Shown here: positions 1-64,000 of the stretch, in pieces
Position numbering within the stretch: the first letter of the stretch is position 1
Layout of the letters: every line of letters starts with the position of its first letter
NCBI GenBank assembly: GCA_900696685.1
Contig: CAADHA010000166.1
Location: 1-64,000, forward strand
Source: an uncultured Planctomycetota bacterium
Lineage (GTDB): Bacteria > Planctomycetota > Phycisphaerae > Phycisphaerales > UBA5793
DNA length: 64,000 nt
Direction of reading: 5' to 3'
Program-made: the position numbers and the translations under genes
Notes under the pieces: generated by a model
Told to the model about the DNA's origin: nothing
What the model saw: the letters and a program-made list of their open reading frames with translations, nothing else
Database searches by the model: none

Positions 1-150
1 ACAAAATGCTGAAAGGTAAGCCCCCCCCTGGCGTTGGGCGCCGACGGCGCGCCGACGGGCGCTCGCCGATGGACCGCCTGCCGCCCTGGACGCTACGGGC
101 GCCGCGATTCGTTCTGCGGCGTTCCGGGCGAGACGGAGAGACGGGTATGC

Positions 151-179
151 TTGTCATGCGGCAAGGCAAGGGGTATACT
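151..179 (+). promoter_or_regulatory. sigma70-type promoter of the HTH gene
   Basis: TTGTCA at 151-156 and TATACT at 174-179 are separated by exactly 17 bases. The ATG of the HTH gene lies at 185, five bases after the -10 hexamer, so transcription should begin at or almost at the start codon and the mRNA would be leaderless. Seen in sequence; activity is inferred. Confidence 0.6.
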
Positions 180-398
180 CGTTTATGAGCATCATCACCG
201 ACCTTCAGAAACTGGTTCGCGCGAGCGGCATGAGCCGCGGCGCGGTCGCGCTCGAGTCGGGTGTTTCGATCGCGGTTGTCTCGCGCCTGTTGTCGGGCGC
301 GCGACGAGACCTGACAACTTCGACGGCCGAGCGGATCGCGGCGGGCATCGGGTATGAAATCGTGTTCCGGCCGACGGGCCGGGGAAAGCGGGCGAGGC

Positions 399-1931
<1,533 letters not shown>

Positions 1932-1963
1932 GGCGGCCGCCACGGGGCGGGCCGGTGAATTGA

Positions 1964-1991
1964 AGAGTATCAAATCTACAGCGCGGGTCAA
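1964..1991 (-). promoter_or_regulatory. promoter of tRNA-Lys
   Basis: On the minus strand TTGACC (1991-1986) and TACTCT (1969-1964) are 16 bases apart, about 33 bases upstream of the tRNA 5' end. Sequence match only. Confidence 0.5.
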
Positions 1992-2020
1992 GGCCTGTGG
2001 ATGCGCCAGGGCAGACCTGC

Positions 2021-2049
2021 TTGACTGAATCCCCTTTCCGTACTAAGTT
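2021..2049 (+). promoter_or_regulatory. promoter of the rpmF-plsX-fab cluster
   Basis: TTGACT (2021-2026) and TAAGTT (2044-2049) are 17 bases apart, about 118 bases before rpmF. It diverges from the tRNA-Lys promoter. This is the best candidate start for the fatty-acid operon. Confidence 0.5.
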
Positions 2050-2166
2050 TGCAGACGTGTTTTCTGCGTCCGGGGGCTGCGACGGGGCGCCCGGCGCCGG
2101 CCGTGTCCGGGCCGGATCCGGTCCGATCCCTGGTCCATCCCGATTTGCAACGCGAGGCCACTGGTC

Positions 2167-2355
2167 ATGCATCCCACACACAGAACGTCTCCGGGCCGCA
2201 CCCGTCGGCGCCGCTCGCATCACGCGCTGCGCGGCGCTCACACGACACTGTGCCCGAACTGCGGCGAGAACAAACTGCCCCATTGCGCCTGCGCCAAGTG
2301 CGGGTATGTCCGCCCCGGTCTCCAGATGAAGATCGAGACCCCCGAGGAAGAGTAA
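2167..2355 (+). CDS. rpmF: 50S ribosomal protein L32
   Basis: A 62-residue basic protein of the large ribosomal subunit. The N-terminal stretch is rich in Arg/His/Ser/Thr, followed by the zinc-binding cysteine pattern of L32 (CPNCGE and later CACAKCGY), four cysteines near residues 29-45. Length matches the family. The gene lies three bases before plsX, the conserved rpmF-plsX arrangement in many bacteria that links ribosome and membrane-lipid synthesis. Confidence 0.93.
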   Translation: MHPTHRTSPGRTRRRRSHHALRGAHTTLCPNCGENKLPHCACAKCGYVRPGLQMKIETPEEE

Positions 2356-2358
2356 CAC

Positions 2359-3381
2359 ATGCGGATCGCCATCGACGTGATGGGAGGCGATCATGCGCCG
2401 GGCGCGATCCTCAACGGATCGTTGGATGCTCTTCGATCCCTCGCGTCGGACGATGAACTCCTGCTGGTCGGCCGGGAGGAAGTCATCCGCCCGGCGATCG
2501 AGAGCCGCGGCATTCGCGACGGGCGGCTCAAAGTCGTCCATGCGCCGGACGTGATCGAGATGGACGAGCAGCCGGTGGAGGCGGTCCGCTCCAAGCCGCA
2601 GAGTTCGATCGTCGTGATGTCCGAATTGGCCCATCGCCGCGCCGAAAACGGCGCCGACGTGATCATCTCGGCGGGCAACACGGGCGCATGCGTCTGTGCT
2701 GCCCAGATGTCGCTGCGGAGGCTGGCCGGCGTGCACCGGCCGGGAATCGCGGTGGCTCTGCCGACCTTCGGCGGCCCGGTCGTCCTGTGCGACGTTGGCG
2801 CGAACCCTGACCCGCGTCCTTCGCACCTGGCACAATACGGCATCATGGGCGAGGTCTACGCCCGTGCGATGCTGGGGATCCGCGAGCCGCGCGTCGCCGT
2901 GATGAACATCGGCGGCGAAGAGGGCAAGGGCACGGGCCTGATCAAAGCCACGCGCGACATCCTCAAGTCCATTCCCAACCTTCACTACGCCGGCTTCGTC
3001 GAGGGCCGCTCCCTCTTTGATCACGTCGCGGACGTCGTGGTCATGGACGGCTTTGTGGGCAATGTCGTGATCAAACTCGCGGAAGGTCTGGCGTCCGGTC
3101 TTTTCCGCACGATCTCGCGCGAGATTGCGGCCGTCGATCCCGCGCTCGCGGAGCGCTTCGGTCCGGTGCAGAAGCGTATTTACGCTGCGCACGATTACCA
3201 TGAGCAGGGCGGCGCGCCGCTGCTGGGCGTCAACGGCATCTGCATCATCTGCCACGGCTCGTCCGAGGCGCGCACGATCTCGAACGCCATCCTCAGAAGC
3301 CGCAGCATGGTCAACAAGGGGCTGAACCAGGCGATCGTGAGTCGGCTGGCCGAGGTGAGCGGCAAGGTGGGTGGGCCGTGA
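2359..3381 (+). CDS. plsX: phosphate acyltransferase PlsX
   Basis: Makes acyl-phosphate from acyl-ACP, the first step of phosphatidic acid synthesis by the PlsX-PlsY route; peripheral on the inner face of the membrane. The 340-residue length is typical, and the N-terminal DVMGGDHAP signature (residues 6-14) is present, as are the ISAGNTGA and DVGANPD-type motifs. It starts three bases after rpmF and its stop overlaps the fabH GTG start by four bases (GTGA), so translation is probably coupled. First lipid gene of the fab cluster. Confidence 0.96.
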   Translation: MRIAIDVMGGDHAPGAILNGSLDALRSLASDDELLLVGREEVIRPAIESRGIRDGRLKVVHAPDVIEMDEQPVEAVRSKPQSSIVVMSELAHRRAENGADVIISAGNTGACVCAAQMSLRRLAGVHRPGIAVALPTFGGPVVLCDVGANPDPRPSHLAQYGIMGEVYARAMLGIREPRVAVMNIGGEEGKGTGLIKATRDILKSIPNLHYAGFVEGRSLFDHVADVVVMDGFVGNVVIKLAEGLASGLFRTISREIAAVDPALAERFGPVQKRIYAAHDYHEQGGAPLLGVNGICIICHGSSEARTISNAILRSRSMVNKGLNQAIVSRLAEVSGKVGGP

Positions 3382-4379
3382 CCGCCTCGCCCTGCGGTTG
3401 CCGGATCGTGAGCACGGGCATGGCCGTGCCGCCCACCGTTCTCACCAATGCCGACCTCGAGCAGATGATGGACACGAGCGACGAGTGGATCATCCAGCGC
3501 ACGGGGGTGCGGACTCGCTACCGCAGCAAGCCGGAACTTGGCGAAGACGTTGCGGCGTTGTCGGTAACGGCCGTCCGCGCGGCGCTGGAGGAGGCGAAGA
3601 TCGCGCCCGCGGCGCTCGACCTCGTCATTCTCGCCACCTGCACGCCGGACATGACCTGCCCGGCGACGGCCAGCCGCGTCGCGGGGCGCATCGGCGCCGT
3701 CCCCGGCGGATCGTTCGACATTCTCGCGGCGTGCAGCGGTTTCGTCTATGGCCTGAACATTGCGGACTCGCTGATCCGCCAGGGCGGGTACCGCACCATC
3801 GCGATGATCGGCGCCGACTCGCTCACGCGCGTCGCCGACTACACAAACCGCAAGGTGAGCGTCCTCTCGGGCGACGGGGCGGGCGTGGCCATTGTCCAGC
3901 GAGTCGATGATCCGTCGCGCGGCTGCCTGTTCCAGTCGATGTACTCTGACGGGCGCCTCTGGGACTATCTCTACATCCCGCAGCGCGACACCGACGCCCC
4001 CTCCGACGTGGACTGGAACGAGACAAAGCTCAACTACCTCCAGATGAAGGGTCGCGAGGTCTTCAAGTTCGCCGTCACCAAGTTCCCCGAGGCGCTCGAA
4101 GAGGCGCTGGGCAAGGCGGGCGTGCGCAAGGAAGACGTGGCCATGATCATCGCACACCAGTCAAACGCCCGCATCATCGAAGCCACGCGCAAGCGCCTCG
4201 ACATGCCCGAGGATCGCTTCTATGTCAACATTGACCGCTACGGCAACACGAGCGCTGCAAGCGTGCCGATCTGCCTTCACGAGTTGCGCCAGGCCGGCCG
4301 CGTCGGCGAGGGCGACATCGTGGTCTTCGTGGCGATGGGCGGCGGAATGACGTGGGGAACGAGCGTCTGGAGGCTCTGA
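3378..4379 (+). CDS. fabH: 3-oxoacyl-ACP synthase III (FabH)
   Basis: Condenses an acyl-CoA primer with malonyl-ACP to start fatty-acid chains. The catalytic triad is visible: C119 in ILAACSGF, H260 in IIAHQSN and N290 in RYGNTSA. Length of 333 residues is typical. The GTG start at 3378 overlaps the plsX stop (GTGA) and has an AAGGTGG-like ribosome site within plsX. Part of the plsX-fabH-fabD run. Confidence 0.96.
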   Translation: MTASPCGCRIVSTGMAVPPTVLTNADLEQMMDTSDEWIIQRTGVRTRYRSKPELGEDVAALSVTAVRAALEEAKIAPAALDLVILATCTPDMTCPATASRVAGRIGAVPGGSFDILAACSGFVYGLNIADSLIRQGGYRTIAMIGADSLTRVADYTNRKVSVLSGDGAGVAIVQRVDDPSRGCLFQSMYSDGRLWDYLYIPQRDTDAPSDVDWNETKLNYLQMKGREVFKFAVTKFPEALEEALGKAGVRKEDVAMIIAHQSNARIIEATRKRLDMPEDRFYVNIDRYGNTSAASVPICLHELRQAGRVGEGDIVVFVAMGGGMTWGTSVWRL

Positions 4380-4447
4380 TGCAGTGCCCGGCGCGGCCGC
4401 GGCGCCCGTCTTGAATCTCCGGCGCGCGAGGGAATCGAACGGCAGAA

Positions 4448-5371
4448 ATGTCCGAACCATCGATCATCCTCTGTCCGGGTCAGGGCGCCCAGGTCGTCGG
4501 CATGGCGCGTGCGTGGTGCGACAGGAGCGACCAAGCCCGCCTCGTCTTCACCGAGGTAGACGCGATTCTCGGGGGGAGCCTCGGCGCACCCCTCGCGCAA
4601 CTGTGCTTCGACGGGCCGGTCGAGAGGCTCAACCAGACGGATGTGAGCCAGCCCGCGATCTACGTCACTTCCATCGCTTGTTACCGTGCGCTCGGAGACG
4701 CATTCTTCGGGTCGACGGCTGCGGCGGCCGGGCTGAGTCTCGGTGAATACACCGCCCTGCATCTCGCGGGCGTCTTCTCCTTCGCTGACGGCCTGCGTCT
4801 CGTGGCCCTGCGTGGGCGCCTGATGCAGGACGCCGCTGAGAAAAGCAACGGCTCGATGGTCGCGCTCATCGGCGCTGATGAAGCCCAGGCACATGAAGTC
4901 TGCGAGCGGGCCGGGCGAGGACGTGTTCTTGTGCCCGCCAACTTCAACGCGCCGGGGCAGATCGTCCTCTCCGGCGAGGAAACGGCATGCGCGGACGCGG
5001 TGAAGGTCGCGGGCGATCTCGGACTGCGGGCCACGCCCCTGGCCGTCGCGGGTGCGTTTCACAGCGAACTCATGCGACCGGCGGCAGAGCGGATGGGCGA
5101 GGCCCTGGAGCGGGTCAGTCTCTCTCCTCCGCGCTTTCCCGTCGTTTCCAACGTGACGGCGAAGCCACACGAGGCTGACCCGGCATCCATCCGCCGCCTG
5201 CTGGTGCAGCAGATCACCTCCCCGGTCCGATGGAGTCAATCGTGCGAATGGCTTGGGGGGCATGTCCGAGGTCGCTATCATGAATTGGCCCCCGGCAGGG
5301 TGCTGGCGGGCCTGATGAGGCGGATCAACCGCGAGACGAAGGTGGTGAACCATGACCAGCCTGGCGCGTAG
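4448..5371 (+). CDS. fabD: malonyl-CoA:ACP transacylase (FabD)
   Basis: Transfers malonyl from CoA to ACP for chain elongation. The active serine S97 lies in GLSLGEY, the partner histidine H205 in GAFHSEL, and the N-terminus has the expected PGQGAQ loop. Length of 307 residues is typical. A 68-base gap separates it from fabH, and its last 20 bases overlap the next gene's start. Confidence 0.95.
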   Translation: MSEPSIILCPGQGAQVVGMARAWCDRSDQARLVFTEVDAILGGSLGAPLAQLCFDGPVERLNQTDVSQPAIYVTSIACYRALGDAFFGSTAAAAGLSLGEYTALHLAGVFSFADGLRLVALRGRLMQDAAEKSNGSMVALIGADEAQAHEVCERAGRGRVLVPANFNAPGQIVLSGEETACADAVKVAGDLGLRATPLAVAGAFHSELMRPAAERMGEALERVSLSPPRFPVVSNVTAKPHEADPASIRRLLVQQITSPVRWSQSCEWLGGHVRGRYHELAPGRVLAGLMRRINRETKVVNHDQPGA

Positions 5372-6044
5372 GCTGTTCGGAGTGACGATTGCGTTAGGAT
5401 TGGGCGCGGCTCTTTCAATTTTGGCCGCGGGATGCAAGGAGGAGGAGCCTCCGCCGCCGCCGCCGCCTCCGCCGCCCCCGGCTCCGACAACGGTCGATCC
5501 AAGCGCGGTCGCCGAGTTCCTCACTCTCGACCCGAGAGTGAACCTTCACAACGCGCCGGCGATGGACTGCAGCGAGGAGGAGGTTCGCGCGATTCTCGAG
5601 TTCCTCAGCGCCTTTGCGTCCGGCAACGCCGATGCCCTACGCCCGAAGATGGACTCAGCCTCACGCCGCACGCTCGACAAGTTGATCGAGACCGGTCAGT
5701 GGCAGGAGGAAACGGCGAAGATCATCGAGGTGGACCTGATCGATCGCAAATCATTGCCGATGGGCAACGTCGTGACGTTCAACGTCGTCCTGCCCAGGGC
5801 CGGCCGCGTGCAACAGGACTGGGTTGTCACGCAGCGCGGAGACATGTTCACGTTCGGCGCCTTCGCGATCCCGCCCGTGAGCAAGCAGCAGCAGCAGATG
5901 GAGGAAGCGATCAAGGCGGCTGCGGAGGCGATGCAGCAGGGCGAAGGCCAGGCGCCCCAGGATCCGAATTACGATCCGCGCCGGCGCATTCCCCAGCCCA
6001 GTGATCCCACGGCACCGCCGGGCAAAGGACCCGTCCAGCCGTGA
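5352..6044 (+). CDS. proline-rich lipoprotein inside the fab cluster
   Basis: A 230-residue protein with a type II signal peptide: basic start, hydrophobic core and lipobox LAAGC, giving a lipid-modified Cys near residue 28. Directly after come KEEE and eleven consecutive prolines, then a globular part of unknown family (about 50-180) and a Gln/Pro-rich, probably disordered C-terminus. The proline run should stall ribosomes without EF-P. The gene overlaps fabD by 20 bases and lies 33 bases before fabG, so it is likely co-transcribed with fatty-acid genes. No function recognised; a role tied to envelope lipids is only suggested by position. Confidence 0.8.
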   Translation: MTSLARRLFGVTIALGLGAALSILAAGCKEEEPPPPPPPPPPPAPTTVDPSAVAEFLTLDPRVNLHNAPAMDCSEEEVRAILEFLSAFASGNADALRPKMDSASRRTLDKLIETGQWQEETAKIIEVDLIDRKSLPMGNVVTFNVVLPRAGRVQQDWVVTQRGDMFTFGAFAIPPVSKQQQQMEEAIKAAAEAMQQGEGQAPQDPNYDPRRRIPQPSDPTAPPGKGPVQP

Positions 6045-6077
6045 TGCCACTTCCGACCGTGTGCCCGTGGGACTGAG

Positions 6078-6824
6078 ATGGTCATGAGCGACGTGAAGCG
6101 AGTGGCGTTGGTCACCGGCGCCAGCCGGGGGATCGGCCGCGCCGTGGCCGACCGCCTGGCGCGCGAAGGGCGGCACGTCGTGCTCGTCAGCCGTGCTCGC
6201 GCGCCGCTCGACGACGCAGTCGCCGCGATCAGGAGCCGGGGCAACAGCGCTTCGGCGATCTCGTGCGACGTCGGCGATCCTGCGGCGCTCACCGAGGCGA
6301 TCGGCGAGACGGTGCGGTCGCTGGGCCGGCTTGACATTCTTGTCAACAACGCGGGCATCACGCGGGACGGCTTGATGCTTCGCATGAGCGATGAGGATTT
6401 TGACGAAGTGATCCGAGTGAATCTCAAGTCGGCCTTCGTGGCGTGTCGCGCCGCGGCGCGGCCGATGATGGGCAACCGCTGGGGGCGAATCGTCAATGTC
6501 AGTTCGATCTCGGGGCGCATCGGCCGCGCCGCGCAGGTCAACTACTGCGCCGCCAAGGCCGGGCTGATCGGCATGACCAAGGCGATCGCCAAGGAGTTCG
6601 CCACCAAGGGCATCACCGCGAACGTCGTGGCACCCGGGTTCATCGAGACGGACATGACCGCCGACCTGCCCGAGGCGATCAAGGAGGAAGCGAAGAACAT
6701 CACGCCCATGCGCCGCTTCGGTCAGGCGGATGAAATCGCCGCGGCCGTCGCGTATTTCACCTCGGAGGACGCGGGATTCGTTACAGGCGAGGTTCTCGCC
6801 GTCGCGGGCGGCATGGGCATGTAA
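6078..6824 (+). CDS. fabG: 3-oxoacyl-ACP reductase (FabG)
   Basis: Short-chain dehydrogenase that reduces 3-oxoacyl-ACP with NADPH in chain elongation. It has the Rossmann TGASRGIG (13-20), NNAG near 90, and the S143-Y156-K160 catalytic set (VSSISG, NYCAAK). Length of 248 residues is typical. The ATG at 6078 is used; an ATG two codons later is equally possible. The family is broad, but the position between fabD and acpP makes FabG secure. Confidence 0.94.
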   Translation: MVMSDVKRVALVTGASRGIGRAVADRLAREGRHVVLVSRARAPLDDAVAAIRSRGNSASAISCDVGDPAALTEAIGETVRSLGRLDILVNNAGITRDGLMLRMSDEDFDEVIRVNLKSAFVACRAAARPMMGNRWGRIVNVSSISGRIGRAAQVNYCAAKAGLIGMTKAIAKEFATKGITANVVAPGFIETDMTADLPEAIKEEAKNITPMRRFGQADEIAAAVAYFTSEDAGFVTGEVLAVAGGMGM

Positions 6825-6882
6825 GCGACTCGACGAAGGATCGGCCGCGGAAGGGCGGGACGCCTACCCGAACCTCGCGGGC

Positions 6883-6911
6883 TTGTAGCCGGTCCTTCGC
6901 AAGGCTATATT
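6883..6911 (+). promoter_or_regulatory. promoter upstream of acpP
   Basis: TTGTAG (6883-6888) and TATATT (6906-6911) are 17 bases apart in the 164-base gap between fabG and acpP. The predicted start lies about 70 bases before acpP, allowing extra transcription of the abundant acyl carrier protein. Confidence 0.55.
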
Positions 6912-6988
6912 TCTGCCCCTCGCGGCGGACGCGATGCGGAGCCGGTTGAGCGGGATGACACGCACAAAAACCCTGAGGAGATTCGATC

Positions 6989-7240
6989 GTGCAAGAATCC
7001 GAAATCGAAGCCAAAGTGATCAGCATCGTCGCCGAGCAGATGGGCGTTGACAAGGCGCAGATCACGCGAAACACCAGTTTCGTCAACGATCTCAACGCCG
7101 ACAGCCTCGACACCGTCGAACTGGTCATGGAACTTGAGGACGAGTTCGAGACTTCGATCCCTGACGAAGAAGCCGAGAAGATTCAGACCGTCGGGCAGGC
7201 GGTCGAGTTTATCCTCAAGGCGACATCGGGCGGGGACTGA
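6989..7240 (+). CDS. acpP: acyl carrier protein
   Basis: An 83-residue acidic carrier that holds growing acyl chains on phosphopantetheine. The attachment serine is S39 in the NADSLDTVE motif. The GTG start at 6989 follows an AGGAG-like site (ctgaggagattcgatc). It has its own likely promoter and sits between fabG and fabF as in many bacteria. Confidence 0.96.
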
Positions 7241-7349
7241 CCCTGACTCCGGGCTTCCCGCAGCGCGCGTCCGGCGCCGGCGGCGCGCCGGGTGCGCCCG
7301 ACCAGACCCGCACGCCCGCTGACTGCTTGCACGCCGACTCTGACCCTTC

Positions 7350-8597
7350 ATGACCAACCAATCTCCACGCCGAATCGTCGTCACGGGCCTCGGGGCGATC
7401 TGCAACGTCGGACTCAACAGCCGCGACGTCTGGCACGCCATGCGCGACGGCCGACCTCGAATGAGCCGCATTGATCGCTTCACCAGCGAGCGCTGGACCG
7501 TGAAATTCGGCGGAGAGGTCATCGACTGGGATCCCGCCGACCGCCTCGAGCGCGGCGAGATGAAGCGCCTCGACCGTTTCACGATGCTCGGCCTCTATGC
7601 CGCCATCGAAGCGGTGCATGACTGCGGCCTGGACTTCTCGAAGGAAGACCCCTTCCGCTGCGGCGTCGTCATCGGCTCCGGCGTCGGCGGAGTCAACACA
7701 ATCGAAGAATACATCGAGAAGATGCACATCAAGGGGCCTGACCGCGTCACTCCATTTCTCGTCCCGCGCCTGATGGTCAACGCCTGTTCGGGGAACGTCT
7801 CGATCCGATTCGGACTCAAGGGCCCCAACAGCGCGCCGGCGACGGCCTGTGCCTCCGCCGCCAATGCCATAGGCGACGCCTTTCAACTGATCCAGGACGG
7901 CGATGCCGATGTCATGGTCACCGGCGGCGCCGAGGCCGCCATGACTCCACTCTGCATGGCCGGATTCATGGTGATGAAGGCTCTCTCGACCCGCAACGAC
8001 AGCCCCAACAGTGCCTCGCGGCCCTTCGACCGCGACCGCGACGGATTCGTTCTCGCGGAGGGGGCCGGCATTCTCGTCCTCGAAGAACTCGAGCACGCTC
8101 TCGCCCGCGGCGCGCACATCTACTGCGAACTGCTCGGCTTCGGATCTTCGGGCGACGCGGGCCACATCACGGCGCCGGATCCCGAGGGGCGCGGCGCCGC
8201 GCGGTGCATGGCCCTTGCCCTCAAGGACGCCGGACTCAAGCCCGAGGACATCGACTATATCAACGCGCACGGCACCTCCACGCCCCTGGGCGACGCCGCC
8301 GAAGTCATGGCCATCCGCAATGTCTTCGGCGAGCACGCGAAGAGGCTGGCCATCAGTTCCACCAAGGGCGTCACCGGCCACACGCTCGGCGCTTCGGGCG
8401 GAATCGAGAGCATGGCCGTCGTCCGCGCCATCGAGGAGCAGGTCATCCCGCCGACCGCCAACCTCCAACATCCCGACTTCGATCTCGACTTCGTGCCCAA
8501 CAAGCCCCGCAAGGCGACCATCCGCTACGCCCTGAACAACAGTTTCGGCTTCGGCGGACACAACGTCACCCTCGTCTTCGGGCGCTACCCCAACTGA
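7350..8597 (+). CDS. fabF: 3-oxoacyl-ACP synthase II (FabF)
   Basis: Elongating condensing enzyme of fatty-acid synthesis. Catalytic C167 (ATACASA), H307 (NAHGTST) and H344 (VTGHTLGAS) are all present, as is the gating GFGGHN segment near the C-terminus. Length of 415 residues is typical. A 109-base gap after acpP separates it from the rest, but orientation and order fit one functional unit. It converges with the next gene. Confidence 0.96.
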   Translation: MTNQSPRRIVVTGLGAICNVGLNSRDVWHAMRDGRPRMSRIDRFTSERWTVKFGGEVIDWDPADRLERGEMKRLDRFTMLGLYAAIEAVHDCGLDFSKEDPFRCGVVIGSGVGGVNTIEEYIEKMHIKGPDRVTPFLVPRLMVNACSGNVSIRFGLKGPNSAPATACASAANAIGDAFQLIQDGDADVMVTGGAEAAMTPLCMAGFMVMKALSTRNDSPNSASRPFDRDRDGFVLAEGAGILVLEELEHALARGAHIYCELLGFGSSGDAGHITAPDPEGRGAARCMALALKDAGLKPEDIDYINAHGTSTPLGDAAEVMAIRNVFGEHAKRLAISSTKGVTGHTLGASGGIESMAVVRAIEEQVIPPTANLQHPDFDLDFVPNKPRKATIRYALNNSFGFGGHNVTLVFGRYPN

Positions 8598-8664
8598 CCA
8601 GACTGCGACATCGAGGCATGCTTCGCCGGGCGCTCATGAGCGTGCGAGCATCTGACCGCTTTGA

Positions 8665-10194
8665 TCAGACGGGGACGCCGGGCTCTTCAACGTCGCGCGT
8701 GGTCCGGCTCTCGCGGATGGGTTGCAGAATCACCTTCACTTCGCGGTAGGCTTTGCCCCGCCGCACGCGAAGCGTAACCTCTTCGCCCGCGCGGCGGCGG
8801 AGGATGTCGGCGACGAGTTCCTCGACGGCGTACGTCGGCCGGCCGTCGATCTCCGTGAGAACGTCGCCGGCGCGAAGTCCGGTCTGCTTTGCGGCGCCTG
8901 CCAGGTTGACGCCGACGATCTGCACGCCGTCGTTGGCAGCCTGGTCGGCAACCCACAGGCCGAGGGAGGGCTGATCGCGCCGCACTTTCTCCGCCACCCT
9001 GTCCTTGGTCCCCAGCCAGGCGCGGTATTCGCGCTCCACTTCATCGAGGCTGCGCCCGAAGAGCCGTTCGAGCGCCAACGCCCCGCTCCGGTCCTCTCGA
9101 TAGGTACTCAGGTAGAGGCGGTACCACTCCTCGAGGCGCCCCTGTTCTGCGAGGAACTGGAGGATCGCCCGCGCCTCGGCATACTTGGCCCGTGCCCGGA
9201 CGCGGTTGAACCGGTCGTCCTCCTGCGCGAAGAACGCTCGCCATTTCGAGAGCGACGCGGCGCGGCGGAGGTTGAGCACGATGTTCAACCGCGTGTTGTC
9301 CAGCACGCGATAGCGCCCCTCCGGGCCGACGTCATACATCTCGAACATCGAGGCCAGCCCCTCCTGGATCCACATGGGGTGGGACTGGCCGAGGCGGTCC
9401 ATCTGGCCGTGGTGAAGGGCGTGGGTGATCTCGTGGCGCAGCGAAGGCCCGAGGTCGCGCAGGACCAGCCGTCGCGTGTCGTGATCGTAATACCCGCCCA
9501 CGTAGACCGAACCGATCAGTTCATCCGCCTTCTCCGGCGTGGGCACGAGCACCAGGACGTAGGAGTTCGGCGGGCCGTCGAAAAGCATCTCAATCTGGAG
9601 CCGCACCTGCTCCTGGATGGATTTGCGCATGCGCTCAAACGTCTCGCGATCGAGGTTGGTGGCGAGCACCAGCCTCAGGGATTCGTCGCGCTCGATGATG
9701 GCGCCGCTGCCGAGCGTTTCACGCGACCAACGCTCCATGTGTTCAGCCGCCTCGGCGTAGCGCCTCTCGATCGAACTGATCAGTTCCTCGTAGCGAGGAT
9801 CGCTTCGCAGGGCCGCGAGGTCCGGGTCACGCTTGAGATGCTCGAAGTTCACGAATCCGAATTGGACGGCGAGGTTGAGAAGTTTGAACGCCTCGTCCGG
9901 GAAGCCGAGCCGGGTCACGGCGCAGGCGCTGTTGTACAGCGCGGCCGTGTCGCGCGGGCGGCTCTTGAGAATCCGTACCCAGGCGGAGAGCGCCTCCTCC
10001 GTCCGGCCGGCGGCGTAGTGCGCCGCCGCCTCCTCGTGAAGTGCCGCGACCGAGTCGTCATCCAGCCGGAGCGGCGCCTCGCGCGCAGGCGCGGGCTGCG
10101 ATGACTGTTCCGGCGGCGATGTCCAGCCCACCAGGATCGCACCCGCCGCGCACGAGAGCATCACTCGAATCTGCGTCGCCCATTGCCCGCCCAT
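8665..10194 (-). CDS. HEXXH metallopeptidase-like protein with TPR and PDZ regions
   Basis: About 509 residues. A hydrophobic N-terminal segment suggests export. A TPR-like helical part follows (around residues 45-125, EEAAAHYAAGRTEEALSAW). A gluzincin-type zinc site has HEITH near residue 260 with a downstream EGLASMFE that could supply the third ligand. The C-terminal 90 residues are a PDZ domain (GLRAGDVLTEIDG). This resembles the DUF1570/peptidase MA-like proteins common in planctomycetes. The ATG at 10194 is chosen because GGAGG stands five bases before it; an upstream GTG (10212) is less likely. It lies about 28 bases after purN on the same strand. Substrate unknown. Confidence 0.75.
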   Translation of the reverse strand: MGGQWATQIRVMLSCAAGAILVGWTSPPEQSSQPAPAREAPLRLDDDSVAALHEEAAAHYAAGRTEEALSAWVRILKSRPRDTAALYNSACAVTRLGFPDEAFKLLNLAVQFGFVNFEHLKRDPDLAALRSDPRYEELISSIERRYAEAAEHMERWSRETLGSGAIIERDESLRLVLATNLDRETFERMRKSIQEQVRLQIEMLFDGPPNSYVLVLVPTPEKADELIGSVYVGGYYDHDTRRLVLRDLGPSLRHEITHALHHGQMDRLGQSHPMWIQEGLASMFEMYDVGPEGRYRVLDNTRLNIVLNLRRAASLSKWRAFFAQEDDRFNRVRARAKYAEARAILQFLAEQGRLEEWYRLYLSTYREDRSGALALERLFGRSLDEVEREYRAWLGTKDRVAEKVRRDQPSLGLWVADQAANDGVQIVGVNLAGAAKQTGLRAGDVLTEIDGRPTYAVEELVADILRRRAGEEVTLRVRRGKAYREVKVILQPIRESRTTRDVEEPGVPV

Positions 10195-10221
10195 GAGGCC
10201 TCCGCATCGCACGGCAAGATT

Positions 10222-10857
10222 CTACCCCGGCTGGTGATGACCTCGTTGCTTCGCGAGCATCTCCAGAGCCTCCGGGAGCGCTTCGAGTTCGAGGGCGAAG
10301 ACTCGGGCCGCCAGCGTCTCCGGCGTGTCGCCCGCTTCGACGGGGCAGGACTTCTGCAGAATGATCGGGCCGTGATCGTACTCGTTGTCTGCGAAATGGA
10401 CCGTACATCCGGACTTCGCCGCCCCGCTCGCCAGGACCGCTTCGTGCACGCGCCGGCCGTACATCCCCTTGCCGCCGAAGCCCGGCAGCAGGGCAGGATG
10501 AATGTTGATGATGCGCCCGGCAAACTCCGGAGGGACGGGCAGAAACTTGAGGAACCCCGCCATGACCACGACTTCCGCACCGGCGCGCCTCACCACGTCA
10601 AATATGGCCCGGCCAAAGGACTCGTCATCCCTGAAGGCCGACCGGTCGACGATTACAAACGGCAGGTTGAATCGCCTTGCCCGTCCGATTCCTGCCGCGC
10701 GCGGGTTGGACGAGACGACCAGCACGATCTCGCAGTTGAGTCGCCCCTGCGCGCTCCGCTGCGCCAGGTTCTCGAGGGAACGCCCGGAGCCGCTGATCAG
10801 GACGGCAATTGGAAGGGGCCGGGCGGGCGTCCTGGTCTCAGTTCTGGCGTGCGTCAT
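10222..10857 (-). CDS. purN: phosphoribosylglycinamide formyltransferase
   Basis: Third step of purine synthesis: transfers formyl from 10-formyl-THF to GAR. The substrate loop SGSGRSL is at 22-28 and the catalytic N118, H120 (INIHPALLPGF) and D161 (EYDHGPI) are in place. Length of 211 residues is normal, with a short extra N-terminus. The downstream gene on the same strand is the HEXXH-PDZ protein, with no functional link apparent. purQ lies far away at 31927-32730, so purine genes are scattered. Confidence 0.95.
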   Translation of the reverse strand: MTHARTETRTPARPLPIAVLISGSGRSLENLAQRSAQGRLNCEIVLVVSSNPRAAGIGRARRFNLPFVIVDRSAFRDDESFGRAIFDVVRRAGAEVVVMAGFLKFLPVPPEFAGRIINIHPALLPGFGGKGMYGRRVHEAVLASGAAKSGCTVHFADNEYDHGPIILQKSCPVEAGDTPETLAARVFALELEALPEALEMLAKQRGHHQPG

Positions 10858-11048
10858 CCGGGTTCAGCGCTCTGTGTGGGAGTAATCACGGCGGGCAGGT
10901 TCGTCGATGATAGGAGGCGCGGGCGGGTGGCCTTGACCGCGCCGGCGGACTGATTCCCCTGGCCGGGCCTATCATCTCACTGTGGTCCGGACGCCCGGGG
11001 GCCTGGGGGCGACTGCACATTGTGTATGTCGATCCCGGAGAGAAGGGC

Positions 11049-11837
11049 ATGACGGCTCAAGCGCGGCTGCGGCCTGCGTTCACGCTCATTGAACTGCTGG
11101 TCGTCCTCTCCATCATCACTTTCCTGCTGGGGCTGCTGCTCCCGGCACTGTCGCGCGCCCGCGAAGCGGCGCGGGTTTCAGGCTGCCTGAGCAACCTTCG
11201 CCAGATCGGCGCCGGCGTGGCGATGTACCTCTCCGACCACGACGACGGCCTTCCTGCCGGCCGGCCCTTCGGCCTGTCCTATCGAGGCTTCACCTTCGGA
11301 GGGAAGTGGGTGGATGCCCGAAGCCTCCTTCGCGATGGCCCGTTCACAGCCCCCAAGCCCTACGAGCGGCCGCTTAATCGTTATGTGCACCATGGAACGG
11401 CCCTGGGCCGTCCCGGAGACCCCGATCCTTCCATCGAAGCCATCAGCCTCCCCGCCTTTGCCTGCCCCTCTGACCGACACTTCAACTATCAGGAAGCCTT
11501 CTACGCGACCGAGGCACGATTCGGTCTGAGCAACTACGACGCGGCCGGCACGAGTTACTCCTTCAACGTCTTCTGGACGCTTGACTATTCGAACGACAAC
11601 CCTCGCCGCCGCATCCAGTCGCTCATTCTCACAGACGCCAGCCGATACGTTTCCGTCCTCGACGACTCGGCGGAGTGGGCCTTGTGGTTTCATCGCACCA
11701 ACTCGATCCCCCACCACGGCAAAGTGGACCGCCACTCAATGCTCTTCTACGACGGACACGCGGCGCAGATCGATATCGACCCGCTCAAGCGGATCATGTG
11801 GCATTACCGCGTTGTAGAAAGCAACCAGACGCCCTGA
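11049..11837 (+). CDS. prepilin-type N-terminal methylation domain protein
   Basis: About 262 residues. The N-terminus has the type IV prepilin signal ([29 protein letters not shown]), cleaved before Phe by a prepilin peptidase. The remainder resembles the DUF1559/H-X9-DG-type secreted proteins of planctomycetes, with [10 protein letters not shown]-like and [10 protein letters not shown] segments. These are exported through type II secretion or pilus-like machinery; the individual role is unknown. The ATG at 11049 is preferred because GGAGAGAAGG precedes it; a GTG nine codons upstream is also open. A TATCAT hexamer at 10968-10973 may be its -10 element. Confidence 0.8.
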
Positions 11838-11877
11838 CCGGACGGACAAGCGCACCGATGGCGCATCTATTCCGGCG

Positions 11878-12828
11878 CTAGGCCAGGTCGGGGAACATTT
11901 CGCGCACGACCTTGACCAGGGCCTTCACGTGGCTGATGGACTCCTTCATCAGGTCGCGTTCGCCGGCGTTCAGGTCGATCTCGATGATGCGTTCGACGCC
12001 GCCCGCGCCGAGGACGCAGGGTACTCCGACGAAGTACCCGCCTACGCCGTACTCCTTGTCGCAGTATCCTGCGCAAGGCAGGATGCGCTTCTTGTCCCTG
12101 ACCATCGCCTCGACCATCTGGACGACGCCGCTGGCGGGCGCGTAGTAGGCGCTGGTGCCCATGAGTTTGACGATCTCGCCGCCGCCAACCTTCGCCCGCT
12201 CAACGATCTCGTTCAGTTTCGCCTCGGACATGAACTGGGTGATGGGGATGCCGGCGATGTTCGTGTAGCGCGGCAGGGGAACCATGTCGTCGCCGTGCCC
12301 GCCGAGAAGCAGGGCGTTGATATCCTCGACGCTGAAACCCGTCTCCATCGCAAGGAAGGCGCGGAACCGGGCGACGTCGAGGCAGCCCGCCTGGCCGACG
12401 ATCCGGCTCGTCGGGAAGCCCGTCGTCTTCCATGCCGTGTACACCATCGCGTCCAGCGGATTCGACACGACGATCACGATCGAGTCCGGCGCGTACTCGC
12501 GGATGTTCTCGCTGACGCTCTTGACGATCTTGACGTTGGTCTGGATGAGGTCATCGCGGCTCATGCCGGGCTTGCGCGGGATGCCGGCAGTGACGACGAC
12601 GACGTCGGAGCCGGCGATGTCCTTGTAGTCGGCCGTGCCGGTGATGGTGCAGTCGAAGCGCTCGATGGGGGCGCACTGTGCGAGGTCGAGCATCTTGCCC
12701 TTGACGAGGTTCTCGACCTGCGGGATGTCGAGAACGACAATGTCGCCGAGTTCCTTGCTCGCGGCCCAGAGGGCGCACGAGGCGCCGACGTTTCCGCCGC
12801 CGATGATCGCGATCTTGGCCCGCTTCAT
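11878..12828 (-). CDS. mdh: malate dehydrogenase
   Basis: NAD-dependent oxidation of malate to oxaloacetate in the TCA cycle; LDH-like MDH family. The Rossmann motif GGGNVGAS is at about 10-17, the substrate loop IPRKPGMSR carries the Arg that marks malate rather than lactate specificity, and the catalytic His lies in GGHGDDMV. About 316 residues. The ATG at 12828 has GGGAGG eight bases upstream; the ATG two codons earlier (12834) is too close to it. Longer upstream in-frame codons are not conserved in the family. Transcribed divergently from argG. Confidence 0.95.
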   Translation of the reverse strand: MKRAKIAIIGGGNVGASCALWAASKELGDIVVLDIPQVENLVKGKMLDLAQCAPIERFDCTITGTADYKDIAGSDVVVVTAGIPRKPGMSRDDLIQTNVKIVKSVSENIREYAPDSIVIVVSNPLDAMVYTAWKTTGFPTSRIVGQAGCLDVARFRAFLAMETGFSVEDINALLLGGHGDDMVPLPRYTNIAGIPITQFMSEAKLNEIVERAKVGGGEIVKLMGTSAYYAPASGVVQMVEAMVRDKKRILPCAGYCDKEYGVGGYFVGVPCVLGAGGVERIIEIDLNAGERDLMKESISHVKALVKVVREMFPDLA

Positions 12829-13063
12829 GGTCATCGCCTCCCATTCTGCCGATCGACTCTGGTGTGCCGTTGATTCACGTGGATTGAGGCCCTGCTTGGC
12901 GCGCCCGGCCGGCCCTCGCGCCATGATAGCACACGCCCACCCCCGGACTGACGGCGGCGGGAAGCGTTTCGGGCGGATTCCCGATCCGAACCGTCGTCGC
13001 GGGCGCGGGGACATTTTCCGCCTGCTTTCCTATGCTCCTTCTCACTGTGCAATGGAGCGACAC

Positions 13064-14269
13064 ATGGCCGGCGAGAAGGTGGTCCTGGCGTTTTCGGGCG
13101 GGCTTGACACGAGTTTCTGCGTCCCTTACCTCAAGGAAAGGGGCTACGAAGTCACCACTCTCTTCGTCGACACGGGCGGCGTGAGCAACGAGGAGAGGGC
13201 CTATATCGAGAAGCGCTCGCGCGACGTCGGCGCTGCCGATCACATCACCGTCAATGCCGCGCAGGACCTGTGGGAGGAGTTCGTCGTTCCCCTCGTGCAG
13301 TTCGGCGGCGCCTACCAGGACCAGTATCCCATGCTCTGCTCCGACCGCTACGTGATCGTGCGCAAGAGCCTCGAGCACTGCCGCAGGATCGGCACGAAGA
13401 ACTTCGCGCACGGCTGCACGGGCATGGGCAATGACCAGGTCCGCTTCGACCAGACCGTGCGCTCGCTTGGCGACTTCAACATCCTCTCGCCCATCCGCGA
13501 TATCCAGCACGAGCACCGGCAGGTGCGCGCCTACGAGCAGGCGTATCTCAAGGAACGCGGCATCGAGGTGCGCACGAGCACGAGCAAGTACTCCATCAAC
13601 GAGAACATCCTCGGCGTAACCATCAGCGGCTCGGAGATCGACCGCTACGACGCGCCGGATGACGACACGTGGAAGATGTGCGCCCATCCGAGCCGCTGGC
13701 CGCGCGAGAGGTTGCGCGTGCGCATCGGTTTTGAGAAGGGCGTGCCGGTGAGCGTGGATGGGGAGAAACTCGCCGGGCCGAAGATACTCCAGAAGTTGAA
13801 CCGGGTCTTCGGCGCGTACGGCGTCGGCAGGCACATCTATTCGAGCGACACGACCATCGGCCTCAAGGCCCGCATCGTCTTCGAGTGCCCCGGCATCGAG
13901 GCGCTCATGCACGCGCACCGCGGCCTCGAAGAGGCGATCCACACATCCTGGCAGGCGAATTTCAAGAGGCAGGCGGCGGACTGGTGGGTGCAGCTCGTCT
14001 ACAAGGGCTTCTTCTACGAGCCCCTCAAGAGCGATCTCGAAGCCGCCCTCGCCAGCTCGCAGCGCTTCGTCACCGGCGAAGTCACGCTTGAGACCTTCGG
14101 CGGATCGCTTTGCGCCGTCAAGGTCGATTCGAAGCACGTGCTTGAACGACCCGGCGCCTCCTACGCCCAGAGCGCCGACTGGACGGTGACCGAGGCGGTC
14201 GGCTTCATCAAACTCTTCGGCCAGAGTTCGACCATTTCAGCGATGATCAACCCGATTCACAAGTTGTGA
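13064..14269 (+). CDS. argG: argininosuccinate synthase
   Basis: Joins citrulline and aspartate using ATP. The PP-loop AFSGGLDTS is near residues 9-17, and substrate-binding HGCTGMGNDQVRF and TSTSKYSINENI-type segments follow. About 401 residues, as expected. The ATG at 13064 is preferred because GGAG lies seven bases before it; ATG 13052 contains that site. First gene of the arginine run argG-argE-argB-argC-argH, separated from argE by a 7-bp repeat array. Confidence 0.94.
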   Translation: MAGEKVVLAFSGGLDTSFCVPYLKERGYEVTTLFVDTGGVSNEERAYIEKRSRDVGAADHITVNAAQDLWEEFVVPLVQFGGAYQDQYPMLCSDRYVIVRKSLEHCRRIGTKNFAHGCTGMGNDQVRFDQTVRSLGDFNILSPIRDIQHEHRQVRAYEQAYLKERGIEVRTSTSKYSINENILGVTISGSEIDRYDAPDDDTWKMCAHPSRWPRERLRVRIGFEKGVPVSVDGEKLAGPKILQKLNRVFGAYGVGRHIYSSDTTIGLKARIVFECPGIEALMHAHRGLEEAIHTSWQANFKRQAADWWVQLVYKGFFYEPLKSDLEAALASSQRFVTGEVTLETFGGSLCAVKVDSKHVLERPGASYAQSADWTVTEAVGFIKLFGQSSTISAMINPIHKL

Positions 14270-14287
14270 GAGGGGAGCGAGGGAAAA

Positions 14288-14427
14288 GGCGTTGGGTACG
14301 AGGCACCAGGCACTGGGCACTGGGCACTAGGCACTGGGCACTGGGCACTAGGCACTAGGCACTAGGCACTGGGCACTAGGCACTAGGCACTGGGCAATTG
14401 GCAATGGGCACGAGGCATTTGGGTAAC
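14288..14427. repeat. tandem 7-bp repeat array (GGCACTR)
   Basis: About twenty head-to-tail heptamers between argG and argE. The core from 14302 to 14392 is thirteen near-perfect copies of GGCACTG or GGCACTA, flanked by decayed copies (GGCGTTG and GGTACGA on the left; GGCAATT, GGCAATG, GGCACGA and GGCATTT on the right). No ORF crosses it. It resembles the short tandemly repeated sequences of heptamers known from cyanobacteria; function unknown. The remainder of the 266-base gap holds no recognised feature. Confidence 0.95.
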
Positions 14428-14535
14428 AGGGAAGGCATCGTTCATTCGCGGCGACGCGGAGGCATTGCACAGCGGATCGCGCCGCGTGTCAGGGGGCGAA
14501 GGGACCAGGTTCGACGGGGATCACGGAAGTAGCAA

Positions 14536-15654
14536 TTGTCCAGTGCGCTGCTCAGTTCGACGCTCGACCACCTGCGCGCTCTCGTGGGGATCGACACGAC
14601 GAACCCGCCGCGCGACGCGGCACGCGCGCGGCGCATCCTCGAACTCGTTGCGGCCTCCCTGCGCGACTGCGGCTACACCTGCGACCCGATGGACTTCGGC
14701 GAAGGCTGCCGCGCCCTCTTCGCCATCCGCGGCAAGCGACCCCGACTCCTCTTCAACAACCACCTCGACACTGTGCCAGCCGCAGAGGGCTGGAGCACCG
14801 ATCCGTGGACCCTCAGCGTCGCCGGCGATCGCGCCATCGGCCTGGGCGCGTGCGACGTGAAGGGCGCGGCCGCGTGCTGGCTCGCTGCCGCGCAGCAGAC
14901 GGACGGCGACGCCGCCATGCTCTTCACCACCGATGAAGAGGCGGGGCAGAGCGTCTGCGTGCGGTCGTTCCTCAAGGAGCGCCGCGACGTGCTCGCGTCA
15001 TTCGACGCCGTGATCGTGGCCGAGCCGACGGGGTGCCGGGCCGTCACGGCGCACCGCGGGCTGGCGACTTCCGTCGGCGTCTTTACCGGCACACCGGGCC
15101 ACGGCTCCTCCGCGCGTGCGCTGCGCGACAGCGCCATCCACGAAGCGGTCCGCTGGGCCGCGGCGGCAATCGAGCACGCGCGCGGCTGCGAGGGCGAAGC
15201 CTTCGGCCCGCTGACTGGTGTGCGCTTCAACATCGGGACCTTCGAGGGCGGCATCAAGGCCAACATGATCGCCGCGGAGGCACGGGTGCGCTTCGGCATC
15301 CGCCCGCTGCCCGGACAGGCCACGGACGAGTTGATCCGCGACTTTCAGCGTCGCGCCCCGGACCCGCAGCGGGTGCGCTGGAGCACCGGCTTTTCCGGCC
15401 CCTCGCTGCCTGCGGCGCCGGCGGATGTCGCGGTCGCCGTCGAGAAGGCGCAGGGCGTTGCCACCCGCCTGGGCCTGACGCCGGGCGATCCGGTGGATTT
15501 CTGGTCGGAAGCGTCGCTGTTTTCGGAGGCTGGGCTGACGAGCCTGGTCTTCGGTCCCGGCGACATCGGCCAGGCCCACCGCCCGGACGAAGCCGTGCCC
15601 CTCGCCGACCTGGAGAGCGTTACCGCAACGTACGCGCGGCTTCTATCATCCTGA
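14536..15654 (+). CDS. argE: M20-family deacetylase, ArgE-like (acetylornithine or acetylcitrulline)
   Basis: A 372-residue M20 metallopeptidase-fold enzyme that removes acetyl from an arginine precursor. Metal ligands are visible in HLDTV (H76, D78), GACDVKGA (D107) and TTDEEAG (E134-E135). The TTG start at 14536 has GGAAG about eight bases upstream. It sits between argG and argB, exactly as the acetylcitrulline deacetylase gene does in Xanthomonas, so the substrate could be N-acetylcitrulline rather than N-acetylornithine. The sequence alone does not decide. Confidence 0.82.
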   Translation: MSSALLSSTLDHLRALVGIDTTNPPRDAARARRILELVAASLRDCGYTCDPMDFGEGCRALFAIRGKRPRLLFNNHLDTVPAAEGWSTDPWTLSVAGDRAIGLGACDVKGAAACWLAAAQQTDGDAAMLFTTDEEAGQSVCVRSFLKERRDVLASFDAVIVAEPTGCRAVTAHRGLATSVGVFTGTPGHGSSARALRDSAIHEAVRWAAAAIEHARGCEGEAFGPLTGVRFNIGTFEGGIKANMIAAEARVRFGIRPLPGQATDELIRDFQRRAPDPQRVRWSTGFSGPSLPAAPADVAVAVEKAQGVATRLGLTPGDPVDFWSEASLFSEAGLTSLVFGPGDIGQAHRPDEAVPLADLESVTATYARLLSS

Positions 15655-15656
15655 TC

Positions 15657-15685
15657 GTCTCCGGGTGGAGACAGGGTCCTTTTTT
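15657..15685 (+). terminator. possible terminator or attenuator between argE and argB
   Basis: A perfect six-base stem GTCTCC/GGAGAC (15657-15662, 15667-15672) with a GGGT loop, followed seven bases later by six thymines (15680-15685). It lies just after the argE stop and 18 bases before argB. The stem-to-T spacing is longer than in a standard terminator. Confidence 0.4.
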
Positions 15686-15702
15686 GCCCGCCGACACTAC
15701 TC

Positions 15703-17031
15703 ATGCGACAGACCCGAGAGATCATCACGACGCTCCTTTCGAACATCGGTTCGCGCAAGGAGGTCGAGCAGTACCTCAAGCAGTTCAGCAGCGTCGATTC
15801 GAAGCGCTTCGCCGTGGTAAAGGTCGGCGGCGGAATCGTGAGCGACAACCTTGAAGCGCTCGCCTCGGCGCTCACGTTTCTGCATCACGTCGGGCTGTAT
15901 CCGATCGTGATCCACGGCGCCGGGCCGCAACTCGACGTGGCGCTCAAGGAGGCGGGGATCGAGACCAGCCGCATCAACGGGCTGCGCATCACGACGCCGC
16001 AGGTTCTTGAGATCGCGCGCAAGGTCTTTCAGCGCGAGAATCTCAAACTGGTCGAAGCGCTTGAGGGTCTTGGCACGCGGGCGAGGCCGATCACGACCGG
16101 CGTATTCGAGGCCAGGCCGGTTGAAGATGCACGGCTGGGGCTGGTGGGCGAAATGGTGGACATTCACCTCGACGCGATCGATTCGAGCATTCGTGCCGGG
16201 CACCTGCCCATCCTCGCGTGCCTCGGCGAGACGGCGGGCGGACAGATCCTCAACATCAACGCCGACGTCGCCGCGGCCGATCTGGCCATCAAACTTCAGC
16301 CGCACAAGATCATCTTCCTCACTCCGACCGGCGGGCTGCTCGACCAGCACGGGCGCATCATCCCGGCGATCAACCTCGCGGAGGAGTACGAGCACCTCAT
16401 CAGCCAGCCGTGGGTCAACGGCGGGATGCGGCTCAAGTTGCAGGAGATCAAGGAACTGCTCGACGAACTGCCGCACAGTTCATCCGTCTCGATCACGTCG
16501 CCCGAGCACCTGGCGCGCGAACTGTTCACGCACCGCGGCTCGGGCACGCTGGTGCAGCGCGGCGAGCGGGTGCGCTGCCTGGCGTCCTTCGACGACGCCG
16601 ATCAGGACCGGCTGCGGGCGCTCCTCGAAAACTGCTTCCAGCGGAAACTCGACCCCGATTATTTCTCGAAGAAGAACTGCCATCGCCTCTACCTCTCCGA
16701 CTCGTACCGCGCCACGGCGATCATCACGCTCGAGAGGGACATTCCCTATCTCGACAAGTTCGCCGTGACGAAAGAAGCGCAGGGCGTCGGCCTCGGCGCC
16801 GCGCTCTGGCTGCGCATGCGAGGCGACCTGCCGCGCATGTTCTGGCGCAGCCGCAGCGAGAATCCCATCAACCCGTGGTACTTTGAAAGGTCGCAGGGCA
16901 GTTACCGCACCGACGTGTGGACAGTGTTCTGGTACGGTCTTGAGGACTTCGCGCAGGTGAAGTGGTGCATCGAGAAGGCGCTGGCGATGCCCCCCACGCT
17001 CATTGCACACGGATCGGCGGAACCCTCGTGA
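15703..17031 (+). CDS. argB: bifunctional N-acetylglutamate synthase/kinase
   Basis: A 442-residue fusion. Residues about 30-290 are an amino-acid kinase domain (KVGGGIV, VIHGAGPQLD, NADVAA) that phosphorylates N-acetylglutamate. Residues about 300-435 are the vertebrate-like NAT domain of NAGS, with YLDKFAV, QGVGLGAALW and FWRSRSENPINPWYFERSQG. The same architecture is known from Xanthomonas NAGS/K and animal NAGS. It should supply both first steps of arginine synthesis, so no separate argA or argJ is required. The stop overlaps the argC GTG by four bases. Arginine feedback is likely, as in relatives. Confidence 0.9.
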   Translation: MRQTREIITTLLSNIGSRKEVEQYLKQFSSVDSKRFAVVKVGGGIVSDNLEALASALTFLHHVGLYPIVIHGAGPQLDVALKEAGIETSRINGLRITTPQVLEIARKVFQRENLKLVEALEGLGTRARPITTGVFEARPVEDARLGLVGEMVDIHLDAIDSSIRAGHLPILACLGETAGGQILNINADVAAADLAIKLQPHKIIFLTPTGGLLDQHGRIIPAINLAEEYEHLISQPWVNGGMRLKLQEIKELLDELPHSSSVSITSPEHLARELFTHRGSGTLVQRGERVRCLASFDDADQDRLRALLENCFQRKLDPDYFSKKNCHRLYLSDSYRATAIITLERDIPYLDKFAVTKEAQGVGLGAALWLRMRGDLPRMFWRSRSENPINPWYFERSQGSYRTDVWTVFWYGLEDFAQVKWCIEKALAMPPTLIAHGSAEPS

Positions 17032-17993
17032 CCCGCCGCGGCCGCACCAGCATCGGCATCGTCGGCGCCCGCGGCTACGTCGGCGGCGAACTCATCCGAC
17101 TCGCCGTCGGCCACCCGCACCTTGAGATTGCGTTCGTCAGTTCGCGCGCTCTCGAGGGAGAAGAGGTTGCAGGCCACGTCGAGGGCGCGCCGCCGGGATT
17201 GCGCTTCACGAACTTCGACGAGCAGGGAGTGGCCGAGTCCGGCGCCGAAGCGATCATCCTCGCGCTGCCCAACGGCAAGGCGCACACCTTTGTCGCCGCG
17301 ATCGACGCCGGCGATCGACCTCAACGCCTCATCGTTGACGTCAGCGCCGACCACCGGTTCGATGACTCGTGGGCGTACGGCCTACCCGAACGGTTTCGCG
17401 ACCGCATCCGCGGCGCGCGGCGCATCGCCAACCCCGGCTGCTATGCCACCGCGGCACAACTGGCCATCGCGCCGATGCTCGACGTCCTCGGCGGCGTGCC
17501 GGCGGCATTCGGAGTGTCAGGCTACAGCGGCGCGGGGACGACCCCATCCGACAAGAACGATCCCGATCTGCTCCACGACAACCTTCTGCCCTATTCACTC
17601 ACCGGGCATCTGCACGAGCGCGAGGTCTCGCGCCACGTCGGCCGGCCGGTGCACTTTCTGCCGCACGTCGCGCCGTTCTTCCGCGGCATCACGGTAACGG
17701 TCAACCTGCCGCTGGGGCGACGGATCACGACCGAGGAGATGGTCCGGCGCTACGAGAGCGCCTGGGGGCGCGAGCCGCTGATCCGGCTGACGGGCGAGAA
17801 GCCGCCGCTGGTCCGCGATATCGCCGGGCGGCACCACGTGAGCATTGGCGGCTGGAGCGCCGCGGATGACGGCTCGCGCGCCGCCGTCGTCGCCACAATC
17901 GACAACCTCCTCAAGGGCGCGGCGACCCAGGCCGTCCAGAACGTCAACCTCGCCTGCGGCTACGATGAACTCGCGGGGATCGATCATGAGTGA
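17028..17993 (+). CDS. argC: N-acetyl-gamma-glutamyl-phosphate reductase
   Basis: NADPH-dependent reduction of acetylglutamyl phosphate to the semialdehyde. The Rossmann start GIVGARGYVGGEL and active-site C138 in NPGCYATA are present, plus a conserved GYSGAGTTPSDKN stretch and a histidine-rich HHVSIGG segment. About 321 residues. The GTG at 17028 overlaps the argB stop (GTGA), which decides the start; longer versions would overlap argB by 70 bases. The next gene begins inside its end. Confidence 0.94.
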   Translation: MTRRGRTSIGIVGARGYVGGELIRLAVGHPHLEIAFVSSRALEGEEVAGHVEGAPPGLRFTNFDEQGVAESGAEAIILALPNGKAHTFVAAIDAGDRPQRLIVDVSADHRFDDSWAYGLPERFRDRIRGARRIANPGCYATAAQLAIAPMLDVLGGVPAAFGVSGYSGAGTTPSDKNDPDLLHDNLLPYSLTGHLHEREVSRHVGRPVHFLPHVAPFFRGITVTVNLPLGRRITTEEMVRRYESAWGREPLIRLTGEKPPLVRDIAGRHHVSIGGWSAADDGSRAAVVATIDNLLKGAATQAVQNVNLACGYDELAGIDHE

Positions 17994-19281
17994 GCGGCCG
18001 ATCTGGGACAAGGGCGGCGGCGCCGCCGATGAGCGCCTCATGCGCTTCCTCGCCGGCGATGATGTCCGCCTCGACCAGCACCTGCTGCGCTCCGACATCC
18101 GCGCCTCCACGGCGCATGTGAACGGCCTGCGCCGCGCCGGCATTCTCGACGGCAAGGAGTCGGCGGCGCTCGCGGCTGCCCTGAATGAGTTGGAAGGGCT
18201 GGTTTCGGCGGGACAGTTCGTGCTTGACGATCGCTACGAGGACGGCCATTCCGCCATCGAAGCGTTCCTGACGCAGAAACTCGGCGACGTCGGCCGCAAG
18301 GTCCACGCCGGCCGCAGCCGCAACGACCAGGTCCTTGTCGCCACGCGCCTCTATTTGCGTGATCAACTTGATCGCCTGGTCTCCACGTCGCTCAGCATTG
18401 CCGAGGCTTTCCTTGTGCGGGCGGCGGCGGATGAGCGCACGCCCATGCCGGGCTACACGCATCTCCAGCGCGCCGTGCCTTCGACGGTGGGGCTGTGGTG
18501 CGCCGCGTTTACCGAGTCCTTCATCGACATCACGATCCTGGCGCGCTCCACGCGCGAGTGGATCAACACCTGCCCGCTGGGCACTGCCGCAGGCTTCGGC
18601 GTCAACCTCGATCTCGACCGCCAGGGTGTGAGCGATGAACTCGGTTTCGCCCAGGTGCAGATGAACGCGATGTACGCCCAGAACAGCCGGGGCCGCTTCG
18701 AGATGGCCGCTCTTCACGCGCTGCACCACGCGCTGCTCGAAGTGCGCCGCTTCGCGTGGGACCTGAGCCTCTTCGCCACCGAAGAGTTCGGCTTTGTGCG
18801 CCTGCCCGACCGCTTCACGACGGGCAGTTCGATCATGCCCAACAAGCGCAACCCGGACGTGGTCGAACTGTTGCGCGCTTCGTGCGCCGTGGTTGAAGGC
18901 GCGATGGCGGAACTTGCGGCGGTGCTCGGCCTGCCCAGCGGCTACCACCGCGACCTCCAGGCGACGAAGGAGCCGATGATCCGCGCCCTGTCGCGCGGCC
19001 TGAAGGCGCTCGACATCGTCCCCGACCTCGTCGCGTCGATGGAGTTTGACCGCGAGCGCATGCGCGCGGCAATTACGCCGGCGATGTTTGCCACCGACCG
19101 GGCGATCGAACTCGCCGCACAGGGCGTGCCGTTCCGCGAGGCCTACAGGAACGTGGCGCGCGAGATCGAGGCGATGAGGGACCTGCCGATCGACGAGAGC
19201 ATCGCGAATCGGACCTCCCTCGGAGGCGCGGGCAACCTCGGCCTTGAACAGTTGCGCCGGCGACTCGCAGGACTGCGCTGA
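17986..19281 (+). CDS. argH: argininosuccinate lyase
   Basis: Splits argininosuccinate to arginine and fumarate. The fumarase/lyase superfamily signature GSSIMPNKRNPD is intact, with HSAIE and AGRSRNDQV segments upstream. About 431 residues. The ATG at 17986 overlaps the argC end by eight bases and has GGGG-type purines before it. Last gene of the arginine run; about 100 bases separate it from the convergent propeller gene. Confidence 0.95.
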   Translation: MSERPIWDKGGGAADERLMRFLAGDDVRLDQHLLRSDIRASTAHVNGLRRAGILDGKESAALAAALNELEGLVSAGQFVLDDRYEDGHSAIEAFLTQKLGDVGRKVHAGRSRNDQVLVATRLYLRDQLDRLVSTSLSIAEAFLVRAAADERTPMPGYTHLQRAVPSTVGLWCAAFTESFIDITILARSTREWINTCPLGTAAGFGVNLDLDRQGVSDELGFAQVQMNAMYAQNSRGRFEMAALHALHHALLEVRRFAWDLSLFATEEFGFVRLPDRFTTGSSIMPNKRNPDVVELLRASCAVVEGAMAELAAVLGLPSGYHRDLQATKEPMIRALSRGLKALDIVPDLVASMEFDRERMRAAITPAMFATDRAIELAAQGVPFREAYRNVAREIEAMRDLPIDESIANRTSLGGAGNLGLEQLRRRLAGLR

Positions 19282-19380
19282 CGGACGAACGCGAGCCTCT
19301 TCGCATGCGGCGCACTCCCCTGCGCAGGGCCTCCGGGCCGCGTCTCAACGGCACGCCCGTGCGTTGATGCCTCGGCGCCG

Positions 19381-20502
19381 TCAAGCAAACCGCAGCGAAT
19401 ACACGAGCGGAAAGTGATTCCCGAGGCACTTCCAGCGATCGCCGCGATCGTCGGAGTAATACACGTTGCCCGTCGTCGTGCCGAAGGCGAGGCAGTCGCC
19501 CGCCTTGTCGAGGCAATGGCGGAAGATGACGTCGTAGCACTGCTCCTGCGGCAGACCTTCGCGCAGGGCGTTCCACCTCCGCCCGCCGTCGGTCGTTCGG
19601 CTGATGCTCAGCGCGCCGTTCACCGCTACGCGGCACTCGTCCGACACGGCCGGCGCAACCCATGCGCACTTCGGATCGCGCTCGTCCACCGCGATCGCGA
19701 AGCCGAAGTTGGCCGGACCGCCGGTCTCGGTCACGTTGATCCACGAGCGGCCGTCGTCCTCACTCCTCCAGATGCCGCAATGGTTCTGCTGCCAGAGGTG
19801 CTTCGTGTCGCCGGGGCACATGACCACGAGGTGCGGGTCGTGGCCGACCTCGGGATTCGGCTCAGGGAGGAAACTCGACTTGAGCCCGTTGTTGCGAACC
19901 GTCCACGACTTCCCGCCGTCGGTCGTCTCAAACGTCCCGGCACAACTGATGGCGATGAGCACGCGCTTCGAGTTGTGCGGATCGACGATGACGGAGTGGA
20001 TGCCGGCATGATCGCGCCCGCCGCCGAACCACTGCCCGGCCAGGCGCGAAGGGTGATCCCAGAGCGGGCGGTTGAGTTGCCACGTGTCGCCGCCGTCGTC
20101 GCTCACGAAGAGCCCGCCCGGCTCGGTGCCGATGTACAGGCGGTTCGGCTCATCGTCGCCGCCGGGCGCGATGCACCAGATGTAACGAAGCGTCGCGGGC
20201 TTGTCGGGCGCCGTCGGATCGTTGCTCATCATCGAGTTCCTGATGACCTCGCCCTCCGGGTACTTCGGCGGGGGCACTTCTGCCCACGTCCTGCCGCGGT
20301 CGCTCGAGCGCGAGAGTTTGGCGCCCCAGTGCCCGTGGTCCTGCCCCGCCCACAGGACGCCGGTGCGAGGATCGATCATTGCGTAGGAGATGGGAATCCC
20401 CAGGAACGAGACGCCGGAGAGTCTCCAGGCGCGACCGATGCGGTCGAAGACGAACAGTCCTTTGCGTGTGCCGAGCAGTAGTGTGTTGCCTCGCGTGGGC
20501 AT
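19381..20502 (-). CDS. BNR/WD40-like sialidase-fold propeller protein
   Basis: A 373-residue beta-propeller with several Asp-box/BNR repeats (SRSSDRGRTW, VSDDGGDTW, ETTDGGKSW, RSEDDGRSW, SRTTDGGRRW, YSDDRGDRW). No signal peptide, so it appears cytosolic, unlike true sialidases, and the catalytic Arg triad is not evident. GGAGAGG stands before the ATG at 20502. It lies 48 bases downstream of a MoaD/ThiS-like gene on the same strand. Pairs of this kind (MoaD-like plus BNR propeller) occur in other bacteria; the joint function is not established to my knowledge. Confidence 0.8.
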   Translation of the reverse strand: MPTRGNTLLLGTRKGLFVFDRIGRAWRLSGVSFLGIPISYAMIDPRTGVLWAGQDHGHWGAKLSRSSDRGRTWAEVPPPKYPEGEVIRNSMMSNDPTAPDKPATLRYIWCIAPGGDDEPNRLYIGTEPGGLFVSDDGGDTWQLNRPLWDHPSRLAGQWFGGGRDHAGIHSVIVDPHNSKRVLIAISCAGTFETTDGGKSWTVRNNGLKSSFLPEPNPEVGHDPHLVVMCPGDTKHLWQQNHCGIWRSEDDGRSWINVTETGGPANFGFAIAVDERDPKCAWVAPAVSDECRVAVNGALSISRTTDGGRRWNALREGLPQEQCYDVIFRHCLDKAGDCLAFGTTTGNVYYSDDRGDRWKCLGNHFPLVYSLRFA

Positions 20503-20550
20503 GTGCCTCTCCAGATCGTGCTCAGGTCGTGTCGTTGGATCGCCCTGTTC

Positions 20551-20832
20551 TTACCCGCCCGAGAGCGCCTGCATGATGTGGACGTTCGCCGCATGGTCGA
20601 GCGAGTCGGTCAATCCCTGGCGGTCGTGAATGGGAGCGCCGTCGACAAAGATGTTCACATGCCGCCGCAGCGCGCCGGCGTCATCGCAGAGATACCCGGC
20701 GAGGCCGGGGTAGAGCGCATCGAGATCGCCAACGAGCGCCCGGACGTTTGCTGAATCCACGTCCACGAGCGCCGTCTCGCCCAGCGCGGGAAAGAAGCGA
20801 TGCAGATGCCGGGTGAACGCGACGCGCACCAT
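20551..20832 (-). CDS. MoaD/ThiS-family beta-grasp protein ending in Gly-Gly
   Basis: A 93-residue ubiquitin-like protein. The C-terminus is HIMQALSGG, the diglycine tail by which MoaD, ThiS and SAMP-type proteins are adenylated and carry sulfur or join to lysines. The ATG at 20832 is chosen because GGAG lies eight bases upstream and the beta-grasp fold starts at MVRVAF. Upstream gene of a two-gene unit with the BNR propeller. No E1-like, Moa or Thi gene is in the window, so a molybdopterin or thiamine role cannot be assumed. Confidence 0.82.
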   Translation of the reverse strand: MVRVAFTRHLHRFFPALGETALVDVDSANVRALVGDLDALYPGLAGYLCDDAGALRRHVNIFVDGAPIHDRQGLTDSLDHAANVHIMQALSGG

Positions 20833-21142
20833 GAGGCGACTCCAAAGACAGCGGACTTGCGGGAAAGGATACCCTCCTGCGTCTGTGCCGTCGGGTCGGC
20901 CGCCGCTGCTCCCGCTCTGCGCCGGAGGCTCTTCAATGCCGCATCGCCGGTTCACGCGGGCAAATGCGGCCCAGAGGACGGAATTTTCTGCTCTTGACCC
21001 TCTTACCGATTCCGGAATTGGTTAAAATGTCAGCGTTTGCTCCGTTGAACTTGCCGCTGGCAGGTCACACGAGCAATCGGGCTCGTTGGACCGATCCCTC
21101 GGGGATCGTTGCGCCCCGTTCCGGGGAAGAAGGAGAAAGACC
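20833..21142. other. 310-base divergent intergenic region
   Basis: Holds the start regions of the MoaD-like gene (minus) and the secreted propeller-like gene (plus). An AT-richer stretch at 20983-21030 contains TTGACC (20994) and TAAAAT (21023), but their 23-base gap is too long for a standard promoter. A short hairpin (CGATCCC/GGGATCG) lies at about 21091-21109 in the leader of the plus-strand gene. Nothing else recognised. Confidence 0.5.
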
Positions 21143-22162
21143 ATGGAGCGTTTTCATTCCCGGCCTGCGTTGACAGTCGTGTGCACGTTCGCCGTCGCAT
21201 CGGCGGCGATGGGACAAACCGACACGCTCTACGTGACCGACGGCGACTCGGCCCGCCTGGCCATTGTTCAGGGAGGCGTCCTGCAGGCGATCCGCACGAC
21301 TCACATCCGGGGCTATCCGATCGCCGTACGGGGCACGATCTGGATCGGCGACTACAACGGCGCGCAGCCCAACGCGATCGAGTATGACCTCGCCGGATTC
21401 CCTACGGGCGGGTCGGTCCCCTATACGCCGGTGAACGCGGTCGATGGGGCCGTCAACGGCGACACCAACTACCAGGTGGGACGCGCGTTCAGCACCAATG
21501 CCGCCGTCTACAGCGCCAATGCCAACTGGTCGGGGCAGCAGCCGATGTTCAACGTCGCCGGCACTGACCTCGTCGGCATTACTTTTGATGGGGTCAGCGG
21601 CAACCTGTGGGTCTCCGATCGCAACAGCATCTACCAGTACGGCCTAGGCGGCAACCTCATCTCCCAGTTCGCCCACTCGAGCGGGCGTGGCTGCATCGCC
21701 TGGGAGCCGTCCACCGACACGATCTGGTACGTCCGCAACGGATCCAACCAGATCGACCAGTACTCGAAGACGGGATCGCTCCTCCAGAGCCTGACGGTCA
21801 CGGGTCTGGCATCCAACAACTGGGGGGCGGAGTTCCCCATGGTCGCGGCCGGGGTGCGGCTGTCACGCGAGGGTGCCTGCCCGGGTCGAGTCACCGCGAC
21901 TGTGCGCGGCGCGACGCCTGACGGCCAGGTCGGCCTGATCTACGCGCGCAACACCGGCAATTTCACCATCCCGCCCGCCCAGCCCTGCGCCGGAACGCAA
22001 CTGGGCCTGGGCTCGCAGGCGATCCGCCTCGTCGCGACCACGCGGGCGGACGGCAACGGCGTTGCGGTCTTCAGCGGTAACGCCCCCGCGCCGTCCTGCG
22101 GCGGCCATCTCCAGGCCATTGACGTCCGGACCTGCTCAACGAGCAACGTCGAGCAACTCTGA
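21143..22162 (+). CDS. secreted protein, propeller-like, unknown function
   Basis: A 339-residue protein with a signal peptide ending near ASAAMGQ (residues 20-25). The mature part resembles NHL/YncE-type propellers in repeated short segments (LYVTDGDSARLAI, NLWVSDRNSIYQY, IWYVRNGSNQIDQY). The C-terminal third is Ala/Gly/Cys-rich and differs from it. AAGGAG lies before the ATG at 21143. No enzyme motif is visible. A strong hairpin follows the gene. Likely an exported binding or structural protein; specifics unknown. Confidence 0.65.
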   Translation: MERFHSRPALTVVCTFAVASAAMGQTDTLYVTDGDSARLAIVQGGVLQAIRTTHIRGYPIAVRGTIWIGDYNGAQPNAIEYDLAGFPTGGSVPYTPVNAVDGAVNGDTNYQVGRAFSTNAAVYSANANWSGQQPMFNVAGTDLVGITFDGVSGNLWVSDRNSIYQYGLGGNLISQFAHSSGRGCIAWEPSTDTIWYVRNGSNQIDQYSKTGSLLQSLTVTGLASNNWGAEFPMVAAGVRLSREGACPGRVTATVRGATPDGQVGLIYARNTGNFTIPPAQPCAGTQLGLGSQAIRLVATTRADGNGVAVFSGNAPAPSCGGHLQAIDVRTCSTSNVEQL

Positions 22163-22225
22163 ACCGCAGACAGCGGCGGGATCGGCCAGGTTCAACGCGC
22201 CGGCCGTCCCAACTCACAAGAAAGC

Positions 22226-22256
22226 AGCCGCACCCCGTCTCAGGCGGGGTGCGGCT
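22226..22256. terminator. bidirectional terminator
   Basis: A 12-bp stem AGCCGCACCCCG/CGGGGTGCGGCT with a seven-base loop between the convergent secreted-protein gene and tsf. On the minus strand it is followed by CTTTCTTG, a T-rich tail that suits termination of tsf; the plus-strand tail is weaker. Confidence 0.7.
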
Positions 22257-22333
22257 TGCGTTGGTCCGTCGAGCCTCGGTCAGGCAATCGGGCAGATGTG
22301 GACGGTCGCGGCAGACGGTCTCGAGCCGCATAC

Positions 22334-23146
22334 TCACATCCCGACCTGGAGGCGGGCGAAGCGCAGAATCGTCACCCCCTTGGGCAGCACATCCTTGACC
22401 ATCTGCTTGCCTTCCGGATCCTTCACGTACTTCTGGTTGAGAAGCGTGACTTCCTGGAGGAACTTGCGGATCTTGCCCTCGACCATTTTCTCGGCGATTT
22501 CCGCCGGCTTGCCGGACTCAATCGCCTCCTGCCTGGCAAACGCCCGCTGCTTCTCAATGACGGCAGGATCGACGTCCTTCTCCGTCACGCCCAGCGGCGT
22601 CGTGGCGAAACTCACGATGTGCATGCAGATGCCCTTGGCGACTTCGGCATCCACCACGCCGTCGAAAGTAATAACTGCGGCCTTCTGATTGTCGAAGTGC
22701 AGGTATGCGCCGACGCACGGGGCTTCAAGTTTCAGACCGCGCCGGTAGACGGTGTTCTCGCCCGTCGTGATGCGGATGTTGTCCACGATGGAGGTGATCC
22801 TGTCGTTGGCCTTCACTTCGCCTGCGGGTCCGGCGAGGGCGATCGCTGCGATTTCGTTGGCGGCCTTCTCGACCATCTCGTTGCGCGCGGTGAAGTCGGT
22901 CTCGACGTTGACCTCGACAATGGCGACGGCCTTGCGGTCGGGCGAAGCGGCGATGGCGAGTCGGCCCTGGGCCATGGCCCGGCCGGCGCGCTCGTCCATC
23001 TTGCCCTTGAGTTTGGCGCGGAGCCACTCGACGGCCTTCTCCATGTCGCCGCCGTTCTCGGCCAGGGCTTCCTTGCAGTCCATCATCCCGAGGCCGGTGC
23101 GCTGGCGCAGGGCCATCACGTCTTTTGCGCTGATCGTTGCTGACAT
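22334..23146 (-). CDS. tsf: elongation factor Ts
   Basis: Guanine-nucleotide exchange factor for EF-Tu. The N-terminal UBA-like domain carries LRQRTGLGMMDCKEAL, and the core motif appears as ETDFTARN (usually TDFVAR). The 270-residue length is normal. It follows rpsB on the same strand with a 144-base gap, the near-universal rpsB-tsf order. Confidence 0.97.
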   Translation of the reverse strand: MSATISAKDVMALRQRTGLGMMDCKEALAENGGDMEKAVEWLRAKLKGKMDERAGRAMAQGRLAIAASPDRKAVAIVEVNVETDFTARNEMVEKAANEIAAIALAGPAGEVKANDRITSIVDNIRITTGENTVYRRGLKLEAPCVGAYLHFDNQKAAVITFDGVVDAEVAKGICMHIVSFATTPLGVTEKDVDPAVIEKQRAFARQEAIESGKPAEIAEKMVEGKIRKFLQEVTLLNQKYVKDPEGKQMVKDVLPKGVTILRFARLQVGM

Positions 23147-23290
23147 GCCATCATCCCTTCTGTTGCCTGTCGGCCGGACGGGCCGCCGATCGATCCGATC
23201 AGCGTCGAACCGCCCGGATACTTCTGAGTGTGCTCAGCGCTCGCGGGAGCGTGCCAACGGAGCGAATGCCGCCGAGTTCTGCCAGGCTGC

Positions 23291-24175
23291 TCAATTCGAC
23301 CCCTGATTGGGTCCGACGGGAGCGGCGGCTTCGACGGCCGGATCGGCGTGGACTTCGGGGCCCGCGGCGACGGGTTCGTCCTTCGTGAACATCGCCCGTC
23401 TGCTGCGGCGAGGCGGCGGGGCGGCGGTTCCTTCGGCCGGAGCACCGCGCGACTCATCGTCGGCCTGCTGCGCGACGACCCGCTGATTCTTGCCTTCCAC
23501 GACCGCGGCGCACAACTCGCGGACGATCACGTCGATCGACCGCATCGAGTCGTCGTTGCCGGGAATGGGGATGTCGGCAAGGTCGGGATCGCCGTCGGTG
23601 TCGATGAGGCAGATCGTCGGAATGCCCAGTTTCTTCGCCTCCATGATCGCGTTGAGTTCGCGCTTCACGTCGATGACAACGACGGCGCCGGGCAACTTGG
23701 CCATGTTGCGGATGCCTTCGAGGTTCCGCAGGATTTTCTTGCGCTCGCGGCGCAACTGGCTCTCCATCTTCTTGGAGTAATTGACGATTTCACCGCTCTC
23801 CTCGATGCGTTCGAGTTCTTCGAGGCGCTTGAGGCGCGAGCGGATGGTGCGGAAGTTGGTGAGTGTGCCGCCCAGCCACCGCTCGATCACCCAGTGCATC
23901 TTCACGTCGCCGACGCGCTCGCGGAGGACGTCGCGTGCCTGGCGCTTCGTGCCGACAAAGCACACGTCCTTCCCGGAGGCGACCGTCTTGGCGATGAACT
24001 TCTTGGCCAGCAGAAGACCCTTGACAGTCTCCTTGATGTCGATGATGTGGATGTTGTTGCGCTTGCCGTAGATGTACGGCTGCATGCGCGGGTTCCAGTT
24101 GGAACTGCGCTGTCCGAAGTGGATGCCCGCTTCGATGAGGTCGCTCACGAGCGACTTGGGAGTGGTCTGGGCCAT
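23291..24175 (-). CDS. rpsB: 30S ribosomal protein S2
   Basis: Small-subunit protein of about 294 residues. The S2 family stretches AGIHFGQRSSNWNP, VGTKRQARDV and RWLGGTLTNFRTI are present. The C-terminal 60 residues form an acidic/Ala/Pro-rich tail longer than in E. coli. The ATG at 24175 begins the conserved MAQTTPKSLV and has AAAGGAG about ten bases before it; upstream in-frame codons are unsupported. A long leader and promoter precede it. Confidence 0.96.
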   Translation of the reverse strand: MAQTTPKSLVSDLIEAGIHFGQRSSNWNPRMQPYIYGKRNNIHIIDIKETVKGLLLAKKFIAKTVASGKDVCFVGTKRQARDVLRERVGDVKMHWVIERWLGGTLTNFRTIRSRLKRLEELERIEESGEIVNYSKKMESQLRRERKKILRNLEGIRNMAKLPGAVVVIDVKRELNAIMEAKKLGIPTICLIDTDGDPDLADIPIPGNDDSMRSIDVIVRELCAAVVEGKNQRVVAQQADDESRGAPAEGTAAPPPRRSRRAMFTKDEPVAAGPEVHADPAVEAAAPVGPNQGSN

Positions 24176-24434
24176 GAATCCGATGCTCCTTTCGAGCACA
24201 GCGACACCGGCGGACGACTGGTCAGCGCCTCGGCCCGCCACGCGCGGGCAACGAAACGAATCCCCCGCGCCAAGGGCGCTTCTGGGTGAACAAATGCGGT
24301 CTGATTCTTCAAGAGAATGAAGACCTGCGGACTGTCAGGATTCCGTCGCCGAACACTCGCGGCCCGCTGAAACGGGCCGGGAGCGCTCCACACCACGACG
24401 GAAACCCCCGATCGCTGACCTCGATCAAGAAAAG
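24176..24434 (-). promoter_or_regulatory. long structured 5' leader of rpsB-tsf
   Basis: About 250 bases lie between the likely start of transcription near 24428 and rpsB. At least two GC hairpins are visible: GGCCCG/CGGGCC at 24361-24378 and GCGCC/GGCGC near 24276-24288. Autoregulatory leaders bound by S2 are known in other bacteria, so this may be one. No known motif was confirmed. Confidence 0.35.
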
Positions 24435-24463
24435 AGTTTAGTCTCCTCCCTCGAATGATTCAA
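24435..24463 (-). promoter_or_regulatory. promoter of rpsB-tsf
   Basis: On the minus strand TTGAAT (24463-24458) and TAAACT (24440-24435) stand 17 bases apart in an otherwise gene-free gap. Confidence 0.6.
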
Positions 24464-24497
24464 CGGCAGCAGTTTCCCGTGCGCAGAAGGGTGAAGT

Positions 24498-24515
24498 GAG
24501 GCCGCAGGCGGCCTC
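24498..24515. terminator. hairpin downstream of the ABC ATPase gene
   Basis: GAGGCCGC/GCGGCCTC forms a tight stem between the end of the minus-strand ABC gene (24573) and the rpsB promoter. There is no T-run, so termination is only a suggestion. Confidence 0.3.
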
Positions 24516-24572
24516 GCGTGAAGGTGCTGACCCCCCTGCCCCGTCGGTTCAGCGCCTGGCGCGGCGTGCGGC

Positions 24573-25430
24573 TCAGGCGGGGATCGGCCGCCGGTTGAGG
24601 ATCGGCATCAGGTCGAAGTACGGACGGATGATCTCCGATTCCGACTGCTCGAACTGTCCATAAGTGCCGTCAAAGAACACCCGTCCCTCGTGAAGCATGA
24701 TGATTCGCGGCTGAAGGCGATGCAGCAGATCCTTATCGTGCGTGATGATCACCGTTGTGCGCGGAATCCCCCGGCCGGTGGGACGCTGGTGTGTGTCGTG
24801 GATCAGCCGGTGAATCTGGGCCGCGTGGGTCGGATCCAGCCCCGTTGTCGGCTCGTCATAAAACATCAGTATCGGGTCCATTGACATGGCGCGGGCGACG
24901 GCCACGCGCTTGGCCATGCCTCCCGACAGTTCGTCGCGGTCCTTGACGAGCAGCGACTGCATGTCCTTGAACCCGACCGACTCAAGAGCGGCAACGGCAA
25001 TGGGCTCGATATCGGCGTCGGCCATGCCCTTGACCTCGCGGAACCACAGGGCGATATTCTCGAACACCGTACCGGAGAACAGGGCGTTGCGCTGGAAAAC
25101 CACGGCCCAGTGAGTGCGCAGGCGATCCATCTCCTCCTCTGTGAGGTTGGCGATGTCCACAAGGCCGTGATCGGCGCGCTCGTGGTCGGCGATGAGCACC
25201 CGCCCGCGATCGGGCTGCAACTGTCGAAGAATGTGCCTGAGAAGAACGGTCTTGCCGCAGCCTGAGCCGCCGACGATCGCCGTCAGGTCTCCGCGGTCGA
25301 CTTCGAGGGATACGCCGCTGAGAACCGCGTGATTGTTGAAGGATTTGTGCAGGTCGTCGATGCGGATCTCCGTCACGTGCGCGTGGGGCATGGCGGAGGG
25401 ATGATACGGCCGCGGCGCCCGCGCGGTCAT
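24573..25430 (-). CDS. ABC transporter ATP-binding protein, MlaF-like
   Basis: A 285-residue ABC ATPase with Walker A GGSGCGKT, Q-loop VVFQRNALFSGTV, signature ELSGGMAKRVAVARA, Walker B ILMFYDEPTTGLDP and switch His in VIITHD. The LSGGM form and the FSGTVFENIA segment are typical of the MlaF/Ttg2A group that moves phospholipids, but no MlaE-type permease or MCE gene is adjacent. The ATG at 25430 overlaps the ClC stop (ATGA), suggesting coupled translation. An ATG 13 codons on is also possible. Confidence 0.85.
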   Translation of the reverse strand: MTARAPRPYHPSAMPHAHVTEIRIDDLHKSFNNHAVLSGVSLEVDRGDLTAIVGGSGCGKTVLLRHILRQLQPDRGRVLIADHERADHGLVDIANLTEEEMDRLRTHWAVVFQRNALFSGTVFENIALWFREVKGMADADIEPIAVAALESVGFKDMQSLLVKDRDELSGGMAKRVAVARAMSMDPILMFYDEPTTGLDPTHAAQIHRLIHDTHQRPTGRGIPRTTVIITHDKDLLHRLQPRIIMLHEGRVFFDGTYGQFEQSESEIIRPYFDLMPILNRRPIPA

Positions 25431-27346
25431 GAACTCTCCAGCGCCTGCTGGTAGGTGCGGATGACGTTGGCGCGGGTGATGAGGCCCAGCGGCCGGCGGT
25501 CGTCTCGAGGCGACAGCAGACAGATTCCCGCCACGTCGTGGTCGGCGAACTTGTCCATGACCGTGTCGAGCGTCTCGTCCGGATCGATCGTCGGCAGGTC
25601 GGTGCGGAGGAGTTCCGCCACGAGCAGCAGAGGGATCGCCTCGCGATCGACGAGCGCGGTCCGCAGGTCTTCGCCGGTGACCATTCCCAGATACCGCCCG
25701 TGTTCATCGACGACGACGAAGTCCGGGGCCGTGCGGGGCATGTGGAGGGCGATGAGTTTGGACAGGGGATCGGAGGCGTAGATCGGTTCGGGCGGCAGAG
25801 GCGTGAGGGGCACGTTCCGGGCCAGCACGCGCCGCATCACGGTCTGGTCGCGTCCGCCGCCGACGAACACGCCCGCGCTGCGCAGCTTCATCGTGTAGAT
25901 CGAGTCGCGCATCCAGAGGTGCGAGCCGATCGCCGCGATGATCGAAGCGAGCATGGCGGGCAGCAGCACGTGCGGCTCGCGCGTCAGTTCGTAGAGCAGC
26001 AGGATCGCGGTAAAGGGGGCGAAGGTTGTGCCCGCGATCACCGCCGCCATGCCGACGAGCGCATAGGAAGCGGGAGTCACGCCGACCGGAATGAGGTTGA
26101 GACGTTCGAGGATCAGTCCGAAGGCGGCGCCGGAAGTGGCGCCGATGTACAGCGAGGGAGCGAAGACGCCGCCTGAGCCGCCCGAGCCAAGCGTCATGCA
26201 TGTACCCGCCGCCTTGAAGAGAGTGAGCAGGACCAGGACGGGAATGAGCAGCGGAAATCCCTGTGGCAAAGACGCCGGCGGCGCCGGGTCATGGCCGCGA
26301 CCCGCTTGCGTCTTCGCCTCAGGTGCAGGAGCGCCCGCTCCCGCGCCGCCCGTGTCCGACGAGGGTGGTTCATGGGGGGGCGAATAGGTTCCCGGCTCGA
26401 TGAGCCGCACGATCGTCTCGTAGCCGTTGCCGAAGAAGGGCGGCACGCGCTGGTCCGCGCCGTAGCCGCGCATCAGGAGAACCCAGACGATTCCCGCCGC
26501 CCCGAGCATCAGCGCCCCGAAGACAGGCAGCAGGATTCGACTCATGCGCACGCGATCAAACTGCTCTTCCGCCCAATGCAGGATGCGCGTGAAGCCGACG
26601 CTCACGAGCACGCACACCAGTCCGAGCAGGACGTAACTGGGCAACTCGACCGGAGTGAACTCGTATCCAGCCAGGCCGACGGCGAAGATGGCGTCGCGCT
26701 GGTGCAGGAGCACCTGCGTCATGGCTGTCGAAAAGACGCTGGCGATGACGATGGGCGCGAGCACCTTGAGGGAGAAGTCGCGCAGCATCACTTCAAGCAC
26801 AAAAAAGACGCCCGCGATGGGCGCGTCAAAGACGGAGGCGATCCCGGCCGCCGCGCCGCATCCAACGAGCGTGCTGAGTTCGACGCGGTTGACCTTCGCC
26901 GCCTGTCCGAAGACAGAGCCGGATGTGGCGCCGATCTGGACAATGGGCCCCTCGACTCCGCCCGAGCCGCCCGAGCCGACAGTGGCGATTGAGGCGAAGA
27001 TCTTGACCACGCCGACGCGCCATGGAATCCGCCCGCCGCGCCGGGCGATGGCGTCGATGACCTGCGGCACACCGTGGCCCCTTGCGTCGTTCGCGAAGAA
27101 GTGGACCATGACGCCGGTGATGAGCGCGCCAAGCATCGGAAGGACCGGCAGGAGGAAGATCGGCCACGCCCCCTGTACCTCTCGCGAGGCGTGTTCGGTC
27201 AGGTGCAGCGCCTTGGCGAAGGCCACCGCCCCCCCTGCCGTGGCCGTGCCGATCAAGGCGCCGTAGATGATGAGCACCCAGTCGCGGCCCAAGCCGAGGT
27301 CGAGTGCCCGGACCCGGCTCACCACACTGCTCAGGACTGGTTTCAT
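25427..27346 (-). CDS. ClC-family chloride channel/transporter with CBS domains
   Basis: About 639 residues. Roughly ten hydrophobic helices carry the ClC selectivity motifs GSGGSGGVEGP (gating Glu in GxEGP) and GSGGSGGVFAPSL. An unusual Pro/Gly/Ala-rich insertion (around residues 340-380) sits mid-channel. Two CBS domains fill the last 130 residues (VVDEHGRYLGMVTGEDL, ICLLSPRDDRRPLGLIT). The ATG at 27346 is preferred; a TTG 35 codons upstream lacks support. Translation is coupled to the downstream ABC ATPase. Confidence 0.88.
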   Translation of the reverse strand: MKPVLSSVVSRVRALDLGLGRDWVLIIYGALIGTATAGGAVAFAKALHLTEHASREVQGAWPIFLLPVLPMLGALITGVMVHFFANDARGHGVPQVIDAIARRGGRIPWRVGVVKIFASIATVGSGGSGGVEGPIVQIGATSGSVFGQAAKVNRVELSTLVGCGAAAGIASVFDAPIAGVFFVLEVMLRDFSLKVLAPIVIASVFSTAMTQVLLHQRDAIFAVGLAGYEFTPVELPSYVLLGLVCVLVSVGFTRILHWAEEQFDRVRMSRILLPVFGALMLGAAGIVWVLLMRGYGADQRVPPFFGNGYETIVRLIEPGTYSPPHEPPSSDTGGAGAGAPAPEAKTQAGRGHDPAPPASLPQGFPLLIPVLVLLTLFKAAGTCMTLGSGGSGGVFAPSLYIGATSGAAFGLILERLNLIPVGVTPASYALVGMAAVIAGTTFAPFTAILLLYELTREPHVLLPAMLASIIAAIGSHLWMRDSIYTMKLRSAGVFVGGGRDQTVMRRVLARNVPLTPLPPEPIYASDPLSKLIALHMPRTAPDFVVVDEHGRYLGMVTGEDLRTALVDREAIPLLLVAELLRTDLPTIDPDETLDTVMDKFADHDVAGICLLSPRDDRRPLGLITRANVIRTYQQALESS

Positions 27347-27466
27347 CTGGATTGGGACGGCGGCCCGAAACGCAGGGCCTGGAGATGAAGCCGATTCCGG
27401 GCGCTCCCCCAGTCCGAATACGCGAGGCGGCTTACTCGCCTTGCGATTCAAGCCCCACGTCCGTAA

Positions 27467-27538
27467 AGCGGGTGATGAGATTCGAACTCACGACTTTCAC
27501 GTTGGCAACGTGACGCTCTACCACTGAGCTACACCCGC
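27467..27538 (-). tRNA. tRNA-Gly (anticodon GCC)
   Basis: A 72-base cloverleaf: acceptor GCGGGTG/CACCCGC, anticodon stem TCACG/CGTGA with loop TTGCCAA (anticodon GCC), and a T arm with TTCGAAT. The discriminator is T and CCA is not encoded. Reads GGC/GGU. Confidence 0.95.
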
Positions 27539-27549
27539 GCAGCGAGCGG

Positions 27550-27577
27550 AGTATACCGCCTCATCGGGTTTTGACAA
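27550..27577 (-). promoter_or_regulatory. promoter of tRNA-Gly
   Basis: TTGTCA (27577-27572) and TATACT (27555-27550) on the minus strand, 16 bases apart, with the -10 about 11 bases before the tRNA 5' end. Confidence 0.65.
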
Positions 27578-27591
27578 GCGCCCCTCGAGCG

Positions 27592-28479
27592 TCAGCGGGC
27601 GCCAGGCAGGCGCTCCACCTTTCCAAGATCGGTCAGTGCCGACTGGAGCCGACGCAGCAGCGCCGCCTCCGCCGGCGGATCACCAAACCGCCCAAGCCGC
27701 ACGGCGGCGAAGACCGGTCCGGAGGCACTCTCCCGGTCGCCGACGATGACCAGGCGGCCCTCGGCGTCCGCGAGCGATCGAATCTCAAAGAGAGTCGCAA
27801 AGCGCCAGCGATCGACGCCGAGAATGGAGTAGCCGACAATGCCCTTCGTCGCCCCCGCCTGGGCGACGGATCCCTCCAGATCAACCCACCGACCCGAGAT
27901 CGTGGCTCTCGTCCAATGCACGGGAAGTTGCGATTCACCCGCATCTCCCGTCCCATCCCCGGTCCCATCGGTTGTCGGCCGCGAAAGTGCAGCGGCGACA
28001 ACCTCTGCAAGCCTTACTTCCTCTCGCGGGTTGCCGTAGCGGCCGACCCGGACCTCGACGGCGGCTGGAATCGTTGTTCCGGACGGAAACCCGATGACCA
28101 GGAGGCGACCGATTGCCTCCTCCTGCCGCTTCATGTTGCCGACTACGAAGCCCGGAAAGCAATCGGAGACCTCGAGCTCGATATCCTCGCGGCTGAGTGC
28201 TGTAACCGTCGTGGACAGAACACCTTGCGCAACGATTGTGACGAGTCGGGCCTGGGCAGACTCCGGCGGAGGTGCCTGGTAGAAGTCGCGCTGCACCTGT
28301 GAGCATCCCCAAACACACAACGAACCGATGGCCCCAATAATGGCAGCCGCCTTTCCATGTCCAGGGCCGGAATGCCGATTAGAATCATGGATACCCCTCG
28401 CGGGGGAGCGGAGAGAGGGGAAGGCGACCGTCGCGCCAGGCCGTGCGATGGACGGAGTTGGTCTATTGCTTGAACGCAC
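27592..28479 (-). CDS. putative lipoprotein of unknown function
   Basis: The coding part shows a hydrophobic stretch AAAIIGAIGSLCVWGC that looks like a type II signal peptide with a lipobox-like Cys, followed by about 230 residues of mixed character with two similar halves (EVRVGRYGNPREEVRLAEVV and AVRLGRFGDPPAEAALLRRL), suggesting an internal duplication. No known domain. The start is uncertain: no ATG lies near the signal. The GTG at 28479 has GGAGGA upstream but gives a long N-terminus and overlaps the phoH start on the other strand. Confidence 0.5.
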   Translation of the reverse strand: MRSSNRPTPSIARPGATVAFPSLRSPARGIHDSNRHSGPGHGKAAAIIGAIGSLCVWGCSQVQRDFYQAPPPESAQARLVTIVAQGVLSTTVTALSREDIELEVSDCFPGFVVGNMKRQEEAIGRLLVIGFPSGTTIPAAVEVRVGRYGNPREEVRLAEVVAAALSRPTTDGTGDGTGDAGESQLPVHWTRATISGRWVDLEGSVAQAGATKGIVGYSILGVDRWRFATLFEIRSLADAEGRLVIVGDRESASGPVFAAVRLGRFGDPPAEAALLRRLQSALTDLGKVERLPGAR

Positions 28480-29524
28480 CCTGAAGATTCCTCCCGGCGT
28501 CGATCGAACGACTGTTCTCGGCTCCGCGGACCGCAACCTGAAGATGATCCGCGAAGCGCTGGGGGTGTCGATCTCGGCGCAGAACGGCCGGATTGTCCTT
28601 CGCGGCGAGGAGGGGGCGGTGAATAAAGCCGCCGCCGTCTTCGAACACCTCGCCCGCCTGGCTCAGAGCCGGCAGACATTATCGCGTGAGCAGGTGCTCG
28701 AAGCCATTGTCTCGGCGCCTGAAACGCCGCGCGTCGATGAGACGCTTGTCGGCGACGACCTGCCGGCCTGGGAGGGGCTGATCAACGTCTACGCCTCCGG
28801 CCGGCCGGTGCGGCCCAAGACTCCCAACCAGGACCTGTATCTCGAGGCGATTCGCACAAGCGATCTGGTCTTCGGCATCGGACCTGCGGGCACGGGCAAG
28901 ACCTACCTCGCCGTCGCCGCCGCCGTCCACATGCTCAAGATCGGCCGCGTCAAGCGCCTCGTGCTGGCGCGCCCGGCTGTTGAGGCAGGCGAGCGGCTGG
29001 GCTTCCTCCCGGGCGATCTTCAGCAGAAGGTCAATCCCTACCTCCGCCCGCTCTTCGATGCGCTCGGCGACATGCTCGACTACCAGTCTCTTCAGCGCTT
29101 CATCGCCAATGACGTCGTCGAGATCATTCCTCTGGCGTTCATGCGCGGCCGCACGCTCAACGACGCGGCGATCATCCTCGACGAAGCGCAGAACGCGACC
29201 ATTTCGCAGATGATGATGTTTCTGACGCGCACGGGGCGCCGCAGCAAGTGCATCGTCAATGGCGACCCGAGCCAGGTGGATCTGGACGATCCGTCGCAGT
29301 CGGGACTGATCGACGCAGTTCGGCGCCTGCACCGCATCAAGGGAGTGGAGACGGCCGCGCTCGGGCCGGAGGATATCGTCCGACACCGCCTCGTGCAGCA
29401 GATCGTTGAGGCGTACGGATCACAGGCGGTCGAAGAGGCGGTACACCCGGCGCGCGCACGTTCGCCGCGCGCTGTGCGGTCCAGCGAGGCCCAGGGTCCG
29501 AAGGAAGGACAGGCGGCGCCATGA
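28448..29524 (+). CDS. phoH: PhoH-family ATPase
   Basis: About 358 residues. An N-terminal KH-like region is followed by the PhoH core: QDLYLEAIRTSDLVFGIGPAGTGKT (Walker A GPAGTGKT), FLPGDLQQKVNPYLRPLFDAL, DEAQNAT (Walker B) and GDPSQVDL. The family is linked to RNA metabolism, with an exact role unsettled. The ATG at 28448 starts the conserved part; longer forms lack support. The stop overlaps the HD-domain gene by four bases (ATGA), the phoH-yqfF pairing common in bacteria. Confidence 0.92.
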   Translation: MDGVGLLLERTLKIPPGVDRTTVLGSADRNLKMIREALGVSISAQNGRIVLRGEEGAVNKAAAVFEHLARLAQSRQTLSREQVLEAIVSAPETPRVDETLVGDDLPAWEGLINVYASGRPVRPKTPNQDLYLEAIRTSDLVFGIGPAGTGKTYLAVAAAVHMLKIGRVKRLVLARPAVEAGERLGFLPGDLQQKVNPYLRPLFDALGDMLDYQSLQRFIANDVVEIIPLAFMRGRTLNDAAIILDEAQNATISQMMMFLTRTGRRSKCIVNGDPSQVDLDDPSQSGLIDAVRRLHRIKGVETAALGPEDIVRHRLVQQIVEAYGSQAVEEAVHPARARSPRAVRSSEAQGPKEGQAAP

Positions 29525-31872
29525 CGCGCATCCCCAATGGCCGCTCGGGTCGGCGCAGCGGCCGCACGCCTCCGGGCCTGCGGCGCGAGGAGATTCGCCG
29601 CCTGGGTCCGTCGGAGCACCGGCGGCCGGCCCTGGCGTGGCGCGACCGGCCGGAGATTCTCTTCGCCCTGCTCGTGGCGGCGATCTTCGTGATCGGCGCG
29701 TCAAGCCTGATCATCTGGTCGCGGAGTCAATCCATGCTGGCCGACGGCCAGATCATGCGCGACACGTTCGCCGCGCGCGTTACCTTCAACGTCTTCGACG
29801 AGAGCAGCACTCGCGCGCGCAAGGAAGTCGCCATGCGCCAGGCGCCGCGCATCTACGTCGAGATCGAGAATACGACCGCGCCACTTCGCCAGTCGATCAT
29901 CGGCCTGCCGAAGGCCGTCGCCGGCCGCGGCACCCTCACCGAGGTCAATGAGACGCTGGTGAGATCATTCAACCTCACTCCCGATTCCCTCGCCGCCCTG
30001 CAGGGGTTCGTGGACGAATCGGGCGAGCCGACCGCCCAGTGGACGGCGCTGGTGGAGCAGTTCTTCTCGAGGGGCGTGTACCGAAGGCCCATCATCGAGT
30101 CCGACCGCTGGCAGCTCGAACCGACGCTCGGTCCGGTCCCGATCCGTCTGCGCCTCGTGGAAGGGGCCACGCGCACGGTGTCCGTGGGCGACTTCGTCGA
30201 TGCGGAGGGAGACTGGTCGGAGGGCCTGCAGGGCGAGTTCGCGGCGATGTTCCCCCGTGCGCTGCAGCCCTGCATCATCCATCGGCTTCGAATGGAGCGC
30301 AGGCCGACGTTTCGGTTCGATGAGGCGGCGTCGGAGCAGGCGGCCCGGCAGGCGGCCGATGCTGTTCCTCCGCAGTTTGTCACGCACAAGCAGGGGGCGG
30401 TGCTCTACACGCGCGGCGACCGGCTCACCGCCGAACAGGTTCAACTCGTCGCCGCTGAGCATGCCGCCTACCGCGCGTTGTTGCGCGACTCGGATCAATG
30501 GTTGGCGCGGTGGACGGCCCGCCTGGGCATGCTCGGCCTGGTGGCGCTCATCGCCGGCGCACTGGCCTCGTATCTCTCGATCTTCCATTCGGGTGTGATT
30601 GCCCGGCCGCGGCATCTTCTGAGCATGGCGATTCTGAGCGTCGGCGCCCTGATGCTGACGGTGCTTGCGGCAAGGGCGATGCCCCAGGCCGTGGTCCTTG
30701 CGATCATCGCCCCCACGCTTCTGCTCACGGTCATTGTGCACGTCGCCTTCGGCCGAACCATGGCCGTGGGCGTGAGCGCCATTCACTCGCTCCTGGTCTG
30801 CTTCGCGCTGGACCTGCGCGTCAGCGCGCTGATTCTGCTGGTCGTCGGATCGTGCGTGGCCGTGGCGAGCCTTCAGGACATCCGCGATCGCCACACGCTG
30901 ATTCGGGCCGGCGTGATGACCGGGGCCGTGGTCGGCGTCGGCGCGATTCTTCGCTCCATCTGGACGCTGCCCATGATCGACCCGTCCGCTTTCTGGCAGG
31001 CCGCGTTCTACGACGGCCTCTTTGCGGCCTCGGCCGGTGTGCTCGTCGGTGTCTTCTCGCTCGGCGTGCTCTCGACGGTCGAGCGGCTCTTTGACGTAAC
31101 GACCGGCCTCACCCTCGTCGAACTGCGCGACCCCAAGCATCCGCTTCTGCGCGAACTTCACCAGCGAGCGCCGGGCACCTGGAACCATTCCTGGCAGGTT
31201 GCCACCATCGCCGAGACCGCGGCCGAGGCCATCGGCGCCAACTCGCTGCTCACCTACGTCGGCGCCCTCTACCACGACATCGGCAAGATGAACAAGCCGC
31301 AGTACTTCGTGGAGAACCAGGCCGACGGCCTCAACCGCCACGAGAAACTCAGCCCCGCCATGAGCCTGCTGCTGATCGTCGGGCACGTGAAAGACGGCCT
31401 CGAAATGGCCCGCGAGTGGGGGCTGCCCAAGCCGCTTCACCACTTCATCGAGGCCCACCACGGCACCACGCTGGTTGAGTACTTCTACCAGGTCGCGCGT
31501 GAGCGCGCCGAGTCGGGACGCACCAACGATGAGGTTGAGGAGGTTGCCTACCGCTATCCCGGTCCGCGCCCGCGCACCAGGGAGGTCGCGATCATCATGC
31601 TCGCCGACGCGGCCGAGTCCGCCTCGCGGGCTCTCTCCGACTTCTCGCCCACGCGCATCGAGCAACTCGTCCGCAACCTCGGGCAGAAGCGGCTGCTCGA
31701 TCACCAGTTCGATGAGTGCAACCTCACCCTGCGAGAACTGACGATCATCGAAGACTCGATCATCAAGTCGCTCTGCGCCATCCGCCACGCGCGCATCGTC
31801 TACCCCGCGGAGAAGGAGCGCGAGGCGCCGGAGCGCGAGCAACCTGCACCGCCCGCGGCGCAGCGGGCTTGA
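29521..31872 (+). CDS. 7TM-HD protein, PgpH/YqfF-like cyclic-di-AMP phosphodiesterase
   Basis: A 783-residue membrane protein. An N-terminal helix at about 45-67 leads to an extracytoplasmic 7TMR-HDED domain (about 70-310), several transmembrane helices (about 330-520), then a cytosolic HD domain with HSWQVA, LYHDIGK and HHGT metal ligands (about 550-730). The HDIG form matches PgpH, which degrades c-di-AMP in Firmicutes. Translation is coupled to phoH. In relatives ybeY and dgkA often follow; here purQ follows on the opposite strand. Confidence 0.88.
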   Translation: MTRIPNGRSGRRSGRTPPGLRREEIRRLGPSEHRRPALAWRDRPEILFALLVAAIFVIGASSLIIWSRSQSMLADGQIMRDTFAARVTFNVFDESSTRARKEVAMRQAPRIYVEIENTTAPLRQSIIGLPKAVAGRGTLTEVNETLVRSFNLTPDSLAALQGFVDESGEPTAQWTALVEQFFSRGVYRRPIIESDRWQLEPTLGPVPIRLRLVEGATRTVSVGDFVDAEGDWSEGLQGEFAAMFPRALQPCIIHRLRMERRPTFRFDEAASEQAARQAADAVPPQFVTHKQGAVLYTRGDRLTAEQVQLVAAEHAAYRALLRDSDQWLARWTARLGMLGLVALIAGALASYLSIFHSGVIARPRHLLSMAILSVGALMLTVLAARAMPQAVVLAIIAPTLLLTVIVHVAFGRTMAVGVSAIHSLLVCFALDLRVSALILLVVGSCVAVASLQDIRDRHTLIRAGVMTGAVVGVGAILRSIWTLPMIDPSAFWQAAFYDGLFAASAGVLVGVFSLGVLSTVERLFDVTTGLTLVELRDPKHPLLRELHQRAPGTWNHSWQVATIAETAAEAIGANSLLTYVGALYHDIGKMNKPQYFVENQADGLNRHEKLSPAMSLLLIVGHVKDGLEMAREWGLPKPLHHFIEAHHGTTLVEYFYQVARERAESGRTNDEVEEVAYRYPGPRPRTREVAIIMLADAAESASRALSDFSPTRIEQLVRNLGQKRLLDHQFDECNLTLRELTIIEDSIIKSLCAIRHARIVYPAEKEREAPEREQPAPPAAQRA

Positions 31873-31926
31873 GGCGAAGACGCAAGCGGATCCGGAACGC
31901 CAGGAACCCAGGGCCGAACATGTGAA

Positions 31927-32730
31927 TCAGACGCGCTGTGTCTGCGCGTGGCGGACGGCGCTGCGGAACATCGCCAGCCCCAGAGGCGTGCTTGAGAGGA
32001 TCGACGCGTCGAGCCGCGTCCAGCGCGGGTGCTGCGTCCACCTCGTGAAGCGCTCGGGGTGCGGCATGAGGCCAAAGACCACTCCGGTCGCGTCGCAGAT
32101 GCCGGCGATGAGATTCATCGAGCCGTTGAGGTTGTGCCCTGCGGCATAGCGCATCGCCACACGATGCTCGCGCTCCAGCATGGCGAGCGTCTCATTCTCA
32201 GCGACGAACCGTCCTTCGCCGTGCGCGATGGGCAGGACCATCTCGCCTCGCACGCCCTCAAGGTTCTGCGTCCAGATGCAGGGGCACTGCGGCTCAATCT
32301 CGACCGCGACCCACTGGTCGATGAAGCGCCCGCCGGCGTTGTCGAGAAGCGTGACGCACTGGACCGGCGGCCGGTCGGCGGGCCATGCTTCGCCTCGCGC
32401 CGGGCCGGGCAGCAGTCCCATCTTGACGAGCGCCTGAAAGCCGTTGCACGGTGCAAAGATGGGAACGCCTCGCTCGATGGACCGCCTCAGCGCCGGATAG
32501 AGCCGTTCGCGCATGAGCAGCGCCTGGATCTTCCCCGCGGCCACGTCGTCGCCGTAACTGAAACCGCCCGGCAGGCCGAGCAGGTCATAGCCGTCGAGCA
32601 ACTCCGGCCGCTCCATGAGCACGTTGAGATGAATTGACTCCGTCGCCGCGCCGGCGCACTCAAAAGCGTGCGCCAGTTCGCGGTCGCAGTTCGTCCCGGC
32701 CGTGCGGATGATGAGTGTGCGAGGTGTCAT
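31927..32730 (-). CDS. purQ: phosphoribosylformylglycinamidine synthase, glutaminase subunit
   Basis: Class I glutamine amidotransferase that feeds ammonia to PurL in purine synthesis. Nucleophile C95 sits in APCNGFQAL, with H224 and E226 in LMPHPER. At 267 residues it is a little longer than Bacillus PurQ. Neither purL nor purS is adjacent; it lies 85 bases downstream of nuoG. Confidence 0.94.
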   Translation of the reverse strand: MTPRTLIIRTAGTNCDRELAHAFECAGAATESIHLNVLMERPELLDGYDLLGLPGGFSYGDDVAAGKIQALLMRERLYPALRRSIERGVPIFAPCNGFQALVKMGLLPGPARGEAWPADRPPVQCVTLLDNAGGRFIDQWVAVEIEPQCPCIWTQNLEGVRGEMVLPIAHGEGRFVAENETLAMLEREHRVAMRYAAGHNLNGSMNLIAGICDATGVVFGLMPHPERFTRWTQHPRWTRLDASILSSTPLGLAMFRSAVRHAQTQRV

Positions 32731-32815
32731 GCGGTGTGGTGTCGTATCGCCTCGCGCGCCGCTGCGCGAAGCCTCCGGGTCGCGGCGAAACGAATCTTCG
32801 ATGCCTCGCCCTCAA

Positions 32816-34495
32816 TCATAGTTCAACAAGTTCCATGTCGGACTCAATGAACGACCCCGCAGCGGGCGCCTGGACGTCGCGGATGAACTCCATCAGCCCG
32901 AGCGACGCAGCCATTTCCTCGCGCACCGCCGCCGCGTTGTAGCGAGGCGCACCGTGGCCGTTTGTCGAGGCTGCGCGGCGAGCGAGGAGGTCGGCGAAGA
33001 TCTGCCCCTCGCTGCGGCTGCCTTCGACCGGCGGGATTGCCTGCTCAAACGCCTGGAGAAGTCCGTTCGCATTTTCAAATGTGCCCGATTTCTCCGCCCA
33101 TGTCGCGCCGGGCAGAAGGACGTTCGCCTTGCCCGTCAGGTCATTGGGCAGCGTGTCGATGAGGAAGATGCACTTTCGGCTCAGGGCCTTGGCGAGGTCC
33201 TTGGTGACCCACTCGCTTGGATAGTTGCCCGTCAGGAGGACGACTTCGGCGTCCTTGATCGCCTCGAGCCACTTTGCGAACTCGAACGCCTCGGTCCCGT
33301 TGAGTCCCTTGAGCACGCGTCGCACTCCGCGCGCGTTGGGGGCCTTCTCGGCGCGGATCGTAAAGGCGTTGCGGTCCGCCGGCGAAGCGCCGGGCGGAAA
33401 GGTCCTGTCCTCGCCGTTCACCGGAACCGGCCCGACGCCGATGATCGGCCGAGACTGCTCGCCGCACGCCGCGCGGACCCATCTGGCCATGAGGTACGCT
33501 TCTTCGCACGAGAGCATGGGGCTGACGAGCGCGGCGACCTTGGCGCCCGCCTCGCGCGCCGCGGCAAGGCGCTCGTCGATCTCGTCATAGGCCGCGCTGA
33601 AGTTCGTCCCCACCTGTTCGCCGTACTGCAACCGGCGCGGCTCGGTCAGGCGCTGGTCGCTGTGGATGAACTTCCAGCCGTAGCGCACCTCGTCGCTGAT
33701 CCACCACTTGTTGACGGAGAGATTGCGCCGCGGCTTGACGCGGTAGATGCGCCCCTGGTTGTGCTCGATGGAGATGTTGTCGCCCGAGGCCGTCAGCCCG
33801 TCGATGCTCGGGGTCTTCGTGAGCAGCCAGACGCGCTGCGTGAAGAGAAAGTCCTTGTCGAGAAGCGCGCCGACGGGGCAGATGTCCGCCACGTTGCCGC
33901 TGAGTTCGTTGTCCAGCGCCTTGCCCGGAAAGAGGTCGATCTGCTCGCTCGAACCGCGTCCCACCACGCACAGCTCCGCAGTCCCCGTCACCTCGCGCGT
34001 GAAGCGAACGCATCGGCTGCACATGATGCAGCGGTCGCTGTAAAGGTAAATGTGCGGCCCGACGTCCTTCTTGGGCTGCTTGATCTTGGCTTCCTCGAAG
34101 CGCGACTCGCCCCGGCCGTACTCGTACGAGTAGTCCTGGAGATAGCACTCGCCCGCCTGGTCGCAGATCGGGCAGTCCAGCGGGTGGTTGATCAGGAGAT
34201 ACTCCATCACCGCCTTCTGGTTGGCGATCGCCTTGGGGCTGTCAGTGCGGACGACCTGCCCGTCGCCGCAGGGGGTCTGGCAGGTGGGCAGGAGGCGCGG
34301 GATGGGTTCAAGTTCGCCGCTGCGGGGGTTTGGCGCCCACACTTCAGCGAGGCAGATGCGGCAGGACGCCACCACGCTCAGTCCCTCATGCCAGCAGTAG
34401 TGGGGAATCTCGAGGCCGTTGGCGAGCGCCACCTCGAGGATCGAGGGTGCGCCGGTGAACTCGCAGGGCTTGCCGTTGATCGTGATACGCGCCAT
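32816..34495 (-). CDS. nuoG: NADH-quinone oxidoreductase subunit G
   Basis: Peripheral-arm subunit of complex I carrying Fe-S clusters. The order is a 2Fe-2S ferredoxin domain (Cys pattern within residues 34-75), the His/Cys cluster (HPLDCPICDQAGECYLQDY), two 4Fe-4S groups (CIMCSRCVRF and DICPVGAL), then a molybdopterin-oxidoreductase-like part. At 559 residues it is on the short side. Unusually, nuoF is 3 kb upstream with three unrelated genes between, and other nuo genes are absent from the window. Confidence 0.92.
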   Translation of the reverse strand: MARITINGKPCEFTGAPSILEVALANGLEIPHYCWHEGLSVVASCRICLAEVWAPNPRSGELEPIPRLLPTCQTPCGDGQVVRTDSPKAIANQKAVMEYLLINHPLDCPICDQAGECYLQDYSYEYGRGESRFEEAKIKQPKKDVGPHIYLYSDRCIMCSRCVRFTREVTGTAELCVVGRGSSEQIDLFPGKALDNELSGNVADICPVGALLDKDFLFTQRVWLLTKTPSIDGLTASGDNISIEHNQGRIYRVKPRRNLSVNKWWISDEVRYGWKFIHSDQRLTEPRRLQYGEQVGTNFSAAYDEIDERLAAAREAGAKVAALVSPMLSCEEAYLMARWVRAACGEQSRPIIGVGPVPVNGEDRTFPPGASPADRNAFTIRAEKAPNARGVRRVLKGLNGTEAFEFAKWLEAIKDAEVVLLTGNYPSEWVTKDLAKALSRKCIFLIDTLPNDLTGKANVLLPGATWAEKSGTFENANGLLQAFEQAIPPVEGSRSEGQIFADLLARRAASTNGHGAPRYNAAAVREEMAASLGLMEFIRDVQAPAAGSFIESDMELVEL

Positions 34496-34657
34496 GGGTT
34501 GGAATCGTAGTCGCGATCATTCGCAGCCGCGCCAGGCTCCGGCATGAACCATCGGCGACACCACGCCAGACTCTGACCCCGGATGGACCCCGGCATGCAG
34601 ACGGCGTCGCATGCGTCAGGTTCGGGCCTGCACGCTTGTCCGCGCGTTCACTCGCCT

Positions 34658-35131
34658 TCACGACGGCGTCGCGTTGCGCTGAATGCGGATGGATTCGACG
34701 GGAATGAGCGGGCCGTGGTTGATGCCCGGGCAGGTCGTGCCCGCCCGCTGCCAGTCGCGCGGATGCCTCAGGTTCTCCGGCCAGAAGGGCCAGGTGCGGC
34801 ACTGCATCGGCCGCGCGGCATACACGCGGCACAGAGCGCGGCCGGGCTGCGAATCCCGATCGAGGAAAACGCAGTCAAAGCCGTGCTTCGTGCGGACCTC
34901 CGTGAGCGAGCGACGGCCGTGCAGGATGCGAGTGAAATCGCGCTCGATTCCTTCCGCGGAGCTCCCCAGCAGAGCGGCGATGGCGCGAAGATCATCATTG
35001 CTCACCCAGACGAAGCCGGTCGGCCCGGTGCAGCAATGGCCGCATTGCGTGCATTCGAAGCGCAGGCCGTCCGAGTACCACTCGTCGGGCGTCGGCGGGT
35101 CTTCGCGGCCGGGGCCGGGGTCAATGGTCAT
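34658..35131 (-). CDS. YkgJ-family cysteine-cluster protein
   Basis: A 157-residue protein with the YkgJ/Fli-B-type zinc or iron cluster: FECTQCGHCCTGPTG near residue 26, then CVFLD, ALCRVYAARPMQCRTWPF and TTCPG. The cytosolic role of the family is poorly known. Its ATG overlaps the nrdR stop by four bases, so the two genes are translated together. Confidence 0.85.
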   Translation of the reverse strand: MTIDPGPGREDPPTPDEWYSDGLRFECTQCGHCCTGPTGFVWVSNDDLRAIAALLGSSAEGIERDFTRILHGRRSLTEVRTKHGFDCVFLDRDSQPGRALCRVYAARPMQCRTWPFWPENLRHPRDWQRAGTTCPGINHGPLIPVESIRIQRNATPS

Positions 35132-35637
35132 GAGCCTGTGGGGAAGAGGTTGGCCTGGCCCGGCACGTCGGCCCGGGCCTGCTCGCGTACATCCTGGGCG
35201 GCGTCGATGAGTTGATCGAGGCCGTGAAACTCCTTGTAGACACTCACGAAGCGGACGTAGGCCACCTGGTTGAGTTTGCGCAATCGCTGGGCGACTCGCT
35301 CGCCGATGACCAGTGAGGGGACTTCTCGCTCAAACTCGCGATGGAGTTCCTCGTCGATCTCCTCGACGACGCGCATCTTGGCTTCGGTGGCAATGGGGAG
35401 TTTGCCACAGGCGGCCTCGATGCCGGCCAGGATCTTCTGGGGGTCGAAGGCCTGGCGCGTGCCGTCTCGCTTGACAACCACGAGGCGGCCGGCGGCCTCG
35501 ACTCTCTCATAGGTGGTAAAGCGCTTGCCGCAGCGGTTGCAGATGCGGCGGCGGCGGATCGCCTTGCCGCCTTCGCTGGCGCGGCTGTCGATCACCCGGT
35601 CGTCATTGGCGGCACAGGCGGGACAAATCACTTTCAC
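35128..35637 (-). CDS. nrdR: transcriptional repressor NrdR
   Basis: A 169-residue ATP-cone regulator of ribonucleotide reductase genes. The N-terminal zinc ribbon uses CPAC and CNRCGKRF, and the ATP-cone (about residues 50-140) contains VVKRDGTRQAFDPQKI. Length is typical. No nrd gene is in the window, so its targets lie elsewhere. Coupled to the YkgJ-like gene downstream. Confidence 0.95.
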   Translation of the reverse strand: MKVICPACAANDDRVIDSRASEGGKAIRRRRICNRCGKRFTTYERVEAAGRLVVVKRDGTRQAFDPQKILAGIEAACGKLPIATEAKMRVVEEIDEELHREFEREVPSLVIGERVAQRLRKLNQVAYVRFVSVYKEFHGLDQLIDAAQDVREQARADVPGQANLFPTGS

Positions 35638-35742
35638 GCCTCCGAGGGCACATCTGGTGGAGAGTCACCTTGAGACCACGTATGTTGTGGTCCTCGCGCG
35701 CTGGAGTCAACCACGCCGCCTGTCGCCTCCGCAGGTAAGACT

Positions 35743-37458
35743 TCAATCGGGGATGATGGGAACGGGCACATCCGACTTGTGGCTGACGATGAGTGTGTAG
35801 TTCAGGGTCGTTTCGCGGCCGGTGGCGGGCAGATCGAGGTCCCAGCGCAACAGGCCAGTGCCGCGCTGGCGCAGGCGGTATTCCTCGTCGCGGCTGACGG
35901 TGGGTGAGATCGCCGTCGTAGACACGAAGATGCGATCGTCGCGCGTGATGGGCGAACGATCCCACACTTCGACGGAAACGCCCTGCCCGGTGGCGTTGCC
36001 CACGCGGATGCGGTATTCGACGATGGTCTCGCGCCCGTCGCCGAGCAGGCCGGTGGAGCGCGTGCGGTGGCTGATTCTGGTGCGCTGAGCGGTGACGCGG
36101 TGATCAGTGCCGAAGAAAACATCCACCTTCGAGCCGGGCGCGACATAGGGGATGCTCGTCTCTCCGACGTACTCGCTGCCGAGAAAGACAGCAACGTCGC
36201 CGGGCAGCCAGTGGACTCGGCTGGAGTTCTCCATCGTTCCGCGCAGGAAGGCGCTGTTGGAAAGGACCGGCACACAGATGTAGCGGAACTGGGGCTTGAG
36301 TATGAATGTGCTGAGGCGAAGGCGCGGGGCCTCGCCGCCGCCCGAGGGGATCGATGCCGGCTGCGGCAGGCGGTAGAGAGCGAAGGGCGGCGAGCCGAGG
36401 GAACCCGCCGAAGTCACACGGCCGCCCTGTCCGACCAGGCGCGCCAGGCTCGCTCGACCGGAGGAAAGCGCCCCCTCATCGCCCTCCTGACGCACTGCAA
36501 GTGATGAATTCTCCGTCCCCGCGCCGCCGATCATCCCCGGACTCAGCGCCGGCGGCGCCGTCGGATCGATCACCGGGTGCGTCGAATAGCCGAACGCCAC
36601 CTGATCCCAGTTCTCGCCCGTCCGCTGGCTGACGGCGAGTTCAAACTCGAGGACGGCCTGAGTGAGTGCGGGATCGGTGCGCACATTGTAGGAAATGCGG
36701 CTGCTCACGCCGGATGCAAGATAGGTCAGCCTTATGGGCATGGAGGGATCAGAAATCTGGTCAATCGTCAATCCGATGAGCGCGGACCGCATCAGCGGCG
36801 GACCGGCGGACTGGTACTCGACCTTCTGCTCCACGAGTCGATCGACCTTGGCCTGGAGGGCTCGCCTCTCGGCCGAAACAGTGCGGCGGCGCTCAAGCAG
36901 TGCGGCGTGCTGCTCCGCAAGATACTTTGAAACGCGGGTGATCTCGTCGAGGTCGATTCGCCCCGAGCCGACCTGTTCGCCCGAGCGCTGGGCGGTTCGC
37001 TCGGCGATGGCGTCGAGCAGCCCCTCCTCCTTGGCAATGACGAGCAGTTTTTCATCGAGGACAGCGAGTTGCCCGGCGGCTTCGGCGTGCGCGGCTTCGA
37101 TCGCGGCGAGGCCGGCCTGATAGGACGCGACGTCCTCGCGCACTTCGTAAGTCAGGCGCGTCACGACGCCCCGCCCGCCTGCGTCGGCGCGGATCGAGGC
37201 AGGCTCGATCGACTCGGGGAGATTGATGAATCGCACGTCGTGAGTTCCCGCGTCCAGTTCGACGGTCGCAACGCGCGTGACAACTGCCCAGGTGTCGTGG
37301 ACTGTGACGGTCTCAATGCGTCCGGCGGTTTCGAGGGGCGCACCCTGCCGGTTGTACGCGGCGGCGCCATGAGTCGCGGTCGCAACTCCGCAGCAGAACA
37401 GACCGGCCGCGCACAATGCGGGAGCGATCCGATGAACCTGAGTGGTTGCCGTCCTCAT
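35743..37458 (-). CDS. exported DUF4139/MuiA-family protein
   Basis: A 571-residue protein with a signal peptide (hydrophobic core about 10-30). An N-terminal domain is followed by a coiled coil (about 110-225: EAAHAEAAGQLAVLDEK, LERRRTVSAERRALQ) and a C-terminal DUF4139 beta-rich domain (about 230-571, TYLASGVSSRISYNV, GSEYVGETSI, EYRIRVGNATG). Related proteins are labelled mucoidy inhibitor A, but their molecular role is unknown. It sits between nuoF and nrdR on the same strand. Confidence 0.82.
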   Translation of the reverse strand: MRTATTQVHRIAPALCAAGLFCCGVATATHGAAAYNRQGAPLETAGRIETVTVHDTWAVVTRVATVELDAGTHDVRFINLPESIEPASIRADAGGRGVVTRLTYEVREDVASYQAGLAAIEAAHAEAAGQLAVLDEKLLVIAKEEGLLDAIAERTAQRSGEQVGSGRIDLDEITRVSKYLAEQHAALLERRRTVSAERRALQAKVDRLVEQKVEYQSAGPPLMRSALIGLTIDQISDPSMPIRLTYLASGVSSRISYNVRTDPALTQAVLEFELAVSQRTGENWDQVAFGYSTHPVIDPTAPPALSPGMIGGAGTENSSLAVRQEGDEGALSSGRASLARLVGQGGRVTSAGSLGSPPFALYRLPQPASIPSGGGEAPRLRLSTFILKPQFRYICVPVLSNSAFLRGTMENSSRVHWLPGDVAVFLGSEYVGETSIPYVAPGSKVDVFFGTDHRVTAQRTRISHRTRSTGLLGDGRETIVEYRIRVGNATGQGVSVEVWDRSPITRDDRIFVSTTAISPTVSRDEEYRLRQRGTGLLRWDLDLPATGRETTLNYTLIVSHKSDVPVPIIPD

Positions 37459-37507
37459 GGCGAGATCCTCCGTGACTGCTCTCTTCGAGGCAGGTCCGCT
37501 CCGGCGA

Positions 37508-38851
37508 TCAGGCGACGCCCACCGTTACGGGCACGAACGAGGGGCTGCACCTCGCCTCGAACTCGCTGCGGAACTTGTTGACGATGGTGCGCACGGCCCA
37601 GTTGTTGCCGTCCGCAAGGCCGCAGATCGTCGTGCCCGGCATGGCGCCCATCGATCCCGCGAGCTCAAGGAGCAGGTCGATGTCCTTCAACTTTGCCTCG
37701 CCCCTCTCCATGCGGCACAGGAGTTTGTACATCCAGCCTGAGCCTTCGCGGCACGGAGTGCATTGTCCGCACGACTCGTTCTTGAAGAACCGGGCGATGT
37801 TTCGGGCGACCATGACCATGTCGGTGTCTTCGTCGAAGATGGTGGGGCAGGCAGTGCCCAGGCCGAGAACTTCGTACTTGCGCCCGATATCGAAGTCCAT
37901 CTCGGCGTCGAACTGATCGGTGCCGAGCACGCCCATGCTGACGCCGCCGGCGATGGCGGCCTTGTACCTCTTTCCGCCGCGCATCCCGCCGCAATACTCC
38001 TCGACGAGTCGCCGCAACGGGATGCCGAGGTCGCACTCGTAGACGCCCGGGCGCTGCACGTGTCCGGAGACGCCCATGAGTTTCGTGCCGAAACTCGGCG
38101 GCCCGCCGATCTTCGACGCACACCCGAGCGACTTGAACCACTCGACCCCGTGCTCGATGATGAAGGGGACGCAGCAGAGCGTTTCGACGTTGTTAATAAT
38201 GGTCGGCTTGCCGAAGAGGCCCTTGACGGCGGGAAACGGCGGCTTGATGCGCGGCCAGCCGCGCTTGCCCTCGAGCGACTCGAGCAGCCCTGTTTCTTCA
38301 CCGCAGATGTACGCCCCGGCGCCGCGGTGCAGGTAGCAATCGACCTTGAAGTCGCAGGCGCCGTTGAGGATGCCCCGGCCGCCGAAGATGCCTTGGCCGT
38401 ACGCCTCTGCGATGGCTCTCTCGAGAATGCGCGCCTGGTGGTGGTACTCGCCGCGGATGTAGATGTACGCCGTCTGGATGCGGCACGCGAAGCAGGAAAT
38501 CGCGATTCCCTCGAGAAGCATGTGCGGGTCGTAGTCGAGAATCAGCCGGTCCTTGAAGGTGCCCGGCTCAGACTCATCGGCGTTGACGGCGAGGTAACGC
38601 TGTCCCTCGTAGTTCTTCGGGAGAAAAGTCCACTTGAGGCCGCAGGGGAACCCTGCTCCGCCCCTGCCCCGCAGGCTGGAGTCCTTCACCATGTCCACAA
38701 CGGCGGCCGGCTCGAGGGCGATTGATCGGCGCAGCGCTTCATAGCCGCCGGACTTCACATAATCGTCGTACCAGACGGTTCGGCGATCACGCGGATTGCC
38801 GTAGGGAAAGGTGGGGATTCGCCTGGTCAGTACCGGGCCGGTCATCGGCAT
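37508..38851 (-). CDS. nuoF: NADH-quinone oxidoreductase subunit F
   Basis: Binds NADH and FMN and passes electrons to complex I clusters. The Gly-rich NADH site GRGGAGFPCGLKW, the FMN region NADESEPGTFKDR and the 4Fe-4S motif ESCGQCTPCREG are all present. At 447 residues it is typical. It is separated from nuoG by three unrelated genes; nuoE is not seen. Confidence 0.95.
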   Translation of the reverse strand: MPMTGPVLTRRIPTFPYGNPRDRRTVWYDDYVKSGGYEALRRSIALEPAAVVDMVKDSSLRGRGGAGFPCGLKWTFLPKNYEGQRYLAVNADESEPGTFKDRLILDYDPHMLLEGIAISCFACRIQTAYIYIRGEYHHQARILERAIAEAYGQGIFGGRGILNGACDFKVDCYLHRGAGAYICGEETGLLESLEGKRGWPRIKPPFPAVKGLFGKPTIINNVETLCCVPFIIEHGVEWFKSLGCASKIGGPPSFGTKLMGVSGHVQRPGVYECDLGIPLRRLVEEYCGGMRGGKRYKAAIAGGVSMGVLGTDQFDAEMDFDIGRKYEVLGLGTACPTIFDEDTDMVMVARNIARFFKNESCGQCTPCREGSGWMYKLLCRMERGEAKLKDIDLLLELAGSMGAMPGTTICGLADGNNWAVRTIVNKFRSEFEARCSPSFVPVTVGVA

Positions 38852-39083
38852 GGTAGATCGTTCTCCGGAGAGTCAGGTCGAATGATAGAACCGGCGCCAC
38901 GTCCCGGTGCGCAATCTGTCATCCTGGCGTCGAGTCCGGATTCTCGGCACTTCCGCGTTCTCTGCAAGAGTTCGGCGTGTGGTCAGGTAGGTTGGGCCGT
39001 CACCTCGCCTTTCGCCCCCGCTCTGCGCGCGCGTGCGCCCGCCGGTGAAGCGTCGCATGGGCGCCGCCATCGCGCCCGAAAAC
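38852..39083. other. intergenic stretch upstream of nuoF
   Basis: First part of the 324-base gene-free gap beside nuoF; the rest is taken up by the 19-bp inverted-repeat element. No ORF with coding character, RNA gene or clear promoter could be recognised. Confidence 0.5.
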
Positions 39084-39168
39084 AAACGGGACAGGTACAT
39101 TTATTTCTGCCACAAAATGCCCCGTAACTGCTTGGAAATCAAGGACATAAAATGTACCTGTCCCGTTT
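39084..39168. mobile_element. 85-bp inverted-repeat element (MITE- or REP-like)
   Basis: Two perfect 19-base arms in inverted orientation, AAACGGGACAGGTACATTT at 39084-39102 and its reverse complement at 39150-39168, enclose 47 bases. No ORF lies inside. The AT-richness and the GGGACAGGTAC core contrast with the surroundings. I recall similar GGGACAGGTACATTT motifs near REP-associated tyrosine transposases, but no transposase is here. Likely a non-autonomous element ending seven bases from the next gene. Confidence 0.6.
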
Positions 39169-39175
39169 ATTTCGG

Positions 39176-39823
39176 TCACCAGCCGCGGACGCGGAAGAGA
39201 GCGACAGTGCAGAACGCGTTACCCAGGCGATCGACGATCGGGACATGGCGTACGTAGGGATGTGCAACTTCGAGTCCGCGGTCGCGGCAGCGTTGCTGCC
39301 AGACCTCGAGGTCATGCGTTGCCGTGGCCTGCTCGGCCGTAAAGAGCACGAGGAGAACGGCCGCGTGGGCAATGAGCGAATCCTGCGCGAGTTTGGCGAT
39401 GTCCTGGCGCACGGGCTGCTGGAGGTCGGAGGCATAGGCGCGGTTCGGGCCTTCCTCCGTGAACTGGGCAACGACCTTGACTTCAAGCCACAGAGCGTCG
39501 GCGGGCGCCACGGCGCCGGGCAAAGCGAAGAGCGTCGCCGCCGCTTCTTCCTGTTCGAGTGATCGCCCGTGCGGCGTGAGCACGAGATCGCAGCGCTGCC
39601 CTTCCGATCGGCGGAGCCGGCTGCGCTGGCCGAGGTAGCGCTGCTCCCGCTCGACGCCATAGCCCGCGCATGCCAGAATGTCGGCGAGGAGTGATTGCAG
39701 TTGCACTTCCGCCAGGCTGTCGAGGCCGCGCACCGACTGCGCCAGACGATCCTCCTCGCTCACCCGTGCCAGGCCGAGCGCAAGGGCGTCGGCGACATCC
39801 GCCAGCGACCAGTCGATGGCCAC
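39176..39823 (-). CDS. hypothetical protein with PD-(D/E)XK nuclease-like signature
   Basis: About 215 residues. An N-terminal helical part (SLAEVQLQSLLADILACAGYGVEREQRY) is followed by CDLVLTP and LWLEVKV, a D...ExK pattern with the spacing of PD-(D/E)XK nucleases, so the fold may be restriction-endonuclease-like. No methylase is nearby. The GTG at 39823 has GGGAGG about seven bases before it and leaves room for a divergent promoter; an ATG at 39895 would overlap the next gene's start. The 3' end lies seven bases from the inverted-repeat element. Confidence 0.55.
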   Translation of the reverse strand: MAIDWSLADVADALALGLARVSEEDRLAQSVRGLDSLAEVQLQSLLADILACAGYGVEREQRYLGQRSRLRRSEGQRCDLVLTPHGRSLEQEEAAATLFALPGAVAPADALWLEVKVVAQFTEEGPNRAYASDLQQPVRQDIAKLAQDSLIAHAAVLLVLFTAEQATATHDLEVWQQRCRDRGLEVAHPYVRHVPIVDRLGNAFCTVALFRVRGW

Positions 39824-39893
39824 GACTTGCCCTCCCTTCGAGGCAACGATACGTCGGTCCGAAAGCGGCCGCGAATGGCGCCGGGAGTTCACC

Positions 39894-40859
39894 ATGCACG
39901 TGTTCTACGAAGACATCGCGATGCAGCACGACACCGGCCCGGAGCATCCCGAGCGGCCGGAGCGCCTCGCGGCCGTGCGAGAGGCGGTGGCGTCGCTCAA
40001 CCTGACAATGCGCACGCTGGCGGGCACGGCGTGGTCGGATGCGGGCGAGACGATCGCCTTCGCAGGGCGCCTGCATGATCATGGCTACATCTCGCGATTC
40101 CGCCGCGCGTGTGAAGAAGGCCGGCGCTACATTGACACGGTGGATTGCGCGATCTGCGCGGCGTCCTTTGACGCGGCCGCGGCTTCGGCGGGGTGCGCGC
40201 TCGCGGCGGCGGACTCGATCATGGCGGGCTCGGACACGGCCGCGTTCTCCGCCATGAGGCCGCCGGGCCATCATGCCGAGGCGGATCGCGCCATGGGCTT
40301 CTGCTTCTTCAACAACGCGGCTCTCGCGGCCGAGCGGCTCATCAGGACGCACGGCCTGGCGCGCATCGCCGTCGTTGATTTCGACGTGCACCACGGCAAC
40401 GGCACCCAGCACCTCTTCGAGAGCCGCGGCGACGTCCTCTACATCTCCACACACCAGCATCCGGCAACCCTCTATCCCGGCACGGGCTACGAGTGGGAGC
40501 GCGGCACGCGCGGGACGCCCGGCGAGGGCTGCACCCTCAACATCCCCCTCGCGCCGGGCAGCGGGCACGCGGAGGCGATCGAGGCGTACGAGCGACTCGC
40601 ACGGCCGGCGCTGGACCGCTACAGGCCTGAGGCGCTGGTGATTTCGGCCGGCTTCGACGCCGATGCACGCGACCCGCTGGCTTCGCTGCGCTGGACGCCG
40701 GCGACGTACGAGGCGATCGGCACGCTGCTTGCGAACGCGGCCGCAGAACTGGCCCGCGGTCGTATCGTAACCGTGCTTGAAGGCGGATACGATACCGGCG
40801 CTCTGAAGGAAGGACTGGATCGCCATCTCTCCGCGATCATGTCGCGGATCAACTGTTGA
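39894..40859 (+). CDS. histone-deacetylase-family (acetoin utilisation-like) amidohydrolase
   Basis: A 321-residue zinc hydrolase of the arginase/deacetylase fold. Motifs RPPGHHAEADRAMGFCFFNN (general base His-His) and VDFDVHHGNGTQ (zinc Asp/His) are intact, and a later SAGFDAD carries the third zinc ligand. Bacterial members deacetylate small acetyl-amines such as acetylpolyamines or act on acetylated proteins. GGGAG lies before the ATG at 39894. The gene is followed nine bases on by an unknown gene. Confidence 0.88.
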   Translation: MHVFYEDIAMQHDTGPEHPERPERLAAVREAVASLNLTMRTLAGTAWSDAGETIAFAGRLHDHGYISRFRRACEEGRRYIDTVDCAICAASFDAAAASAGCALAAADSIMAGSDTAAFSAMRPPGHHAEADRAMGFCFFNNAALAAERLIRTHGLARIAVVDFDVHHGNGTQHLFESRGDVLYISTHQHPATLYPGTGYEWERGTRGTPGEGCTLNIPLAPGSGHAEAIEAYERLARPALDRYRPEALVISAGFDADARDPLASLRWTPATYEAIGTLLANAAAELARGRIVTVLEGGYDTGALKEGLDRHLSAIMSRINC

Positions 40860-40868
40860 CGCACCTCA

Positions 40869-41831
40869 TTGAACTACCTCATTGATCCAACACTGAAGCG
40901 CCTCGTGATAGACGGCTTTGCCTTTCCGCTCGGGTGGAAGCCCAGCGACGGGCAGAGGCCCTTCGAGGGCTACACCATCTCGCGACTCGACTTCGACGGG
41001 CAACTTCCCGACACGCATCAGTTCCAGATCGCGGTGTCGCACGAGCGACTCAGGCCTCTGCTGAACCGGCTCTTTGCGCTGCTGCCTGAGGACGTCTACC
41101 CGATCGTCGAGATCATCTCGACGGATGCCTACCGGCCGGTGGACACGCTGATGAGTCCGGAGCCGACCTCGCGCGCCGACTTTCTCTCCACGTGGGCCGA
41201 GGTCGAGCCTCTCCTGCTGGACGACTGCGCCCTGGCCGCAGGCGCCATGAGCGAAGAGCCCTACCTCGAGGTGTTCGTCGAGGCCAACAAGTTCGTGATC
41301 GTCAACATCGCACGGGAGCAGAGCAGCGTGCTGGAGGCTGAACTTGAGTCGGCGGGACTGCACGAGGTGCCCAGCCACTGGATCAACGACGGGGACTGCA
41401 CAGACGAGTTCACCAGCGTCCTCCTTGAGAAGGACGGGCTGATGACTCTCGACGACGTGATCGTCTACCTCCAGCGACTCTGGCGCCTCGAACTGAACGT
41501 CGATCCGGAAGGCAATCCGGATGAAGCGGGGCGCGACCTGGGCGTCACGCTCTGGCGCATCGTCGTCCTTGCCGTGCGCCGCGATCAGCAGCCGCCCGCG
41601 GACCGCGCCCGCATCGAAGTCTGGCTCTCGGCCGGCTCGCTCGGACAGGTCGAGGAACTCGTCGCGGACGTCTTCGATGAGATCAAGGACTGGGACATCG
41701 ACACGATGGTCAGCCAGGACCGCGTCGCGTTCGATGACCGTCCGCGCGAACTCAACGACCTGAAGCAGGGCTCGGGAGAGACGGGCGTCTGGGCTGTTTC
41801 GATCCAGCCTCTCGAGTCCGGCACTCACTGA
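40869..41831 (+). CDS. conserved-looking protein of unknown function
   Basis: A 320-residue acidic, soluble protein with no signal or membrane segment and no motif I recognise. It begins with TTG at 40869, nine bases after the deacetylase stop, and is probably co-transcribed with it. Codon use and composition match the neighbours, supporting a real gene. The middle (about 100-190) and C-terminal (about 210-300) parts look like separate alpha/beta domains. It converges with mqnC, overlapping its end by seven bases. Confidence 0.6.
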   Translation: MNYLIDPTLKRLVIDGFAFPLGWKPSDGQRPFEGYTISRLDFDGQLPDTHQFQIAVSHERLRPLLNRLFALLPEDVYPIVEIISTDAYRPVDTLMSPEPTSRADFLSTWAEVEPLLLDDCALAAGAMSEEPYLEVFVEANKFVIVNIAREQSSVLEAELESAGLHEVPSHWINDGDCTDEFTSVLLEKDGLMTLDDVIVYLQRLWRLELNVDPEGNPDEAGRDLGVTLWRIVVLAVRRDQQPPADRARIEVWLSAGSLGQVEELVADVFDEIKDWDIDTMVSQDRVAFDDRPRELNDLKQGSGETGVWAVSIQPLESGTH

Positions 41832-43222
41832 ACCGCGAGGCGATCCTGGGCGGCCGAGAGCGTGACCTCGACGGGCGCCCGGCCGGGCGAGGCGCGCTGC
41901 ACGGCGAGTTTCCGCGCGCGCTGCCGCGACCAGTCGTTGACCCTGAGGTCGGGCGAATCCGGCCCATCGTGAACGCGCAGGAGGTTGTAGACGTTATCGC
42001 GCTGTGCCGGCAGAAAGCCGGCGTTGCGGATCAGGCGGCAGATCAGCGCCTCGGTGAGGCAATAGGTCGTGCCCGCGGCCGAGACGACGTTCTCCTCCAT
42101 CATCACGCTGCCCATGTCGCTGGCGCCGAAGTGCAGCGCCACCTGCCCGATGTGCGGGCCCATCGTCACCCAACTCGCACCGATCGAGTAGACGTTGTCC
42201 AGATACAGGCGGCTGATCGCCTGCGCGCGCAGGTAGTCCGTCGCGCCGGCCATGCGGACGACTTTGCCGAACCGGTCGCTCTCGCCAAAGGCCGCGACGA
42301 CGTCGCCTGGAAAGGGTTCGTCGCCGGCGCCGTCCCACTCGGGCAGGCGGCCCAGGGGCGTATTCTCGCGCTGGAAGGGCCAGGAGATGAAGGCCTTGAA
42401 TCGCCCGCCGCCGTCGCGCGCGAAGTCGTTGATCGAGCGATCCTGCCATTGCCGAACCAGGTCCATGTGCTGGATGCGGTCGGCGACGCCCTCGATGTGG
42501 CCGAACATCATGGTCGCGGAAGTGTCCATGCCCAGGCGGTGCGCGACGCGCATGACGGTCAGCCACTCCTCTGCCGTGGCCTTGCCCAGGCCGATGCGGC
42601 GGCGGACCGGCAGGGCGAAGATTTCCCCCCCCCCACCGGGCAGCGAATCAAGCCCCGCCATCATCAGGCGCTCGAAGACGAAGGTCAGTTTTGCTTCGAG
42701 ATCATCGCCGGGCGGATCGAAGAAACGCACAAACTCGATGAACTCCGGCGGGCTGAAGGCGTGGATGTGAACATGCGGGAAAGCCGCCTTGATCCCCGAG
42801 AGCAGATCCTCGTAGTAGGAGAGCGGCAGGTGCGGGTTCATCCCTCCCTGCATGAGGATCTGTGTGCCGCCGATCGCGACGAGTTCCGCGATCTTCCCGT
42901 TGATCTCTTCGAGGCTGAGCGTGTAGGCGTCATCCTCGTCCCCGTCGCGGCGGAAGGCGCAGAACGTGCAGCGGGCGGTGCAGACGTTCGTGTAATTGAT
43001 GTTGCGGTCAATGACGTACGTGCGGACCTGGTCGCCGTGCAGCGAGCGGCACCGCTCATCGGCCCATCGGCCGAGCGTGAACAGCGGCACGGTGTGGTAC
43101 ATCCGCAGCGCCGTCTCGGCGTCAAGGCGGACCTCCCCGGTCACGAGCGCTTCCAGCCACGCGGGGTCGAAGCCGCAGCAGTCGCCCGTCAGGTCGTGTC
43201 CGATTGAGCATTGGTCAAACAT
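41825..43222 (-). CDS. mqnC: radical SAM dehypoxanthine futalosine cyclase
   Basis: Third enzyme of the futalosine menaquinone pathway, closing dehypoxanthine futalosine to the cyclic form. About 465 residues, longer than many because of an N-terminal extension. The SAM cluster motif is CTARCTFCAF within NINYTNVCTARC, and the HAFSPPEF stretch favours MqnC over MqnE. A run of glycines (LPGGGGEIF) precedes the barrel end. The ATG at 43222 is taken; an upstream extension is possible. No other mqn gene is in the window. Confidence 0.87.
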   Translation of the reverse strand: MFDQCSIGHDLTGDCCGFDPAWLEALVTGEVRLDAETALRMYHTVPLFTLGRWADERCRSLHGDQVRTYVIDRNINYTNVCTARCTFCAFRRDGDEDDAYTLSLEEINGKIAELVAIGGTQILMQGGMNPHLPLSYYEDLLSGIKAAFPHVHIHAFSPPEFIEFVRFFDPPGDDLEAKLTFVFERLMMAGLDSLPGGGGEIFALPVRRRIGLGKATAEEWLTVMRVAHRLGMDTSATMMFGHIEGVADRIQHMDLVRQWQDRSINDFARDGGGRFKAFISWPFQRENTPLGRLPEWDGAGDEPFPGDVVAAFGESDRFGKVVRMAGATDYLRAQAISRLYLDNVYSIGASWVTMGPHIGQVALHFGASDMGSVMMEENVVSAAGTTYCLTEALICRLIRNAGFLPAQRDNVYNLLRVHDGPDSPDLRVNDWSRQRARKLAVQRASPGRAPVEVTLSAAQDRLAVQ

Positions 43223-43337
43223 GGTCCTGATTCCGAAGCGCACGGCCGGGCGGGGGTCAGCAACGCGGCCGATTACCCCGTGCATGAGCATATGCCCCGC
43301 TGCAACGCCGATTGGCCGCCACGTCCGAAAACGCGGT

Positions 43338-43357
43338 CTGTCCCCGACCCTGTCCCC
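43338..43357. repeat. paired CTGTCCCC motifs
   Basis: Two CTGTCCCC octamers 12 bases apart (43338-43345 and 43350-43357) in the gap before mqnC. They recall the GGGACAG core of the inverted-repeat element at 39084 and could be a decayed relative. Short, so tentative. Confidence 0.3.
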
Positions 43358-43486
43358 GTTCCGCGCGGATTATGCGTCCTGCGACCTCATGGTGAGCGCG
43401 ATTCAGCCGGCGCAGGTTCAAAGTGACGCCCCAATGACCGATAGGCGCTGCAGATCTGGCTGCTTCGCGGCTGCGGGAAAGACCTC

Positions 43487-44422
43487 ATGGAAGGCCAGCC
43501 CTACATCCCCGTTCCACACGTCTCACCCGCGTTGCGGCACATCCGCCTGAGCGTTACGGTCTGCGCATGGGTTCTCGGGCTGGCGCTCTTCCTTCAGGTC
43601 CTTACCTGGGCGTTGGTGAACTACACCGACATCCGAACCGTGCGCATTGAGCCGGTCCAGAAGGAGTATCAGCCCACCGTCGTCCGCAAGGCGCCGCCGC
43701 GCCAGCGTCCGGGGGTGCGCTCGCTCACCGGAGTCGAGCCGAAGATGCCCGAAGAGCATGCGCCCGCGCCGGCCCAGGCCGCCGCCGAGACGCCCGCAGC
43801 GGATGTGAACCGTGGCGCAAGCCGCTTCGACATCTGGCTTCGCGCGCAGCACCAGTTGGCTCTCGCGGCGGGCGTAGCGGGTTGCCTGGCCCTCGTGGCG
43901 CAACTGGCGGTCGGCACCGTCGTCGCCGCCGGCGCGAGTATCTACGGCCTGAGGCGCGTAGTCTCGGCCCAGGCGTGGTCACTGGTGCTGCTGGGGCTGT
44001 GCCTTCCATGGAACCACCTTGCCGCCGAGTTTCCTTTCGGCGGCGTGTTCACAACCTACGACGCAATGACGGCCGCGAGCGACGCCCATGCGCAGGGTCT
44101 GCCGGGTGCGATGCCTGGGATGCTCTTCTACGGCCGCTTCTTCCTTCTGCCGGCCGCCGCGGTTGCCGCGACAGCCCTCATCGGCCTGCGCTTCGCTTGC
44201 GGCGTCGAGACCGGCATCGTCGCCAGCGGACCGACCCCCGAGGAACTCGCCATCGAGGCGGAGGCGAGTAATCGCAAGGCCGGCAGTCTGCTCGGCGCAG
44301 GCCGCATCGGCGGCGCACTTGAGGCGACGCTCAAGACGGCCTCGATCAAGCCCGATTCCTTTGTCGCAGCCGCTCCGCGCGCGATGGCCGGCGAGGACCC
44401 CCACTCACGTCGTCCGATCTGA
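43487..44422 (+). CDS. integral membrane protein of unknown function
   Basis: A 311-residue protein with about four hydrophobic segments: residues 25-45, 125-150, 160-178 and 210-230. A Pro/Ala-rich linker lies at 60-110, and a hydrophilic C-terminus predicted to be cytosolic is Ala/Gly-rich. No enzyme or transporter motif is seen. It stands alone between divergent mqnC and the convergent QueC-like gene. Confidence 0.6.
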   Translation: MEGQPYIPVPHVSPALRHIRLSVTVCAWVLGLALFLQVLTWALVNYTDIRTVRIEPVQKEYQPTVVRKAPPRQRPGVRSLTGVEPKMPEEHAPAPAQAAAETPAADVNRGASRFDIWLRAQHQLALAAGVAGCLALVAQLAVGTVVAAGASIYGLRRVVSAQAWSLVLLGLCLPWNHLAAEFPFGGVFTTYDAMTAASDAHAQGLPGAMPGMLFYGRFFLLPAAAVAATALIGLRFACGVETGIVASGPTPEELAIEAEASNRKAGSLLGAGRIGGALEATLKTASIKPDSFVAAAPRAMAGEDPHSRRPI

Positions 44423-44430
44423 GGTCAGGG

Positions 44431-45072
44431 TCAGGCTGCGGCAAGTAACTGGTGCGCCGCTCGCCAGCGATGGCAGGACTCGCAGTCGCCGCATGGCGAT
44501 GCCTCTTCCGCCTGGCACCACCAGCACAGCGCGATCGGCGCGCCGCTGGCCCGGATCAGGTCCGCCACCTGCTCATCGGTGCAGTCGAGCAGTGGTGTAC
44601 GAATCTCCGGCAGCATGCCGCGCCAGATCGGGTCCATCCGCGCCAGTTGCCCCACGCATCCGACGACTTCGTGCACGGCCGCGATTCGGTCAAGATCGCG
44701 CCCGGCCTGGCAGGGCCAGATGACGCGACCGCAGCGCCACTCGGCGGCGGCGCTCAGCGCATCGAGCAGCAGGCGACCCATTGTCAGGGCGCTTTCCGCG
44801 GAGTGGAACAGCAACGAGGAGTCGCCATTGTCCGCGGAGCCAGGACCGACGACACGGTCCGTGCCGAAGTGTGCTGCCTGCCGCCGCGTTGCCGCCAGCG
44901 GCCGTGGCCGCGCTGCCTGCGCGAGCGCCGGCACCCAGAGAATAGTCTGATCCGGCCGCTCCTGAAGCGTGAGAGCGGCGAGCGAGGCGGGCGAGCCGTC
45001 GGCAATGAGGAGGCGTCGCGGTGGAAGCATGGCGTGTGCTATCGGCACGCTCCGGCGGATTGCTTTCATTTC
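44431..45072 (-). CDS. QueC-like protein with degenerate ATP loop
   Basis: About 213 residues. The C-terminal part matches the zinc-binding end of 7-cyano-7-deazaguanine synthase: a CWWC pair followed by CGDCESCHRW, the four-cysteine pattern of QueC, preceded by DEQVADLIRASGAP. At the N-terminus, where QueC has the PP-loop SGGxDS, this protein reads ADGSPAS, so pyrophosphatase-type ATP use is doubtful. It may be a diverged or repurposed QueC relative. The start is uncertain (45072 or 45030); neither has a clear ribosome site. It converges with the membrane protein gene eight bases away. Confidence 0.6.
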   Translation of the reverse strand, partial: EMKAIRRSVPIAHAMLPPRRLLIADGSPASLAALTLQERPDQTILWVPALAQAARPRPLAATRRQAAHFGTDRVVGPGSADNGDSSLLFHSAESALTMGRLLLDALSAAAEWRCGRVIWPCQAGRDLDRIAAVHEVVGCVGQLARMDPIWRGMLPEIRTPLLDCTDEQVADLIRASGAPIALCWWCQAEEASPCGDCESCHRWRAAHQLLAAA

Positions 45073-45154
45073 AGGCGTTCGCCAGTGTGGAAGTCGATGC
45101 CCCGCCGCGCAAGGATCGACCTTCATTCACCGCCTCATTCTCGAGAGAAGTTCG

Positions 45155-46144
45155 ATGAAGCATGCAAACGAACGCCGGACCGCCGTCGAAGCGGTCCTCA
45201 GCGCCTGCCGCCTCTGCCGGACAGTCCAGTCCGCGCTGATCTCCGCCGAGTCGATCGCCAAGAAGGACAAGTCGCCGGTGACCGTGGCGGACTTCGGCGC
45301 CCAGGCCGTCGTCGCAAGCCGGCTGCGGCAGGCTTTTCCGAACGACCCGCTTGTGGGCGAAGAAGATGCCGGGGCGCTGCGCGGCCGCGAGAACGCTGAA
45401 CTCCGCGGCAAAGTCGTCGCCAGTGTGCAGAGAATCGCGCCCGCCATGAGTGAAGCGGCCATTCTCGACGCCATCGATCGCGGCAACTACGAAGGCGGCG
45501 CGACCGGCCGCCACTGGACGCTCGATCCCATCGACGGCACCAAGGGCTTCCTCCGCAACGAGCAGTATGCCGTCGCCCTCGCGCTCATCGAGAACGGCAA
45601 GGTGGTGCTCGGCGTACTCGGCTGCCCGAGCCTGCCTCACGACGCCTCCAGGCCCGACGGCCCGGCGGGATGTGTCTTCATCGCCGTCGAAGGCCAGGGC
45701 GCGACGATGCGCACACTCGACGATCCGAAGGAGCGGCCCATCCGCGTCACCTCCATCACTGATCCGAGCCGGGCGAGTTTCTGCGAGTCCGTCGAATCGG
45801 CTCACTCGGCCCAGGACGACTCGGCCAAAGTCGCCGAAATGCTGGGCATCACCGTGCCCCCCTACCGCATCGACAGCCAGTGCAAGTACGCGGCCGTGGC
45901 GCGCGGCGACGCCTCCATCTACCTCCGCCTCCCGACGAAGAAGGGCTACGAAGAGAAGATCTGGGATCACGCGGCTGGGTCAATCGTCATTCGTGAAGCG
46001 GGCGGCCGCGCGACGGATGTGCGCGGCCACGACCTCGATTTCTCCCTCGGCCGAACACTGCGCAACAACCTCGGCGTGGTCGTGACCAACGGCATCCTGC
46101 ACGATCGCGTTGTGGCGGCTGTGCGCAAGGTGCTCGGCGTCTAG
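45155..46144 (+). CDS. HAL2/SAL1-type 3'(2'),5'-bisphosphate nucleotidase
   Basis: A 329-residue member of the lithium-sensitive phosphatase family (IMPase fold). It hydrolyses PAP to AMP, removing a by-product of sulfate and acyl-carrier metabolism. Metal sites are GEEDA (about residue 67), WTLDPIDGTKGFLR (about 125) and IWDHAAG (about 270). The larger size and the TKGFLR form resemble the eukaryotic HAL2 group rather than E. coli CysQ. The ATG at 45155 follows a GAGAGAAG site. Confidence 0.85.
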   Translation: MKHANERRTAVEAVLSACRLCRTVQSALISAESIAKKDKSPVTVADFGAQAVVASRLRQAFPNDPLVGEEDAGALRGRENAELRGKVVASVQRIAPAMSEAAILDAIDRGNYEGGATGRHWTLDPIDGTKGFLRNEQYAVALALIENGKVVLGVLGCPSLPHDASRPDGPAGCVFIAVEGQGATMRTLDDPKERPIRVTSITDPSRASFCESVESAHSAQDDSAKVAEMLGITVPPYRIDSQCKYAAVARGDASIYLRLPTKKGYEEKIWDHAAGSIVIREAGGRATDVRGHDLDFSLGRTLRNNLGVVVTNGILHDRVVAAVRKVLGV

Positions 46145-46231
46145 CAGGTCGCCCAGGTCTCGGGTGGCGCGGTGAACAGGCCGCAGCATCGGACGGCGAT
46201 GTTGCAGCGCGCCGTCGATTGGAGCAGGCCC

Positions 46232-47419
46232 ATGCCGTTCCAGAGCGAACAGTGCGGCGGAGTTGAGTGGAAGTCATGGGGACTCGACCTCGATTCTGCT
46301 TCCATCGATCAGATGCGCAACGCGTGCCGTTTGCCGGTGTCGGTGGCGGCGGCGCTGATGCCCGATGCGCACGTGGGCTACGGCCTGCCCATCGGCGGGG
46401 TGCTGGCGACGGACAACGCCGTCATCCCTTATGCCGTGGGCGTGGACATCGCCTGCCGGATGAAACTCACCGTGCTCGATCTTCCGGTCGAGGCGCTGCG
46501 CGGGCAGATCGACCGCCTTGCCAACGCGCTCAAGTCCGAAACCGCTTTCGGCATGGGCGCCAAGTGGGACCGCCGCCGCGAGCATGCCGTCATGGAAGAG
46601 GACTGGTCCGTCAGCCCTGTGACGCAGCGGGGCCGCGACAAGGCGTGGTCCCAACTGGGTACGAGCGGCTCGGGCAATCACTTCGTCGAGTTCGGCACAC
46701 TCACGCTCGATGCGCCTGAGATGGGCCTTGACGCGGGGGTGTACGTTGCGCTGCTCAGCCACAGCGGCAGCCGGGGCACGGGCTACGCCGTGGCGAGCCA
46801 CTACTCGAAGATGGCGATGGAACTGCATCCGGAGTTGCCCAGGGAACTGCGGCACCTCGCCTGGCTCGACCTCGATACCGATGCGGGCCGCGAATACTGG
46901 GCGGCAATGAAACTCATGGGCAAGTACGCCTCGGCCAATCACGCGATCATCCACGATTCGATCGTGCGGCATCTCGGCGCGCGCGTGCTCGCCGGCGTTG
47001 AGAATCATCACAACTTCGCGTGGAAGGAAGTGCACGGCGGCGCCGAGGTGATCGTGCACCGCAAGGGCGCGACGCCGGCCGGCGCGGGCGTGCTCGGAGT
47101 GATCCCCGGCTCCATGGCAGCGCCGGGATTCGTCGTGCGCGGCAAGGGGTCGACCGATTCGCTCTGCTCGGCCGCCCACGGCGCGGGGCGGACGATGTCG
47201 CGCACCGCCGCCAGGAACTCCTTCCGCTGGAGCCACGTGAAGAAACTGCTTGAGGAGCGCGGCGTCACGCTGCTCAGCGCCGGCCTCGACGAAGTGCCCA
47301 TGGCCTACAAGGACATTCACAAAGTGATGGCGCAGCAGGACGACCTCGTGCAGATCATCGCCCGTTTCGATCCCGCCGTCGTGCGCATGGCGCCGGAGGG
47401 CGAGCGGGCGGAAGACTGA
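46232..47419 (+). CDS. rtcB: RtcB-family RNA ligase
   Basis: About 395 residues. RtcB joins 2',3'-cyclic-phosphate or 3'-phosphate ends to 5'-OH RNA using Mn and GTP. Metal/guanylate motifs are PDAHVGYGLPIGG, VGVDIACRMK (the usual GVDIGCGM Cys is retained), SGSGNHFVE, SHSGSRG, ENHHNFAW and HGAGRTMSR, the last holding the guanylated-His region. GGAG lies before the ATG at 46232; longer forms from 46172 or 46199 are open. It follows the nucleotidase gene by about 90 bases. No rtcA or rtcR is nearby. Confidence 0.85.
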   Translation: MPFQSEQCGGVEWKSWGLDLDSASIDQMRNACRLPVSVAAALMPDAHVGYGLPIGGVLATDNAVIPYAVGVDIACRMKLTVLDLPVEALRGQIDRLANALKSETAFGMGAKWDRRREHAVMEEDWSVSPVTQRGRDKAWSQLGTSGSGNHFVEFGTLTLDAPEMGLDAGVYVALLSHSGSRGTGYAVASHYSKMAMELHPELPRELRHLAWLDLDTDAGREYWAAMKLMGKYASANHAIIHDSIVRHLGARVLAGVENHHNFAWKEVHGGAEVIVHRKGATPAGAGVLGVIPGSMAAPGFVVRGKGSTDSLCSAAHGAGRTMSRTAARNSFRWSHVKKLLEERGVTLLSAGLDEVPMAYKDIHKVMAQQDDLVQIIARFDPAVVRMAPEGERAED

Positions 47420-47443
47420 ACGAGATCCTCGCGAGAGCGCTTC

Positions 47444-48067
47444 CTAGTCGATCTTGACGCCCTCGACGCGCCTGAGCACCCCTGACTCCTCGATCGTGAA
47501 GAGGTCCGTGATGCGTTCGCGCGTGAAAGCGGCTTCGATTTCTTCCTTTGTTCCGCTCAGGTGGACGGTGGTGGGTCCGCCGGCGAAGAAGCCGCCGGCC
47601 GCATCGTCGCCGCCCTCGCCACTGATCTCCCCCTTGAATTCGCCGGCCTTGACGGCGTCGATGAAGCGCTTGATCGCAGGCGAGAGCAGGATGATCTCAT
47701 TCTTCTCGGTGAGAACAAGGCGGGCGATGGAGTACTCGGGCGAAGCCGCACCCGCCCCTTCGTCACTCTCATCGGTGCGCACATGGATGATCAGCGCACC
47801 GTTGTGCGAGCGGATGAACACGGTGCTCTCCTCGAGGACAAATCGCTCCTGCGCGGTGTCCCACTTGGTCGAGGCAAGGCGGAACTCGCCGCGGCCCACG
47901 TGGCGCGAGTACGCGATGGATTCGTCGCCGAGCCACGCGCCGGTCAGACGCCCGGCCGTCTCGTTGTCCACGGGTTCACCGAGAAGATGAGGCGTCGTGA
48001 CCGAGGAGCAGGCGCCGAGACAGATCAGCGCGGCCGCAATGAGCACTTGTGTGAAGCGAAGAAGCAT
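47444..48067 (-). CDS. putative lipoprotein of unknown function
   Basis: A 207-residue protein with a signal peptide and a lipobox-type LICLGAC, giving lipidated Cys at about 20. The rest is a mixed alpha/beta protein with no recognised domain (segments TGAWLGDESIAYSRH, YSIARLVLTEKNEIIL). It is most likely anchored in a membrane. GGAGGG about nine bases before the ATG at 48067 decides the start. Divergent from the PqqB-like gene. Confidence 0.7.
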   Translation of the reverse strand: MLLRFTQVLIAAALICLGACSSVTTPHLLGEPVDNETAGRLTGAWLGDESIAYSRHVGRGEFRLASTKWDTAQERFVLEESTVFIRSHNGALIIHVRTDESDEGAGAASPEYSIARLVLTEKNEIILLSPAIKRFIDAVKAGEFKGEISGEGGDDAAGGFFAGGPTTVHLSGTKEEIEAAFTRERITDLFTIEESGVLRRVEGVKID

Positions 48068-48197
48068 TGGCGATACCCTCCGGCAGAGAATCAAACGGGG
48101 TCGATCAGCGAGCGAATGGATAATGTGTCCCCGTCCGGCGCTGGTCAAGTCGCGGTCCGCCCTCGTCCGGAGCGCTGCGGGCGGCAATACCCCCGGC

Positions 48198-49202
48198 ATG
48201 GCGGCGTGGACTTCCGGATGGACAACGATGATCCTGTCGTGCGCATGGCTCACTTCATGCGCCGCGAGCATTGAAGGGCCGACGACCGCGTCGGCGCGGC
48301 GATCGCCCTTCGTCCTCGTGCTCGGCATCGCGCAGGATGCGGGTTACCCGCAGACGGCGTGCCGCAGGGCGTGCTGCGCAGCCGTCGCGGCCGATCCAGC
48401 ACGACGGCGCCTGGTCGCCGGCATCGCAATAGTCGATCCGCAGTCGAGTGAGCGCTGGATCATCGACTGCACCCCCGACTTCGGCGAGCAGCTTCTCCTG
48501 CTCGATGCTGTGGCGCCGCCTGCCATGGATCGGGACGGGTTCGCCTCGCAGCCGCTGCTCGAGGGCATCTTTCTGACGCACGCGCACATCGGCCACTACA
48601 CCGGTCTGATGGAACTCGGGCGCGAGGCGACGGGGGCCACGCGCGTGCCTGTGTACGCCATGCCGCGCATGCGTTCCTTTCTCGAACGTAACGGGCCGTG
48701 GCGGCAGTTGGTCGAGTTGGGCAATGTCGAGTTGCGCCCTCTCGCCGCCGAGACTCCGGTCGCTCTGAACGAGCGCATCCGGGTCACGCCCTTGGTCGTG
48801 CCGCACCGCGACGAGTATTCCGAGACGGTCGGATTCCGCATCAACGGGCCGGGGCGGTCAATCCTCTATCTCCCAGACATCGACAAGTGGGAGCGCTGGG
48901 AACGGTCGATCGAAGAGGAAGTGAAGCGCGTTGACGTCGCACTACTCGACGGGACGTTCTTCAGCGGCGATGAACTCGGCGGCCGAGACATGGCGGAGGT
49001 CCCCCACCCCTCGGTGCGCGAGAGCATGGAGCGCCTGTCAACCCTGCCGCCGGCCGAGCGCGCCAAGGTGCGCTTCATTCACCTCAATCACACGAATCCC
49101 CTTCTCGACGTGGACGGCGAGGCGATGCGGGAAGTGCGCGGCAGGGGGTTCGGCGTCGCGGCGCAGGGCGAGGTCATGGGTCTGGGCCGTCTGCTTGAAT
49201 GA
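48198..49202 (+). CDS. PqqB-like metallo-beta-lactamase-fold lipoprotein
   Basis: About 334 residues. The N-terminus has a short hydrophobic segment with LTSC, a possible lipobox. The remainder matches PqqB: LGIAQDAGYPQ, IIDCTPDFGEQL, and the active-site line FLTHAHIGHYTGL, in which HxHxGH replaces the HxHxDH of ordinary MBL hydrolases. The second half has LLDGTFFSGDEL and HLNHTNPL. PqqB works in PQQ cofactor synthesis, but no pqqA, C, D or E gene is here, so an independent role is likely. The ATG at 48198 is tentative; 48228 is possible. Confidence 0.75.
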   Translation: MAAWTSGWTTMILSCAWLTSCAASIEGPTTASARRSPFVLVLGIAQDAGYPQTACRRACCAAVAADPARRRLVAGIAIVDPQSSERWIIDCTPDFGEQLLLLDAVAPPAMDRDGFASQPLLEGIFLTHAHIGHYTGLMELGREATGATRVPVYAMPRMRSFLERNGPWRQLVELGNVELRPLAAETPVALNERIRVTPLVVPHRDEYSETVGFRINGPGRSILYLPDIDKWERWERSIEEEVKRVDVALLDGTFFSGDELGGRDMAEVPHPSVRESMERLSTLPPAERAKVRFIHLNHTNPLLDVDGEAMREVRGRGFGVAAQGEVMGLGRLLE

Positions 49203-49341
49203 GCGGCTCTCCCGTCGAACTTCTCGTTCAGGCAAGCCGCATCGGGGGCTGAAAGCGCGGATCCGGGCGGCGGCGGGACAGTGAGAGCGCCTCCGGAAGA
49301 GCGCCTGCCGCCAGACGCCCTTCCCCCTGGCCCGGATGAGA

Positions 49342-50592
49342 TCACCGCCTGGCTCTTGTCAACATCAGCATCGACACCGTTCCGACGCCGGTGAACGTGG
49401 CTGCCACGACGAAGGCGATGCCGCTGTGCCCCGCCTGAAGTAGCAGTCCAACGTACAGGCTCGACACCATGTCGCCTACAGCATTGCCGCAGGCCAGGAT
49501 GCCGAAGCCGAGACTGCGAAGGTGACGCGGCAGCAGTTCCGCCGCGACGGCCTTCTCGAGCGTCTCCTCGATCGAGATGTAGATGCCTGAGAGCACGATG
49601 GCGACCGCCACGAGTGCAAACGATCCGCTGCCGACCGCCAGGAGGAGATTGACGACGACGCCCAGCGCGTAGCCGGCCGCGAGGACACCCCGCTTGGAAC
49701 GGCGATCGCCGACGTGCCCCGCCGGGTAGGCCGCCAGCGCCGCGACAAAGTTGTGAGCCGCGTACAGCAGCACGGCCAGAGACAACACGCCGTCGGCTGC
49801 AATATCCGCTCCAAGACTGCGCGCCGCGATCCAGATCAGGAACGTGCGGGAGAAGTCACCCATTCCGAAAAGCATGACCACGATCAGAAACAGCCAGAAC
49901 GCGCGAGGCAACTTCGGAAGGCGCGGCAATCGCCCTGTCGACATGACCTCGCCCACCGGATCAGCGATCTCCACCGGCTCGTGATCATCCACCCGCTCGC
50001 GCGCGATGAAGAACAGCGTACCGGCCGCAAGCACCCCCGGCACAAGCGTCCACAGGATCAGTTCCCGGAATCCCAGACCGAGTGCGATCGCACCAGCCGC
50101 GATCAGCGGCCCGACGACCGCGCCCAGCATGTCGCCGGCCCGCTCAAGCCCGTACGCCCGCCCGAAGTGCGTCGGCTCCACGGCATCAGCCAGCAGATAA
50201 TCGCGCAAGGGAGATCGGAAGCCGCGCCCGATCCACGCCGTCGTGCGCAGCGAAACGATTGCGCCCAGGCTCGCGACCAGCGCGATCGCCGCCGTCGCCA
50301 GCGTCGTCACCAGGTATCCAAGCGACGCCCAGGGCTTCTTGCGCTGTACGTGGTGGCCCAGGTATCCCCCGCCGAGTTTCGAAATGCTCACGAAGAAGTC
50401 CGCCACGCCCTCGATCAATCCCAGCCCCGCAGGCCCAAGCCCGACCGAGGCCAGATAGAACGGCAGGACCGCAGTGGCCATCTCGTGACTGACATCGGAG
50501 AAGAACGTGGCCAGTACGATGCCCAGCACCGAGCGCGTGATCCATCGCCGCGGTGAGACACCCCTGCCGCATTCAGGCGAGCCAGTCTTCAA
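49342..50592 (-). CDS. major facilitator superfamily transporter
   Basis: A 416-residue protein with about twelve hydrophobic helices. The MFS A-like motif appears as GHVGDRRSKRGVL between helices 8 and 9, and a similar GRGFRSPLRDYLLAD loop lies in the first half. Substrate unknown; the SDVSHEMATAVLPFYL start is common in a planctomycete/proteobacterial subgroup sometimes tied to drug or metal efflux. Stop and start meet the MOT1 remnant on its right. Confidence 0.82.
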   Translation of the reverse strand: MKTGSPECGRGVSPRRWITRSVLGIVLATFFSDVSHEMATAVLPFYLASVGLGPAGLGLIEGVADFFVSISKLGGGYLGHHVQRKKPWASLGYLVTTLATAAIALVASLGAIVSLRTTAWIGRGFRSPLRDYLLADAVEPTHFGRAYGLERAGDMLGAVVGPLIAAGAIALGLGFRELILWTLVPGVLAAGTLFFIARERVDDHEPVEIADPVGEVMSTGRLPRLPKLPRAFWLFLIVVMLFGMGDFSRTFLIWIAARSLGADIAADGVLSLAVLLYAAHNFVAALAAYPAGHVGDRRSKRGVLAAGYALGVVVNLLLAVGSGSFALVAVAIVLSGIYISIEETLEKAVAAELLPRHLRSLGFGILACGNAVGDMVSSLYVGLLLQAGHSGIAFVVAATFTGVGTVSMLMLTRARR

Positions 50593-51300
50593 GGCCGGTA
50601 CTCCGCGCCAGCGCCCTTCGCGGACGCGATGATAAATCCGTTGCCTGCCGCATACTCAGTCGCCGGGGTCACATTCCGATGGGCCGGGAACCACATCGTG
50701 CTGCCCACCGGCAGGCCCATCATGCAGCCCTGCGCAAGATTGAAGGCGATCAGCGCGGCGAACATGGCGGTCATCATCGCCCGTCGATCGCCGGCCTGGT
50801 CACGGAGGAACTGAAGCAGTATAACGAGGTTCCGACAAAGGCACCACGCCGAAGATGGTGCGAGGGAACACATGAAGCACCTGCTCGAGTGAATGGATGA
50901 GGAACAGGCCGATGATGACGTCGATCGACCCATAGATGATGACGGGGCCGACGGTGCGGCCGCTGCAGGCATGGAAGATCGCATTTGAACTGTTTCGATA
51001 CGTTCAGTCGAGCAGGTCAACTCCATGGGCGTGGTCAGCGACACAGATCAATGTCCGCTTCCACGACTTTCTTTCGACCTCCAGAGCGGTCCGGCAGAGC
51101 ACGCCTGTGGCGATCTGTAAGAAGACGGAAGACGATGAAGACGCCGGCCGAGTCGAGGCTGGCGGCGGGGATCATGTCGATGATGAGCGGCCAATCGGCG
51201 CCGAAGTCGCCGCAGGATTCGATTCGATCAAAGCGGATGGCGCCGCGCATGGCAAGCATGGTATTCGCGATCGCAATTCGCCTCAAATGCCAGCGTCGAT
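50589..51300 (-). pseudogene. decayed MOT1-type sulfate/molybdate permease
   Basis: Reading the minus strand, pieces of one membrane protein appear in different frames. About 51290-51125 gives RFDRIESCGDFGADWPLIID and SLDSAGVFIVFRLL. A shifted frame then gives QIATGVLCRTALEVERK. About 51010-50855 in another frame gives GPVIIYGSIDVIIGLFLIHS and QVLHVFPRTIFGVVPL. About 50850-50700 gives RDQAGDRRAMMTAMFAALIA followed by FNLAQGC. The order and wording follow MOT1/MFS_MOT1 molybdate or sulfate transporters, with frameshifts and a large internal loss. Non-functional if the sequence is correct. Confidence 0.6.
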
Positions 51301-51558
51301 ACGTCAAGGGCTGCAAGAATCGGCGAGCGATGGCGGGGCGATCCCACTCCTGCTGGATGTTCCCCCGATCGGTTCCCCTCTCGCTCAAACCGAAGAATCG
51401 ATACAGTCCAGTTCCTGCCGCCAGTCAGGACGACTCGGTGCGCACCTCGATTGCCGCAGGCGCCTCTGCAACCTGCCCCTTCGGTCACGAAACCCCAACG
51501 CTCTCAAGGAGAAAGCCCCTCGACGTGCTCTCGGAAGCACTTGATCTCTCAAGAGAAA

Positions 51559-51632
51559 TCGGGGTGACAGGATTTGAACCTGCGGCCTTTGCGTCCCGAA
51601 CGCAACGCTCTACCAAGCTGAGCTACACCCCG
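51559..51632 (-). tRNA. tRNA-Pro (anticodon CGG)
   Basis: A 74-base cloverleaf: acceptor CGGGGTG/CACCCCG, anticodon stem TTGCG/CGCAA with loop TTCGGGA (anticodon CGG), and a T arm with TTCAAAT. The discriminator is A; CCA is not encoded. Reads CCG. Confidence 0.95.
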
Positions 51633-51670
51633 GAGTCACGCGGCCGGGCGTCCGGCGCGACATGAAGGCA

Positions 51671-51699
51671 AGGATAGGGATGCCGCGTGTCGGCGTCGA
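51671..51699 (-). promoter_or_regulatory. possible promoter of tRNA-Pro
   Basis: TCGACG (51699-51694) and TATCCT (51676-51671) are 17 bases apart, ahead of the tRNA. Weak match at -35. Confidence 0.35.
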
Positions 51700-51809
51700 G
51701 CGGCACGGCGGTCGCGATTTCGGGGGGTTCGCGTGAGGAAAGACGCGCAGCCGGATTCCGATCAGGCGCCGCAGCCCCCAGTCCCGGGCCTCACGCCCTA
51801 GTATGTGCC

Positions 51810-52505
51810 ATGTCCGATCTCTTCCGCCAGCCGCCGCGCCGGCCGCTCGTCGCTCCGTCGATCCTCTCCGCCGACTTCGGGCGGATGGCCGCGGAGTGCA
51901 AGGCAGTCCTGGACGCCGGGGCGGACCTGCTTCATCTCGACGTGATGGATGGGCACTTCGTTCCCAATCTGACGATGGGGCCGGACATGTGCGCGGCTGT
52001 TCGGAGGCACTTGCCCGAGGCGTTCATCGACGTCCACCTGATGGTGACGGATCCTGGACTCTTCATAGAGCCGTTCGTCCGTGCCGGGGCGAACCACCTG
52101 ACTTTTCACGTCGAGTCGCTGGAGGGCGCGGCGGCGCGCGAACTGGCCCTGCGCATCCGCAACGACGGGGCGACGGCGGGCATCGCCATCAACCCCCCTA
52201 CAGACGTGCAGCGCGTGCTGCCGCTCATCGAGCACTTCGATCTTGTGCTGGTGATGAGCGTGAACCCCGGCTACTCGGGCCAGTCGTTCATCGCGTCGGT
52301 GCTTGAGAAGGTGCGGGCGATCGCGCCGCGCCTGCGGCCGGATCAGCGGCTGGAAATGGACGGCGGCATCGGGCCGCGCGAAGCGGGCGCGTGTCTCGCG
52401 GCTGGCTGCGACGTGATCGCGGCGGCGTCGAGCATCTTCAGGAGCGGCGACTACGCGGACGCGATTACGGCGCTGCGGCGAGCGACGCCGGTGCGGGTCC
52501 CGTGA
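51810..52505 (+). CDS. rpe: ribulose-phosphate 3-epimerase
   Basis: Interconverts ribulose-5-phosphate and xylulose-5-phosphate in the pentose phosphate route. TIM barrel of 231 residues with APSILSADF, HLDVMDGHFVPN, VMSVNPGYSGQ and EMDGGI, which include the metal-binding His/Asp residues. The ATG at 51810 begins the family match. A TAGTAT hexamer ends five bases before the start codon, so the mRNA may be leaderless; no clear ribosome site is seen. Confidence 0.93.
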   Translation: MSDLFRQPPRRPLVAPSILSADFGRMAAECKAVLDAGADLLHLDVMDGHFVPNLTMGPDMCAAVRRHLPEAFIDVHLMVTDPGLFIEPFVRAGANHLTFHVESLEGAAARELALRIRNDGATAGIAINPPTDVQRVLPLIEHFDLVLVMSVNPGYSGQSFIASVLEKVRAIAPRLRPDQRLEMDGGIGPREAGACLAAGCDVIAAASSIFRSGDYADAITALRRATPVRVP

Positions 52506-52509
52506 ACGC

Positions 52510-53139
52510 TCAGCGCAGTTCAACGGACCAGTAGGCGTTGTCGAGGAAGGTCTGCCAGCAGGCGTAGCGGTCGTCGCCGAGGCGCAGCGTGATCAGCGGA
52601 TTGCGCTTGGGTCGCACGGGCCGGCGCACCAGCGTGAGATGAGCCTGGTCGGGGGTACGTCCGCCCTTGCGCGCGTTGCAGCCGGTGCAGGCGCAGACGA
52701 GGTTGTCCCACGTGTCCCCGCCGTTCTGGCTCTTGGGGATGACATGGTCAATGCTCAATTCACTGGTGGCGAAGGTCCCGCCGCAATACTGGCACTGGTT
52801 GCGGTCGCGGGCGAAGATGTTCTTGCGGTTCAACTTGACCATCTGCTGGGGCAGGCGGTCGTATCCGAACAGGCGGATGATGCGGGGCACGGCGATGTCG
52901 AGGCGCACGGTGCGGACCCAGTCGTGCCGGTCTCGCTCGAACTGCTGCTGGAGGGCCGCGAGGTCGGTCCAGGTCTGGAAGTCGTAGTTGCAGTACTTGC
53001 CGTCCTCGACGCTGATGACTTCGGCGAGGTTCTTGACGAGCAGCCGGAAGGCGCGGCGCGCGGAGATGACCCGCACCGCCATGTAGAGGCGGTTGAGGAC
53101 GAGGACTTTGCTGTCCAGTGCGATCGAATGCGCGTGCAC
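52510..53139 (-). CDS. HNH endonuclease domain protein
   Basis: A 209-residue protein with a C-terminal HNH fold: CQYCGG, then IDHVIPKSQNGGDTWDN (catalytic His and Asn) and CTGCNARKG, giving two CxxC zinc knuckles. The N-terminal 90 residues are typical of the bacterial HNH group beginning with LVLNRLYMAV. Role unknown; many bacteria carry one chromosomally. The GTG at 53139 has AAGGAGG eight bases upstream, which fixes the start. A TATACT hexamer about 40 bases further up may be its -10. Confidence 0.87.
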   Translation of the reverse strand: MHAHSIALDSKVLVLNRLYMAVRVISARRAFRLLVKNLAEVISVEDGKYCNYDFQTWTDLAALQQQFERDRHDWVRTVRLDIAVPRIIRLFGYDRLPQQMVKLNRKNIFARDRNQCQYCGGTFATSELSIDHVIPKSQNGGDTWDNLVCACTGCNARKGGRTPDQAHLTLVRRPVRPKRNPLITLRLGDDRYACWQTFLDNAYWSVELR

Positions 53140-53257
53140 TCCCGGCCCTCCTTAGGCCAATCGCCCGGCATCGGGTGCATGAGTATACCACGCTCGGACG
53201 TGGGTCACGCGGCGAAGCGTCGCCTCATCGGCGGGCCGCCGGAAACGACCGCGCCCC

Positions 53258-53836
53258 TCAGCGATCACGCGGCCGAGAGCGAATGGGCCGAGGCTGCTCC
53301 AGATCCGCCTTGTTCTCGGCCCGTCGGCGGCGGAAGAAGGTCTTGAGCAGTTCGCCTGCCTCGTCGGCCAGAACGCCGCTGATGATCTCGACGCTGTGGT
53401 TGAGGCGGCGGTCCGAACAGAGGTTGTAAAGCGTGTGGACCGCCCCCGCCTTGGGGTCCGAGGTGCCATAGATCAGCCGCCCCACCCGCGCCTGAACAAT
53501 CGCTCCCGCGCACATGGGGCAGGGTTCCAGCGTGACGGCAAGGGTGCAGTCGCTCAGCCGCCAGGTTTTCATGGCGGCCGCGGCGCGCCGGATGACCATG
53601 ATCTCCGCGTGGCCGGTCGGGTCATGCACCGCCTCGCGGAGATTATGCGTTTCGGCGATGATCTCGTCTCCGCGGTAGAGCACCGCTCCGACGGGAACCT
53701 CATCCGCATCGGCGGACTTGCGGGCCAGATCAAGCGCCCGGCGCATCATGCGGAGATCGCGCTCGGTCGCGCGGCCGCGGGCGGGAGTGGCACGAGGTGT
53801 TGAACGAAGGATGGTCAACCGTTTCACCCACCGCAT
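53258..53836 (-). CDS. tadA: tRNA-specific adenosine deaminase
   Basis: Makes inosine at the wobble position of tRNA-Arg(ACG). The zinc deaminase motifs are GHAEIM (catalytic Glu) and EPCPMCAGA. About 192 residues from the ATG at 53836; the core starts near ERDLRMMRRALDLA and the C-terminus has an extra basic stretch. Start uncertain: several in-frame codons exist, none with a clear ribosome site. Confidence 0.88.
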   Translation of the reverse strand: MRWVKRLTILRSTPRATPARGRATERDLRMMRRALDLARKSADADEVPVGAVLYRGDEIIAETHNLREAVHDPTGHAEIMVIRRAAAAMKTWRLSDCTLAVTLEPCPMCAGAIVQARVGRLIYGTSDPKAGAVHTLYNLCSDRRLNHSVEIISGVLADEAGELLKTFFRRRRAENKADLEQPRPIRSRPRDR

Positions 53837-54025
53837 GAAGGCATGGAGCGCGCCGGCGGGAAAGGCGTTTCCCTGCAATGAGCCGGTCTGCGCTTCGTCT
53901 TCGTGCGAGGGGATCATCGGAGGAAGATGAGAGGTCCTTTGCGGGATATACGACGTGAGAGGGCCATTTTGCACGCAAGAGAGTGCCCGTGAGTCTACTC
54001 AGGAGCGATAACGCGCGGCCGATGG

Positions 54026-54982
54026 TCAGGCGGCGCTCGCCCGCGCGCCGGGCATGAGGCGCAGGAGGACGATCCCCAACTCGTAGAGCAGGAAGAGCGG
54101 GATGAGCAGGGCGATCTGCGAGACGACATCCGGCGGCGTAAGGATCGCGGCGGCGACGGCACAGCCGAGCAGGGCGTGGCGACGGTAGTGCCGCAGCGTC
54201 CCCACGTCCACGATCCCGATCCAACCCATGAGAAGCAGGATGAGGGGCAACTGAAAGGCGAGAGCGAACGCGAGCGTCATTCCCATCATCATGCCGAGAT
54301 AGGCCTTGATCTCGTACTGCTGGGCGAAGCCGGAATCCACCTGCGCGTCCAGGCCGTAGAAGCGCCCGTCCTCGCCGCGCGTGCGCAGTTGCAGCGCCCG
54401 CGTGTTGAAGTAGAACTGTCCGGGCTTGAGTTCGGGCGGATCGTACTCGTAACGAGGGATCGTTACGAGGCCGTCGAGCACGTCCGCCGGAGTGGCCACG
54501 CCCTCCGGCGCCGTCAGCGATGAAGCCGGCTGCATTCCCTGCGCAAAGCCGATGAGCATCCGCAGCGTGAGCGGGAAGACGATGTAGTAGTTGAACGTGA
54601 CGCCGGCCACGAGGAGCACGACGCTTCCCGGAAGCAGGAGATAGGCGAACTTCTTTTCGCGGGCGTAAAGCCCCGGCTCGATGAACTTCCAGAGTTGCCA
54701 GAGGATGATGGGGGCGGCGACGAGGACGGCCACCAGCAGGGCGATCTTGAAATACGACACCAGCGGCTCGGTGGGGCTGAGCAACTGGATGCGACCGGTC
54801 AGTCCGGCGCTGATCATCGCGCTGCGGATCGGCCGGAGCAGCCACGCGAAAATCTCCTTGCCGAAGTACAGAGCGGGTGCGGCGAAAATCAGCGGGGCGA
54901 CGAGGCAGACGATGAGGCGCCGCCGAAGTTCCTCGAGGTGCTCGCCCAATGGCATGCGGAAGTCTTCCGGGCGCGGGTTCAT
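54026..54982 (-). CDS. tatC: Sec-independent translocase TatC with large insertion
   Basis: Core receptor of the twin-arginine export pathway. Starts with the conserved cytosolic LGEHLEELRRRL, has six hydrophobic segments, and ends in ILTPPDVVSQIALLIPLFLLYE, the usual TatC close. At 318 residues it is about 60 longer than E. coli TatC. The extra stretch is at about 150-225, between helices 3 and 4 on the outer face. tatA and tatB are not nearby. Confidence 0.92.
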   Translation of the reverse strand: MNPRPEDFRMPLGEHLEELRRRLIVCLVAPLIFAAPALYFGKEIFAWLLRPIRSAMISAGLTGRIQLLSPTEPLVSYFKIALLVAVLVAAPIILWQLWKFIEPGLYAREKKFAYLLLPGSVVLLVAGVTFNYYIVFPLTLRMLIGFAQGMQPASSLTAPEGVATPADVLDGLVTIPRYEYDPPELKPGQFYFNTRALQLRTRGEDGRFYGLDAQVDSGFAQQYEIKAYLGMMMGMTLAFALAFQLPLILLLMGWIGIVDVGTLRHYRRHALLGCAVAAAILTPPDVVSQIALLIPLFLLYELGIVLLRLMPGARASAA

Positions 54983-55196
54983 GGGAGCGAATGATACCCC
55001 CTGCGCGATTCATGCCGGGCGCCCCGTCGCCACGCGCCGGAGCCCGGAGGCGCTCGCACAGCCGGGTCCGGTCTCTCGGAAGACACAGGCGATACGATCC
55101 ATCGAACCGCTCCGGGCAACGTCCCGAAAGACGGGCCGGCCGGCGCGACGAGATCTTTTCTGCCCGGACCCCTTACGGCGCGCATCCGGAGGAACA

Positions 55197-55856
55197 ATGC
55201 CCGACCAGGGAATGCCAGCACCGGATCACCTCGTGGTCCTGGCCATGCAGGGCGACCACCGGGCGCAAAGCGATCTCTGGCGGGCTCATCGCCCGTGGCT
55301 CGCGGCCGTGCTTCTCTCTCACAAGCCGCGGGAACTCGACATTGAGGACCTCATGCAGGACGTGGCTGTCAAGTTCGTGTCCAAGTTGCACACTCTGCGC
55401 GACGCAGAGTCCTTTCGCCCATGGCTGAGGCGCATCGCCATCAACATCGCGCGCGAGGCGGCCCGCTCGTTGCGGACCCGCGGCAACCAATCCATCGAGG
55501 AGGACGTTTACGTTCAAGATCGCTTCCTCGAGCCCGAGGCCGACGGGCGCCTGCACGATGAGGCTGCGGGCCTTCTGCACCACGCCGCCACGCTTCCCAT
55601 CGAGTTCCGCGAACCCCTGCTGCTCCGGTGCGTCCGAGGGCTTTCCTCGGCGCAGATCGCTCAACTTCTCGATCTGCCCCGCACGACAGTGGAGACGCGC
55701 CTCAGCCGCGCGCGCCGCATGCTTCGCATCGAGTGGCAGCAAAGACAAGGCGAAGCCGCCGCCGACAACGACCCTGACTCAATCTCACGCACTTCCGAGC
55801 CTGCCGAACAGATCGGCCAGGCCCCTTCCGCACATGGGAGAACGCACCATGAATGA
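55197..55856 (+). CDS. ECF-type RNA polymerase sigma factor
   Basis: A 219-residue alternative sigma factor. Region 2 spans about 20-85 (LWRAHRPWLAA, DIEDLMQDVAVKF, FRPWLRRIAINIAREA); region 4 spans about 120-175 (LPIEFREPLLLRCVRGLSS, LPRTTVETRLSRARRMLR). GGAGGA before the ATG at 55197 fixes the start. First of four co-oriented genes; its stop lies inside the next gene, a putative anti-sigma factor, so they are translated together. Confidence 0.9.
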   Translation: MPDQGMPAPDHLVVLAMQGDHRAQSDLWRAHRPWLAAVLLSHKPRELDIEDLMQDVAVKFVSKLHTLRDAESFRPWLRRIAINIAREAARSLRTRGNQSIEEDVYVQDRFLEPEADGRLHDEAAGLLHHAATLPIEFREPLLLRCVRGLSSAQIAQLLDLPRTTVETRLSRARRMLRIEWQQRQGEAAADNDPDSISRTSEPAEQIGQAPSAHGRTHHE

Positions 55857-56442
55857 ACAGTCCCCATTCACTCAATCCGAACCACGGCCCGACCGGCTCG
55901 ACGAACTGATCGACGCCATCGTGGACAGCGGCGACGACCGGCAGGCGTGGGAAGAGTTCCGCGCCCTGGCCGGACTGAGCGCCGAACCGTGGCGCCGACT
56001 CGCACAGGAACAGCGGATGCTTGGTCTTCTCCGCTCGGGTTATGAACAGGCCGTCGCGCCGGCTCTGGAAGTCGAGCTGCCGGCAGTCGCAGCGGGGTCG
56101 GGCGGCCGCGCCGTCTCGTGGAGGCCGATGCTGGGATGGGCGGCGGCGGCGATGCTCGCCCTGGGCTGGGCCGGATCGATCCTCGTGCCCCACGCCCCGG
56201 AGAGGGCGCCCACGCGCGAGTCGCTGCTGGCGCAGTACCTCGCCCAGCCTCATGTCGTGGGCGAACTGCCCCTCGAAGTGCGCGGCGTTTCCAGCGAGTC
56301 GGGCCGCGAAGTCATCACCTTCGTGCGCCCGATCGTTGAGCGCCGGCCCGTTTCACTCTACCACCTCCAACTCGATGAGAATTCCAATCCGGTGCTGCGC
56401 GAAGCCGCGCCGGAGCCTCTGACCCTGGCGAGCGGGTATTGA
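55849..56442 (+). CDS. putative membrane anti-sigma factor
   Basis: A 197-residue protein with a cytosolic N-terminus, one hydrophobic helix at about 97-117 (GWAAAAMLALGWAGSIL) and an exported C-terminal domain. No zinc HxxxCxxC motif is visible, so it is not a ZAS-type factor. It overlaps the sigma gene by eight bases, the classic sigma/anti-sigma arrangement. GGGAG lies nine bases before the ATG at 55849. Assignment rests mainly on context. Confidence 0.65.
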   Translation: MNEQSPFTQSEPRPDRLDELIDAIVDSGDDRQAWEEFRALAGLSAEPWRRLAQEQRMLGLLRSGYEQAVAPALEVELPAVAAGSGGRAVSWRPMLGWAAAAMLALGWAGSILVPHAPERAPTRESLLAQYLAQPHVVGELPLEVRGVSSESGREVITFVRPIVERRPVSLYHLQLDENSNPVLREAAPEPLTLASGY

Positions 56443-56477
56443 TTCCCGGCATCGCCGGCACTCGTGGGAAGGCGATC

Positions 56478-57434
56478 ATGCGAAACATGGAAAGACGACA
56501 CAAGATTTTGAACGATTCAACCTGTCTGCGGCGCATCGGCGCTGTGCTCCTTGCCCTGTCGCTCGCGGCCGGCGCCGGGGAGGCACAGACCCAGTCGCGG
56601 CGCTCACCGGAGACCAGGCGCCAGCCGCCCGCCCTCGCGCCCGATCCCCTGGATGCGACGGCGACCGTCGCCGTGCGCCTCGGCGAAGACGGTGTGTACG
56701 AAATGAAGATCGGCGACGCCTCCTTCCGCCACGCGAAGTGGCTCGAGATTGAGAAGAGGGCGATCGAACTCCTGCCCGGCCGGACGATCACGTTCGTGAA
56801 CGCCGAGGGCAAAGTGCTGTATGTCTCGCCTCGTGCCATGATCGGGATTCTGCTCGAGCCGGCGGCCGGCGCGCTGGCGGCCCAGCTCAACGTCGTGCCG
56901 GGCGAGGCGCTGGTCATCACCGAGGTGCAGCCCAACCGCCCGGGCGCCAAGGCGGGCCTGGCGGTCCATGACGTGATCATCGAGTGCAACGGGCGGCGCC
57001 CGATGACAAATACGACGTTTGCAAAGATCATCGGGTCCGCGTCGCCGGGCGACACCATGAACGTTGTCCTGGTGCGTAAGGGGCGCGAAACCGAGGTTGA
57101 AGTCCGCCTTGCGCGCTACGACCCCGTGGCGATGGCGGCCGTCCGTCAGCCCGTCGGTTCGGCCACGGCTGCGATCAGCCCCGAGGAGATGCTCGCCCTT
57201 CTCCGACAGACGACGGACAACCTCGTTGCCGTCCCCCAGGGGCAGAATAACCAGACCCCGATGGTCTCTATCGGAGACACCCGGCCCCGCCTGTCTGACC
57301 CCAACGCCGAGGGCATTCGCGCCGAACTCGACGGAATCCGCCGGCAACTGCGTCGTATTGAGGAGGCGTTGGAAAGCCTCCTGCTCATCGAGCAGCAGCG
57401 CCAGGCCGCCTCGGCCCGTTCCGTCGGCGGCTGA
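56478..57434 (+). CDS. exported PDZ-domain protein
   Basis: A 318-residue protein with a signal peptide (residues 15-35, ending GAGEAQ). A PDZ domain follows at about 130-220 (LVITEVQPNRPGAKAGLAVHDVIIECNG). The C-terminus is a helical, likely coiled-coil stretch (GIRAELDGIRRQLRRIEEAL). No protease catalytic residues are seen. Third gene of the sigma-factor unit and similar in plan to the next gene; the two may sense or scaffold envelope proteins. Confidence 0.75.
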   Translation: MRNMERRHKILNDSTCLRRIGAVLLALSLAAGAGEAQTQSRRSPETRRQPPALAPDPLDATATVAVRLGEDGVYEMKIGDASFRHAKWLEIEKRAIELLPGRTITFVNAEGKVLYVSPRAMIGILLEPAAGALAAQLNVVPGEALVITEVQPNRPGAKAGLAVHDVIIECNGRRPMTNTTFAKIIGSASPGDTMNVVLVRKGRETEVEVRLARYDPVAMAAVRQPVGSATAAISPEEMLALLRQTTDNLVAVPQGQNNQTPMVSIGDTRPRLSDPNAEGIRAELDGIRRQLRRIEEALESLLLIEQQRQAASARSVGG

Positions 57435-57478
57435 ACGCTTTCGATTCCCGGACATTCCGTGCGAAAGGATGGATCACC

Positions 57479-58765
57479 ATGCAGCATCGAAACTTTGTAA
57501 CCGGCCTGACGGCCGGCGCCCTCGCTTCGCTCGTCGCCCTCGCGGCATGCTCAACGAGCGCCCAGACGCAGTCTCCGGAATCCGCCAAGGACGACGCCCG
57601 GGCGGACGCCAAAGCCACAATCGTGCGTTCCTCCGGCTCAGGCGCCGTCGTAACCCGACCTACGAAGGACAACCAGAACATCGTCGTCACCTACCGCACT
57701 CAGGATCCCAGGTCGAGTGAGGCCAGCAAGACTCGCTCGACCGTCATCGTGGAGGGGCAGCCCACGAATGAAACGCACGAGCGCGTAGTCACCTTGCTAT
57801 CCGCCCGGAACCCCGACTTCGGCACAACCCAGGATCGGGCCGCCGGCAAGGCCCAGGACATCCGCATCGAGCGTCGCATCGTGGACGGCAAGGAAGAAGT
57901 CAAACTCTGGATCAACGGCAAGGAGGTCAAGGTCGACTCGATGGAGGACGTACACAAGGCGATCCGCGAGTCAGACCTCGACGTGGACGTGCAGGTCTTC
58001 ACTGAATTGCAGACTGTGCCCCACGTGTTTGAGTTCAATGACGTCGAGAACATGATCGTCACCGAGCCATTTGAGATGAGCGTGCCTCACTTCGCACTCG
58101 GCGACCTGCTCTCGGGCAAGGCCCCCAAGGCCATGCTGGGTGTGCACCTCGAGCCCATCAGCGACGACCTCCGCGAGTATCTCGGCCTGGCTGAGGGTGC
58201 GGGCGCCCGCGTCGCGATCGTCGTCGAGGACACCCCGGCGGCCAAGGCCGGCCTCCAGAAGGGCGACATCATTCTGGCCGTCAAGACGCCCGGCGAAGAG
58301 CACGACGGCCTGACTGTCGAGAAACTCCGCGAAGTCATCGCACAATGCGAACCGGGCGCCGAAGTCACCTTCACTCTCCTGCGCAAGGGCGAGAAGAAGA
58401 CGGTGGCCGCGACTCTTGCCCAGTGGGACGGTTCGCGCTTTGGCGCGATCGACGGCCAGCGGTTGCTGTTCAAGGACCTGGAACCGTCGCTGCGCCTGGG
58501 CGACCTGCCCAATCTGAAGAACGAGTTCTTCCACGACGGCCGCCTTCTTGAGGTCAGGCCTCAACTCCAGGAACTCCAGCCGCGCCTCTTGGAGCTGCAG
58601 CGCCGGACCGGGGACAGGATCCGCAAGGCAATGCCCGAAGCCGAAGAGATGTTCCGCCGGATGGAACAGCAGATGGAGGAGATGCAGCGGATGCTGGAAA
58701 ACCTCCGCAAGCAGCAGGATGAACTCCGCAAGCAGGTCCAGCAGCCGGCCACTTCCGACGCCTGA
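57479..58765 (+). CDS. exported PDZ-domain protein with C-terminal coiled coil
   Basis: A 428-residue protein with a signal peptide and a lipobox-like ALAAC (Cys near 24), so probably a lipoprotein. A PDZ domain at about 210-310 (MLGVHLEPISDDL, DTPAAKAGLQKGDIILAVK) is followed by a Glu/Gln/Met-rich coiled coil (about 360-425, FRRMEQQMEEMQRMLENLRK). No protease triad. It is the fourth gene of the sigma-anti-sigma-PDZ-PDZ unit, 44 bases after its relative. Confidence 0.75.
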   Translation: MQHRNFVTGLTAGALASLVALAACSTSAQTQSPESAKDDARADAKATIVRSSGSGAVVTRPTKDNQNIVVTYRTQDPRSSEASKTRSTVIVEGQPTNETHERVVTLLSARNPDFGTTQDRAAGKAQDIRIERRIVDGKEEVKLWINGKEVKVDSMEDVHKAIRESDLDVDVQVFTELQTVPHVFEFNDVENMIVTEPFEMSVPHFALGDLLSGKAPKAMLGVHLEPISDDLREYLGLAEGAGARVAIVVEDTPAAKAGLQKGDIILAVKTPGEEHDGLTVEKLREVIAQCEPGAEVTFTLLRKGEKKTVAATLAQWDGSRFGAIDGQRLLFKDLEPSLRLGDLPNLKNEFFHDGRLLEVRPQLQELQPRLLELQRRTGDRIRKAMPEAEEMFRRMEQQMEEMQRMLENLRKQQDELRKQVQQPATSDA

Positions 58766-58893
58766 TGAATGAGTTCGCGCCAGTCTCCTTCCTTCGCCTG
58801 CATCGCCCGCGAGCCATCCCCTCTCGCGGGCGACGCGGTTTTTGCATGGCGAGGGAGACCGGGCCGTCGAAGACACACGCGTACAATCCGTCG

Positions 58894-59604
58894 ATGCCGG
58901 AGATGATCCAGATCAACTTCAACAAACGCTTCCCGCTCTTTCCCCTTGCGGGCATCTGCCTTCTGCCTCATGCGACCATACCGCTGCACATCTTTGAGCC
59001 TCGGTACATCCGCATGGTCGCCGATTCGTTGGACGGTTCGAGCCAGATCGCCATGGCCACCTTCGAGGGCAAACGCTGGCAGCAGGAGTATCACGGCAAC
59101 CCGCCGGTGCGGCCCATTGTCTGCCTTGGACAGATCGAGCGCTACGAGCGGCTGCCCATGGACCGGTACAACATCATGCTTCAGGGCATCTGCCGCGCGC
59201 GGATTGTCGAGGAACTCATGCCCGATTCGGACCGCCCTTACAGAATCGCCCGGCTCGCGCCCACCGACTCCAGCCCCGAATCCCACGAGGAAGAACTCAC
59301 CGGCTGGCGCCACCGTGTCCGCGAACTGCTCGAAAGCGATCCGCTCTCGCGCATGCGGCTCGGCGGCGACGTGCTCAAATGGTTCGACCGTGAAGACATT
59401 CCCTCGCACGTGCTCATCGAGATTGTCGGGCACCTGCTGATGACGACGACCGAGGACGCCGAGCGGCGCTACCGCCTCCTCGCCGAGCCGGACGCCATCG
59501 AACGGGCCGACTACACCGAAGAACAGCTGCGCGGCCTGGAACGCCTCGTCTCGCGCGTGCAGGCGCAGACGGGTGACTGGCCGAAAGGATGCAGTTGGAA
59601 CTGA
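58894..59604 (+). CDS. Lon N-terminal (LON substrate-binding) domain protein
   Basis: A 236-residue protein that is essentially one LON domain (FPLFPLAGICLLPHATIPLHIFEPRYIRM) with a helical C-terminal part; no ATPase or protease domain. Family members are thought to bind unfolded protein or peptides; exact role unknown. The ATG at 58894 starts the family match. TACAAT lies at 58882-58887, six bases before the start, so the mRNA may lack a leader. It follows the PDZ genes, consistent with a protein-quality theme. Confidence 0.82.
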   Translation: MPEMIQINFNKRFPLFPLAGICLLPHATIPLHIFEPRYIRMVADSLDGSSQIAMATFEGKRWQQEYHGNPPVRPIVCLGQIERYERLPMDRYNIMLQGICRARIVEELMPDSDRPYRIARLAPTDSSPESHEEELTGWRHRVRELLESDPLSRMRLGGDVLKWFDREDIPSHVLIEIVGHLLMTTTEDAERRYRLLAEPDAIERADYTEEQLRGLERLVSRVQAQTGDWPKGCSWN

Positions 59605-59627
59605 TTCCGGCGAAACCCGGACGTATC

Positions 59628-60344
59628 TCAGGAGAACGAGCCGCCGCCGCGCAACTGGTTGATCCGCGACTGGAGCGAAGCGCCCGGGCACAGCGTCGCG
59701 GCAAGTTCGCGGTGCGTCTGGATGCGCGAAAGCGGAATGCGGTAGGCCATCTGGATCCGGCGGACAAAGTCGCGCAGCGACTCCACCTGCGCCGGCGTGG
59801 GATGCTGGCGCTCGAAGTTGCCCAGGCACACAATGCCGATGTTCCCGGGATTGCGGTCCTTCACGTGCGCGCCCTGGAACTGGAGGTAGCGCCCCTCCCA
59901 CACGCGCCCGGCCGGGTCGATCAGAAAGTGATACCCGACATCCCCCCACCCTTGCGCCTGGTGCGCACGGCGGATGGCGTCAATGCGGGCCGCCGCGTCG
60001 TTCTGGCTCGTCGAAGCGAACGGCGTCATCCCGTCATGATGAAGCGTCATGCGATGGATGCCCGTGAGCGGGTCCATCCGCGAAGGAACGGGAGCGCCCG
60101 TGGCCCAGGCGCTTCGCGGAATCGCCCCGCCGAATGCCTGCGTCGGGCTTGAAGCAATCGGCGACCGTACCGGCGACTCGACTGCTCCCGAGAGATCAAC
60201 CGGGCGCGGCGACGCGCTGCCCGCAGGCCGGCCTTCCGCCCACGGGACCCCCGGAAGGCGCGTGCGGCTACTCGTCGTTGCGCAGCCCGCCAGCAGGCCC
60301 AGTCCGGCCAGGAGGAAAGTACGGCGTGTCTTCTCAACGCTCAT
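59628..60344 (-). CDS. N-acetylmuramoyl-L-alanine amidase (Amidase_2/PGRP) lipoprotein
   Basis: A 238-residue exported protein. The N-terminus has KTRRTFLLAGLGLLAGC, combining a twin-arginine-like start with a lipobox. The amidase domain occupies about 95-225: zinc ligands are H in TLHHDG, H in QTHRELA and C in LCPGASL, with a Tyr in GYHFLID. It cleaves the amide between muramic acid and the peptide in peptidoglycan. Notable for planctomycetes, whose peptidoglycan was long doubted. Confidence 0.88.
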   Translation of the reverse strand: MSVEKTRRTFLLAGLGLLAGCATTSSRTRLPGVPWAEGRPAGSASPRPVDLSGAVESPVRSPIASSPTQAFGGAIPRSAWATGAPVPSRMDPLTGIHRMTLHHDGMTPFASTSQNDAAARIDAIRRAHQAQGWGDVGYHFLIDPAGRVWEGRYLQFQGAHVKDRNPGNIGIVCLGNFERQHPTPAQVESLRDFVRRIQMAYRIPLSRIQTHRELAATLCPGASLQSRINQLRGGGSFS

Positions 60345-60460
60345 CGTGGATTACCTATCGGCATGCCTTTTCCGTTTCATGCACTCGATTCGCGGGAAAC
60401 ACGCCAACCTTCTTTCGCACGGACCCGGCCCGTGGTTTCTAGGACGCTCGCGATGCCCCC

Positions 60461-60727
60461 TTACGCCAACTGAACCGCGAACTTCTCGACCTGAACCACC
60501 TGGTCCGTGGGGACCATGCTGATCACGTCCCACGGGCAGACCTGCGCACAGAGCGTGCAGCCGATGCACCGCGGCAGGTCGATGTGGCACAGTTGCATCA
60601 CGCTCTGAAACTGCGGCCCCGGCAGCGTGTCGATGCAGTCCACCGGGCAGACCGACACACACGCCTCGCAGCCCGTGCAGAGGTCTTCATCGAGGATCGC
60701 CAGCGTCTTGGGGAGCTTCTTCGCCAT
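60461..60727 (-). CDS. 4Fe-4S dicluster ferredoxin
   Basis: An 88-residue electron carrier with two 4Fe-4S motifs: CTGCEACVSVCP and CIGCTLCAQVCP. Starts at the ATG 60727 (MAKKLPKTL); TATATT lies seven bases upstream, suggesting a leaderless mRNA. Neighbours are the amidase and glutamine synthetase genes; a link to glutamate synthase is only a guess. Confidence 0.9.
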   Translation of the reverse strand: MAKKLPKTLAILDEDLCTGCEACVSVCPVDCIDTLPGPQFQSVMQLCHIDLPRCIGCTLCAQVCPWDVISMVPTDQVVQVEKFAVQLA

Positions 60728-60852
60728 GTCCACAAATATAGCAGGAATCGGCGCTTCGAGCCGGGAATGGGGCATCATCACCGACGGTCAGCCGCACCCG
60801 GGCGTGCCGCCCGGAGCTCGAGCGCGCAAGCACCCGCCTCAAGCACCATGCG

Positions 60853-63045
<2,193 letters not shown>

Positions 63046-63366
63046 CGCGCTCCTGCTCCTTCGTGGTGGGACTGAAGTGGCGGGGACCATCGGGCGGCGA
63101 GGGGGAGAGAAATGCTCGCCATGAAAGCAGCAAGGATCGCGGCCCGAACCAAAAAGGCAAGAGAAAACGCGCAGGGCAGCGTCACTTTCAGCGCCATGGG
63201 CACCGCAACGGACGACCGGCCCGTGGCGACAGCCGTGACCGATTGCCGCCGCAATGACGGCTGCCCCGGCGCAAGCCGTTCAGACACCTGATGATGCGCT
63301 CAAGGCTTTCTGCCGACTCGTCGGACGCCCCTCGCCGCTCGCTCTCGCCGCGAAGCCGTGGAGCGC
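63046..63366. other. gap between glnN and the tRNA-Ser promoter
   Basis: About 320 bases without a convincing gene. It should contain the glnN control region (minus strand), but no good promoter pair was found. Confidence 0.4.
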
Positions 63367-63394
63367 TTGCATTCGCGCGCGCGGACGATATTCT
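63367..63394 (+). promoter_or_regulatory. promoter of tRNA-Ser
   Basis: TTGCAT (63367-63372) and TATTCT (63389-63394) are 16 bases apart; the -10 ends 15 bases before the tRNA 5' end. Confidence 0.6.
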
Positions 63395-63409
63395 TGTGCG
63401 AACCCCTTC

Positions 63410-63496
63410 GGAGAGGTGCCTGAGCGGCTGAAAGGGCCGGTCTCGAAAACCGGTGTAGGCTTCGGCCTACCGTGGGTTCGAATCCCACCCTCTCCG
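63410..63496 (+). tRNA. tRNA-Ser (anticodon CGA)
   Basis: An 87-base class II tRNA: acceptor GGAGAGG/CCTCTCC, anticodon stem CCGGT/ACCGG with loop CTCGAAA (anticodon CGA), a long variable arm (TAGGCTTCGGCCTA), and T arm GTGGG-TTCGAAT-CCCAC. Discriminator G. Reads UCG. Confidence 0.95.
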
Positions 63497-63527
63497 CTTG
63501 CCCCGCTTCGAATCAAGGCATGGCCCG

Positions 63528-64000
63528 TCACTCGTCGGAGTATGGCGCATCGAGGCCTTTTCCCTCGATGTAGACGGCGGTAGCCTGGATTTCGAACATC
63601 TCTACAGGCTCGGTGATGGCGTCGATCTCGGCGCGCGACTTGCCCGCCTCCTCGGCGAGGTGCTTGGCCCAGGCCACGTCGAGGAGCGTCATCTCGCCCC
63701 GGCCGGCCACGACCACCCGCCGTCCCGCCGCGTTGCGCGGCACGAAGAAGGCGTAATCCTTGAAACGCACGCGGGCGGTCTTCCCTCCATCGCGGATGTT
63801 CATCCAGCAGCCCTTGACGGTGCAGACTTCCTCGATCACCCCCGACACGACGATGGGTTCATTCGAGGTGAAGTCCACGTTCGCAAGTCCGACGGCAGAC
63901 TCGTCCGAGCCGACACTCTCCAGTCCGTAGTGACTCCACGAGGCGAAGTCGGATCGTCCGGAACTGCACCCCGCAATAGCGCCTGCGAGAACGATGAGCA
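63528..64000 (-). CDS. DUF4920-like lipoprotein, N-terminus beyond window
   Basis: The reading frame stays open to the right edge, so the gene is cut at its 5' end. Reading inward from the edge it encodes LIVLAGAIAGCSSGRSDFAS, a type II signal peptide with lipobox. A globular domain follows: VSGVIEEVCTVKGCWMNIRD, VRFKDYAFFVPRN and AGRRVVVAGRGEM, resembling DUF4920 proteins. A GTG at 63878 is not the real start, since the signal lies upstream of it. Probably a small periplasmic lipoprotein with a metal-binding CTVKGCW site; function unknown. Confidence 0.72.
   Translation of the reverse strand, partial: LIVLAGAIAGCSSGRSDFASWSHYGLESVGSDESAVGLANVDFTSNEPIVVSGVIEEVCTVKGCWMNIRDGGKTARVRFKDYAFFVPRNAAGRRVVVAGRGEMTLLDVAWAKHLAEEAGKSRAEIDAITEPVEMFEIQATAVYIEGKGLDAPYSDE

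What the first reader, a model, noticed from the sequence alone, without database searches (positions are those of the whole stretch)
44431..45072. QueC-like protein that has kept its zinc end but lost the PP-loop
The four-cysteine C-terminal pattern is intact, but SGGxDS is replaced by ADGSPAS, lacking the Asp and second Gly. True QueC needs this loop for ATP. The protein may have a new role, such as binding deazaguanine precursors or modified bases.
Basis: partly seen in the sequence, partly recalled or inferred. Interest (0 to 1): 0.6.

Follow-up and report, generated by a model that had tools for sequence, protein, structure and literature searches.

The report
QueC relative without its ATP loop
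This gene belongs to an apparently undescribed branch of the tRNA-modification enzyme QueC, found across one class of planctomycete bacteria, that lost the ATP-handling loop and most catalytic residues but mostly kept its zinc site, and that persists even in genomes with no other QueC, so it probably does a different, probably non-catalytic, job.

Summary
The ORF ending at 44431 (-) is a full-length QueC-fold protein (AlphaFold2 pLDDT 88; best PDB matches QueC 3BL5 and Cap9 9NTO) with the four zinc cysteines and DGSPAS in place of SGGxDS. Its start is probably 45030, not 45072.

It is no local error. It belongs to one clade (55 sequences, 100/99 support) spread over the class Phycisphaerae, in which the PP-loop Asp is lost in 55/55 (present in 23/23 QueCs). 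The window protein is a late state of stepwise erosion: SGGxNS, then SGGxRS or NGSxNS, then DGSxxS; some relatives also lost the zinc cysteines. Nearly all other residues QueC needs are gone too. dN/dS of 0.10-0.33 shows the gene is kept, loosely.

The window genome has canonical QueC, QueE and QueF. Fifteen related genomes have none of these three but keep the altered protein, which argues against queuosine synthesis and against binding deazaguanine precursors.

Best reading: a QueC-derived pseudoenzyme acting as a binding or regulatory protein, partner unknown. The 2026 survey of QueC clusters does not describe it.

The parts
44431..45030 (-). QueC-like gene without a PP-loop Asp (199 aa plus stop), most likely extent
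   Evidence: ORF; start by conservation; QueC fold
45031..45126 (-). in-frame upstream extension of the ORF (ATGs at 45126 and 45069), probably not translated
   Evidence: not available as an ORF extension in congeners G003 and G001
44983..45000 (-). remnant of the PP-loop: DGSPAS in place of SGGxDS
   Evidence: alignment
44566..44598 (-). TPLLDCTDEQV segment: Asp where QueC has its conserved Lys, and the Gln (44569-44571) that is invariant in the 43 derived members
44473..44517 (-). zinc site C-x7-C-x2-C-x2-C
45158..46144 (+). divergent neighbour, 3'(2'),5'-bisphosphate nucleotidase (HAL2 type), next to the gene in families f1 and f5
   Evidence: TIGR01330 380 bits; synteny

Best explanation
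The gene encodes a QueC-derived protein that no longer does QueC chemistry. A relative of the type-B QueCs (short C-x7-C zinc loop) gave rise once, early in the Phycisphaerae, to a lineage that lost the PP-loop Asp, then the residues of the substrate pocket, then in some branches the first Ser and second Gly of the loop, and in part of one family the zinc site (shown by alignment and tree). Because the Asp of the pyrophosphate-binding motif and nearly all residues shown to be essential in E. coli QueC are gone, it should neither activate CDG with ATP nor make preQ0 (inferred). It is retained under purifying selection as a compact PP-ATPase-fold scaffold whose old pocket carries a different conserved set (an Arg, Asp, Glu/Asp, Asp and an invariant Gln). 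The likely role is a non-catalytic binding or regulatory protein for a phosphate-bearing ligand or a protein partner (inferred). The role does not depend on 7-deazaguanine synthesis, because genomes without QueC, QueE and QueF keep it (shown for 15 genomes).
For: Asp lost 55/55 against 0/23 in QueC, with RN of VPxRN, the YPDC Cys, the Lys and almost always the Tyr after Cys1 also lost. One clade, 100/99. QueC fold. dN/dS 0.10-0.33. Retained in 15 genomes without QueC, QueE and QueF. Canonical QueC present beside it in the window genome. Essentiality of Tyr35, Arg99, Tyr131 and Tyr189 in E. coli QueC: PMC13329287; role of the motif Asp: PMC13279940.
Against: No ligand, partner or common operon is known; neighbours change with the lineage. 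Basal members keep SGG and the last Ser and might still bind ATP. Conserved polar residues in the old pocket could equally serve a new catalytic activity. No activity was measured.
Confidence: 0.55

Rival explanations
1. It is an enzyme with new, perhaps ATP- or Mg-independent, chemistry: the altered loop (SGGxNS, SGGxRS) still binds a phosphate, and the rebuilt pocket catalyses a different reaction.
For: SGG and the final Ser survive in basal and f6 members, and Arg can bind phosphate; a new conserved residue set lies at old pocket positions; conserved neighbours are enzymes: PF00117 amidotransferase, HAL2, MDR dehydrogenase, PgeF.
Against: The window lineage and f2 also lost the first Ser and second Gly, and some f2 members the zinc site, yet the gene stays; few residues are invariant across the whole clade; no neighbour is shared by all.
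Confidence: 0.27
2. It binds deazaguanine precursors or modified bases, for instance as a partner or regulator of canonical QueC.
For: QueC ancestry; canonical QueC co-occurs in the window genome and in most carriers within the order.
Against: Residues around the substrate are lost; 15 genomes keep the protein without QueC, QueE or QueF; no que genes among its neighbours. Salvaged deazaguanines remain possible, since TGT is present.
Confidence: 0.1
3. It is a decaying gene on its way to loss.
For: Fast evolution (54-63% identity within the genus against 84-88% for HAL2), stepwise motif loss, absence from most f3 genomes.
Against: One clade kept open across a class, dN/dS below 0.35, new invariant residues.
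Confidence: 0.05
4. In families without another QueC the D-less protein works as their QueC.
For: It is the sole full-length QueC homologue there, at 89-150 Pfam bits, with TGT and a QueD-like PTPS present.
Against: QueE and QueF are missing too, so no source of CDG is known; RN, the YPDC Cys, the Lys and mostly the Tyr after Cys1 are gone.
Confidence: 0.03

Closest known systems
[quoted passage not shown] 3BL5, 2PG3)
   Same: Fold, length, C-terminal zinc site; common ancestry with the type-B QueCs
   Different: PP-loop Asp and nearly all other catalytic residues lost; kept in genomes without QueE and QueF
Cap9 of type IV CBASS (9NTO)
   Same: QueC scaffold of about 190-200 aa with a C-x7-C zinc site; best PDB match by sequence
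   Different: Cap9 keeps SGGxDS and YxDC (PMC13329287); here both are lost, and no CD-NTase is among the identified neighbours
QatC of qatABCD
   Same: QueC-derived protein with another role
   Different: QatC is about 400 aa, keeps SGGxDS and binds ATP (PMC13279940); the window protein does not match the QatC model
Divergent clusters of the 2026 PF06508 survey (PMC13329287: LarE, PfkB-linked, WbpG type, GMP synthase)
   Same: QueC-superfamily scaffold reused for other jobs
   Different: The loop motif is reported as retained in the clusters analysed in detail (1-6 and 9); this clade lost it. Clusters 7, 8 and 10 are almost exclusively archaeal and were not analysed

Membership tests
Canonical QueC | QueC fold and sequence homology | tested here: met
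   Foldseek 3BL5 E 3.5e-6; profile hits to QueC phylum-wide; tree
Canonical QueC | SGGxDS pyrophosphate-binding loop | tested here: not met
   DGSPAS in the window; Asp absent in 55/55 clade members
Canonical QueC | YxQxHxxE, VPxRN and YPDC motifs and the Tyr after the first zinc Cys | tested here: not met
Canonical QueC | zinc site of four cysteines | tested here: met
   C-x7-C-x2-C-x2-C in the window protein; 50/55 of the clade
Canonical QueC | converts CDG to preQ0 with ATP | not testable with these tools
   needs complementation or an in vitro assay
Cap9 / type IV CBASS | SGGxDS and YxDC kept, CD-NTase neighbour | tested here: not met
   motifs absent; PADLOC gives only the generic QueC model; no CD-NTase among the identified neighbours
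QatC / qatABCD | about 400 aa, SGGxDS, qatA/B/D neighbours | tested here: not met
   199 aa, no loop, no PADLOC QatC match for the window protein

The most novel reading that the evidence does not exclude
A class-wide, single-origin branch of the QueC superfamily has become a PP-ATPase-fold protein without a working PP-loop, with a function (regulator, adaptor, or enzyme of new chemistry) unrelated to 7-deazaguanine, and is kept by bacteria that lack the queuosine synthesis genes.
Probability: 0.7. Interest if true: 0.6.

Novelty: new variant of a known kind. Interest (0 to 1): 0.5.

Why it matters
QueC relatives have recently turned out to modify proteins in phage defence, but the clusters analysed so far keep the ATP loop. 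This clade shows another route: the scaffold outlives its chemistry, through a readable series of intermediates (SGGxDS, SGGxNS, SGGxRS or NGSxNS, DGSxxS, with zinc loss in places). Genomes without QueC, QueE and QueF make the question of a deazaguanine-independent role directly testable. It also warns that annotation from the C-terminal zinc motif alone would call these genes queC wrongly.

Tried and rejected
Family alignment as a query for named genomes (too divergent); a genus-level alignment gave names for three relatives. The second PF06508 hit in the window, at 13076, is argininosuccinate synthase, another PP-loop family. Defence-system link: only a generic QueC model in PADLOC. A common operon partner: none; neighbours change with the lineage. 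The high-scoring G414 hit in another class is a canonical QueC beside queD and queE. A first tree without intermediates had a stem of 2.05 and was replaced by the 78-sequence tree. Local sequencing or assembly error: excluded by congeners with the same state.

Full report
What is there. On the - strand of the window an ORF ending at 44431 encodes a protein of at most 231 aa. Congeners at 54-63% identity share an ATG at the place that corresponds to 45030, and in two of them no other upstream ATG is available, so the protein is most likely 199 aa, MLPPRRLLIADGSPASLAAL....

Observation. Pfam QueC recognises only the C-terminal 52 residues (25.4 bits), and the QueC equivalog model scores 20.8 bits against a cut-off of 150. 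The four cysteines are present (C-x7-C-x2-C-x2-C), and SGGxDS reads DGSPAS. The protein is nevertheless a full QueC relative. A profile of its family finds canonical QueC throughout the phylum, in the window's own genome over model positions 5-202. An AlphaFold2 model built on 25 relatives has pLDDT 88 and pTM 0.86; its best PDB matches are B. subtilis QueC 3BL5 (E 3.5e-6) and Cap9 9NTO.

Not a local error, not the only queC. The window's genome encodes two canonical QueCs with all motifs (contigs C20 and C47); one sits on a 3.7-kb contig and may be contamination. QueF, QueE, TGT and PTPS proteins are also present. Of 61 genomes searched 38 encode a homologue. The lineage is Phycisphaerales, Planctomycetota: the contig of the congener G001 has the same length as a contig of Phycisphaerales bacterium UBA5793, which the sequence search returned.

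A class-wide clade. A search of 248 genomes of the class (Phycisphaerae, by the taxonomy of UBA5793) found intermediate relatives in other families. Aligned with 23 canonical QueCs, all 55 members examined lack the PP-loop Asp, which is present in 23/23 QueCs. In the basal families f103, f111, f112 and f117 the loop is mostly SGGxNS; f104 has SGGxRS or SGGxHS; f106 mostly NGSxNS; within the order it is SGGxRS (mainly f5 and f6) or DGSxxS and the like (f1, f2). Family numbers are the tool's own anonymous labels. Tyr and Asp of YPDC and the Glu of YxQxHxxE survive in part of the basal members only. The RN pair of VPxRN, the YPDC Cys, the conserved Lys and, nearly always, the Tyr after the first zinc Cys are lost. 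The zinc cysteines stay in 12/12 basal, 12/13 f104/f106 and 26/30 order members; four f2 sequences lost all of them. Mutants of E. coli QueC at Tyr35, Arg99, Tyr131 and Tyr189 are inactive (PMC13329287), and in QatC the Asp of the loop belongs to the motif that coordinates the ATP phosphates (PMC13279940).

Origin. A maximum-likelihood tree of 78 sequences puts all D-less proteins in one clade (100/99), sister to the type-B QueCs with the short zinc loop, including those of families f110 and f102 of the same class, and away from the type-A QueC that the order uses. Some end branches of f2 and f3 are long, so fine branching there is unsure.

Selection. Nei-Gojobori dN/dS is 0.10-0.33 in the QueC-like gene against 0.05-0.16 in the neighbouring HAL2 gene. 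dS is often above 1, so the figures are rough, but they indicate constraint, weaker than in the neighbour. Derived members share new conserved residues, above all a Gln two residues after the lost Lys (43/43).

Independence from queuosine synthesis. Thirty genomes were checked. Eleven f103 genomes (two of one contig) and four f112 genomes have the D-less protein as their only full-length QueC homologue (other PF06508 hits there are short, mostly N-terminal matches in longer frames), no QueF above the cut-off, and no QueE by two searches, only weak radical-SAM-type hits of 20-25 bits. They do have TGT and PTPS, which would fit salvage of a queuine precursor (inference). Most other D-less carriers in the set have canonical QueC and QueF as well; the exceptions, G490 and G541, are about 80% complete. 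The protein is therefore kept whether or not CDG can be made.

Neighbours. In f103, f104, f106 and f117 the gene tends to follow members of a cluster of murI, a HEAT-repeat lipoprotein, an MDR alcohol dehydrogenase and PgeF/YfiH (PgeF named from Cu-oxidase_4 and my own knowledge). In f1 and f5 it is divergent to HAL2; in ten genomes of f6 to a PF00117 glutamine amidotransferase; in f2 it lies between an S41 C-terminal-processing protease and rplU. No arrangement is universal, and none of those identified contains que genes.

Interpretation. Shown: homology, predicted fold, motif loss, single origin, retention, and independence from QueE, QueC and QueF. Inferred: absence of QueC chemistry, and a non-catalytic binding or regulatory role; the ligand or partner is unknown. 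A new enzymatic activity is the main rival. The QueC network survey of 2026 describes its clusters 1-6 and 9 as retaining the loop and found 7, 8 and 10 almost exclusively archaeal. A text search found no paper naming QueC together with pseudoenzyme or with Phycisphaerae; only open-licence papers could be searched, so an earlier description elsewhere is not excluded.

Noticed in passing
L113, L123, L126, L127, L135 (families f110 and f102): These relatives have an intact type-B QueC; in the two genomes checked (G430, G450) QueE, a QueD-like protein and TGT are present but no QueF was found, so how or whether preQ0 is reduced there is unclear.
   Followed up: no
L169, L170, L172, L174, L179, L182, L185: Recurrent gene order murI, HEAT lipoprotein, MDR dehydrogenase, PgeF/YfiH, QueC-like (not all genes in each) in other families of the class.
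   Followed up: partly
L048 8767-9495, L050 10976-11671, L053 10823-11584, L068 2297-3091 and others: A PF00117 glutamine amidotransferase is divergent to the QueC-like gene in ten genomes of family f6.
   Followed up: partly
L001 and L002 (window genome, contigs C20 and C47): Two canonical queC genes in the window's assembly; the one on the 3.7-kb contig C20 may be contamination (assembly contamination 4.23%).
   Followed up: no
window 41825-43291 (-): MqnC-like radical SAM protein matched in two stretches and below the MqnC cut-off (402 against 428 bits), hinting at an insertion.
   Followed up: no
G000:C86:17195-18328 (window genome): TGT is matched in two pieces within one 538-codon frame with about 28 extra codons between them.
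   Followed up: no
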